From a virus: DNA of 36,486 bases. Of this stretch, positions 1-36,486 are shown in pieces. Under the pieces are notes generated by a model. That model was not told the DNA's origin, did not search any database, and was given only the letters and a program-made list of their open reading frames with translations. Every line of letters begins with the position of its first letter. Positions within the stretch are counted from its first letter, which is position 1. The position numbers were made by a program, and so were the translations under genes. The DNA is taken from IMG/VR virus record IMGVR_UViG_3300031825_000051, positions 1-36,486 of that record, one strand, 5' to 3'.

Positions 1-23
1 TTCGATCCTCCTCCTCTCCACCA
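1..23 (+). tRNA. 3' end of a tRNA, probably tRNA-Ser (partial)
   Basis: The window opens inside a tRNA. Bases 1-7 read as a T-loop (TTCGATC), 8-12 as the 3' T-stem, 13-19 (CCTCTCC) as the 3' acceptor strand, 20 as the discriminator A, and 21-23 as an encoded CCA. The 5' acceptor would have to read GGAGAGG, which is common for proteobacterial tRNA-Ser; that identity is inferred. The tRNA-Lys gene follows 24 nt later, so this is a tandem tRNA cluster. Confidence 0.6.
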
Positions 24-47
24 CAGCCTCTTTTTTCAGTTTCGAGT

Positions 48-123
48 GGGCTCTTAGCTCAGTTGGTAGAGCAGCGGACTCTTAATCCGTAGGTCGAGTG
101 TTCGAGTCACTCAGGGCCCACCA
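48..123 (+). tRNA. tRNA-Lys (anticodon CTT)
   Basis: A complete 76-nt cloverleaf. The 7-bp acceptor GGGCTCT pairs with AGGGCCC (one G-U pair). The anticodon loop CTCTTAA gives anticodon CTT, which decodes AAG. The T-arm GAGTG-TTCGAGT-CACTC is perfect, and the discriminator A is followed by an encoded CCA. The 3' end points towards the prophage, so this gene is the natural candidate for the attachment site. No second copy of its 3' end was seen in the window, so the other att site should lie past the right edge. Confidence 0.96.
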
Positions 124-147
124 CTCAAACCCCGATGGGTACACGAT

Positions 148-181
148 GGCCCGCTACCTTTTTGGTAGCGGGCCTTTTTGT
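148..181 (+). terminator. rho-independent terminator of the tRNA operon
   Basis: A perfect 11-bp inverted repeat (148-158 with 164-174), a TTTTT loop and a run of five T. It closes the + strand tRNA transcript 24 nt after the CCA of tRNA-Lys. Confidence 0.93.
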
Positions 182-193
182 TTCTTCAGGGCG

Positions 194-211
194 GTGACAG
201 TCTAGTGACAG
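194..211 (+). repeat. direct repeat GTGACAG x2, possible att or arm-type site
   Basis: GTGACAG occurs at 194-200 and 205-211, separated by TCTA, in the short gap between the tRNA terminator and the first prophage gene. Closely spaced direct heptamers beside a tRNA resemble arm-type binding sites of tyrosine integrases. This is suggested only by position and spacing; a regulatory site for the gene at 281 is equally possible. Confidence 0.3.
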
Positions 212-280
212 GGAAGCGACTGTAACTGCAGACCTTACACTCAACGATTGCCGCGCCCATGCGGATCGTGGGGAGGGGTC

Positions 281-622
281 ATGAAGACTTTGGCTGCAAT
301 ATTGCTGCTAGTGGCAAGTGCCAGCTCATTCGCGCAAGCATCGGTTTTGGTCTATGAGGAGGCTAGGTGCGGCGCGTATCTTGAGGTGCGGCGCAGCGGA
401 GGCGCGGCCAACGGCAGTGCTTCATACGTCCGCGGGCTCATCACCGGGCACAACATCTACGGGAACGCCAAGCAGGTAGACGCTGATCTCCCGGACGCGA
501 CGGTCCACGCCTACCTAGAAAAATACTGTCGTGACAACCCGTTGTCCGCTGTACTGAACGCTGCGACGAGATTAGTTATCGACCTGGGTGGCGGCATCGT
601 TCCGGAGAACCGGCGCAAATGA
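281..622 (+). CDS. small exported protein, unknown function
   Basis: 113 aa. The start ATG at 281 follows GGGAGGGG at a good distance; an in-frame ATG at 248 lacks such a site. The N-terminus is a clear signal peptide: a Lys at residue 2, a hydrophobic stretch LAAILLLVASA, then an AQA-type cleavage site. The mature part has two Cys and the pattern YEEARCGAYL ... YVRGLITGHNIYG ... YLEKYC, which loosely recalls the Rap1a/Tai family of periplasmic immunity proteins (Cys, Y-x-x-G, then a YL helix). That resemblance is by eye only. Its stop overlaps the start of the exported HNH gene as ATGA, so the two are translationally coupled on the strand opposite to the phage late genes, as expected for a lysogenic conversion (moron) unit. 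The protein probably acts in the periplasm. Confidence 0.7.
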   Translation: MKTLAAILLLVASASSFAQASVLVYEEARCGAYLEVRRSGGAANGSASYVRGLITGHNIYGNAKQVDADLPDATVHAYLEKYCRDNPLSAVLNAATRLVIDLGGGIVPENRRK

Positions 623-924
623 GATTCCTCCGTCTTTCGCTCTGCCTGCTTTCCGCCCTCCCCGCCTTCGCCCAGCCGATCCAGCGCAGCCAGGCAGAGG
701 TACGTGCCTTCCGGTCGGAGAATCCCTGCCCCGCCACTGGCCGGCGCTCTGGTCCTTGCAAGGGCTGGGCCGTTGACCACGTCCGGCCGTTATGCGCCGG
801 CGGCGAGGACAAGCCTCACAACATGCAGTGGATCGAAGATCCTGACCACCGGTTCAAGACGCTGGTCGACGTGAAGGAGTGCAGGAAGCTGAAGAAGATG
901 GCGGGGGCGCCAGCGAGGGAATAG
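619..924 (+). CDS. exported HNH nuclease-like protein 1
   Basis: 101 aa. Residues 1-18 form a signal peptide ending AFA before Q19. The mature part carries an HNH-like core: CPAT at 37-40, then GWAVDHVRPL with D53 and H54, a GG turn, N68 and QW at 70-71. The DH...N pattern matches the beta-beta-alpha metal fold of HNH nucleases. A third metal-ligand His could be H77 but is not certain. Four Cys (37, 47, 59, 88) could form disulphides, fitting an exported protein. The start ATG overlaps the stop of the previous gene (ATGA). The window has a second exported protein with the same core at 4925-5317. It probably cleaves DNA in the periplasm or outside the cell, but nuclease activity is inferred from the motif. 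Confidence 0.78.
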   Translation: MRFLRLSLCLLSALPAFAQPIQRSQAEVRAFRSENPCPATGRRSGPCKGWAVDHVRPLCAGGEDKPHNMQWIEDPDHRFKTLVDVKECRKLKKMAGAPARE

Positions 925-1156
925 CGTAGATTTTGGCTGCGCCTCCTGGCACAGCCCCACCCAAGGAGTGCTGACCAATGCCGAAAAAGATCGACACGAT
1001 ACCGAAAATCGCGGTGCAACCGGCCACCCCAAAACCAATAAAAAACAATGAGTTAGCCTTGAAATCATCCTCGCAGCCGGCCGCCCTTGCGTCATGAACA
1101 ATCCATCCGCCACAGCTCCGTCCCCGCCAGCTCCGGCCCCATGGAATCCCGCGCGT
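925..1156. other. gap with a possible tiny membrane ORF on the minus strand
   Basis: No confident gene. On the minus strand a frame with a TTG start at 1048 encodes two hydrophobic stretches (FFIGFGVAGCTAIFGIV and FFGIG) after an AAGG motif, but it runs to 854, antisense to the end of the exported HNH gene, and its C-terminal half is low-complexity. It may be a decayed membrane-protein gene. No terminator was seen here for the + strand pair. Confidence 0.25.
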
Positions 1157-1639
1157 CTAGGCCCGACCCCAAAGGAATCCCACCAAGGCGGCCAACGACG
1201 GGGCGATGAGGATCGAGGCGATGTAGCCGAACGTGAGCCACTTTGCGACTTCCAGAGATCGATCGGCAAACTGAGACTGAGTCGTCTGAAGCATCCGCAG
1301 CACGCCCTCTCGCATCTGGTCAACTGAGACGTCATGGGCGCCCGTGTCCATGGCGGCAGGCTCATGCCCGACCGGCGGGAGCAGCGTTGGCTTCACGCAC
1401 CGCAACACCACGGCGGCGGCCACCAGATACCAGGCCACGCCGAGCACCACCACGCCGACCAAGACGCCACGCGGCAACGGCTTCTCCAGCAGCGAAACCG
1501 CGAAGGCGATCGCAGCTGAGGCCGCGCCGAACAGGAACACCGCGAGGGTGTGCGCCCTGCCCTTCAGGGCGTCGAGCGTTCCAACTCGGTGGTCCATGAG
1601 GCGCTGTGCCTCGCGTTCAATCAGGTCGAGTCGTTCCAT
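1157..1639 (-). CDS. three-TM membrane protein, unknown function
   Basis: 160 aa. ATG at 1639 is preceded by AAGGGG. Topology by eye: an N-terminal amphipathic helix (1-28), TM1 about 31-50, TM2 about 58-80, a soluble loop and helix about 95-130, then TM3 about 134-157. Two TMs, a cytosolic helix and a closing TM recall the general layout of SLATT or PycTM-type effector proteins of nucleotide-signalling defence systems, but no partner cyclase is nearby and no diagnostic motif was recognised. It stands alone in the accessory zone near the att side. A superinfection-exclusion membrane protein is the other obvious reading. Function is not known. Confidence 0.7.
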   Translation of the reverse strand: MERLDLIEREAQRLMDHRVGTLDALKGRAHTLAVFLFGAASAAIAFAVSLLEKPLPRGVLVGVVVLGVAWYLVAAAVVLRCVKPTLLPPVGHEPAAMDTGAHDVSVDQMREGVLRMLQTTQSQFADRSLEVAKWLTFGYIASILIAPSLAALVGFLWGRA

Positions 1640-1666
1640 ATATTCCCCTTCGAGTTGAAGTATCTC

Positions 1667-1689
1667 AGCCGCCCGCGAGGCGGCTTTTT
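1667..1689 (+). terminator. rho-independent terminator
   Basis: AGCCGCC (1667-1673), loop CGCGA, GGCGGCT (1679-1685), then a T run to 1689. It is oriented to stop + strand transcripts, possibly those of the exported pair that starts at 281. It sits just upstream of the start of the divergent three-TM gene. Confidence 0.75.
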
Positions 1690-1708
1690 GTTGCCCGCTC
1701 GCAAAATA

Positions 1709-1728
1709 AATACCCCGGGGTATTGACA
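1709..1728 (+). promoter_or_regulatory. 16-bp perfect palindrome fused to a TTGACA box
   Basis: AATACCCCGGGGTATT (1709-1724) is a perfect palindrome, and its last bases overlap a consensus -35 hexamer TTGACA (1723-1728). A core of ATACCCC/GGGGTAT resembles operators of CsoR-family copper or persulphide sensors. No CsoR-type gene is visible in the window. No convincing -10 element lies at 17 nt, so promoter activity is uncertain. Only a short ORF fragment lies downstream. Confidence 0.4.
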
Positions 1729-1871
1729 GCTATCAATACAAGGAAGGCTTTGTCGGCGCCTTTGTGCTGGCCGGCGCCATCATCATGGCCATCATGTCCG
1801 TGGCCGCCGCCTTCGCAGCAGGCGGCCCCGATTCCGTTCGCGCGCAAAAGAAACCGGCCACGCACACGTAG
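1722..1871 (+). pseudogene. C-terminal remnant of a small membrane protein
   Basis: In the frame ending at TAG 1869-1871, the 48 codons after a stop at 1707 encode a charged start (YQYKEG), one strong hydrophobic helix (FVLAGAIIMAIMS) and a polar tail. The first in-frame GTG and ATG codons fall inside the helix and no ribosome site fits them, so the 5' part seems to be missing. A proper + strand terminator follows 22 nt after the stop, which suggests the 3' end of a real gene left after a deletion. Family not recognised. Confidence 0.35.
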
Positions 1872-1892
1872 CCGAGCTCGCCTCCCCCACCA

Positions 1893-1914
1893 AACCCGCT
1901 TCGGCGGGTTTTTT
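1893..1914 (+). terminator. rho-independent terminator with UUCG loop
   Basis: AACCCGC (1893-1899), TTCG tetraloop, GCGGGTT (1904-1910) and a run of T to 1914. A strong + strand terminator serving the fragment that ends at 1871. Confidence 0.85.
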
Positions 1915-1941
1915 CATGGTTCGTCTAGTCTGCCGTCCAAG

Positions 1942-2208
1942 ATGCCCCAACCGCGACCGCCCGCCAGCGTCACCTTCATCCGCGACGTGTTCGGCTAGAC
2001 ACTGATCGAGGACAGCTACCCGGCCGCGGCCCATCTCCCGCGCATCACTTTCTCCACTACCTCGACCGTGCCGCTGGCATTGGCCGATATGACGCGCAGG
2101 GTCGACGCCTCAGACGGCAGTGGAAAAACGGAGGGCGTCCGTCGTAGTGAGGCGCTTTCCCCTCGACACCGGGGGGCGCGGCACGCAGGCATCAGCTCCA
2201 GCCAATAG
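1942..2208 (+). pseudogene. possible short ORF interrupted by an in-frame amber codon
   Basis: From ATG 1942 a frame codes for 18 residues, meets TAG at 1996-1998 and stays open to TAG at 2206-2208. Residues on both sides of the first stop (TFIRDVFG before, TLIEDSYPAAAHLP after) look more protein-like than the other frames. There is no clear ribosome site and no family was recognised. It could be a decayed gene or chance. Confidence 0.22.
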
Positions 2209-2388
2209 CAGAGCTTGTCGGACTTTCTTTCTACGAAAATCGCAATGAGAGAATCTATCGCGCTGGGCCTTCGCCTATTTCAGGCACGTCGATCCCAGCT
2301 CGCACAGGAACCACTCCGCGGCCCTAGCTGCGCGCGACGGATAACAGCGCCCCGAGCGCCCGCCTCGCAAGCCCGCCCCCACAAACGA
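2209..2388. other. intergenic stretch, nothing recognised
   Basis: A + strand frame from 2215 to 2499 is open, but it is rich in Arg, Pro and Ala, has no ribosome site and covers the minus-strand terminator at 2389-2433. I do not call it a gene. No repeats or promoter elements stood out. Confidence 0.4.
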
Positions 2389-2433
2389 GAAAAAACCCCG
2401 CCAGCCGGCGCACGAGGCACCGACCAGCGGGGT
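2389..2433 (-). terminator. terminator of the leftward late operon
   Basis: On the minus strand a 14-bp stem (ACCCCGC plus wobble pairs, closing with GCGGGGT) and an 11-nt loop are followed by T6. It lies 62 nt past the stop of the patatin-like gene and would end the long right-to-left late transcript. Confidence 0.85.
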
Positions 2434-2495
2434 AAGACGCGGACTTGCCTGCCCGCGCCGGGCTCTCCTCAGAGACAACTGCGGATGGAACCGAT

Positions 2496-3404
2496 TTAAA
2501 CGGGCTGTAAGGCGCTGGCAGGCTCAGCCGCACCCAGGGTAGCGGCCATGGTGCCGATCGCGCAGCCTGCGGGCGCTGTACGGGCCCGTTCGGCGGCTTC
2601 GGCCTCCATGGTCAGGAGGGAGGCGGCGACAGCGGTGTAGCCGTCGAACATCAGCCGCTCCCGGATCTGCGCCGGCATGTTGCGGTCCAGCCCGCTGGCA
2701 TAGCCGGTTTCCACGAAGCTGATGCAGGCGCCCATTTGCCGGCTGAGGCTCACGTGAGTGTTCTCGTTGGCCGACAGCATCAAATTCAGTAGCCTCGGGA
2801 TCATCGATACAAACGTGTGAACGCCTGCGGCCATGGGCGGCTGCGTGGACACGAGCTGCACGCCCAGGCGCGGCACGTCGTCGACGGTCAGCTTGTCCGC
2901 CGGAATGTTGTTGACCATGCCGCCATCCATCAGGAACGCGCCTCGCCGCTGGACCGGCGCATACGCGAACGGGATCGCGGCCGACGCCCTGGCGGCCAGG
3001 GCGATCTCGCAGTCGGGCGTGTTGTCGCGGCTGAAGGCGTAGGCCATGGCGCTGCCAACCTCCGAGGCCATGATGGTGAGGCGGCGAGGCAGCTCGGCGA
3101 AAGTGACGCGGCCGGTGAATTCGCGCAGCCAGTCCAGGAGGGCGCCGCCACTGCAGTAACCCATGTTCGTGAGCAGGCTCCAGGGACTGAACGTGAGCAT
3201 GTCGGACCAGTCGCGCTCGAGCGTCTGCCGCTGCATCCAATCCAGCGGCACGTCGGCTGCGGCCAGAGCCGCCACGATCGAACCGCCCGACGTGCCGGCG
3301 AACTCGATCGGCGTGTAGCCCGCATCGCGCACGGCCATGAGCGCGCCCACGTGCGCCGGGAACTTGAAGCCCGACCCGGATAGCGCGAGCCGGATCGGCT
3401 TCAC
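2496..3404 (-). CDS. patatin-like phospholipase
   Basis: 302 aa, starting at a GTG that overlaps the lipoprotein stop (GTGA). The patatin fold is visible throughout: an oxyanion-type loop SGSGFKFPAHVG (residues 9-20, replacing the usual GGGxRG), the nucleophile elbow GTSGGS with S39, and the second catalytic residue D160 in DGGMVNN. There is no signal peptide, so it should be cytoplasmic, hydrolysing acyl esters of membrane phospholipids or related lipids. It is the last gene of the lysis cluster, downstream of the endolysin and holins. It may help membrane breakdown at lysis, or act in the lysogen as an exclusion factor. Patatin domains also serve as CBASS effectors (CapV), but no cyclase is nearby. 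Family call firm, role inferred. Confidence 0.9.
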   Translation of the reverse strand: MKPIRLALSGSGFKFPAHVGALMAVRDAGYTPIEFAGTSGGSIVAALAAADVPLDWMQRQTLERDWSDMLTFSPWSLLTNMGYCSGGALLDWLREFTGRVTFAELPRRLTIMASEVGSAMAYAFSRDNTPDCEIALAARASAAIPFAYAPVQRRGAFLMDGGMVNNIPADKLTVDDVPRLGVQLVSTQPPMAAGVHTFVSMIPRLLNLMLSANENTHVSLSRQMGACISFVETGYASGLDRNMPAQIRERLMFDGYTAVAASLLTMEAEAAERARTAPAGCAIGTMAATLGAAEPASALQPV

Positions 3405-3682
3405 TTCACCAGCTCCTGCAGGTTGGTGACCGGAAGCACCGACACCGCCTTGGCGCCGATCGCCTGTCCCTTGAAGGCCTTGCTCGCGCTTTCCCCGACC
3501 GCCAGCTGGCAGCGCTTGCCGTCGAACATGATGCTGCGGCCGTCGCCGGCGTATTCCTTGCCGTCCTTGGCGTCCAGATCACAGCCGCCGGTCGCGTTGG
3601 CGGTGACGCTGTAAGCGGTGTGGCCGAACGAGCCGCACCCTGCCAGGGCGAGCGCGGCGAGCGCGATAAGAAACTTCTTCAT
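3401..3682 (-). CDS. small lipoprotein of the lysis cluster
   Basis: 93 aa. The N-terminus MKKFLIALAALALAGC is a lipoprotein signal with lipobox LAGC and acceptor Cys16; the next residues GS favour outer-membrane sorting. The mature part (about 77 aa) has two further Cys and no recognised domain. It lacks the proline-rich character of Rz1 spanins and overlaps the endolysin gene only by ATGA, so it is not an embedded Rz1. It is coupled to the endolysin upstream and, by GTGA, to the patatin-like gene downstream. A role at the outer membrane during lysis or in the lysogen is possible. Confidence 0.78.
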   Translation of the reverse strand: MKKFLIALAALALAGCGSFGHTAYSVTANATGGCDLDAKDGKEYAGDGRSIMFDGKRCQLAVGESASKAFKGQAIGAKAVSVLPVTNLQELVK

Positions 3683-4236
3683 GTGGGGCCTTTCGGAAGT
3701 GAAACCCGGTTGAGGATCCAGCCGTAGGCGAAGCTCTCCTGGCTGGGGTTGTTTTCTGCGATCTCGATGTAGCGAACGGCCTGCACGCAGTTCAGCGCGG
3801 TGAGCAGGACAGCGACGCCCTTCTCGCCACGCCAGCGCAGGAAGGCGCGCAGCGCGTCGAGGGTGACCTGCCCGATCCGGCCATCGACCAGCACGTCGGC
3901 GTAGCGCGAGCCCTCGAGGTTGAAGACGTTCAGGCAACGCTGCAGGAACTCGGCCGCACGGCCCGGCCCCATATTGACGCCGGTGTCGATCAGCTCGGCG
4001 CCGACGTGGGCGTCGATCACCGACACGCGGTCGAAGCCCGGGTCCACGATGTAGCGGCGGCGGTAGATCTCGCGCGCCAGGCTGAGCGGCAGCTCACGCA
4101 TGTCGCCCTGCCAGCCGTTCTTGCGGGCGACGGCCTGCGTGATGCCGAAGTTCGTCGGGCCGCCGCGGTCGTTGGGATGGTCGACGTAGCCCTGTTCTTT
4201 CGCGATGATCTCGTCGATGACGTTCTCGAAGTTCAT
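3679..4236 (-). CDS. endolysin, glycoside hydrolase family 108 N-acetylmuramidase
   Basis: 185 aa. ATG at 4236 has AAGGAA upstream; a longer open frame exists but its extra N-terminus lies in the holin gene. The first 90 residues match the GH108 domain: KEQGYVDHPND and GGPTNFGIT, with E14 the expected catalytic acid. The rest fits the peptidoglycan-binding domain 3 that usually follows GH108 (VDGRIGQVTLDAL and later YGWILNRV). It cleaves the glycan backbone of peptidoglycan. No signal peptide or anchor is seen, so release should depend on the two holin-like proteins encoded just upstream. The start overlaps the holin-like gene and the stop overlaps the lipoprotein start (ATGA at both). Confidence 0.93.
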   Translation of the reverse strand: MNFENVIDEIIAKEQGYVDHPNDRGGPTNFGITQAVARKNGWQGDMRELPLSLAREIYRRRYIVDPGFDRVSVIDAHVGAELIDTGVNMGPGRAAEFLQRCLNVFNLEGSRYADVLVDGRIGQVTLDALRAFLRWRGEKGVAVLLTALNCVQAVRYIEIAENNPSQESFAYGWILNRVSLPKGPT

Positions 4237-4526
4237 GGTGCGGGTTCCTTCTGAAATTGCCGAGGGACGCCAGCCCGCCAGTAGTGGGCGGTGACGATCT
4301 GCGTGAGGGCGGAGATCCCAAGCAGGGCGGTGGCCATGGCATCGGGCTGGTAGTCGGCGATCCAGGGCGCGGCCAGGCACACGGCGGCGAGCACGGCCAG
4401 GGCGGTGAAGGTCCAGCGGACCGCCCGCCTCGTATTGCGCTTGCTGGTGAAGGTGAGCCGGCCGAAGCAGGACCACAGCAGCGCCGCGCCGAACACCTGG
4501 AACAGGATCAGGATGGCCAGCTTCAT
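4233..4526 (-). CDS. holin-like membrane protein A
   Basis: 97 aa with three hydrophobic segments: about residues 2-20, 38-57 and 64-80, and a charged C-terminus. Size, topology and position directly upstream of the endolysin fit a class I-type holin or its antiholin. It overlaps both neighbours by 4 nt. No specific holin family motif was recognised, so which of the two membrane proteins forms the lesion cannot be told. Confidence 0.72.
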   Translation of the reverse strand: MKLAILILFQVFGAALLWSCFGRLTFTSKRNTRRAVRWTFTALAVLAAVCLAAPWIADYQPDAMATALLGISALTQIVTAHYWRAGVPRQFQKEPAP

Positions 4527-4900
4527 CGTCCGGTCCCTCGGCCCGCGAACGCGCCCAGCGCCTTGACGCCGGCTTCCTTGACGGCCTTCCACCGGTTGCC
4601 TAACCAGCCGATCGCGAACGCGACCAGGGCCAGCATCTCGACGGCCGGCAGCCCGGTGAAGCGCTCGATGAGCAGGCTGAGCGTGCCGGCGATGACGACG
4701 GCCATCAGCACGTAGCGAATGACGTACCACAAGGCATCGACCCGGCCGGCCGTGGCCACCTCGCCGAGGCTGATCAGTGTGCCGGTGAAGGCGGCGAACG
4801 CGATGGTGGCCAGCGGGCCGTACTTCACGCCGAGCATTGAAGTCGCGATGGCCACAAGGGCTGCGCCAGCAGCTCCTGTGGTGGACGTGGGTTCGGGCAT
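4523..4900 (-). CDS. holin-like membrane protein B
   Basis: 125 aa, ATG at 4900 preceded by AAGGAT. Hydrophobic segments lie at about residues 10-23, 28-46, 57-77 and 85-101, followed by a basic, amphipathic tail (WKAVKEAGVKAL). This resembles phage holin families with three or four TMs. It overlaps holin-like protein A by ATGA. The pair probably forms holin plus antiholin controlling access of the GH108 enzyme to the cell wall. Confidence 0.72.
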   Translation of the reverse strand: MPEPTSTTGAAGAALVAIATSMLGVKYGPLATIAFAAFTGTLISLGEVATAGRVDALWYVIRYVLMAVVIAGTLSLLIERFTGLPAVEMLALVAFAIGWLGNRWKAVKEAGVKALGAFAGRGTGR

Positions 4901-4924
4901 GGCGCGGATCCTTTCGTCGCGGAC

Positions 4925-5317
4925 TTAGGGTTTCACTGGGACGCGCGGAAGGGCGTGGTACACGCGCTCCCAGCGGTCTTTGCAGGCAGCACCTGCGCAG
5001 CTCTTGATGCCGTCCGGCAGCCACTGCAGGTTGGTCGGCGCATCGCAGCCGCCGGCCGCGAGCGGTATGACGTGGTCGATGGCCCAGCCCGGGCAGCTGG
5101 CCACAGGCTCGAGCGTGGCCGGGCACGGAAAGACCTGGGCGAACTGGCGTAGCACTGCGCGGCTGCGCTTGATGCGGCCGGCGGCATCGCGCGCGGGCTC
5201 GCCGCAGTAGCGCGGATCGTTGGGGGCGCCGGGCATGCCGGGCGCCGGCAGCTGCGCCAGGGCCGGGGCGGCCGAAAGCACGGCAAAGACCAGGGCGCCG
5301 AGATCGCGACGCTTCAC
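4925..5317 (-). CDS. exported HNH nuclease-like protein 2
   Basis: 130 aa. GTG start at 5317 overlaps the previous stop (GTGA). A signal peptide ends at ALA before Q22. The mature protein has the same core as the product of 619-924: CPAT at 65-68, C75, GWAIDHVIPLAAGG with D81 and H82, then N96 and QW at 98-99. Extra Cys at 38, 75, 91, 107 and 112 suggest disulphides. A short Pro-rich linker follows the signal. It lies between the fibre chaperone and the holins, so it is made late. It may degrade DNA released at lysis or DNA entering through the periplasm. Nuclease activity is predicted from the motif only. Confidence 0.78.
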   Translation of the reverse strand: MKRRDLGALVFAVLSAAPALAQLPAPGMPGAPNDPRYCGEPARDAAGRIKRSRAVLRQFAQVFPCPATLEPVASCPGWAIDHVIPLAAGGCDAPTNLQWLPDGIKSCAGAACKDRWERVYHALPRVPVKP

Positions 5318-5865
5318 AGCGGGGCCGGCACGGGAGCCGGGGCTTGCTGTTCGAGGATCTCCAGCACTTCGACCTCGGTGGGCACGGCGCGCTCGCCGGC
5401 ATTGACGGCGTTGAGCAGCGCCGCCGCTGCAGCCCAGGTGTGAGACCGCCAGGCACGCAGGGCCTGCGCCTCGGCCTGGTAGCGTGGCACGGCCGGCTCG
5501 TCGGCGTAGCTGACAGCGTGCAGGATCGGCGAAACCTGCGGCCGGTTCGGGTCGCCATAGCCAAAGGACCGCGCCACGTCGTCGATGCGGGCCTGCACGA
5601 CACCGTCATAGCGCTTGATGACGGCCGCCAGATCCTCCGCGACCGGCACGGGCGGCGCGAACTGGCCGGCCGCGTAGGTGCCGCCGATCGCGGCCGTGCC
5701 GTCGTCGAGCACCAGCACGCAACCCAGGGCGGGTTCGAAGCCCGGCAGCGCCACGATGATGTTTTCGACGATGCCGTCGCGGATGACGGCGAACCGCTCC
5801 GGCTCGGCGGGCTCTTGCAGGAGGGCACCGGCATCGGCCGATGTGATGAATTGCTGTTCGCTCAT
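5314..5865 (-). CDS. tail fibre assembly or accessory protein
   Basis: 183 aa from ATG 5865; upstream in-frame starts run into Arg-rich shadow sequence of the Gly-rich gene. The N-terminal 60 residues form a small beta-rich domain (FAVIRDGIVENIIV ... LVLDDGTAAIGGTY), typical of proteins encoded just behind tail fibres that mention ligand or assembly functions. The C-terminal half is helical with an ALRAWRSHTWAAA stretch similar to DUF4376 or Tfa-like assembly proteins. Its place directly after the fibre gene supports a chaperone or fibre cap role. Exact family not certain. Confidence 0.65.
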   Translation of the reverse strand: MSEQQFITSADAGALLQEPAEPERFAVIRDGIVENIIVALPGFEPALGCVLVLDDGTAAIGGTYAAGQFAPPVPVAEDLAAVIKRYDGVVQARIDDVARSFGYGDPNRPQVSPILHAVSYADEPAVPRYQAEAQALRAWRSHTWAAAAALLNAVNAGERAVPTEVEVLEILEQQAPAPVPAPL

Positions 5866-5882
5866 GAGTAATCCAATCCCGA

Positions 5883-7382
5883 TCAGAAGAAGGTGATGAC
5901 CTGGCAGTAGCCGTCGCCGCCCGGGCCGCTGTTGCCGCCGGCGCTGCCAGTGCCGGCGCCGCCGCCGCCGCCGCCGCAACCGCGCCCGCCTGCCCCGCCG
6001 GCCGCGCCTGCCCCGGCACTGTTCGCGCCGCCACCCCCGCCGGCCGTGCCGGCGAGCTGCAGGCCGGAGGGCGCGGCGCCGGCCGTGCCGGCTGTAGGCG
6101 CACCACCGGACGCGCCCGCCGCACCGCCACCGCCGGGGGTGTAGCCGATGCCGCCCCCGGCCGTGGCCGGGATGTTGACGTTGCTGGCCATGTAGCCCGC
6201 GCCCGCACCGCCACCGCGCCCGCCCATGAGCGCGCCACCGCCGGCCAGCACGTTGGCCGCCGACGAGCCTGCGGCACCACCGCCCGCGCCACCGTACTCA
6301 GAACAGCCGACCAGGCCAGCGCCGGAGCCGGCGCCGGCTTCGCCGAACACGTTGGCCTTGTTGGTGGTACCGCCGGTGTTGTCGGCCTGGTAGAACGGCC
6401 CGCCGCCCGATACGTCCGACGTCGCCCCGGCGCCGCCCGCGCCGGCGCTGCCAGCGCCACCGCCGCCCCGGGTGAGCGTGGCGCTGGTCTGGCCACCCAG
6501 GCCGGCCCCGCCGCCGTATGCCGTCAGGAGCGAGCCGAACGTCGTGCTGCCTCCGGCATTGCCGGCCGCGCCGGCGCCCGCGCCCCCGGCTGCGAGCGCG
6601 CCCCCGGCACCGATCGTCACGCTCTCCGTTGCGCCGATTGCCGAGGCCGCGATCCAGCGCTCAAGCAGCAAGCCGCCGCCGCCTGCGGATCCGCCGCCGC
6701 GATGGGCGCCCGCCGCAGCGTTGGCCCCCGCCCCACCTGAGCCCGCACCCCCCAGCGCGCGGACCAGGACCAGCTTGGCCGGCGCACCACCGTTGCCAGT
6801 CGGCTTGGTGTAGGTGCCCGACGCGCCGAAGTTCTGGACGTCGACCTGCTGGGCGTCACCTACGGTGCCTTTGTCGCCGGTGCGCGTGAAGGCAAGCAGC
6901 AAGGCAGCGCCGTCGGCGAACGGGCTGGCGGCGCTGCCGATGACGAACGTGAGAGCGACCTTGCGATAGCCGGCAACCGCCGTCACGGCGCCGACCGCGA
7001 AGATCAGGAACTTGGTCGCGTCCGCAGCGCTTTGCAGGCGCAGGTGGCCCTTGACGGTGCTGGTGCTGTCGTCGAGCGCGTCGAGGTACGCCGTGATGTC
7101 GGCCGCCGTGGCGCTGGCCAGGTCGATGTAAGCCATCGTTGCCGTGTTCTGCACCGCCTGGTTGAGGCGGATGAGGCCCGCGCCAGGGTCGGCGTCAGCC
7201 GTGGCGGTGCTGAAGTTCATCGGCACCGACGCGGCGGTGCCGGCGGTGAGCAGGCTCATGCCGGCGGCCAGTGCGTTCGCCTGCTCCCGGAAACCAGGCA
7301 GGGCTGCAAACAGCGCATGGACAGCGGCGGAGAAGCCCGCCGCGCCGCGGGGGGGGACGGCGGGGAGTGCGTCTATGGTCAT
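5883..7382 (-). CDS. tail fibre / adhesin with glycine-rich receptor-binding domain
   Basis: 499 aa. Residues 1-170 are ordinary mixed sequence that probably attaches to the tail tip. From about residue 180 a short domain (VQNFGASGTYTKP) leads into some 280 residues dominated by Gly, Ala and Ser in GGGGAG, GGAGG and GAGG runs, ending GYCQVITFF. Long polyglycine-rich blocks ending in a short hydrophobic strand are known from phage adhesins, where polyglycine type II helices carry the host-binding loops. Host range probably depends on the non-Gly loops between these runs. It overlaps the upstream tail gene by ATGA. The GC-rich DNA gives long open shadow frames on both strands. Confidence 0.85.
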   Translation of the reverse strand: MTIDALPAVPPRGAAGFSAAVHALFAALPGFREQANALAAGMSLLTAGTAASVPMNFSTATADADPGAGLIRLNQAVQNTATMAYIDLASATAADITAYLDALDDSTSTVKGHLRLQSAADATKFLIFAVGAVTAVAGYRKVALTFVIGSAASPFADGAALLLAFTRTGDKGTVGDAQQVDVQNFGASGTYTKPTGNGGAPAKLVLVRALGGAGSGGAGANAAAGAHRGGGSAGGGGLLLERWIAASAIGATESVTIGAGGALAAGGAGAGAAGNAGGSTTFGSLLTAYGGGAGLGGQTSATLTRGGGGAGSAGAGGAGATSDVSGGGPFYQADNTGGTTNKANVFGEAGAGSGAGLVGCSEYGGAGGGAAGSSAANVLAGGGALMGGRGGGAGAGYMASNVNIPATAGGGIGYTPGGGGAAGASGGAPTAGTAGAAPSGLQLAGTAGGGGGANSAGAGAAGGAGGRGCGGGGGGAGTGSAGGNSGPGGDGYCQVITFF

Positions 7383-8263
7383 GTGAATCCCTTGACGGTG
7401 ATTGAGTAGGTGTCTATGCCGGCGTAGCTGAAGACGCGGCGGAACGAAATGAGGCCGTAGTACTGGGCATCCGGCCTTGAGTCAGCCAGGGACAGCAAGG
7501 TGGGCTGTGCCCGCCGGCTGGCCAGCAATCGGCGAAACGCGGGTGACAAGCGAACCGGGACTTCCACCATCAGCTCGGCATCGTCCGCATAGTCACGCTC
7601 AACGACATCGCGCACGCCCCACTCGTCCGGCTCGAACCGCGACCAGTCCGTGATCCCATCCGAGGCGCCGAACTCCGCGGCCCCGGGGCCAGTCGCCGGG
7701 CCGACGGCGAACAGGCCACATTCGGCTGTGCCACCGGTGTTGTCTATCACCACGGAGATTTCAGCGCCAAGGTACGGCAGGAACCCGGTGAGCAAAACGT
7801 CCGTGGCGACGACCGGCTCGGTGAAGAAGTACTCGTACCAGTCGAAGACCGGCTCCACCATGTCCACCGTTTCCGTGTACACCTCGCCGTCGACAGGGTC
7901 GGTCTGGGTCGCGACAACCGTGAGCGCCGCCAAACCGCGCATGGACAGCATGCTCACCACGACACCCGGCGCCACCGTCACCTCGATGGTGTCCGCGTTG
8001 CTGGTGACGGTGCCGATGCGGCGGTCGAACATGGCCAAGCTGTTGATGGGCCCGACCACTGCCCACCACAGCGGCGAAGCAGACGGCGTGTTGCCGGTGT
8101 TTGCCGCCTTGAGGGACGCGTAGATCACCTCCGCTTCGACCACGCGGTCTGCCAGGGCGTAGACGGTGAGCGCGTTGTAGGCCGCAGGATCCGCCCCAGT
8201 CCCTACGTTGGTGCTGACCAGCGTGGTGCCGGTCTCGATGGCCACGGGAGTTACAACCTTCAT
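7379..8263 (-). CDS. tail tip structural protein with carbohydrate-binding-like N-terminus
   Basis: 294 aa. Residues 27-67 (AYNALTVYALADRV ... TPSASPLWW) match the CBM5/12-like module found in many phage tip proteins: A-Y-N, a DRV strand, then closing Trp residues. The remainder is beta-rich, with DWYEYFF and a C-terminal section typical of distal tail proteins. It sits between the tape measure and the fibre and overlaps both by ATGA. It may form the tail tip or link fibre to tube. The specific structural role is inferred from position. Confidence 0.7.
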   Translation of the reverse strand: MKVVTPVAIETGTTLVSTNVGTGADPAAYNALTVYALADRVVEAEVIYASLKAANTGNTPSASPLWWAVVGPINSLAMFDRRIGTVTSNADTIEVTVAPGVVVSMLSMRGLAALTVVATQTDPVDGEVYTETVDMVEPVFDWYEYFFTEPVVATDVLLTGFLPYLGAEISVVIDNTGGTAECGLFAVGPATGPGAAEFGASDGITDWSRFEPDEWGVRDVVERDYADDAELMVEVPVRLSPAFRRLLASRRAQPTLLSLADSRPDAQYYGLISFRRVFSYAGIDTYSITVKGFT

Positions 8264-11200
8264 GGTGCGCGATCCAAGATGCCGACCTCGTCGAACTTCG
8301 CCAGCACCAGATCGATGCTTTCCAGCTTCTCGATCATCTCGATGTAGACGTCTTCGTCGAACTTCTTCAGGCGCAGATCCATGTTCTGCAGGCGCTTGAT
8401 CATCTCCAGGTACATGGCACGCGCCTCCGCATGTGTGCGGCGAAGTTCAGCCACCACCGGCATCGCGTCACTGCCGTCCGCCCCCGCGCCGGCCGCGCTG
8501 GCCATGGACCGCGTCTGGGCGGCGGTGTACACGCGGGCTGGTGGCATGTACGCCAGCTCGGGGCCGTGCTCGCCCACCATGGCCCATCCCCCGTCGTGCC
8601 ACCCGCCAGCGCCAAACGCCGGCAGACCGTTCAGGCTTCGATACTCGGCGGAGTTGGCAATGCCGGTTCGCAAGTCGGCCTCGCTATAGCCACTCAGCGC
8701 TTTGTCGAACCAGTAGAGCAAGCCATCCAGCTCAGGGTCGCGCCCGCCGAGCATTTCGTTGTAGAGCGCGTCGATCTGCTGCCCATAGGTGGTCGCCAGG
8801 ATCTTGTTGGTGATATCGGCCACAGCCGTCGTGGCGCCGTTGTAATCGGCAAGCAGGTCGCCCAGGGTGTCGGTGACCACTGACAGATCAATGCTGGCAA
8901 CGCGGCTCTGAAAGTCGCTCAAGGCAGCATTGGCCGCGCCGAGCGCCGTGACCTGGGTGTTGTACTGCGTGACCAGGTTGCCGCTGCTTTCGTACAGGTC
9001 CGCCTGCACCGCTTCGGCGACTAGCTGCGCGTCAGCGAATGCGGTGACCGATTCCAGGAACAGGTCAAGCGGGCTTTTGATCTCGGCCAGAGTCAGACCA
9101 GCGGCTGCAGCAGCGGCGAGCGCTACCTGCAGATCGGCGCCCGCCAAGGCTGCTGCGTCTTGCGCGGCCACATAGGCCGTCTGCGCGGTGGTGGCCGCAG
9201 CTACGGCGCCCGCCCAGCTGTCGGCACTGGCCTGGCTGGCGGACAGGTCCAGGGCCTGTGTGGCGGCGAGCAGGCGCGCATGGCTGGACTGGGCCTGCGC
9301 AAGATTCGCAAGCGCCGCGTTGTAGGCGGCAAGGATGTCCACCTGCTCGGCGGTGCGACTGGCGCCGGACACCGCAATCGCGCTGGACCAACGGGCCACC
9401 TCGACAGTAGCAGTCGCGTACTGCGCGGCGAGATCCACGGTGGCGGCCGTGAGGCTGGCGCCAGACTCGACGGCCAGGCGTTGGGCGGCCGCCGCTTTCT
9501 CGATGGCGGTGGCGAGGGCGGCCTGCGCTTCGGCGATCGCATCGGCATCTTCGGTGGATCCGGTGCCGGCGTCCGAGCCGGTCACCTCCAGCACCTGGGC
9601 CAGCATCTGGCGCACCTTGATGTCGTCGGCCACGAACTGATCGCGGGTCGATGACCGCGCACGGCTGGCGGCAAGCACGTCCATGCCTGCAGACGACACC
9701 TTGCCTGCTGCTGCGGCATCGCCGGACAGGGCCCGCTGCACAAGGCTCTCAAATGCCGACCACTGTGCGGCGTACTGCGATGACACGTTGCCGCTGCCGG
9801 CGCTGGTGCCGGCCAGCTTCTGCAGGGTTTCAAGCACGTCGTTCCCGGCAGAGCGCATGGCGCGAGCCATGCGCTCCTGGGCGTCTGTCAAGCGCTGCTG
9901 CGCGTCGAGCAGTTCGTCCTGCGCCGCGATGTACGCATCCGTGATCGCGGCGCGCACTGCGGCTTGCCCGGCCAATGCTTCCAGATAGCCAGCGGTGATC
10001 GCCGACCGCGCAGCAGCCACAGCATCCTGCGCGTCCTGAACCTGGGCGGCGGCCTGGGCAATGGCAGCGGAGACACCCTGCAGCGCGCTGGAGAGCGTGC
10101 TGCTCGCCGACTGCAAGGCCTGCTGCGCCTGTTGATTGGCGGCATCGACAGCCGCCAAGTTCTGCTGCGCCGTTGCCGTGGCACTGGCGAGAGCCTGCGC
10201 CGCTTGGCCGCGCAGGTTGTTGATGGCCGACACGATGCCGTCTGAGGTCGCCTGCAGCTGCTGACCGTACTGACGCAGCGCGTTGATGGACGCCAGCAAG
10301 TCGCTGCGCGCGGACCGGCCCTGTGCCAGGAGCTCCCGGTTGGCCTCCAGGGCGGCGTCCATGGCTTCGGTGAGTTCGTAAAACGCCGGAGCCAGGGTGA
10401 GCACCTTGCCTAGCAGCAACTGCCCGGCCTCGGTCGTCTGATCGATGCCGCCGACCATGGCGCGGAAGCCAGCGATGCCAATGGGCAAGCTCAAGCCGAG
10501 CTTCGACAGCTCGGTCTGCATCTGCCCGGTCTCGGCGGCCAGCCGCTCCGAGGCCGTGAAGTAGTTCTCGAAGTACGAGTCGATGCCGCTTTGCAGGGCG
10601 TCCAGGTCACGCGCGCCACGCACCAGGCTGCGGGTCACCACGTCGCCGGTAATGCCGACAGCGGCCAGGCCGGCGCGCACGTCCAGGAGCGCCGCGTAGG
10701 TGTCTCCGATCTCCTCGGCCGAGCCGCTGAGCGCTTGGATGATCTCGCCCATCCCGTTCGCGGTGGACTCGGCTGCGAGGATGGTCTGGCGCACGATCTC
10801 CGCACCCACGTCGCCCTGCTTCTTCACGACATCGGCATATCCGATCGCGGTGAGGCCAAAGCGCTCGAGCTGGAAGGCGGCGTTCTCGGTTGCACTCGCC
10901 ACGCGGACGGCCGTCTCGAAGTAGCCCTCCCCGATGCGCTGGAAGTCATCGAGCCCGGGGATCACGGCCTTGGCCATGTTGTCGCCAAGCTGGCCGAACA
11001 CGGCGGCGAGCTCGGCCTCGATCTCCTCGCCGTTCAAGCCCTTGAGGCTGATCATCCCGATGTCGACGGTGAAGCCGTTGATCTGTGCCAGCAAGTCGTC
11101 GCCCGCCACACCGAAGGCGCCTGCCGTCTGCTCGACGCCGGCGGCGATGTCGGCGATGGTGCGGGTGAACTGCGCGCTGATCGCGGCCTCGAGCTCCTCG

Positions 11201-12021
11201 AAACTGGTGTTGCGCGAGGTCTTCTTGCTCAGGCCCCACCAGCTGGACTTGGTGGTCTCGGTCTCGGTGTACTTCTGCGCGTCGATGCCTCCGCCGCGAA
11301 TGCCGCCCACGGACTGCCCAGGCGCGATGAAGAGGCCCTGGTCCATGAGGGTGGTGGAGGACTTGCTGAAGCCCAGGAGGCTGCGGCTCGACCCGACGCC
11401 GGCCGCGATCTCGTCCAGCCGCGTCCCGCGCAGGCCCGACGCGCGCAGGACGGTGGTGGCCATGCCGGCGATGCCATCGTTGATGCTGCGCAGGGTGGCC
11501 AGCATGTCGCTGGAGTACTCCAGCGCGATATTGGAATTGTCGGCGAGGCCCTCCATGGCATTGAGCAGCGACTCGGACTTGGCGTCGTCGTCGCCGAGCA
11601 CGGTGCCGGTGCCCTGGCGCTCCTGCCGCTGCTGCGACGTAGGGACGCTCCCGCCACCACCACCGCCGCCGAGCATCTTCGCGCCCACGGCCACGACTGC
11701 GGCCAGGGTGGCGGCGCCAGCGGCGAGGTTGAGCGGAAACGGCAGGGACGCAAGTGCCTTGACCACTGCGGTAATGCCCCAGGCGCTGGCCTCAGTGCCC
11801 GCCAGCGCGGTGGACGCGGCCGTGGTGGTGGCCTCGCCGCTCACCTTGGCGGCATTCAGAGCGACGTTCGCGGCGACTTCCGTCTCCTTGAAGAAGATCT
11901 TCTTGACCATGGCCTCGGCGGACAGGGCGAGCTCGTAGAGCCGGAAGGCCTTCTCCGCCGCTTCGAGCGCCTTGTAGCCCTTGGAGTTTTCCTTGAAGAA
12001 GCCCTTGGCCGCACCGGCCAT
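8260..12021 (-). CDS. tape measure protein, C-terminal part (separated by frameshift)
   Basis: 1253 residues from the first ATG in this frame, which is internal, not a true start: the frame continues the tape measure after an apparent one-base loss near 12051. It begins with a hydrophobic region (about 80-120), then long Ala/Gln-rich helices suited to a coiled scaffold. About residues 1084-1127 resemble DUF4214 (ALYNEMLGGRDPELDGLLYW, then a SAEY helix). Next comes the typical tape measure end GGWAMVGEHGPELAYMP (about 1142-1158). The last 55 residues hold two similar heptad blocks, LEMIKRLQNMDLRLKKFDE and IEMIEKLESIDLVLAKFDE. Tape measures set tail length and line the tube. Confidence 0.85.
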   Translation of the reverse strand: MAGAAKGFFKENSKGYKALEAAEKAFRLYELALSAEAMVKKIFFKETEVAANVALNAAKVSGEATTTAASTALAGTEASAWGITAVVKALASLPFPLNLAAGAATLAAVVAVGAKMLGGGGGGGSVPTSQQRQERQGTGTVLGDDDAKSESLLNAMEGLADNSNIALEYSSDMLATLRSINDGIAGMATTVLRASGLRGTRLDEIAAGVGSSRSLLGFSKSSTTLMDQGLFIAPGQSVGGIRGGGIDAQKYTETETTKSSWWGLSKKTSRNTSFEELEAAISAQFTRTIADIAAGVEQTAGAFGVAGDDLLAQINGFTVDIGMISLKGLNGEEIEAELAAVFGQLGDNMAKAVIPGLDDFQRIGEGYFETAVRVASATENAAFQLERFGLTAIGYADVVKKQGDVGAEIVRQTILAAESTANGMGEIIQALSGSAEEIGDTYAALLDVRAGLAAVGITGDVVTRSLVRGARDLDALQSGIDSYFENYFTASERLAAETGQMQTELSKLGLSLPIGIAGFRAMVGGIDQTTEAGQLLLGKVLTLAPAFYELTEAMDAALEANRELLAQGRSARSDLLASINALRQYGQQLQATSDGIVSAINNLRGQAAQALASATATAQQNLAAVDAANQQAQQALQSASSTLSSALQGVSAAIAQAAAQVQDAQDAVAAARSAITAGYLEALAGQAAVRAAITDAYIAAQDELLDAQQRLTDAQERMARAMRSAGNDVLETLQKLAGTSAGSGNVSSQYAAQWSAFESLVQRALSGDAAAAGKVSSAGMDVLAASRARSSTRDQFVADDIKVRQMLAQVLEVTGSDAGTGSTEDADAIAEAQAALATAIEKAAAAQRLAVESGASLTAATVDLAAQYATATVEVARWSSAIAVSGASRTAEQVDILAAYNAALANLAQAQSSHARLLAATQALDLSASQASADSWAGAVAAATTAQTAYVAAQDAAALAGADLQVALAAAAAAGLTLAEIKSPLDLFLESVTAFADAQLVAEAVQADLYESSGNLVTQYNTQVTALGAANAALSDFQSRVASIDLSVVTDTLGDLLADYNGATTAVADITNKILATTYGQQIDALYNEMLGGRDPELDGLLYWFDKALSGYSEADLRTGIANSAEYRSLNGLPAFGAGGWHDGGWAMVGEHGPELAYMPPARVYTAAQTRSMASAAGAGADGSDAMPVVAELRRTHAEARAMYLEMIKRLQNMDLRLKKFDEDVYIEMIEKLESIDLVLAKFDEVGILDRAP

Positions 12022-13970
12022 GTCGGCATAGGCGCCGATCTGGACCAGGGCTGCTTCTTGGCGAGGCCCGTCTCGCGCTTGATGCGGTCCTCGGCATCGA
12101 TTTTGGGATTGGCCGCCAGCTCGGCCTGCAGCTTGGCGATCTCCGCTTGCTTCTGCCCATAGTCGTTCAGCGCATTGGACAGCTGGGCGATGGCGTTGCC
12201 GGCCTCGCCGAACGAGTCTTTGAGGGCGTCGCCGAAAGACTGCGCCTTCGAAGGATCCAGGTAGGTGTCAATGTCCTTCAGGGTCTGCAGGCCCGCGATC
12301 TGCTGGCGCTCATCGATCTGTTGTCCGATGGCCTTGTGGGTGTCCGACCCAGGCACCAGGCGCGACCGCTTTTCGTTCAACCGGGCGATCGCCACGAGTT
12401 CCACTGCAGCAGCCAGCGTGATGTTCTGGCGCTCCGCCATGCGCATGGCATCCACTTCATCACGCAGCGCCTCCTTGCGCTCGACCAGAGATCGCAGCGC
12501 CTGGTCATAGCCAACGGCGAGGTCGCGCAGGGCGGCGGCCGACTGGTCGTAGTCGGTGTTGCGCGCCTGCTGGCGCTGGGTGGCAATTTGCTTGGCGAGT
12601 TCGAGTTCGCTGCGCTGGATCTGGACCAGCTCGGTCTTGTGGGCCGAGGCCGCGAGGTCTGCCGCCACCTGGGCACGCTGCGCGGCCGTTGCCGCCGTCT
12701 TGGCGTGGCCCAGATCCTCGAGCACCTTCGCCGCGAACTTCTCTTCTTCGGTCAGCTCGCGGCCAGACTCCAGCTCTTGCTTGGACAGGTTGATGCGTTC
12801 GCGGATCCGCTTGATCAGCTTGTCGTACTCGGACTCGGCGTCACCCGCGCCGGGCGACTTGATCTGCGGCCCCTTAGCTCGTGCCGCTTCCGCCGCCGCT
12901 GCGGCGGCTTTCGCCTTGGCCTCTTCGCCATCCAACATGGCCGCGTAGTTGCGGTGAACAGCGATCTCTTTATTGAGCGCGGCCAGGCGTTTGGTGAGCC
13001 TCTTCTCATTCGCCTCGTCGCCCCGCGCACGCGCCTTGTCCAGCGCGTTCTGCGTTCCGAGGATCTGGTCGGTGAGGTCGACAATCGCGACGTTGGCCTT
13101 GTGCCTGTCGTCGCCGCCGAACAGCGACTGCATACCCTCCCTGATCACGCCGAAGAAGCCCGTGCCGGCAATGGACGCTTCCGCCATCTTTTGCATGGCC
13201 TTGCTCAAACCATCGACCAGATCGGTGGCGAGTGAGATCGCGAGCTTGTCCGCCTGCGTCTTGAGCCGCGTGAGGTTGTCGTTGAACTCCTCGGCGCTCT
13301 TGGCAAAATCGCCGCTGATGGTGAGGCCCAGGCGATTCGCCTCCTCCATCATTCCACGGATGGCCCCGCTTCCGCCATTCAGCAGCGGGATCATCTCGTC
13401 ACCAGCCTTGCCCATCAGCTTGATCGCGTTCTCTTGCTTGCCCGCCCCGTCGCCGTGCTTCGCGTAGGCGTCCGCGATCTTCAGCATGACGGCCTCGGTG
13501 CCCTTGCCGAGATCCGCTGTCGTGATGCCCAGCGCCTTGAACACCGCGATCTTTTCCTTGTCGCCCGCCAGGCCCTGCGCGATGCTGACGTTCAGCTTGC
13601 GCACGCTCGTGCTGAAGGACTCGTTGGAGACATCCGACAGCTTGGCCGCATAGCGCCACTGCGACAGCGTCTCGGTGCTCAAGCCGGTTTTCTGGCTGAG
13701 TTTGTTGAGCTCGTCGCCGAGGTCGATCGCGCCCTTGATCAAGTGCGCGAATGCCCCGACGCTGATGCCGGCGACCAGCGAAGCGCCGATGCCCGTGACC
13801 GAGCGCACCACGCTCTGCTTGGCGGACTCCATGGCGCGCGACGCCTGGTCGGCGGCGGTCTGCACACGCTTGCCATAGGCGAGCGCCTGCTGGCCGCTCT
13901 TGTCCAGGCCCTGGGTGTACTGCGCGTACTCCAGCGCCAGCTTGACGACGAGGCTGCCGAGGGCTGACAT
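11856..13970 (-). CDS. tape measure protein, N-terminal part (separated by frameshift)
   Basis: ATG at 13970 lies 5 nt beyond the GT chaperone stop, the canonical place of a tape measure gene. About 640 codons are genuine; from about 12051 to the stop at 11856 the translation becomes Arg/Ser/Pro-rich out-of-frame sequence. Residues 5-60 fit the tape measure N-terminus (VVKLALEYAQYTQGLDKSG), followed by a hydrophobic patch near 55-80 and long charged helices. Restoring one base at 12051 (GGGCTG to GGGCCTG on the + strand) joins ...LAKKQ to ALVQIGAYADMAGAAKG and gives one protein of about 1903 aa. By the usual 0.15 nm per residue, that predicts a tail near 285 nm. Confidence 0.85.
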   Translation of the reverse strand: MSALGSLVVKLALEYAQYTQGLDKSGQQALAYGKRVQTAADQASRAMESAKQSVVRSVTGIGASLVAGISVGAFAHLIKGAIDLGDELNKLSQKTGLSTETLSQWRYAAKLSDVSNESFSTSVRKLNVSIAQGLAGDKEKIAVFKALGITTADLGKGTEAVMLKIADAYAKHGDGAGKQENAIKLMGKAGDEMIPLLNGGSGAIRGMMEEANRLGLTISGDFAKSAEEFNDNLTRLKTQADKLAISLATDLVDGLSKAMQKMAEASIAGTGFFGVIREGMQSLFGGDDRHKANVAIVDLTDQILGTQNALDKARARGDEANEKRLTKRLAALNKEIAVHRNYAAMLDGEEAKAKAAAAAAEAARAKGPQIKSPGAGDAESEYDKLIKRIRERINLSKQELESGRELTEEEKFAAKVLEDLGHAKTAATAAQRAQVAADLAASAHKTELVQIQRSELELAKQIATQRQQARNTDYDQSAAALRDLAVGYDQALRSLVERKEALRDEVDAMRMAERQNITLAAAVELVAIARLNEKRSRLVPGSDTHKAIGQQIDERQQIAGLQTLKDIDTYLDPSKAQSFGDALKDSFGEAGNAIAQLSNALNDYGQKQAEIAKLQAELAANPKIDAEDRIKRETGLAKKQPWSRSAPMPTWPVRPRASSRKTPRATRRSKRRRRPSGSTSSPCPPRPWSRRSSSRRRKSPRTSL

Positions 13971-13975
13971 GGTGG

Positions 13976-14721
13976 TTACTCCGCTTTCTTTTCTTCAGCC
14001 AGCTCACGGTCGGCATCGAGCACGGCCCGCTCCATGAGCTGTAGGTGGTGAAAAATTTCCTGCTGCCGGCGGCTGCGCTTGCGCGGCCACCCGAGCACGA
14101 CCTCGACACCGGGCAGGTCCAGCCCGGCGCGCACGCCCTCGAGGCCGCGATAGCGCCACTGCAGGCACACGGCACTGAACGCCATCCAGGTGGGCCAGTT
14201 CTCCGGCCACAGCTCGAAGTCGTCGTCGACCTCGTCGGCCTTGGCGTGCTCTTGAATCAGGGCTTCCGCCTTGGCGATCGCCTCGGTCGGAGCACCCCAG
14301 ATGCGCATCTGCGCAACAATGTCGGCGTCGATCGTCAGCCGGCCGGGTGCGGCCTTGCGGTACCGCACCCCCGCCCAATGCCGGGCTGCGTCTGTCAGTT
14401 TTTTTCGTTCGCCTTGTGGACGCCGTGCCAGAACGCGGTGGCCGCCGCCGTCACCGCCTCGGGCAGCCGCAGGAACGCGTCGAGGTTCTCCGGGTTGAAC
14501 GGCACGTCGTTGCCGCTGTCGTCGACCAGCTCGCGCCAACCGGACAGCTTGCGCGTGAGCAGCTCGGCGCCGGTCAGGCCGGAGAGCTCCTTCAACTCGT
14601 CGGTGGTCGCGCGATGGAACGAGACCATCATCGTGCTGCGGTCCCAGCCGCCCTTGTCGTTGGCGGTGTTGATCGTGAGCTTGGCGGAAAAAGTGGGGGT
14701 CTGCGTGAGTTTGAAAGCCAT
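13976..14721 (-). CDS. tail assembly chaperone GT fusion (via -1 frameshift)
   Basis: Predicted about 248 aa. Ribosomes read the G frame from ATG 14721 to the slippery site A AAA AAC (14398-14404), slip back one base, and continue through KKLTDAARHW to the TAA at 13976. The T part (about 139 aa) contains the DUF1799-like pattern FELWPENWPTWMAF and ends in charged helices (ELAEEKKAE). In lambda and many siphophages G and GT bind the tape measure and bring tail tube protein to it. There is no good ribosome site to start the T frame alone, which supports the fusion. The gene lies directly upstream of the tape measure. Confidence 0.88.
14395..14721 (-). CDS. tail assembly chaperone G
   Basis: 108 aa, the product of normal termination at TGA 14395-14397. 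It begins MAFKLTQTPTFSAKLTI, a beta-strand start common to G-type chaperones of this tail family, and ends with a helical domain (LPEAVTAAATAFWHGVH). It is the unshifted product of the locus that also yields GT. The start is fixed by an AGAGAGATCCACC leader and by the tail tube terminator-like hairpin just upstream. Confidence 0.86.
   Translation of the reverse strand: MAFKLTQTPTFSAKLTINTANDKGGWDRSTMMVSFHRATTDELKELSGLTGAELLTRKLSGWRELVDDSGNDVPFNPENLDAFLRLPEAVTAAATAFWHGVHKANEKN
14398..14404 (-). promoter_or_regulatory. programmed -1 ribosomal frameshift site A AAA AAC
   Basis: The minus strand reads GAA AAA AAC TGA in the G frame. A AAA AAC is a classic X XXY YYZ slippery heptamer, placed immediately before the G stop, and the -1 frame is open for another 139 codons of sensible protein. 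This is the conserved arrangement of tail chaperone genes. No attempt was made to define a downstream stimulatory structure. Confidence 0.9.
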
Positions 14722-14757
14722 GGTGGATCTCTCTAGGGTTGGAGTGGGGAAAGTGAA

Positions 14758-14789
14758 GCGGCCCGCCACCGTTGCCGATGGCGGGCCGC
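14758..14789 (-). other. intercistronic hairpin after the tail tube gene
   Basis: Perfect 11-bp stem GCGGCCCGCCA / TGGCGGGCCGC with a 10-nt loop, 22 nt past the tail tube stop. There is no T run, so it is more likely an mRNA stabiliser or partial terminator than a full stop. Confidence 0.7.
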
Positions 14790-14810
14790 ATGCCGCGGTG
14801 GCCGGGGGAC

Positions 14811-15299
14811 TCAGGTGAACTTGATCGAGATCTCGTCGTTGCCGGTGTCGGGCAGGATGCCGAACGAGGTGCTCAGCATCGCGATCTCGTCCTCGGCCTG
14901 GAGCGTGGGCTCCTGGTCGATCTGGATCTTGGGCATGTCGATGGTGACGATGTTCCCCGCCACGGTGCCGTGGACGATCTGCAGCGCGCCCTCGGTGCCG
15001 TCCTTGACGACGCTGCCCCAGTTCTTCTCGGCCACCGTGGTCAGCTCGAACACGCAGGTGCCGCGCGGCTTGCGGTCCGGGCTGGCCGGCGCCGCGAAGT
15101 TGAACAGCTCGCGCCAGACCAGCGCGTTGGCGAGATCGAAGCCGAAGGCGCTGGTGCGGGCGGCCAGGCCGAAGAACGTGAAGGTGGGCGTGTTGATCTT
15201 GCCCATGGTCTTCGGCGTGACGAAGTCCGTGAAATCGGCATCGTTGGGCAGCGGGGTGTCCGTGATGTCGGAGTACTCGCCCAGCACGTCGAAGCGTTC
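14811..15299 (-). pseudogene. major tail tube protein, C-terminal segment
   Basis: About 161 codons, from RFDVLGEYSDITDTPLP to the TGA at 14811. It matches the C-terminal half of siphophage tail tube proteins: LPNDADFTDFVTP, the TFFGLAARTSAF strand, NALVWRELFN and a final ISIKF. A GTG at 15287 is the first possible start in this frame but has no ribosome site, and the sequence upstream is foreign to the frame because an inverted block (about 15300-15721) was placed here. Joined after the segment at 15722-15844 and the segment at 15394-15720, it completes a tube protein of about 311 residues. Confidence 0.82.
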
Positions 15300-15301
15300 G
15301 T

Positions 15302-15370
15302 GACCCTATCACCGGAGTTCGGCGGCCCGCCGGTGAGTCAGAAGTCGGGCCTGCCGATCCCTCCCTGTAA
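15302..15370 (+). pseudogene. displaced C-terminus of the small gene upstream of the tail tube
   Basis: On the + strand, GAC CCT ATC ACC reads DPITGVRRPAGESEVG... and ends in TAA at 15368-15370. It continues naturally from the ...YTGLGGRY end of the fragment at 15847-16065, which lies on the minus strand about 480 bp away. Twenty-four nt later comes AAGAAAGGA and the ATG of the tail tube N-terminus, the normal gene spacing. Both pieces are therefore in correct order with each other but inverted and displaced as a block. Confidence 0.72.
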
Positions 15371-15393
15371 CCACTGAAGAAAGGACCACCACC

Positions 15394-15720
15394 ATGTCCG
15401 GCAAATCCATGAAGAAAATGCTGTTGCTCGCGAAGCTCGAGGCGGTGCCCGGCACCGACATCGTGCCCGCCGCGGCGACCAACGCCATCCTGTGCCGAGG
15501 GCTCATGCCGTCGATCATCACGGCCGAGTTCGCCGAGCGCAACAACATCAAGCCCCACAAGGGCAACGACCGCAAGCTGGCGGTCGGCGTGCACCGCCGC
15601 TTCCAGTTCGAGGTCGAGATCGCCGGCTCCGGTGTCGCGGGCACCGCGCCCGCCTGGGGCCTCCTGCTGCAGATCTGCGGTTTCTCGGAAACCGTCACGC
15701 TCGCGACGGACGTGGTGTAC
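15394..15720 (+). pseudogene. major tail tube protein, N-terminal segment (inverted)
   Basis: 109 codons from ATG 15394, preceded by AAGAAAGGA. The start MSGKSMKKMLLLAKLEAVPG and the block AGSGVAGTAPAWGLLLQICG are typical of the N-terminal half of tail tube proteins of this type (kinase-like K-E-x-x-x-G-T, then G-A-G-x-AGTAPAWG). It is on the + strand, opposite to every neighbouring structural gene. After residue 109 (TDVVY) the frame runs into the antisense of the middle segment and soon stops at 15750. As it stands it can give only a truncated product. Confidence 0.82.
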
Positions 15721-15721
15721 G

Positions 15722-15844
15722 GTACGGAATGCCCTTCGGGTCCATCTTGAACGAGACCGTGCCCTTGGCGTAGGTGAGCCGGAAACGCACACCATCCAGG
15801 AACGCGTACAGGCTGGCGGTGGGTTCGCCCTCGCTGACCAGGTC
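15722..15844 (-). pseudogene. major tail tube protein, middle segment
   Basis: 41 codons on the minus strand: DLVSEGEPTASLYAFLDGVR, then a GTVSFKMDPKGIPY block. This is the pattern ...ATLYxYLDGVxHxLTGARGTVSxxxxxKGIP... of tube proteins, which normally follows the TDVVY end of the N-terminal segment. Here it is joined directly to the end of the upstream small gene (junction GGTAC-GCGACC) on one side and to the inverted N-terminal segment on the other. It has no start of its own. Confidence 0.75.
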
Positions 15845-15846
15845 GC

Positions 15847-16065
15847 GTACCGGCCGCCCAGGCCGGTGTATTGGTCGCGGGGCGGTATGGGGCGCACGAC
15901 GGCGCGGTCCAGCGCGGGCAGGTCAGCGGGCGACAGCACGGCACCGCTGAAGCGCTGCGCCTCGCCCGGCAACAGGGCGCGGTCGGCGCTGGCGTGCTGT
16001 CCAGGCGTTTGCACGGCCAGGCCGGCGCCCGCCTCCTCGGTGGAAGCGGTAGGCTTTTTCTTCAT
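15847..16065 (-). pseudogene. small tail-region protein, N-terminal segment
   Basis: 73 codons from ATG 16065 (GGAGACCACC upstream), MKKKPTASTEEAGAGLAV ... PRDQYTGLGGRY. Beyond residue 73 the frame enters the tail tube middle segment out of frame. Its true end (DPITGVRRPAGESE...) lies inverted at 15302-15370, so the intact protein would have about 97 residues. Such small proteins ending in a GGRYVRDPxTGVRRP motif occur between the tail completion and tube genes; their role is not known to me. Confidence 0.7.
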
Positions 16066-16079
16066 GGTGGTCTCCAGGG

Positions 16080-16448
16080 TTACAGGCGGGAGGTGCGCAA
16101 CCGCACCGTCACGAACCGGGCATAGACCTGGGCGTCGCCTTCGTAGTCGGCGTCGCCGGAGTCCTCTTCGAACATGTAGGCGTCCATCGCCTCGAGTGCC
16201 GCGCGGATCGGGCCCGCACCGTCCGCCGGCAAGAGGGCGTCCAGCGCCTCGACGGTGGCGGCGAGCACCACCACGTTCACCTCGTGCTGGCTGTACGCGC
16301 CCGCGCCACCGGCCGCCCAGCCAGGCTCGGGCGCGCTGTCGATCTCGAACACCGCCGCCGGCCACGTCGGGTTCGGTGGCAGCTCGGTGGCCCAGGTGTT
16401 CGCAAGCGCGGGCGTCAGCGCCGCGTTCACGGCCTCGTGGATGGTCAT
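16080..16448 (-). CDS. tail completion / terminator protein (DUF3168-like)
   Basis: 122 aa. The start MTIHEAVNAALTPALANTWA, the PAAVFEI strand and an acidic C-terminal half that ends in a beta strand (VYARFVTVRLR) fit the DUF3168/gpU-like tail terminator family, which caps the tail tube and joins it to the head. It overlaps the HK97 gp10-like gene by ATGA. The family usually has 120-140 residues. Confidence 0.8.
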   Translation of the reverse strand: MTIHEAVNAALTPALANTWATELPPNPTWPAAVFEIDSAPEPGWAAGGAGAYSQHEVNVVVLAATVEALDALLPADGAGPIRAALEAMDAYMFEEDSGDADYEGDAQVYARFVTVRLRTSRL

Positions 16449-17002
16449 CGCTGGGCCTTCTTCAGTTCTTTGTCGAGCGCCTTGTCCATCGCCTCGATGG
16501 CGTCGCCACGGCCCTGCTCCAACGCCGGCTCGATGAACGGATGCGGCGGCACTGTCTTGCCGGTCGCGCCGCGCCGCCGGGCCGCGATGCCGCGCCGGTC
16601 AACTGCGCTGGCCCGGGCCACCACCTTGTGGCCCCGCTCGACCCAGGCCCAGTAGTACGGATCGTCCTCGTAGCGTTTGACGATGCGGCCACCCTGGCTC
16701 ACGGCGAGCTTGCCGGGTTTGGCCTTCTGCTTTTTCGTCAGGTCGCGGCCATGCCGCACGCCGAGGTTGTACTGCGCGGTGCCGGCCGGCGCCTCGGTCT
16801 CGCGCTTGATCGCGATGTTCTTGATCATGGCGCCGGAGCGCTTCAGGCCCTTGGCCAGGGCAATCGCCTTGGCGCGCCGCTTGAGCACGCCACCGGCCGC
16901 GACCACCATCACGCGGGAGGTGCGCGTTTCCATGTCGCGGCCCAGCACCTTGAACTTGTTGGCCAGCGACACGACGCCGATGATCTCGGATTTGCTAGCC
17001 AC
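16445..17002 (-). CDS. HK97 gp10-like head-tail protein
   Basis: 185 aa, rich in basic residues. The sequence has the gp10 pattern: an N-terminal helix (SLANKFKVLGRDME), an A-x-G-x-x-x-R-R-A-K stretch (AGGVLKRRAKAIA), the YYWAWVERGHKVV motif and the PPHPFIEPALEQ motif near the end. Members of this family act in head-tail joining or tail completion. It overlaps its neighbours on both sides (4 and 8 nt), and gene order (gp6-like, head closure, gp10-like, terminator) is the HK97 order. Confidence 0.88.
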   Translation of the reverse strand: MASKSEIIGVVSLANKFKVLGRDMETRTSRVMVVAAGGVLKRRAKAIALAKGLKRSGAMIKNIAIKRETEAPAGTAQYNLGVRHGRDLTKKQKAKPGKLAVSQGGRIVKRYEDDPYYWAWVERGHKVVARASAVDRRGIAARRRGATGKTVPPHPFIEPALEQGRGDAIEAMDKALDKELKKAQR

Positions 17003-17333
17003 CGTTGACTCCGGTCTCGCAGGTCAGCACCAGGCTTTCGTTGCGCTCTTGCCAGTTGTTGACGTGCGTGATGTTGTAGACCGTGGCGCCGTGGCGTACT
17101 CGCATCTGCGCCGTAATGCCGGCGCGGTACAGGAGCCCGATCTCAGTGCGCGCCGCCGCGACCAGGCCGCCCTGGGCCGTCGCGCGGCGCTCGTTGCCAC
17201 CGAAGTGGTTCAGGCTCGCCCACACTGGCATGCCCGCGATCGCGGCCCAGCCTTCGACCATGCCGCCGGACGCGCCCTTGGTCACCGTCTTCTCTTCGAT
17301 GGTGACGCGCTTGTTGCGCTTGCGGGCTTCCAT
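16995..17333 (-). CDS. phage head closure protein (gp9/SPP1 gp16-like adaptor)
   Basis: 112 aa. ATG at 17333 lies 1 nt behind the stop of the connector gene (TGA-G-ATG), the best start. KRVTIEEKTVTKGASGG, then VWASLNHFGGNER, a central ARTEIGLLYRAGITAQMRV and a YNITHVNNWQERNESLVLTC end match the head closure family, a small SH3-like beta barrel that seals the portal and connector before tail attachment. Confidence 0.87.
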   Translation of the reverse strand: MEARKRNKRVTIEEKTVTKGASGGMVEGWAAIAGMPVWASLNHFGGNERRATAQGGLVAAARTEIGLLYRAGITAQMRVRHGATVYNITHVNNWQERNESLVLTCETGVNGG

Positions 17334-17334
17334 C

Positions 17335-17934
17335 TCAGATCCCGTACACGCGCTCGCGATCGAGCGCGCTGTCGACAAAGCGATTCGGCAGGGCCGAGAC
17401 GATGGTGCCCGCGATCAGCTCGTCGCGGAAGTCGTAAGCCGTGGTCGTGCGGGCCAGGATCCAGCGCTTCACCGACGCCGGCACGGCGGCCTGCTGCTGC
17501 GCCTCGGTGCCGGCCGCGTATCCCGCGGTGTAGTTCACCCGCACACTGCCCGGCATGCCGTAGGTGCCGGGCCAGGAGGCCGCGGGCGCGAGCACCACGC
17601 GGCCGGGCGTGTGGGCGGTGTCGACCTCGTAGGCCTCGGCACCCAGGGCGATCCAGTCGCCGGCCGCATCGCGGTACTGCACCGACTCCACCGACAGCAG
17701 ACGGGGCCTGGGCAGCCGGATCGCGCGGCTCGCGGGGAAGCCATCGAGCGTGAGGCGCAGGCCCTGCGCCATGATCGCGCGCCCCAGGATCTGCTCGCAG
17801 TCTTCCCGGCAGCCCGGGATGATGATGCCGGTCCACAGCGCGTCTTCGTCGGCCGCATCGACGCGCGCGGCCTGCTTGGCCTGGACGAGCGTCACCGGCT
17901 CGAAGGCGGGCTGCGTGATGATTTCGATGTTCAT
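17335..17934 (-). CDS. head-tail connector protein, HK97 gp6-like
   Basis: 199 aa. It begins with the family's characteristic N-terminus (ITQPAFEPVTLVQAKQAAR, with an acidic DEDALWTGII helix following) and ends with a helical domain (VPASVKRWILARTTTAYDFRDEL). gp6-like proteins form a ring below the portal. It is the first gene of the connector block and is separated from the putative cement gene by a hairpin-bearing gap of 81 nt. Confidence 0.87.
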   Translation of the reverse strand: MNIEIITQPAFEPVTLVQAKQAARVDAADEDALWTGIIIPGCREDCEQILGRAIMAQGLRLTLDGFPASRAIRLPRPRLLSVESVQYRDAAGDWIALGAEAYEVDTAHTPGRVVLAPAASWPGTYGMPGSVRVNYTAGYAAGTEAQQQAAVPASVKRWILARTTTAYDFRDELIAGTIVSALPNRFVDSALDRERVYGI

Positions 17935-17981
17935 GGTGGTGGGCTACCTTGTGCAAACGTCTGGACAGGCGCTTGCAGAAG

Positions 17982-18002
17982 GCGCCGCCAGGTGGGCGGC
18001 GC
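17982..18002 (-). other. intercistronic hairpin after the putative cement gene
   Basis: GCGCCGCC / GGCGGCGC, 8 bp with a 5-nt loop, 14 nt past the stop of the gene at 18016. No T run on the minus strand. Confidence 0.6.
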
Positions 18003-18015
18003 ACTCATACCGGCT

Positions 18016-18438
18016 TTAGGCCGGCGGGTTGGCGGTGGGCGCGATCTGCGGGTGGCCCAGCACGGCCACGGCCGACAGCAGCGATGCCGCCGCGTTGTTG
18101 ACCGGCGTGATCGTCAGGCGCGTGTAGCGCTTGGCGCCGATGTAGCCCAGCTTGCGGCACTCGTTGTCGTCGTCGAACTGGAAGCCCGCCAGCACCTCGG
18201 TGCCGAGCAGGTCCGCATCGGCGACGGCTGCGGCGCCGTCCATGTTCGCGGCGTCGCTTTCCTCGAGCAGCACCGTGAAGGTGGCATCGGCATCCGCGAG
18301 CGACCCGAGGGCGATCAGGTAGGTCAGCGACTCGAAGCCCTTCTTGTCGATGATCTGCCCGACCTGGGGGGTGTTGTCGGCAACGCTGACGGGAGCGATC
18401 ACGCGCTTGGGCGTGATCAGGTTCATCATGTCTTTCAT
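18016..18438 (-). CDS. probable capsid cement / head decoration protein
   Basis: 140 aa from ATG 18438 (GGAG six bases upstream); a TTG four codons earlier would also keep the frame but overlaps the ribosome site. The protein is a beta-rich, acidic domain with VADNTPQVGQIID, a FESLTYLIALGSLADADATFTVLLEE block and a YTRLTITPVNN block. Sequences of this kind are found directly after the major capsid gene, and the pattern resembles Bbp16-like capsid cement proteins. The role rests on that resemblance and on position. Confidence 0.65.
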   Translation of the reverse strand: MKDMMNLITPKRVIAPVSVADNTPQVGQIIDKKGFESLTYLIALGSLADADATFTVLLEESDAANMDGAAAVADADLLGTEVLAGFQFDDDNECRKLGYIGAKRYTRLTITPVNNAAASLLSAVAVLGHPQIAPTANPPA

Positions 18439-18472
18439 GTTCAGCTCCAAAAATTGAACGGGGTGTTTGTTG

Positions 18473-18504
18473 AAGCGGCGCCACCCGGGCGGATGGCGCC
18501 GCTT
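18473..18504 (-). other. intercistronic hairpin after the major capsid gene
   Basis: Perfect 11-bp stem AAGCGGCGCCA / TGGCGCCGCTT with a 10-nt loop, 28 nt past the capsid stop. It is followed by CAACAAAC rather than T residues, so read-through into the cement gene is expected. Confidence 0.7.
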
Positions 18505-18532
18505 GCCGCAGTCGCGGCTGGCGCGTGCCGGC

Positions 18533-19891
18533 TTAAGCGGCGATCTTCAGCAGCTTGATGGCCTCGAAGTTCTTGACGCCACCGCCCGAGCGGCGGCGGA
18601 AGTTGAACTTCGTCTTGCCCTTGGCCGTGACGTTGTCGCGGATCAGGACGGTACCGGAGCGGCGGACCACCACATACCCGCGCTTGAAGTCGCCATAGGC
18701 GATGGCCAGCGCATCGGCTGCGACGATCGGCATGTTGTCGTCGGTCTCGACCGGGCTGCCCAGCAGGCGACCGCCGAAGCCGGCGAGCGGATCCGGCTGC
18801 CACAGGTAGAAGTTGCCCGAGCCGTCCTTCATCTGGCGCACCAGAGCCAGCGTGGCGTCGGCCATCACGAACGACGCGCCAGGACGGTAGGCCGACTTCA
18901 GCGCGTGCTGCAGGCTGATCAGCGCATCGCCCGGGTTGGCTGCCGCGAAGCCCGCCGCGCCGCCCGACTTGATGTAGCCCAGGCTGCCCCAGGCGTAGTC
19001 GGCGTTGGCCACCATGTCGTACATGGTGATCCCGCGCGCGCCACCGACACCGGTGCCGACGCAGAACTCCGCGCCTTCCATCTCGGCGAACGCAACGCCG
19101 GCCTCTTCAGCCAGGTCAGACTCGAGGTCGATGATCGCGTCCTCGAGCGTGGCGTTGTGGACCCAGGGCTCGGCCTCGGATTCGTAGGCCGTGAACTCCA
19201 GCTCGGCGAACTTCGGGTTGTCCGTCTCGCCGCCGGTGGCGCCCGGGCCGACACGGCGTGCCGTCATGCCCTGCTTCTTGACGATCTTCTTGTAGCTCTC
19301 GCTGCCGATCGTCTTGTTGTCGGCCAGACGGCCCACGGCGGACACGACACCGACAACGCGGTCGATCTGCGTGTCCATCTCGGGCAGCACCAGGAAGCCA
19401 CCGTCCGGCGCCGAGCCGCTGTTCATCGCCTTCCTCTGCAGCTCTTCCAGGCCGTTGTCCTGGCCCTTGCGCACCCAGGCGGAGAACCCCTGCTTGTAGG
19501 CCACCATCTCGGGCGACAGCGACTTCTTGTCGTTGGGATCGTTCTGCGGACGCTGAGCCTTCTTGGCCAGCTCGACCAGGTCGTCGTTCATCTTCTTGAA
19601 GTCGGCGTTCATCTTGTCGACGGACGCCTGCAGGTCGCCGACCGCCTTCCCCTCGGCCTTTGCCTTGAGCAGCTCGTCGTTCTTCTTCATGAACTCGCCC
19701 CAGGTCTCGCCCTGCTTCTTCACGAGTTCCTTGATCTCAGCGACCTCGGTGTCGCCGAGCGCCATGGGCATCATGCCGATGCCGGCCAGCGCCTCGGGCG
19801 GGATGATGGGATAGCCCGCGATGGCGCAGACGGCCATGAGGGCGACAGCGGCCACGAGGACCAGGCTGATGTTTTGTCGAGTGAGTTTCAC
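18533..19891 (-). CDS. major capsid protein, HK97 fold
   Basis: 452 aa, longer than HK97 gp5 (385). Residues 9-31 form one hydrophobic stretch (ISLVLVAAVALMAVCAIAGY), unusual for a capsid protein. Residues 48-112 are a charged coiled coil, the delta domain (scaffold), cut off by the protease during maturation. The capsid body follows: GSAPDGGFLVLPEMD near 163 is the typical N-arm/E-loop entry, then AEPWVHNATLEDA, a GGARGITMYD block and a final GDFKRGYVVVRRSGTVLIRDN. It lies between protease and cement genes. The family is certain; the reason for the hydrophobic start is open. Confidence 0.95.
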   Translation of the reverse strand: MKLTRQNISLVLVAAVALMAVCAIAGYPIIPPEALAGIGMMPMALGDTEVAEIKELVKKQGETWGEFMKKNDELLKAKAEGKAVGDLQASVDKMNADFKKMNDDLVELAKKAQRPQNDPNDKKSLSPEMVAYKQGFSAWVRKGQDNGLEELQRKAMNSGSAPDGGFLVLPEMDTQIDRVVGVVSAVGRLADNKTIGSESYKKIVKKQGMTARRVGPGATGGETDNPKFAELEFTAYESEAEPWVHNATLEDAIIDLESDLAEEAGVAFAEMEGAEFCVGTGVGGARGITMYDMVANADYAWGSLGYIKSGGAAGFAAANPGDALISLQHALKSAYRPGASFVMADATLALVRQMKDGSGNFYLWQPDPLAGFGGRLLGSPVETDDNMPIVAADALAIAYGDFKRGYVVVRRSGTVLIRDNVTAKGKTKFNFRRRSGGGVKNFEAIKLLKIAA

Positions 19892-19901
19892 GATGGACCT
19901 T

Positions 19902-20615
19902 TCAGGAGTGGGTAAGAAGTTCGGTGTTGCGCTTGATGGCCGCCGCCAGTTCGTCGAGCTCCCCGCTGCCAGCGTCCTGCATGGCCTTGAGATGCCGGAA
20001 GCCGTGGCTCATGACGAGCCGGGCCTCCTTCCGTGACAGCCCAGCGTCCTGCATGAGCTGTTCGAATTCGCGTTCGCTGAAGTCGGCTGCCGACTTCACG
20101 CTGGTGACTCTGGCCTTGCCATTGGCCGGGAAGGTGACGAGGCTGATCTCGATCAGCTCGACCTCGTGCAGCCGGCGCCGCGGTTCGCCTTCCTTGGTGC
20201 CGAGGGTGACCTTCTTGGGGATGTAGCCGATCGACAGACCGCTGATCGCGGGGCGCGGCTTCATCTTCATGAGCGTGTACGCCTCGACGCCGCGCTGGAT
20301 GTTCGCGAGGATCCCCTCGCTGGCGAGGCCCTTCGTGTCCTCGGCCAGCGTGTCCCACACGCCGACCGGCATCATGTCCTGGGCCATCATTCCCCAGCCG
20401 CCGTGCTGCAGCAGCATCGAAGGGAAATCGCCGCTCTTCGTCGCGGCCTTCAGCGTCTTCTCGAAACAACCCGGTTCGAGCACGTCGCCGTAGCTGTCGA
20501 CGTTGCCGAACACGGCGCCGTAACCCTTGAAGCGCATCTCCTGCTCGGCGCCCTCTTCCTTTTCCTGGACGACCACGTCGGTGAAGGCGACGCGCTTGCG
20601 TTCGATGCTGCTCAT
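19902..20615 (-). CDS. prohead maturation protease (HK97 gp4-like)
   Basis: 237 aa. The N-terminal domain shows the herpesvirus-type serine protease fold of phage maturation enzymes: FKGYGAVFGNVDSYGD, the active His in LLQHGG (H71), and the catalytic Ser in ISGLSIGY (S128). The C-terminal 70 residues are helical and probably released on self-cleavage. It removes the delta domain of the capsid protein and is then lost from the head. It overlaps the portal gene by ATGA. Confidence 0.94.
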   Translation of the reverse strand: MSSIERKRVAFTDVVVQEKEEGAEQEMRFKGYGAVFGNVDSYGDVLEPGCFEKTLKAATKSGDFPSMLLQHGGWGMMAQDMMPVGVWDTLAEDTKGLASEGILANIQRGVEAYTLMKMKPRPAISGLSIGYIPKKVTLGTKEGEPRRRLHEVELIEISLVTFPANGKARVTSVKSAADFSEREFEQLMQDAGLSRKEARLVMSHGFRHLKAMQDAGSGELDELAAAIKRNTELLTHS

Positions 20616-21865
20616 GATTGCACTCCTGGCGCAGGCGCGCCGGTTGGATCGGTTGTCATGTTGGTGGGCGTGAGCGGCTCGTCGAGGCCCTCCAGGGGAT
20701 TCAGGTCCAGCTTGGCGCGCGCTTCGTTGCGTTCCATGATTCCGCCGAGCGTCAAGCGGGCCAGGTACTCGGCCGTGGCCTTCATGTCGCCGCGCATCAG
20801 GCCGGCCTCAACCAGCTTGGTGTAGTAGCCGTCGCGCCGCTCGGCCTTCGTCAGCAGGTGCACGTCGGCCGACTGCTGGATCCGCTCGTACCAGGGCATG
20901 AGCGCATGCACGAGGTGCGCGAGGAAGAACGCTTCGGCGCTCGCAAAGGTGGCCGTCTTGTCACTGTGCCCCACCATGATCGGCATGAGGCCGAGGAATC
21001 GGCAGATCTCCTCGATCTGGTTGCGGCGGGTCTCCAGGTGCTGGGCGTCGACGCCGGTTGTCGGTTGCTGCGCCGTCCATTGCGCACCGCGATCGACCAC
21101 GAGCGGCGCGCCGGCGTTCTCTTCCGACGCCTGCTCCTTCAGCCACCTGACAAGATCCTTCTGCTGCGTCGGGCTCAGCTTTTCCGCGACCGAATAGACG
21201 CCCGACGCCTTGACTCCGTTCTTGTGAAATTTGGCGTGCGACTCCTCGGTGGCGATCGCCAGGCCGAGCGCCTCGCGCGCCAGGTTGAGCACGTCCAGGC
21301 CGCTGAAGCCGTCCCAGCTGGGGCCGCGCACGTGCCAGATGGCCGACTGCGGCATGGGCTCTACATTGCCGTCCCGACCCCGCACCTTGTAGGTAATCGA
21401 CCAATCCGGGTTCTGGACGGGTTCGACGCGGTCCGGGTTGAGCAGGATCAGCTCGGCGACGTGCGGGCCATCGCGGCCGATGTCGACCACGTTCTTGAAC
21501 GCGAACGCGCCACGCTGGGCGAACATCGCGTGGAACATCATCTGCTCGCGGAACTCGAACGAGGTCTGCCACCCGTTCGGCTGCCGGTGCAGCACGTCGA
21601 ACAGCGGGTGCTCGTCCGCATCGTTGCGCTCGGGATGGCGTGACACCGCAGACCTCGTCTTGCGCATCACTTTGAACGGCACCTGCGCGACGCCGTTGGC
21701 CAACACCCGGCCGGCGGCGAACAGCACCGACACCCGGAACGCCTTCTCGCGCGTGATAGCGATGCCCGACTTGGACGACATCGCCCGCTGCATCAGCTCG
21801 GCGAAGACACCATAGCCATCGCCACCACTCTTGCGTTCTCTCACCAGCCGCGCCAGCGCACCCAT
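20612..21865 (-). CDS. portal protein, HK97 family
   Basis: 417 aa, the usual length. Landmarks include AFRVSVLFAAGRVLANGVAQ near the N-terminus, DEHPLFDVLHRQPN (the portal family's LL-x-x-xPN motif), the SGVYSVAEKLSPTQQK and RWLKEQ helices, and the C-terminal IEEICRFLGLMPIMVGHSD segment near the stem and crown. The protein forms the dodecameric ring for DNA packaging and tail joining. It overlaps the small membrane gene upstream by one base (TAATG) and the protease downstream by four. Confidence 0.95.
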   Translation of the reverse strand: MGALARLVRERKSGGDGYGVFAELMQRAMSSKSGIAITREKAFRVSVLFAAGRVLANGVAQVPFKVMRKTRSAVSRHPERNDADEHPLFDVLHRQPNGWQTSFEFREQMMFHAMFAQRGAFAFKNVVDIGRDGPHVAELILLNPDRVEPVQNPDWSITYKVRGRDGNVEPMPQSAIWHVRGPSWDGFSGLDVLNLAREALGLAIATEESHAKFHKNGVKASGVYSVAEKLSPTQQKDLVRWLKEQASEENAGAPLVVDRGAQWTAQQPTTGVDAQHLETRRNQIEEICRFLGLMPIMVGHSDKTATFASAEAFFLAHLVHALMPWYERIQQSADVHLLTKAERRDGYYTKLVEAGLMRGDMKATAEYLARLTLGGIMERNEARAKLDLNPLEGLDEPLTPTNMTTDPTGAPAPGVQS

Positions 21866-22068
21866 TACGCGCTCGCCTTCCGAGCCGCGACGATGCCGGC
21901 ACCGAGGGAGAACCCGCCGCCCACCGCGTAGCCAGCCGCCGGGTGCACCAGCCAGGCGCCGTAGGCGATCGCACCCGCGCCCACCACCATCAGCGCGTCA
22001 GGGATCAGCTGGACGGCCCAGGCGTGCGCGCGCTGCAGGCCGGCGGCGATCAGTTCAAGTTGTGGCAT
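21865..22068 (-). CDS. small membrane protein between terminase and portal
   Basis: 67 aa from ATG 22068, which lies inside the end of the terminase gene (14-nt overlap). It has a short amphipathic start and two hydrophobic segments at about residues 22-38 and 42-60, the second Gly-rich (GYAVGGGFSLGAGIV). Small genes between terminase and portal are common in HK97-like phages, but no function is known to me. The coupled position supports a real gene. Confidence 0.65.
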   Translation of the reverse strand: MPQLELIAAGLQRAHAWAVQLIPDALMVVGAGAIAYGAWLVHPAAGYAVGGGFSLGAGIVAARKASA

Positions 22069-23743
22069 CAGGGGTTTCCCAAAAAGATTTTTCGTTGCCG
22101 TCACCCATCGCGCGGCCGAGCGCCATAGCCACTGCGACCATGCCGTCAATCTTCTGCGTCGATTTCTGCCGGTCGAACTTCACGTTGTCCGCTGCGTCTT
22201 TGGTGGCCACCACATTGGTCGCCATCCACCGCAGCACCTTGTGGCCACCCGTCGCCAGGCGATGGCTCATGTAGATCCGCTCCAGTTCCTTGATCGGCGC
22301 GCTCATGCTGGCGTAGCCCTGGCCGAAGCCCACCATCAGCGCGCCCGCGTCCTGCAGGTCGGTCACCAGCTGCGAAGAGTTGTAGCGGTCGAACGCGATC
22401 TCTTGCACGTTGAACAGCTCGCGATCGGCGGCGATGTCTCGCTTGATGAACCCGTAGTCCGTCACGTTGCCGGGGGTCACGGTCACCAGGCCATCGCTGA
22501 CCCACTTGTCCACCGGCAGCCGATGCTTCTCACGCATCTTCTTCACGGCCGCCTCGGGCAGGTAGAGCCGCAGCACCACCTGCCACAGGCCCGTGTCCGG
22601 CTCGGTCTCGGGCGGGAAGAGCCAGGCCAGGGCTGTGAAGTCGCTGACCGACGCCAGGTCGAGCCCGCCGTAACAGCGCCGGCCCGCCAGTGCAGACGTT
22701 TGGACGGGCGTGTTGCAAAGGTCCCAGTGGTCCAGATCGGTCCAGCTTTCCGACGCCTCCGTCCACCGGCAGAAGTTCAAGCGCAACACCAGATTGCGCT
22801 TGCTCGGCAAGTCCCTCGCTTCCATCACCTGCTCGCGCAAGTACTGCGGCGTGACGGAGACGCCGAGGTTCGGGTTGGCTTTCGGCCAGCACGCCTCGTC
22901 CGCGAAGGGGTCCTCACCCTTGTCCAGCGCCGCGATGAAGGCGAACCAGGAATCGTTTTCGATCACGCCCTGCAGCACCTTGATGCTGTAGTCGTGGTGC
23001 TCGAAGCAGACCGTGGTCTGGTCATAGCCGCTGTTCGTGATCTCGAAGATCAGCGCGCGCGTGCGGCCCTTTGTGCCCGCCCGCATTTTTTCCGTCACCG
23101 TCGCCGACGGGTGTTCGTGGAGCTCGTCGACGATCACCACGTGCGGCCGCTTGCCATCCAGGCCGCGCCCTTCCGCCGACACCGTCCGCAGGTAGCTGCT
23201 CGTGGCCAGGTACGCGATGTTGTTGTGGCCCACTTCGAGCCGGTTCATCAGCGGAGCGCAGGCCATCACGAACTGCTTCGCATCGTTGAAACAGATGCTC
23301 GCCTGGTCGCGCGAGGTGGCGGCCGAGTACACCTCGGCACCTGCCTCGCCGTCGGCGACCAACGCGTACAGCGCCACCGCGGCGGCCAGCGGCGTCTTGC
23401 CGTTGCCTTTGGCGATCTCGACGTAGGCGATCCGGAAGCGCCGCTGACCTTCAGCCGCGTACCAGCCGAAGCAGGACCCGACGACAAACCGTTGCCAGGG
23501 CGACAGGATGAACCGCTTGCCGGCGTGCGCGCCCTGGTAGTGGCGCAGGCACTGGATGAAATCGATCGCGTGCTCGGCCCGGCCCGGGTGCCACTCGAGG
23601 CCGCGCGCAGGCCCGGCCTCCAGATCTGCCAGGTGGCGCTTGCAGGCCAGCCGAACCCACGGCCCGGCCAGGATCTCGCCGGCCGTGACGCGCAGGGCGT
23701 AGTCGGTGGTCGAGTCGACGATCACCCGTTCAGCGGCGCCCAT
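22055..23743 (-). CDS. terminase large subunit (HK97 gp2-like)
   Basis: 562 aa. The ATPase domain carries Walker A AKGNGKT (111-117) and Walker B VIVDE (203-207) with a DELHEH extension. The nuclease domain shows GGLDLASVSD with D362, FDRYNSS with D452 and KIDGMVA with D533, the expected RNase H-like metal triad. It packages DNA through the portal and cuts it. The packaging strategy is probably cos with 3' overhangs, as in HK97, judged from the P27-type small subunit and HNH next door. Full length and intact. Confidence 0.96.
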   Translation of the reverse strand: MGAAERVIVDSTTDYALRVTAGEILAGPWVRLACKRHLADLEAGPARGLEWHPGRAEHAIDFIQCLRHYQGAHAGKRFILSPWQRFVVGSCFGWYAAEGQRRFRIAYVEIAKGNGKTPLAAAVALYALVADGEAGAEVYSAATSRDQASICFNDAKQFVMACAPLMNRLEVGHNNIAYLATSSYLRTVSAEGRGLDGKRPHVVIVDELHEHPSATVTEKMRAGTKGRTRALIFEITNSGYDQTTVCFEHHDYSIKVLQGVIENDSWFAFIAALDKGEDPFADEACWPKANPNLGVSVTPQYLREQVMEARDLPSKRNLVLRLNFCRWTEASESWTDLDHWDLCNTPVQTSALAGRRCYGGLDLASVSDFTALAWLFPPETEPDTGLWQVVLRLYLPEAAVKKMREKHRLPVDKWVSDGLVTVTPGNVTDYGFIKRDIAADRELFNVQEIAFDRYNSSQLVTDLQDAGALMVGFGQGYASMSAPIKELERIYMSHRLATGGHKVLRWMATNVVATKDAADNVKFDRQKSTQKIDGMVAVAMALGRAMGDGNEKSFWETPDATT

Positions 23744-23746
23744 CCA

Positions 23747-24298
23747 TCAAGCCGCGCCGGGCAGGGTGCTCCCGGCCTGCAGGAAATTTTCCATCGGGTC
23801 ATCTGGCACGCCAGGCAGCGCCAGCTGCTGCCCCGCCGTCGACTGAATCCGCGATGCTGGCGTCAGCCCGAACTCCTTTGCGAAGCGCAACATCCGATCG
23901 AGCGCACGATCACGTGCCTGCGCCAGCGCAGAAACTTGACGGTATCCGCTGGGCGTGACATCGATCAATGCGGCAGCGCCCTTCACCTTGCCCGCGCCGG
24001 CCCCACTCGGCTCACCCATCAGCTGTTTGAGGCGCGCCTCCAGCAGGGCCCACTCCCCCCACGCCTGACAGTAGGCGGCCAGCGCAGCGCGGTCGAGCGC
24101 GCTGACCAGGCCGGCCGCGACCAGGTGGGGCGTGATGCGCGTCCACTCGGCACGGGCGGCGGCCCCCAGGTGCGCCGGAATTTTCGGGACCTCGATCTTG
24201 ATGCGGACCGCCGACTGGCCATCCAGCTCGGCCCCCGACTTCTTGCTCGGGTTTCCGCGAATCGCGTGAACGTTCGCCGGCAGTGCAGTGCGTCCCAT
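23747..24298 (-). CDS. terminase small subunit, P27 family
   Basis: 183 aa from ATG 24298; AGGAG stands six bases upstream, whereas the earlier TTG has none. The protein opens with GRTALPANVHAIRGNPSKK, typical of the P27 family, followed by IPAHLGAAARAEWTRI and a helical RAALAAYCQAWGEW block. It recognises the packaging site and loads the large subunit. It ends 3 nt before the large subunit's start. Confidence 0.92.
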   Translation of the reverse strand: MGRTALPANVHAIRGNPSKKSGAELDGQSAVRIKIEVPKIPAHLGAAARAEWTRITPHLVAAGLVSALDRAALAAYCQAWGEWALLEARLKQLMGEPSGAGAGKVKGAAALIDVTPSGYRQVSALAQARDRALDRMLRFAKEFGLTPASRIQSTAGQQLALPGVPDDPMENFLQAGSTLPGAA

Positions 24299-24365
24299 GG
24301 TCAACTCCTATAGCCCTGTCGGGCAGATACCCCCCCTCCCCGATTTCCCGGCGTCACGCAAAAGA

Positions 24366-24794
24366 TTAAGCATTCGGTCCTGCGAGCAATGTGGTGAAGA
24401 TTCGACCCCCCCTACCCCTCTGGGCCTCGTGGGCCGACTTCGCGTCGTGACAGGTCTTGCAGATCGACTGCAAGTTGGTGTCTTCCTCGATCTGCTCGGT
24501 CGACCATCCGCGGCGAGCGGCGTCCGCTTTCGCGACGATGTGGTCGACTGCGACCGCCACCGTGACGCGTTCAGGTTCACCCTTGAGACACGGCTGACAC
24601 AGGCCCGCATCGCGCTCCAAGATCTGCAAGCGTTTGATCTCCCACTCGCGCCCATAGCCACGCTGCTGCCGTGTGCCGCGCGCCGGATCAGCGAAGCGGC
24701 CCTGCACTGGATGCGCTGGGCAGCGCCCGGTGCCGTCATACACAAGCTTCCCGCAGCCCGGGTGCGTGCATGGACGCGGTGCGGCTTGGGGCAT
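24366..24794 (-). CDS. HNH endonuclease of the packaging module
   Basis: 142 aa from ATG 24794. Cysteines at 9, 14 and 25 near the N-terminus, then a zinc site made by C66/C69 and C112/C115. The HNH core is VAVDHI (D84, H85), N107 and H116. HNH proteins encoded just upstream of the terminase in HK97-like phages work with the terminase in cos cleavage and packaging. The long open frame upstream of this start has no ribosome site and is out-of-phase GC-rich sequence. Confidence 0.9.
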   Translation of the reverse strand: MPQAAPRPCTHPGCGKLVYDGTGRCPAHPVQGRFADPARGTRQQRGYGREWEIKRLQILERDAGLCQPCLKGEPERVTVAVAVDHIVAKADAARRGWSTEQIEEDTNLQSICKTCHDAKSAHEAQRGRGGRIFTTLLAGPNA

Positions 24795-25098
24795 GTTGCT
24801 TTGTTCCACGTGAACCGAGTGCCGGGCACGACCGCGCGCCTGTCCCAGGAGTAGGAGCTGTGGCGCGCGGTCGGTCCGGGGCGGCGGTTTGACCACCGAC
24901 CGCTGGGTCCAGCCAGGCCTTCCAGAACCGCATACGGGGAGGCGGCAGGTCAGCTGGGTGAGGCTGGGTTTGGTCGAAATGAGAAGAGCCCGGGCAGTTG
25001 CCTGCTCGGGCTCTGGTGCCGATCCTTCGTGTGGTGACACGTTGGGAACAGCTTGCCTGAAATGTATCGGAAAAGTCTATGTAGACAAACTGCCGAGT
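24795..25098. other. non-coding gap before the packaging genes; candidate cos and late-control region
   Basis: About 300 nt without a gene, between the putative late regulator and the packaging HNH. It contains the hairpin at 24985-25014. In HK97-like phages this is where cos and the late promoter with an early terminator usually lie; no cos consensus can be named by eye. Confidence 0.4.
24985..25014 (-). terminator. putative terminator in the late leader
   Basis: AGAGCCCG-GGCAG with CTGC-CGGGCTCT form a strong stem around a short TTGC loop. On the minus strand it is followed by TCTTCTCATTTC, a weak T-rich tail. Placed directly downstream of a regulator gene and upstream of all late genes, it fits a leader terminator that an antiterminator would overcome. 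Confidence 0.5.
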
Positions 25099-25518
25099 TC
25101 ACGGACGGGCCAACTCCTGTACGCGCTCGACCTGTTGGCGAGCCAGCGCTTGGCGCTCCGATCGAGCGTTGAACCACAGCCTCAACGCATGGTCGGCCTG
25201 TTCGAGTTGCGCCTTGATCGTCGACTCGGCGCGCCCCGCACGACGTGCGGCCTCCCTGATGCCCAAGCCACGAGGGTAGATGTTGTGCAGCGTCACATAC
25301 AGGTGATCGCGCTCACCCCTGAGCGACTCGACCGCCTGGTCGGTGACCGAGGCGTCAACGTCATCGACCGGCACCTTCGAATCACGACAGCTACCGCCGT
25401 CTACCACCTCGCGCAAGAAGGCTGCGGAGCTGCTAAAGCCCAGCCCGCCACTTTGCTCACGCTCCTTCCATAGCGCCCAGTTCTCCAACCGCTGCTTGAC
25501 CCATTCGATTCTTGCCAC
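25099..25518 (-). CDS. late gene regulator, antiterminator Q-like HTH protein
   Basis: 139 aa. The start MARIEWVKQRLENWALWKE and the middle block DASVTDQAVESLRGERDHLY are shared by small proteins located just before the terminase genes of many beta- and gammaproteobacterial prophages. The C-terminal half contains a clear HTH (GIREAARRAGRAESTIKAQLEQA), similar to sigma-70 region 4. Position at the end of the early operon and next to a leader hairpin argues for activation or antitermination of the late genes. The exact mode, Q-like or sigma-like, is inferred. Confidence 0.7.
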   Translation of the reverse strand: MARIEWVKQRLENWALWKEREQSGGLGFSSSAAFLREVVDGGSCRDSKVPVDDVDASVTDQAVESLRGERDHLYVTLHNIYPRGLGIREAARRAGRAESTIKAQLEQADHALRLWFNARSERQALARQQVERVQELARP

Positions 25519-25530
25519 TTCATTCCTTTG

Positions 25531-25833
25531 TTATCGCCGTACCCAGAGGGAGCACGCGCGTTGCAGCTCTTCTGATGCCGTTGCACTCACATCGGCGACA
25601 CCCATCGCCACGGGCGCGTACTCGGCGACCGGACGATTCCTTGTGTCAACCTCGCGCTCGCGCACGATGAGCAACTTCCCCCGCCTTGCCAGCGATGCGA
25701 CCGTCATGCGCGCGGCCTGGCCGGACACCCCCGCCTTGGCCGCCAACTCCGACAGCGTCGCCGCCTTCTCCGGCGTGTACAGCTCACGCGCCGCCGCCAA
25801 TAGCGCCTGACTCACTTCACCCATCGGTCTCAT
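25531..25833 (-). CDS. winged-helix DNA-binding protein
   Basis: 100 aa from ATG 25833 (GGAGG eight bases upstream); longer in-frame starts lack a site. Residues 26-62 form an HTH with a wing: TLSELAAKAGVSGQAARMTV, then LARRGKLLIVRERE. A beta hairpin with NRPVAEYAP completes the wing. It probably binds DNA to regulate early or late expression. It precedes the Q-like gene by 12 nt. The specific family is unclear. Confidence 0.72.
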   Translation of the reverse strand: MRPMGEVSQALLAAARELYTPEKAATLSELAAKAGVSGQAARMTVASLARRGKLLIVREREVDTRNRPVAEYAPVAMGVADVSATASEELQRACSLWVRR

Positions 25834-26187
25834 GATTCCGACCTCCCGCGTCAATATGTTGTCGGCCATGTACATGGCAATAGTCACCTTGATGCGTAGA
25901 CTCCCTCTCTTCTGAACCGGATTCGAGGGTTCTGTGCACAGGAGGCCCAAGCCCGCACGTCGTGCGAAGCGAGGGCTCCCTCTGCGTCAACCGTCTATCG
26001 ATGGGCCGAGCAGCACGCCTTGAGCGGGTACGCTTTCAGGCCGGTCTCTACAACCCCATGTACCTGGGTCAACCCCGCGCTAGAGACTTCGGCGCGCTTG
26101 CGGTGTGGGGAAACATCCTCCCGCTTTAACCAGTGGCCGGACCGTGAGAATCGACGCTTGTGTCCACTGGCGAAATGTTCGGCTTCG
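25834..26187. other. non-coding gap with inverted repeats
   Basis: About 350 nt between the primase and the winged-helix gene with no supported gene. GTCTCTA (26044-26050) pairs with TAGAGAC (26081-26087) around a loop that itself holds ACCC/GGGT, and CCAGTGG pairs with CCACTGG around 26132-26170. These may be an operator, an mRNA structure or the replication origin region. Nothing specific was recognised. Confidence 0.3.
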
Positions 26188-27162
26188 CTATTCCACGGCT
26201 TCCTCCTGCTGGCGCACCTGCATCAGGTAACTGCACACCTTGAATAAGCCTTCGTGCGCGTGCACGTCGTTGGCGTCGTAGCCGAGCGTGCCGCTCATGC
26301 AGTAGGGAAGGCCTGTCTCGATGGCTGCGAGCTCGCCCGGGCCGCGCGGCTCGTAGGCAAGTCCCCTATCACGCTTCTCCCGCTCAGGCTTGGGGAGGTC
26401 GTCATGGTCGGCAAAGACGTAGCACCGCCCCCGCGTCAGCTTGCTTGCGACGTGCATCAGGTTGGTGGTGCTGAAACACACCAACACGGCGGCATTCAGG
26501 CGCATCTGTCGCGCAGCAGCTTCGATCGACAAGCCGGTGGCGTACCCCTCGCAGAAAATCGTCTCCGCCGCGCTCTTTGATCCCAGGCGTAGCACCGCGC
26601 CCTTGGCCCGCATGCCGGGCAGCATTTTCTTCTCCCACTTCAGCGCATCGCGGTTCCACACGATCACCTGCAGGCCCTGCAGCTCGTTGGTGAAGAGATT
26701 CCGCATCGGCACCAGCAGCGCGCCATTGAACTGCAGGCCTTCCACGTTGCTGGTGTAGAGACTGCGAATAGGCGAGCCATCCCCTAGCACCAGGCCTTTC
26801 GCGCCCGGAAGCCGCTTTCGAATCAAGTAGTCGTGCTCGGCGAGTTCGGTGGCGCCAAGGATGCCGGTGGCGCGCTCGGCGGCCTGGCGATAACCGCGCT
26901 CCTGACGTGCCCGCTGGGCGTCCTGCTTGGCCTTCCATGCGGCTTTTTCTTCCTCGGTCCATGGCGCCGCGTTCGGGTCTTCGAACCATTCCACCTTTGC
27001 CTTGCCGTCCCAGGCGTACACCCAACCGCGCCGTCCGTCCCAGAAATAGGCGCCGTTCGTGCTGCGGGGATGTTCAGTGGTCCCGCAGCGCTGGATCTTG
27101 TCCTTGGGATGCAGCTCGCCGACCTCGACGCCGTGGGCGCGGGCGAATAGGGTGAAGCTCAT
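26188..27162 (-). CDS. DNA primase with Toprim domain
   Basis: 324 aa. The first 60 residues have no full zinc finger (one Cys only). Residues 75-150 are a helical linker and a domain with LVPMRNLFTNELQGLQVI. The Toprim core is IFCEGYATGLS (E205) and YVFADHDD (D252, D254), as in phage and plasmid primases of the Toprim_3 type. The protein primes phage DNA synthesis. It overlaps the helicase gene by ATGA, and the two probably act together in replication. Confidence 0.87.
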   Translation of the reverse strand: MSFTLFARAHGVEVGELHPKDKIQRCGTTEHPRSTNGAYFWDGRRGWVYAWDGKAKVEWFEDPNAAPWTEEEKAAWKAKQDAQRARQERGYRQAAERATGILGATELAEHDYLIRKRLPGAKGLVLGDGSPIRSLYTSNVEGLQFNGALLVPMRNLFTNELQGLQVIVWNRDALKWEKKMLPGMRAKGAVLRLGSKSAAETIFCEGYATGLSIEAAARQMRLNAAVLVCFSTTNLMHVASKLTRGRCYVFADHDDLPKPEREKRDRGLAYEPRGPGELAAIETGLPYCMSGTLGYDANDVHAHEGLFKVCSYLMQVRQQEEAVE

Positions 27163-28703
27163 GCCGGAACCGCCTCCGCGACCTTCATGCGCCCATGGAA
27201 GTTCCGGATGTTTTCGTACTTGATACGGTTAGACACGCCCTCGGTGATCGGCACGTCGGGGGCGCTGTGGAAGGAATAGCTGTAGGGCGGCCAGTCGCCA
27301 GTCCACTCTTTGAACTTCATCTTGGCGAAGCCCTCCTTGCGCTGGATCGCCTTGGATTTGCGCGCATGGGTGCAAAGCTGGTCCCACAAGTGCCTCTTGC
27401 TGCTGGCCAGCTTGGACTTGCCCAGCACGACCTCCTGCATGGAGCCCGACTCGTGGACCAGCAGTGATTGGGGCGTGACCTCGTGGCCGCACGACATGCA
27501 ACGCTGGCGAAACGGCTTGTAGCCGCAGCTGGGGCAGCCCCCGCGCTCCTCCTCGGGTTTCACGTCCTTGCGCACCTTCTTGTCCAGCGCCTCGCCCTGG
27601 TCCAATGACGCGAGCCCGTTGAAGTAGATGTCCGTGTAGTCCTCGGCAAAACGCGTAATGTTGCCGCTGTGGTCCATCAGCAAGAAATCCTGCTTCCCGG
27701 TGGTTGGCGACGAGCGCGCGCCGCGGCCCCACATCTGGATGGCGGTGGACAGGCTTTTGCGCAGCGGCCTGCAATCGACGACGCAGCCGACGTCGGCCAC
27801 GTCGAACCCCTTGGCCAGCGCCTCGACGCTGATCAGCACGCGCACGATTGAGTCCGGCTTGCGGTACTCCTTAAGCAACTTGGGCCGCTCGTCCTCGTGG
27901 GTGTGCATCGTATAGGTGGCCGCCAGAACGCCTGCCTCGTTGAACTGACGGCATAGCTCTTCGCAATGGGCCACGGTGGCGCCGAATACGATCGTCTTGC
28001 GGCCTTCGGCGTGCTGCAGCCATTCGGACACCACGTCGCCAATGATCTCCATGCCGCGCTCCTCCACCGCGCTATCGGCCCACTCGCCGTCCTTCTTGAG
28101 CTTGGCCCCTTCCATGTTCGGGCGCCGGCAGGAAAGCACGCGCATGGGCACGAGCACACCGGACTCGGTGAGCTCATGCATCGTGGTGCTGCAAATCAGG
28201 TTCTGAAATATCTTGCCCAGGCCGCGGGCGAACGGTGTCGCACTCAGTCCGATGACGCGAATGTTCGGGTCCTCGGCGTACTTGATCCACGATTCGCGCT
28301 TGGTGTGCGCCTCATCCACAATGAGCACGTCGGTCTGCGGCCAGCCGCGGCTCTCCACGGTCTGGATGCTGGCGATCTGCAGGGGCTTTGCCCAGTCCTG
28401 CCGGTAGTGGTCGCTCTGGATGACGCCATGGTCGGTGAGCCCGTAGCTGTCCGCCACGGCGCTGGTCTGCTCGATCAGGGCCTTGCGGTCACACAGGAAG
28501 GTGACCCGGCGCCCTTGCTTGAGCCCCTTGGACGCGACGCGCAGGCCGAGATAGGTCTTGCCGGCGCCGGTGGGCGCCATCAACATCTGGTTCTTGTGAC
28601 CGGCCCGGACGCCATCGGCGATCGACACCATCGCGGACCGCTGGAATGGCCGGGGCTCCGGGAACAGGAGCGCCTCCGAGGCGTCGTCTAGAAGGTTGTT
28701 CAT
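27159..28703 (-). CDS. superfamily 2 DEAD/DEAH-box helicase
   Basis: 514 aa from ATG 28703, which overlaps the ParB-like stop (ATGA) and has GGAGG upstream. Motifs: Walker A APTGAGKT (43-50), DEAH (130-133), SAT (154-156), and motif VI QMWGRGAR (323-330). A four-Cys zinc site follows at C390, C393, C402 and C405 (CPSCG...CMSCG). This layout is that of phage replicative SF2 helicases (type III restriction-like). It probably unwinds the phage origin or fork with the neighbouring primase. Intact. Confidence 0.92.
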   Translation of the reverse strand: MNNLLDDASEALLFPEPRPFQRSAMVSIADGVRAGHKNQMLMAPTGAGKTYLGLRVASKGLKQGRRVTFLCDRKALIEQTSAVADSYGLTDHGVIQSDHYRQDWAKPLQIASIQTVESRGWPQTDVLIVDEAHTKRESWIKYAEDPNIRVIGLSATPFARGLGKIFQNLICSTTMHELTESGVLVPMRVLSCRRPNMEGAKLKKDGEWADSAVEERGMEIIGDVVSEWLQHAEGRKTIVFGATVAHCEELCRQFNEAGVLAATYTMHTHEDERPKLLKEYRKPDSIVRVLISVEALAKGFDVADVGCVVDCRPLRKSLSTAIQMWGRGARSSPTTGKQDFLLMDHSGNITRFAEDYTDIYFNGLASLDQGEALDKKVRKDVKPEEERGGCPSCGYKPFRQRCMSCGHEVTPQSLLVHESGSMQEVVLGKSKLASSKRHLWDQLCTHARKSKAIQRKEGFAKMKFKEWTGDWPPYSYSFHSAPDVPITEGVSNRIKYENIRNFHGRMKVAEAVPA

Positions 28704-29611
28704 GCCGCCGCCTCCGCCTTCTCGGCCTTTTCGGCCTTTTCGGCTCGGCTCTTCCAAGACGCGGCGGAACGCTTGAGTTCCGCGATCTGCGTCGTCATGC
28801 TGTCAATGCGCGCCTTGTAGCCGCGGGCCAGATCCCGCGACTTCTTCGCCTCACTGAGCGCCGCGGCCATCTTGTCATCCCCGCCCAGGATCTCTTCGAG
28901 GTGGCGCGCTTCTTCCCTGGCGGCGATGAGCTCCGCTGTCAAGGTGGCGACCTGGTCCTCCAGTTCCGCGATGCGGGCCGTCTTGGGGTCCGCTGCGGGT
29001 ACTGCCGGTACTGTCGGCGCTGCAGGTGGCGCGGCCGGGCCCGGTGTGGGCGTCGGCTGTACGTCAGCGGGGCCGGTTTGGGCGGCAGATTGCTGGCCGA
29101 CCACCTTTCCGCCGATGTTGCCCGTGCTCATGGTGTAGGTCTTGCCGCCCCGCTCGACCGTCCGTTTCACCGGTCCATCATCAATCGGATTGATGATGCG
29201 GCGCATGTCGCCCACGAAGTTGGCAGAGACGCGGCAAAGCTTCGCAATCGCCACGTCCGTCCAGCCCCCCCATTCCTCGTCCTTGAGGGCCTCTGTCACC
29301 GCGTTCCGCTTGTCCGCGTTGGTGCGTGGGATGCCGTGGTCGTGGTTGGCGCCCAGGCTGTAAGCTTTGGCATCACGCCTCGTGCCGGGGGTGATCTTCT
29401 CCAGAATGGTCTTGCGGCCGGCCGCCTTGGCTCCCCAGTAGCGGTGAAAGCCGTCGGCCAACCACCAGTCCTTGCCGTCGAAGAACACGATCACCGGCGG
29501 CATGTCAACCTCGTTGCGGTAATGCTCCGCGTACTCCGCAACCTTTTCGTCGTTGAGCTGCGCCCTCGATTGCGTGCCGCCGTCGATTCGAATCAGATCA
29601 AGGTCAAGCAT
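28700..29611 (-). CDS. ParB/Spo0J-like nuclease-fold DNA-binding protein
   Basis: 303 aa from ATG 29611 (GGAG upstream). Residues 1-75 form the ParB N-terminal domain with PPVIVFFDGKDWWLADGFHR (DGFHR 53-57), then an HTH-like helical region (TDVAIAKLCRVSANFVGDMRR, about 119-139). A low-complexity Pro/Ala/Thr linker precedes a long coiled coil that ends in EKAEKAEKAEAAA. No ParA is present, so it is more likely an origin, transcription or nuclease factor than a partition protein. It starts the replication trio. Confidence 0.8.
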   Translation of the reverse strand: MLDLDLIRIDGGTQSRAQLNDEKVAEYAEHYRNEVDMPPVIVFFDGKDWWLADGFHRYWGAKAAGRKTILEKITPGTRRDAKAYSLGANHDHGIPRTNADKRNAVTEALKDEEWGGWTDVAIAKLCRVSANFVGDMRRIINPIDDGPVKRTVERGGKTYTMSTGNIGGKVVGQQSAAQTGPADVQPTPTPGPAAPPAAPTVPAVPAADPKTARIAELEDQVATLTAELIAAREEARHLEEILGGDDKMAAALSEAKKSRDLARGYKARIDSMTTQIAELKRSAASWKSRAEKAEKAEKAEAAA

Positions 29612-29888
29612 GCTGGTCGTTCTCCGCGATGGACCGCAACTCACCCGGATTCCATGAGCATCCTTCGTACTCCAGGACCCACCTGACATGCTGCGTGGAA
29701 CGGTGGCGGATGGTCCAGTAGACGAACCGCGCCATGTAGCCAGCCCGGTGTCGCGCTGTGCCTGCGCTACGCCGGAGTGCTCCTACAAAGCGTTGCAGCC
29801 TCGACTGACGCTCACAAATCTCTGGCTGAATGATGCGGTTTTGGGGCAGCTTGGACTCAGCCGTTTGAGCAAAAAAAATCATCGTCAT
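29604..29888 (-). CDS. hypothetical small protein
   Basis: 94 aa. The start at 29888 overlaps the stop of the upstream gene (ATGA), and the end overlaps the ParB-like start by 8 nt, both signs of a real coupled gene. No family was recognised. The second half (MARFVYWTIRHR ... HVRWVLEYEGC) looks like folded protein; the first half is less convincing. A run of eight T soon after the start (codes for FF) could make the reading frame prone to slippage. Confidence 0.5.
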   Translation of the reverse strand: MTMIFFAQTAESKLPQNRIIQPEICERQSRLQRFVGALRRSAGTARHRAGYMARFVYWTIRHRSTQHVRWVLEYEGCSWNPGELRSIAENDQHA

Positions 29889-30199
29889 CCCCTCGGCCGG
29901 AAGTCGGACAGGTGGACGACGCTGCCTTGCGCGGCATGGCGCTTGTAGTCGCCCATCAGCGACCGCTCTGTTGCGGCGGCCTCAGAAGCGGCGGCTGTGA
30001 TCGCGGCACAAACCGGCGCGGCGTCGGACGGCTCCAGGATGGTGGCGTGCTCCTCGCCGTCCTCCCAACTCCGCAGCACGATCTGGCCGCACGGGTTGGC
30101 GTAGATGGCCAGCTTGCGACCGGGGAAGTCGATGATCAGCAGGCCCTCGGCGCGCGCATCGGCAACGCCGGGGACGAGGATGTTGTCTCGAACGCTCAC
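29885..30199 (-). CDS. hypothetical small protein
   Basis: 104 aa from GTG 30199, preceded by GGGAG at six bases. In-frame ATGs further up fall in the promoter zone of the divergent gene. The sequence has a compact beta domain (LLIIDFPGRKLAIYANPCGQIVLRS) with an acidic helix after it, then a basic tail. It begins the replication operon on the minus strand, divergent from the gene at 30325. Function unknown. Confidence 0.6.
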   Translation of the reverse strand: MSVRDNILVPGVADARAEGLLIIDFPGRKLAIYANPCGQIVLRSWEDGEEHATILEPSDAAPVCAAITAAASEAAATERSLMGDYKRHAAQGSVVHLSDFRPRG

Positions 30200-30324
30200 G
30201 TATTGCTCCCGGCGAAGACCGTCTGCCCGGCGCCGCGACGGGCGACGCATGACCGAAAGGCGGGTAGCCCACCGTCCACGAGAATGGGGATTCCACTCAA
30301 CCACCAACGAGGACGGGGGCACCC
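30200..30324. promoter_or_regulatory. divergent promoter region
   Basis: 125 nt between two divergent starts (GTG 30199 minus, ATG 30325 plus). At least one promoter is needed here for each strand. No hexamers near consensus were found, so the elements remain unassigned. Confidence 0.4.
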
Positions 30325-30843
30325 ATGACTGTTTTGAACCGTGAGCTTCAGCACCAAATCTTGAGCAAGCTCGCCGAGATATATCCGGACGGTCTGTACG
30401 ACCTGCACAAGGAGATGGAAGACGGCGCGGCAGAAGAGCCGAGCCGCCCTCTGTTGGCCACGGTTCAATACCTGGATTCGCACGAGCTCGTCTCGAGCGG
30501 CTACGTGCTTACCGAGCTGACTGGATTGGAGAGATGGGATAGCATGGGGCGCACCACCATCACCGCGAAAGGCTTGGACTTTCTGGCTGACGACGGCGGG
30601 CTGAGCGCGATCCTGGGAACGGTCACCGTGCGTATAGACGCGGCGCAGTTCACCGAGTTGCTGGCCAACAAAGTGGAGCAGTTGCCGAACATCAACCACG
30701 ATGAGCGCTCCACGATTGCCAGTGAGCTCCGTAAGCTGCCGGCGAAGAGCGCTGAAAAAGTGATCGAAAAGCTGCTGGATTGGGCGGTGGATCATGCGGG
30801 GGACGCACTTCCGCTACTGCGTAGCCTGTTACCCCTGGCCTGA
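30325..30843 (+). CDS. winged-helix-like regulator or accessory protein on the plus strand
   Basis: 172 aa, ATG 30325 with GAGGACGGGGG upstream. Residues 5-75 suggest a winged helix (LQHQILSKLAEIYPDGLYDL, then a VQYLDSHELV helix and ITAKGLDFLAD). The second half is helical with ELRKLPAKSAEKVIEKLLD. It is the only + strand gene inside the leftward block and overlaps the end of the minus-strand gene at 30692 by 152 bp tail to tail. It could be a late insertion or a lysogeny-expressed moron. Function unknown. Confidence 0.72.
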   Translation: MTVLNRELQHQILSKLAEIYPDGLYDLHKEMEDGAAEEPSRPLLATVQYLDSHELVSSGYVLTELTGLERWDSMGRTTITAKGLDFLADDGGLSAILGTVTVRIDAAQFTELLANKVEQLPNINHDERSTIASELRKLPAKSAEKVIEKLLDWAVDHAGDALPLLRSLLPLA

Positions 30844-31030
30844 CCGTAAGACGGCGCACGAGTCGGATGTAGCCCACCGGTGCGGCAGTTTCGTCCCGGC
30901 CATCCCCGGCAAGAGGTAGCCAAAGCTCCGGCTCGTCGGCGGCGAGTTCCACCACCAGGGCAAGCCGGGCATTTGCATCCAGGAGCACAGTGGAGATCAG
31001 GGCGATTGGGAAGACGGGGCGCTCGCTCAT
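30692..31030 (-). CDS. hypothetical small protein, convergent overlap with the plus-strand gene
   Basis: 112 aa from ATG 31030 (overlapping the upstream gene by ATGA). The first 65 residues look genuine (ALISTVLLDANARLALVVEL, then a YIRLVRRLTV strand). The last 50 residues lie antisense to the gene at 30325 and are Pro/Ser-rich, suggesting that the original C-terminus was lost when that gene arrived. Function unknown. Confidence 0.5.
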   Translation of the reverse strand: MSERPVFPIALISTVLLDANARLALVVELAADEPELWLPLAGDGRDETAAPVGYIRLVRRLTVRPGVTGYAVAEVRPPHDPPPNPAAFRSLFQRSSPAAYGAHWQSWSAHRG

Positions 31031-31257
31031 GCCCGCGCCTCCCGCGCCACAGCCCGTGCGATCAGGGTGTCGCCGGTGCGGATCACCTGGTCCTCCAGGT
31101 GGCGGGCCTGCAGGGCCATCATCCGGCGGGCGAGGAGCTGGCGCGCCTGGCCGTGGCGCCGCCACAAGGCCCGCGCCTCCTTGGCGTCGCGCATGGCGAT
31201 TTCTGCCGCCCGGTGGTCATCCGCGGGAACCGCGAACGTAGAGCCGCGGGCGGTCAC
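31027..31257 (-). CDS. hypothetical small helical protein
   Basis: 76 aa from a GTG at 31257 that overlaps the upstream stop (GTGA). The product is a highly charged helix (KEARALWRRHGQARQLLARRM). No known domain. Part of a string of overlapping early genes. Confidence 0.55.
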   Translation of the reverse strand: MTARGSTFAVPADDHRAAEIAMRDAKEARALWRRHGQARQLLARRMMALQARHLEDQVIRTGDTLIARAVAREARA

Positions 31258-31502
31258 TGTGCCCCCGCGGCGCGCTGTTCGACTAGCTGGAGAACCAGCT
31301 TCTTGATCTCTGCTTCAGGCTTGCCCTGAATGCGCGCCTGCTGGACCGCCGCGATCTCACGCGCGACGAAAGCCACCGCTCGTTTCCCGATGGGGACGGG
31401 CGGAACTAGCAATCCCTCTTGAATGTTCCGGTAGTCCTTGGCCTTGCAGTTGCCGGTGTACGGCTTGAGGTTGCTGGGTCGGATGAATTGTTCGAGTTCC
31501 AC
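31254..31502 (-). CDS. AlpA-like transcriptional regulator
   Basis: 82 aa, GTG start at 31502 with GGAG six bases upstream. The pattern of a short HTH with SNLKPYTGNCKAKDYRNIQEG, the VPIGKRAVAFVAREI stretch and an AAVQQARI helix resembles AlpA/MerR-type excisionase-like regulators (usually TGLSRSTIYRLI...KLGxRAVAWxxxE). In P4 and CP4-57, AlpA controls excision; here it may regulate the early operon. Direct repeats lie directly upstream. Confidence 0.6.
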   Translation of the reverse strand: MELEQFIRPSNLKPYTGNCKAKDYRNIQEGLLVPPVPIGKRAVAFVAREIAAVQQARIQGKPEAEIKKLVLQLVEQRAAGAQ

Positions 31503-31554
31503 TTAGTGCTCCACTCGTCTACTGACGGAATGGAGCGAAGCGTAGGCACTAGGG

Positions 31555-31578
31555 GTGTCCCCCTTCAAGTATCCCCCT
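31555..31578 (-). promoter_or_regulatory. paired direct repeats upstream of the AlpA-like gene
   Basis: GTGTCCCCCT (31555-31564) and GTATCCCCCT (31569-31578) on the + strand, a 14-nt period, lie 53-76 nt upstream of the AlpA-like start. They are candidate operator half-sites for that regulator. Confidence 0.4.
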
Positions 31579-31587
31579 GTCCACCAG

Positions 31588-33285
31588 TTAGGGGGAGGAC
31601 ACCTCGACTTCCTTGATCTCGCCAGCTTGGCGCAACCTGTCCCAGGCTTTGCCAAACGCATTGCGGGAAACAAACACTTCCCCCATTGAACTGACCGAGT
31701 CCCAGACGTCCGCCTTAATCCATTTCTGGCCTGGCTCGAATGGCGGGAGTGCTAGCGGATCTTTTCCTAGAGACTTAATGGTTTGCAAGATCGTCTCGTC
31801 TTGGGCTCGCCATCGAGCTTTTGGTGTGGTCGGCGGCGGTGACTGCTGCGCAGCCAACGAAACGCCCTCCAAATATGCGCGCACTGCGCGATTCACGGCG
31901 AACCCCTTCGCGTCGGCCCAGCGCAAGTAGTAGGCGAAATCCGCCCGTTCAGGATGGTTCCCCGACTTAAGAATGTCGCGCATCTCGCGCACGAGACCGG
32001 CAAGCTCTCTCGCATAGTTGTCAACCGCAGGGTGCGTGACTTTATATACAGCCCCATCCATCTGGACCTGAAGCAGCTCGCCTATCGGGCCGCAGCCTTC
32101 GACAAGTACGATCCCATTTAGGAACTGCAAGCTGCGTCCCCACTCCAGAAAGGCAAGGTTGCCCTCATGCAAACTCGCTCCGTCTGGATCGATACCGAGC
32201 AAAATTAGGATGGCTTGATTGTGGGACCAAGTGTCATAGCGAAGCCAATGGTTTAGCCGTTGCGTGAGTGCGTCTGGACGCGTCTCCGGTCCAAACTTCT
32301 CAAGATTCCATTCGTGGATTTCATCCTTCGGCGGTGTCACTTCCGTCGACCTTCCTTCCTTCGGAGGCCAAACGTTCAGTTTCTCCGCTCGCGCAATCCA
32401 CTCTGGGCGCGTGAAAGCCTGTGACACCCAATCCAAGAACGCGACAATCTCAATGCCATCATCAGCCTCCCCGGATTCTCGCCAAGCGTCCTCGAGTCTT
32501 TTGCCCCAGAAGCGAATTCTCTCCGATTGGGAGTCGGGAGACCATTCGGTCACCAGTCGATTATTCGCCCACCGATACGCTTTGTAGTCTGGGGAAGGCT
32601 CAGTCACCAATTGATTGTTCAACCACCGCAATGGGGTGCGCGCCGGGGCCAAGCCTAGCGCGACTTGCACTGCACTCTTCAACGGCAAAATGCGATCAAT
32701 GTGGTGAAACTCGTACCACTCGCCTTGTATGAGTGGAAATGCTGGATCCGCGTGCGATGCCTCGGCCAAGTTTGAGGAAGGCTCGGAGGGCGCAGGCGGG
32801 GCAGGCGTTGCCTCAAGCAGCCCGGCAACACCTTCGCAATCGAGCCAATGTGGTCGCTCAAAGGTCACCTCGACCCACTTCAAAAATGCCCGAAAGTCAA
32901 TCCCATCGTCCGAACCTCCAGCCGCTTTCCATTGCGCCTTCAGGTCTTCCATGAAACCCCATATCTCATCAGGATCGTTGCCCCCGCTCTTGAGGTAGGG
33001 ACCATCGAACCACATGACCTTGGACAGGCCCTCCCAAATCTCGGGAAGCATGCCGACGACGAGGAAAGCCGCCACTTCGAGATCCACCGTTCGGAGTCTT
33101 AGATAGTGCTCAACACGGTCTCCGCAGAACCAATCTTCGACTCGCCCGTCCCAAGGCTGCTTGCGCTTTGGAATTTGCATTGCTGTGTCCCTCACACCCC
33201 CTGAAGAAGGTTGCCAGCCCAGCCCGTCAGGGAACGGGGTTTCGGGAATCAGCCTAGGGCTGGCGTTCGGATTATCCAACTTCAC
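31588..33285 (-). CDS. 565-aa triple-repeat protein with C-terminal winged helix, unknown function
   Basis: GTG at 33285 overlaps the previous stop (GTGA); ATG at 33180 is an alternative. Three diverged modules can be seen at about residues 58-150, 198-298 and 345-462. Each has a leading helix with a hydrophobic ...LxxGxxP core and a closing helix with [D/E]-F-x-x-[F/Y]-L-x-W, for example GSDDGIDFRAFLKWVEVTFERPHW and its copy EADDGIEIVAFLDWVSQAF. A short tandem unit also occurs: WLNNQLVTEPSPD (221-233) and WANNRLVTEWSPD (239-251). Residues 492-560 look like a winged helix (QDETILQTIKSLG ... AFGKAWDRLRQAGEI). The DNA here looks less GC-rich than its neighbours. No catalytic motif was found; a regulator or scaffold with a ligand-binding repeat is possible. 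Confidence 0.7.
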   Translation of the reverse strand: MKLDNPNASPRLIPETPFPDGLGWQPSSGGVRDTAMQIPKRKQPWDGRVEDWFCGDRVEHYLRLRTVDLEVAAFLVVGMLPEIWEGLSKVMWFDGPYLKSGGNDPDEIWGFMEDLKAQWKAAGGSDDGIDFRAFLKWVEVTFERPHWLDCEGVAGLLEATPAPPAPSEPSSNLAEASHADPAFPLIQGEWYEFHHIDRILPLKSAVQVALGLAPARTPLRWLNNQLVTEPSPDYKAYRWANNRLVTEWSPDSQSERIRFWGKRLEDAWRESGEADDGIEIVAFLDWVSQAFTRPEWIARAEKLNVWPPKEGRSTEVTPPKDEIHEWNLEKFGPETRPDALTQRLNHWLRYDTWSHNQAILILLGIDPDGASLHEGNLAFLEWGRSLQFLNGIVLVEGCGPIGELLQVQMDGAVYKVTHPAVDNYARELAGLVREMRDILKSGNHPERADFAYYLRWADAKGFAVNRAVRAYLEGVSLAAQQSPPPTTPKARWRAQDETILQTIKSLGKDPLALPPFEPGQKWIKADVWDSVSSMGEVFVSRNAFGKAWDRLRQAGEIKEVEVSSP

Positions 33286-33602
33286 TGCCCCTCTTCCACC
33301 GGCACCGGCCTGCCAAGCACTTCCTCGTCGCTCACGCCGCATTCGTCGTCGTCAAGCGGTTCGAGCTCACGGTCATCACAGACGATGGTGCGGTGCGCTG
33401 GCGCCTCGCGTCCATCGAGATAGACGCTCCGCAGCGGCTGGCCCAACGACGTGATGACCCACGGGCGCTGCTGCCTGGGCCACATCGCGCCGGCGACTTT
33501 GTCCGGGTAGAAGTACGGCTTCACCACCAACACGATAGCGCCGCGGTTGGCGCCACCGCCGATGATGCGGGCGCGCTGCCCGGGCTTGCAGCGGCGGCTC
33601 AT
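33282..33602 (-). CDS. small phage protein with an SH3/KOW-like start
   Basis: 106 aa. The N-terminus CKPGQRARIIGGGANRGAIV has the G-x-R-A-R-I-x-G-x-x-N-x-G pattern of a KOW-like beta barrel, and the C-terminus is acidic (LEPLDDDECG). Similar small proteins recur in early regions of proteobacterial phages. Its role is unknown. It overlaps neighbours on both sides by 4 nt. Confidence 0.65.
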   Translation of the reverse strand: MSRRCKPGQRARIIGGGANRGAIVLVVKPYFYPDKVAGAMWPRQQRPWVITSLGQPLRSVYLDGREAPAHRTIVCDDRELEPLDDDECGVSDEEVLGRPVPVEEGQ

Positions 33603-34540
33603 GACGGGCTCCCTTCGAGCAACGCCGGATTGCGCTTTGTGAGCATGGAAAGTTTCATCTGGAAGGATCCATCGAGATCGGCGATTTCCTTCTGGTACTT
33701 CAGAAGAATCTGCTGCTGTCGCTCGACATCGAAGGTGACTTCCGCGTTCACGATGGCGTCAACGACCTCGTCCAGACTCATGAGGATGTTTGAGACAGAT
33801 TCCTCGGTGAGCGAGTACCCATGGAAGTCCGACGGCTCCGCCGTGATGTACACGCGGAACATGCTGCGCACGTGTTCAACGCAGTCCCACAGAAAGTCTT
33901 CCGCGTTCTTCGGCACGTGGTCGAGATGCACCTGTGCGCGAATCAGCTTCTTGGTGCGCTCATCCTCTCCCGCCCTTTCGCGTCGAACTTCCTGAGGAAT
34001 ATCGATCCTCACCCTGTACGTGCCCCAGGTTGTGCAATGGCGCGTGATGTTCAGCGGGTAGCCGCGGCTGTCCGTCGCCCGCGCCCAGCGCTCCTTGCCA
34101 CCTGGCTCGCCGGGCCAAGGGCCTGGAAGGCAAATGCCCATGGTCAACAGCTGCTCCTTGGTGCCGTGCCAGTCTTCGCTGTATTCGCTCTTGTAGTCGC
34201 ACACCGGTTGCGCCGCAGCGAACGTTGCCCGGCGCGTTCTGGCCTCTTCAATGGCCTCGCCCAAGGCTTGGGCGTGCTTGCCGAATGCGTTTTTCACCGC
34301 GCCGCGAACCGACTCGCGGCGTGCCTGGGCGTCCTCCTGGAGCGCTTCGGCCTCATCCACCGTCAGATAGAAAAGCATTGAACCGCCGGTCCAATGCACC
34401 GCCTTTTCGCGGCACATGGCCGGGAAAACTGACCGGTCGATGTAATCGCGCTCGACGGTGAATGACAGCCACACGAGCACCGCGTCGAGGTCCGGTTTGG
34501 AGTCGCCCCGCTCCTGGGGGTTTCGTTCGGTCTGGCTCAT
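33599..34540 (-). CDS. hypothetical protein of the early operon
   Basis: 313 aa with no family recognised. It starts with a polar, acidic stretch, contains a helical middle (AEALQEDAQARRESV) and ends with a long helix (VERQQQILLKYQKEIAD). A central block (WATRATDSRGYPLNITRHC-like, with Trp, Tyr and Cys) may be a small folded domain. ATGA overlaps on both sides place it firmly in the operon. Function unknown. Confidence 0.6.
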   Translation of the reverse strand: MSQTERNPQERGDSKPDLDAVLVWLSFTVERDYIDRSVFPAMCREKAVHWTGGSMLFYLTVDEAEALQEDAQARRESVRGAVKNAFGKHAQALGEAIEEARTRRATFAAAQPVCDYKSEYSEDWHGTKEQLLTMGICLPGPWPGEPGGKERWARATDSRGYPLNITRHCTTWGTYRVRIDIPQEVRRERAGEDERTKKLIRAQVHLDHVPKNAEDFLWDCVEHVRSMFRVYITAEPSDFHGYSLTEESVSNILMSLDEVVDAIVNAEVTFDVERQQQILLKYQKEIADLDGSFQMKLSMLTKRNPALLEGSPS

Positions 34541-34974
34541 TGCAGACCTCCATTGACCGTTTTATAGACGTCGAGGACCAGGCCGAAAACAGTGAATCGC
34601 GACACCATCGACGGCGTGGCGCGAACCCACTGCTGGCCGTCGCGGGGTGTCTCCTCGCAGATGTAGAGGCCCGAGGGCATTTTCTGGAAGCGCCGTGCGC
34701 CGAACCATCGCCGCGAGTACGGCGCCTCACCTGGACGTGCGTCATCCATGGCCAGCAGGTACAAGCCGTCACCCTCGATGCCGCGCCGGTCGAAGTCGAC
34801 GCGCAGCACGTCGCCCGCATTGATCACGGGCCAGTACAGCGTGGCATGAATCTGCAGCATCGCGATCCCGCTCATGTGCGCGAGCTGCTCGGGGATGGTG
34901 AGGGATTCCACAGGGGAAGCGGCCGGCAGCGGGCCGCGCAACATGACGGCGTTCGGGATGGCCAGCGCGTTCAT
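34537..34974 (-). CDS. S24/LexA-like C-terminal fold without the catalytic serine
   Basis: 145 aa. The middle resembles the repressor autoprotease fold: INAGDVLRVDFDRRGIEGDGLYLL follows the GDxLxVD...GDGxYxL pattern of S24 proteins. The expected G-D-S-M nucleophile is missing; the corresponding region reads SGIAMLQIHA. There is no N-terminal HTH. It may be a decoy or partner that pairs with a LexA-like repressor, or only share the beta fold. Confidence 0.5.
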   Translation of the reverse strand: MNALAIPNAVMLRGPLPAASPVESLTIPEQLAHMSGIAMLQIHATLYWPVINAGDVLRVDFDRRGIEGDGLYLLAMDDARPGEAPYSRRWFGARRFQKMPSGLYICEETPRDGQQWVRATPSMVSRFTVFGLVLDVYKTVNGGLQ

Positions 34975-35678
34975 TGCCCACCTCCCTGCGTCGTGTGGTG
35001 GGCAACGCTGTGCTTGACCGTTTCTTGCGCTTCGAGGGAGAGGCGTTCGAAGATGGCATGGGTGCGCAGCACCTGGGCCTCGACCGACACGGTGCGGCCG
35101 GTGTCGTCCTGGATCTCGAAAACCTCATTTCCCTCGGACGGGTAAGACGTGCCTGCGTGCCACAGCTTGCCGACGAGGGTGTCCAGCAGGGCCGGGTCGC
35201 TCGCGCCGCCACCGGTGTGCCTGACATCCACCTGGACGATGTGGGCGGTGGGGAAGCGCTCCTTGAGCAGGTCCAGCCGTTCCCGGGCCTCCTGCAGCGA
35301 CTCGCTTCTGATCTCCAGCCGAACAAAGCGGGAGTTCGGACGCGGGTCCCAGATTTCATAGCGGGTGTGCGAGCCCTCGCCGGAGGCGAGGTCCAGGGCT
35401 TCGCGCAACATGGCGCGTTGCAGCCGGTAGTCCTCGGCCGATGCGCGCAGCTGCCCACCGTCTTCCAGCCGATCGACTGCCCACTGCGGCAAGGGCTCGC
35501 GCGGCTCGGGGTAGATGTGCGCCGCGTTGCGGTGCGTCTCTAGGGTGCTCTCTATGAGGGAGAGCCAGCGCCGGGCCTGTTCGTCGAGCCGCTTGAACAG
35601 CTCAACAGTAGTCACCGGATCGGTGTGTGGAAAGTCACTGGCGCCGGCGGCGCCTTCGGGGATAATTTCGGTAGCCAT
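34971..35678 (-). CDS. hypothetical protein, first gene of the leftward early operon
   Basis: 235 aa from ATG 35678 with AGGA about ten bases upstream. A central stretch (RYEIWDPRPNSRFVRLEIR) may be a small alpha-beta domain; helices LDEQARRWLSLIESTLETH and LQEARERLDLLKERF flank it. No family was recognised. It follows a divergent promoter region and so is probably among the first genes expressed. Confidence 0.6.
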   Translation of the reverse strand: MATEIIPEGAAGASDFPHTDPVTTVELFKRLDEQARRWLSLIESTLETHRNAAHIYPEPREPLPQWAVDRLEDGGQLRASAEDYRLQRAMLREALDLASGEGSHTRYEIWDPRPNSRFVRLEIRSESLQEARERLDLLKERFPTAHIVQVDVRHTGGGASDPALLDTLVGKLWHAGTSYPSEGNEVFEIQDDTGRTVSVEAQVLRTHAIFERLSLEAQETVKHSVAHHTTQGGGQ

Positions 35679-35810
35679 AGTGTGCGGGTCCTGTTAGGTT
35701 TGTGCACTGTGGTCAGGTCGGGCTTGCTGTTAGCGCAGCTTGCCCGGCCGCTTCTATCTTTCAGGTGGCGCTGGTTGCGCTTCCTCCTTTCTCACTGCGA
35801 TGGTATTTGC
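35679..35810. promoter_or_regulatory. divergent early promoter region
   Basis: 132 nt between the minus-strand start at 35678 and the plus-strand start at 35811. It must hold the promoter of the leftward early operon and probably of the rightward gene. No good -35/-10 pair or operator repeat could be fixed by eye. Confidence 0.4.
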
Positions 35811-36486
35811 ATGTCGAAGACATCTGGTTCGAAGGCAACGCGATTGCCTAAGCGAAAAAAGGTGCCGGTTAAGCGACGGATGACCCCGGAACTCGGCGAG
35901 ATAATCACGCTGCTGTATCCTGACTCGACAGCCAAGGCGCTTGCTGAAGTGTTGGGTACGACAGAGAAGTCCGTGCACAAGTACGCCGCACGCCGGCAGA
36001 TCCGGAAATTGCCGGGCCTTCGTAGCAGGCCATTCGGGGCGGAGCGTGTCACCCAGGGTGACTATCTGGTTCGCAAATGCACAGATGATCCGGACTTCAA
36101 CAAGAGATTTCTGTACGCGCATGTGCTGGCTTGGGAGAAGCACCACCGCCGGACGAAGCCGACAGGCCACGTCATCGTCATTCTCGACGGCGACAAGCGC
36201 AACTTCGAGCCGGACAACCTTTACTGCCTGCCCAAGTCGCAATTGCTGGCTTGGATGCGCTTCATATCCGCACCCGTGGAAGTTCACATCGATAGACTTT
36301 GGAGAAAAGTAATGGCTTTGGATACCAGTGAAGCCGTCAAGACGAAGCTTCTGGAACAGTTGGAGAAACTGGTAGATCCGGACAAGCCTGTAGACATCCA
36401 TCGCCAACGAGCCGTCTGCGAGACGGTGCAGACGCTGGTCAATTTGCTGAAGGTGGAGGTCGACTATCTTCGCGCGATCGAAGGCG
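35811..36486 (+). CDS. HNH endonuclease-like DNA-binding protein (partial, cut by window end)
   Basis: The frame from ATG 35811 stays open to the window edge. The N-terminus is basic (KATRLPKRKKVPVKRR), followed by an HTH-like helix pair (ELGEIITLLYPDSTAKALAE with KSVHKYAARRQIR). The HNH_3-type core follows: YAHVLAWEKHHRR, then HVIVILDGDKRNFEPDNLYCL (H-x-x-x-W-E, then D-G-D and N-x-x-N-L). The start has no strong ribosome site. From 36312 a second ATG with GGAGAAAAGTA in front begins a distinct unit; the two are in frame with no stop between them. Confidence 0.78.
   Translation, partial: MSKTSGSKATRLPKRKKVPVKRRMTPELGEIITLLYPDSTAKALAEVLGTTEKSVHKYAARRQIRKLPGLRSRPFGAERVTQGDYLVRKCTDDPDFNKRFLYAHVLAWEKHHRRTKPTGHVIVILDGDKRNFEPDNLYCLPKSQLLAWMRFISAPVEVHIDRLWRKVMALDTSEAVKTKLLEQLEKLVDPDKPVDIHRQRAVCETVQTLVNLLKVEVDYLRAIEG
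36312..36486 (+). CDS. possible separate phage gene inside the HNH frame (partial)
   Basis: ATG 36312 carries a strong site GGAG seven bases upstream and starts MALDTSEAVKTKLLEQLEKL ... VDYLRAIEG, which looks like the beginning of its own small helical protein. It is in frame with the HNH gene, so it may be an internal start, a true fusion, or the result of a one-base loss that removed the original HNH stop (AAG TAA lies one frame away at 36307-36312). Confidence 0.45.
   Translation, partial: MALDTSEAVKTKLLEQLEKLVDPDKPVDIHRQRAVCETVQTLVNLLKVEVDYLRAIEG

Follow-up and report, generated by a model that had tools for sequence, protein, structure and literature searches.

We confirm that, in this virus record, a shuffled stretch of about 0.55 kb destroys both the tail tube gene and its small upstream neighbor. 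The record, which is drawn from a large uncurated collection, is 36,486 bases long and is referred to below, at its full length, as the window. The explanation that we favor, with a probability of about 0.52, is a three-break rearrangement by breakage and end-joining in the real DNA of a degenerating prophage, giving the scrambled tail tube and small gene. We infer that the event hit real DNA and did not arise in a library or an assembly.

The two genes are present in the window as the following five pieces, all of which are readable without a stop:

15847–16065, minus strand: small gene N-terminus, 73 codons, ending in GLGGRY; matches the locus L155 small gene with 54% identity in 27 residues
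15721–15844, minus strand: tail tube middle, 41 aa (DLVSEGEPTASLYAFLDGVRFRLTYAKGTVSFKMDPKGIPY), displaced; 47–61% identity to the residues right after the N-terminal part in loci L140 and L155–L158
15394–15720, plus strand: tail tube N-terminus, 109 codons, inverted; up to 66% identity to relatives, and supported by a codon-usage HMM
15302–15370, plus strand: small gene C-terminus, 22 codons and a stop (DPITGVRRPAGESEVGPADPSL, then stop), inverted; DPITG follows GGRY-xx in L140 (GGRYSRDPITGARTRMPD)
14811–15299, minus strand: tail tube C-terminus, 162 codons, in place; matches phrog_290, minor tail protein, E 1.5e-10

Read along the minus strand, the order is small gene N-terminus, tube middle, the inverted block of tube N-terminus and small gene C-terminus, and then tube C-terminus. 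Thus, the window's tail tube has no single uninterrupted reading frame but lies in three pieces on two strands. When the pieces are put back in order, the small gene is restored to about 97 aa and the tail tube to about 312 aa. The codon-usage HMM was trained on the other genes of the window, with the scrambled stretch left out of training. It calls plus-strand coding at 15292–15373 and 15374–15719, and minus-strand coding at 15720–15842 in one frame and at 15843–16080 in another, and between 2.5 and 30 kb the scrambled stretch is the sole strand flip. The initial annotation had proposed that two genes are broken and that one and the same move restores both, and this is borne out by the fragments found, by the same flips in the codon HMM, and by the collinear arrangement in relatives.

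When the separate tube pieces were used as tblastn queries, the N-terminal, middle and C-terminal pieces were collinear and on one strand wherever they match significantly in relatives, the best being L002 (58%, 42% and 42% identity, respectively). The alignment to intact tail tube proteins that the initial annotation had put forward as a check gives the same picture, in that 65 relatives can be aligned to the joined tube protein through both joints with no stop. Closer relatives are the chromosomal loci L140 and L155–L158, where the tube is whole and identity is 58–66% for the N-terminal, 47–61% for the middle and 49–54% for the C-terminal piece. In four of these (L140, L155, L157 and L158), a small gene with the motif GG[RS]Y-xx-DPxTG is located upstream of the tube. 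The motif reads GGRYSRDPITG in L140 and GGRYIRDPETG in L157, and the corresponding tube motifs of relatives are Y-xx-VSEGEPT and IP-xx-KF; the window pieces match these joints as GGRY / DPITG, VVY / VSEGEPT and GIP / RFDV.

Relatives of the tube N-terminus were found in 40 viral contigs, in 18 phage records, and in 20 members of a set of 399 genomes belonging to the order of a Curvibacter genome, the closest being 58–66% identical. One of the genomes, G173, holds three separate tail tube genes (L140, L155 and L157), 60–64% identical to the window's tube N-terminus. In the annotated isolate Rhodobacter phage RcWaterboi, gp45 (the small gene) lies directly before gp46 (the tail tube), followed by the chaperone and tape measure, and the neighborhood is the same as in the window, with capsid upstream and chaperone and tape measure downstream. 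RcWaterboi and genomes G173 and G609 share with the window the motif-bearing small gene before the tube, and these three along with G406 have a tube of the same protein family. In all four, however, the genes are whole and collinear, in contrast to the window, which has them as fragments on both strands. By full-length sequence homology, the window tube falls in the tail tube family of RcWaterboi gp46 (phrog_290-like). Homologues with the window's order as their normal architecture, which the initial annotation had raised as the case against its own reading, were looked for by tblastn and alignment among viral contigs, phage records and bacterial genomes, and none was found. Likewise, the viral contigs and genome contigs gave no nucleotide relative near enough to pin down the exact breaks, and the only phage and plasmid nucleotide matches were 73–78% identical over about 100 bp.

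The geometry of the rearrangement can be described with four segments, where A is the small gene N-terminus, B is the small gene C-terminus plus tube N-terminus, C is the tube middle and D is the tube C-terminus. In place of the ancestral A B C D, the window has A C −B D, with these joints:

15844–15855: joint 1, small gene N-terminus / tube middle; GTAC at 15847–15850
15717–15727: joint 2, tube middle / inverted tube N-terminus; holds GTACGGTAC
15294–15303: joint 3, inverted small gene C-terminus / tube C-terminus; without GTAC

Because all three adjacencies are new, one inversion is insufficient, and the minimum is two inversions or one inverted transposition, as the initial annotation had also argued. 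In the closest relatives, two residues (six nt) lie between the anchoring codons at each joint, for 18 nt in total, and the joints in the window hold 8, 4 and 5 nt, or 17 by hand count, a net change of −1 modulo 3. No larger loss or duplication is present at the joints. The joint residues differ from those of close relatives (IPVM vs. IPY), so a small number of bases may have been gained or dropped there. The two genes contain no exact repeat longer than an 11-bp direct one, and no inverted repeat is as long; a repeat of this length is too short for a misjoin by a k-mer assembler.

From these observations, we propose that the ancestral stretch would have run from tail completion through small gene, tail tube and assembly chaperone to tape measure. 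The breaks would have fallen within the small gene, in the tube after about codon 109, and about 41 codons further on. The freed pieces of about 420 and 124 bp would then have been rejoined with their order swapped and the larger one inverted, almost without loss. With both genes left fragmentary, no tail tube would be made and tailed particles would not be expected. A tail defect and a faulty record, the outcomes foreseen by the initial annotation, are the realistic ones.

The motif GTAC had been remarked on at or beside two of the joints, and here the position held up but the weight placed on it finds weak support. GTAC occurs at 15847–15850, 15717–15720 and 15722–15725, at the ends of the A, B and C pieces. 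The motif was chosen post hoc, and it occurs in excess in the window, with 85 copies where dinucleotide shuffles predict 42. Three random points would all carry GTAC with a probability of about 1.5e-5, but any 4-mer is shared by 5.7% of random triples and any 5-mer by 0.45%. Since some shared 4-mer is found in about 6% of random triples, GTAC proves no site-specific mechanism and hints only weakly, at best, at microhomology or at cutting close to the motif. Restriction cutting inside GTAC (blunt GT/AC or staggered G/TAC) followed by religation was rejected. Compared by hand, it fails to give the joints seen, two of which would require additional bases and the third a loss.

The three displaced pieces ending in GTAC would be accounted for if programmed or site-specific recombination turned the tube gene off by shuffling segments at GTAC-like sites, but we give this almost no credence, because GTAC is so frequent in the window and a common 4-mer so readily found. 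In addition, the joints are not base-conservative, and protein length differences would shift the count only by multiples of 3, not by the −1 observed. There are no long inverted repeats at the piece ends, inverted exact repeats of at least 11 bp are absent from both genes, and the record, which may be a fragment, has no PF00589 or PF00239 match to a tyrosine or serine recombinase. Programmed inversion was rejected for want of sites, of a recombinase and of relatives with an alternative order. It would strain belief to the same degree to see here a reversible, enzyme-made shuffle at GTAC sites, that is, phase-variable or domesticated silencing of a prophage tail tube gene. Phage tail-fiber inversion systems of the Gin/Cin type invert a segment in the tail gene region, and in this the window resembles them. 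Unlike those systems, the window has no recombinase that we found and no inverted crossover sites, the gene affected is the tube and not the fiber gene, and the rearrangement destroys both genes instead of switching them. Replication template switching in vivo, where copying skips ahead, switches back along the opposite strand and skips ahead again, is described over short ranges in other genomes (PMC7954356), and the GTAC/CGTAC identity at the ends of the small gene N-terminus, tube middle and tube N-terminus could act as microhomology. For no sequence to be lost or duplicated, however, each jump must fall only a few bases from a previous switch point, which is unlikely if the jumps are independent, and we consider this very improbable. 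Serial template switching fits the near-lossless character of the three joints less well than breakage and rejoining of a single molecule.

The remaining alternative is an artefact, either a chimeric template that arose during library making or whole-genome amplification, or a fault in assembly, with the true gene order being normal. We regard this as a serious possibility at a little under even odds. The uncurated origin of the record speaks for it, as does the fact that the window's order is seen in no other record searched and that the collections searched contain no sister sequence. The stop-free fragments give no sign of decay after the event, a multiplying phage requires its tube, and a frameshift in the tape measure gene may itself be a sequence error. 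Amplification chimeras also mostly invert nearby sequence, with 406 of 475 inverted and 337 of those within 10 kb (PMC1855051). Like the window, these chimeras show short-range inverted joining without long repeats. Unlike the window, they are mostly single joints and usually bear an intervening deletion (PMC1855051), whereas the three joints in the window keep practically all of the sequence. The repeats present are also too short to cause a misjoin in assembly. A literature search on viral contig misassembly found nothing directly relevant, and the same was true of a search on break-and-rejoin in phages. On balance, we lean slightly to a lesion in a degenerate prophage over an artefact. In either case, the event would be an ordinary dead-prophage lesion or a record fault, not a new system.

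A prophage is plausible because of a tRNA-Lys at the left edge, an AlpA-like protein whose match is just under its cut-off, and the presence of relatives in chromosomes. The tRNA-Lys (CTT), at 48–123 on the plus strand, lies at the very left edge and shares 96% identity with a Curvibacter MAG tRNA, which suggests that this edge may be host flank. Upstream of it is an apparent 3′ tail of another tRNA. The first 260 bases have no exact repeat of at least 12 nt elsewhere in the window, and no integrase was found in the record, which favors the artefact. That the prophage would be degenerate fits with the closeness of the tRNA-Lys to a chromosomal one and with a second lesion in the tail module:

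12030–12060 (near 12050), minus strand: tape measure frameshift; relatives are uninterrupted (AQA-QIKSYGDMAGAAKGFFKEN)

This frame change may be a mutation or a sequence error. Apart from the two lesions, the structural genes are intact, which is also compatible with a working phage and a faulty record. If the rearrangement is real, it would be a clean example of phage DNA broken at three points and rejoined in shuffled order almost without loss, with the fingerprint of break-and-rejoin and not of replication error. As a caution, an automatic pipeline annotating this stretch would call a truncated tail gene, and on the wrong strand.

The late genes around the scrambled stretch are on the minus strand and run from terminase, portal, protease and capsid (Pfam matches) to small head-tail proteins and then a tail-completion-like protein at 16080–16448 with a weak PF11367 match under its cut-off. 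After the scrambled stretch come a tail assembly chaperone-like gene (14398–14721) and the tape measure gene. The capsid (18533–19891) matches, at 67–70% identity, the loci L128 and L129 from Aquabacterium and Curvibacter MAGs, where a tail module is present with no recognizable tube relative nearby; the head and tail modules would thus come from different neighbors. Near the end of the chaperone gene (14395–14410, minus strand) there is a run, AACGAAAAAA, with an overlapping downstream frame at 13976–14791 (phrog_680), and together these resemble the programmed frameshift typical of tail assembly chaperones.
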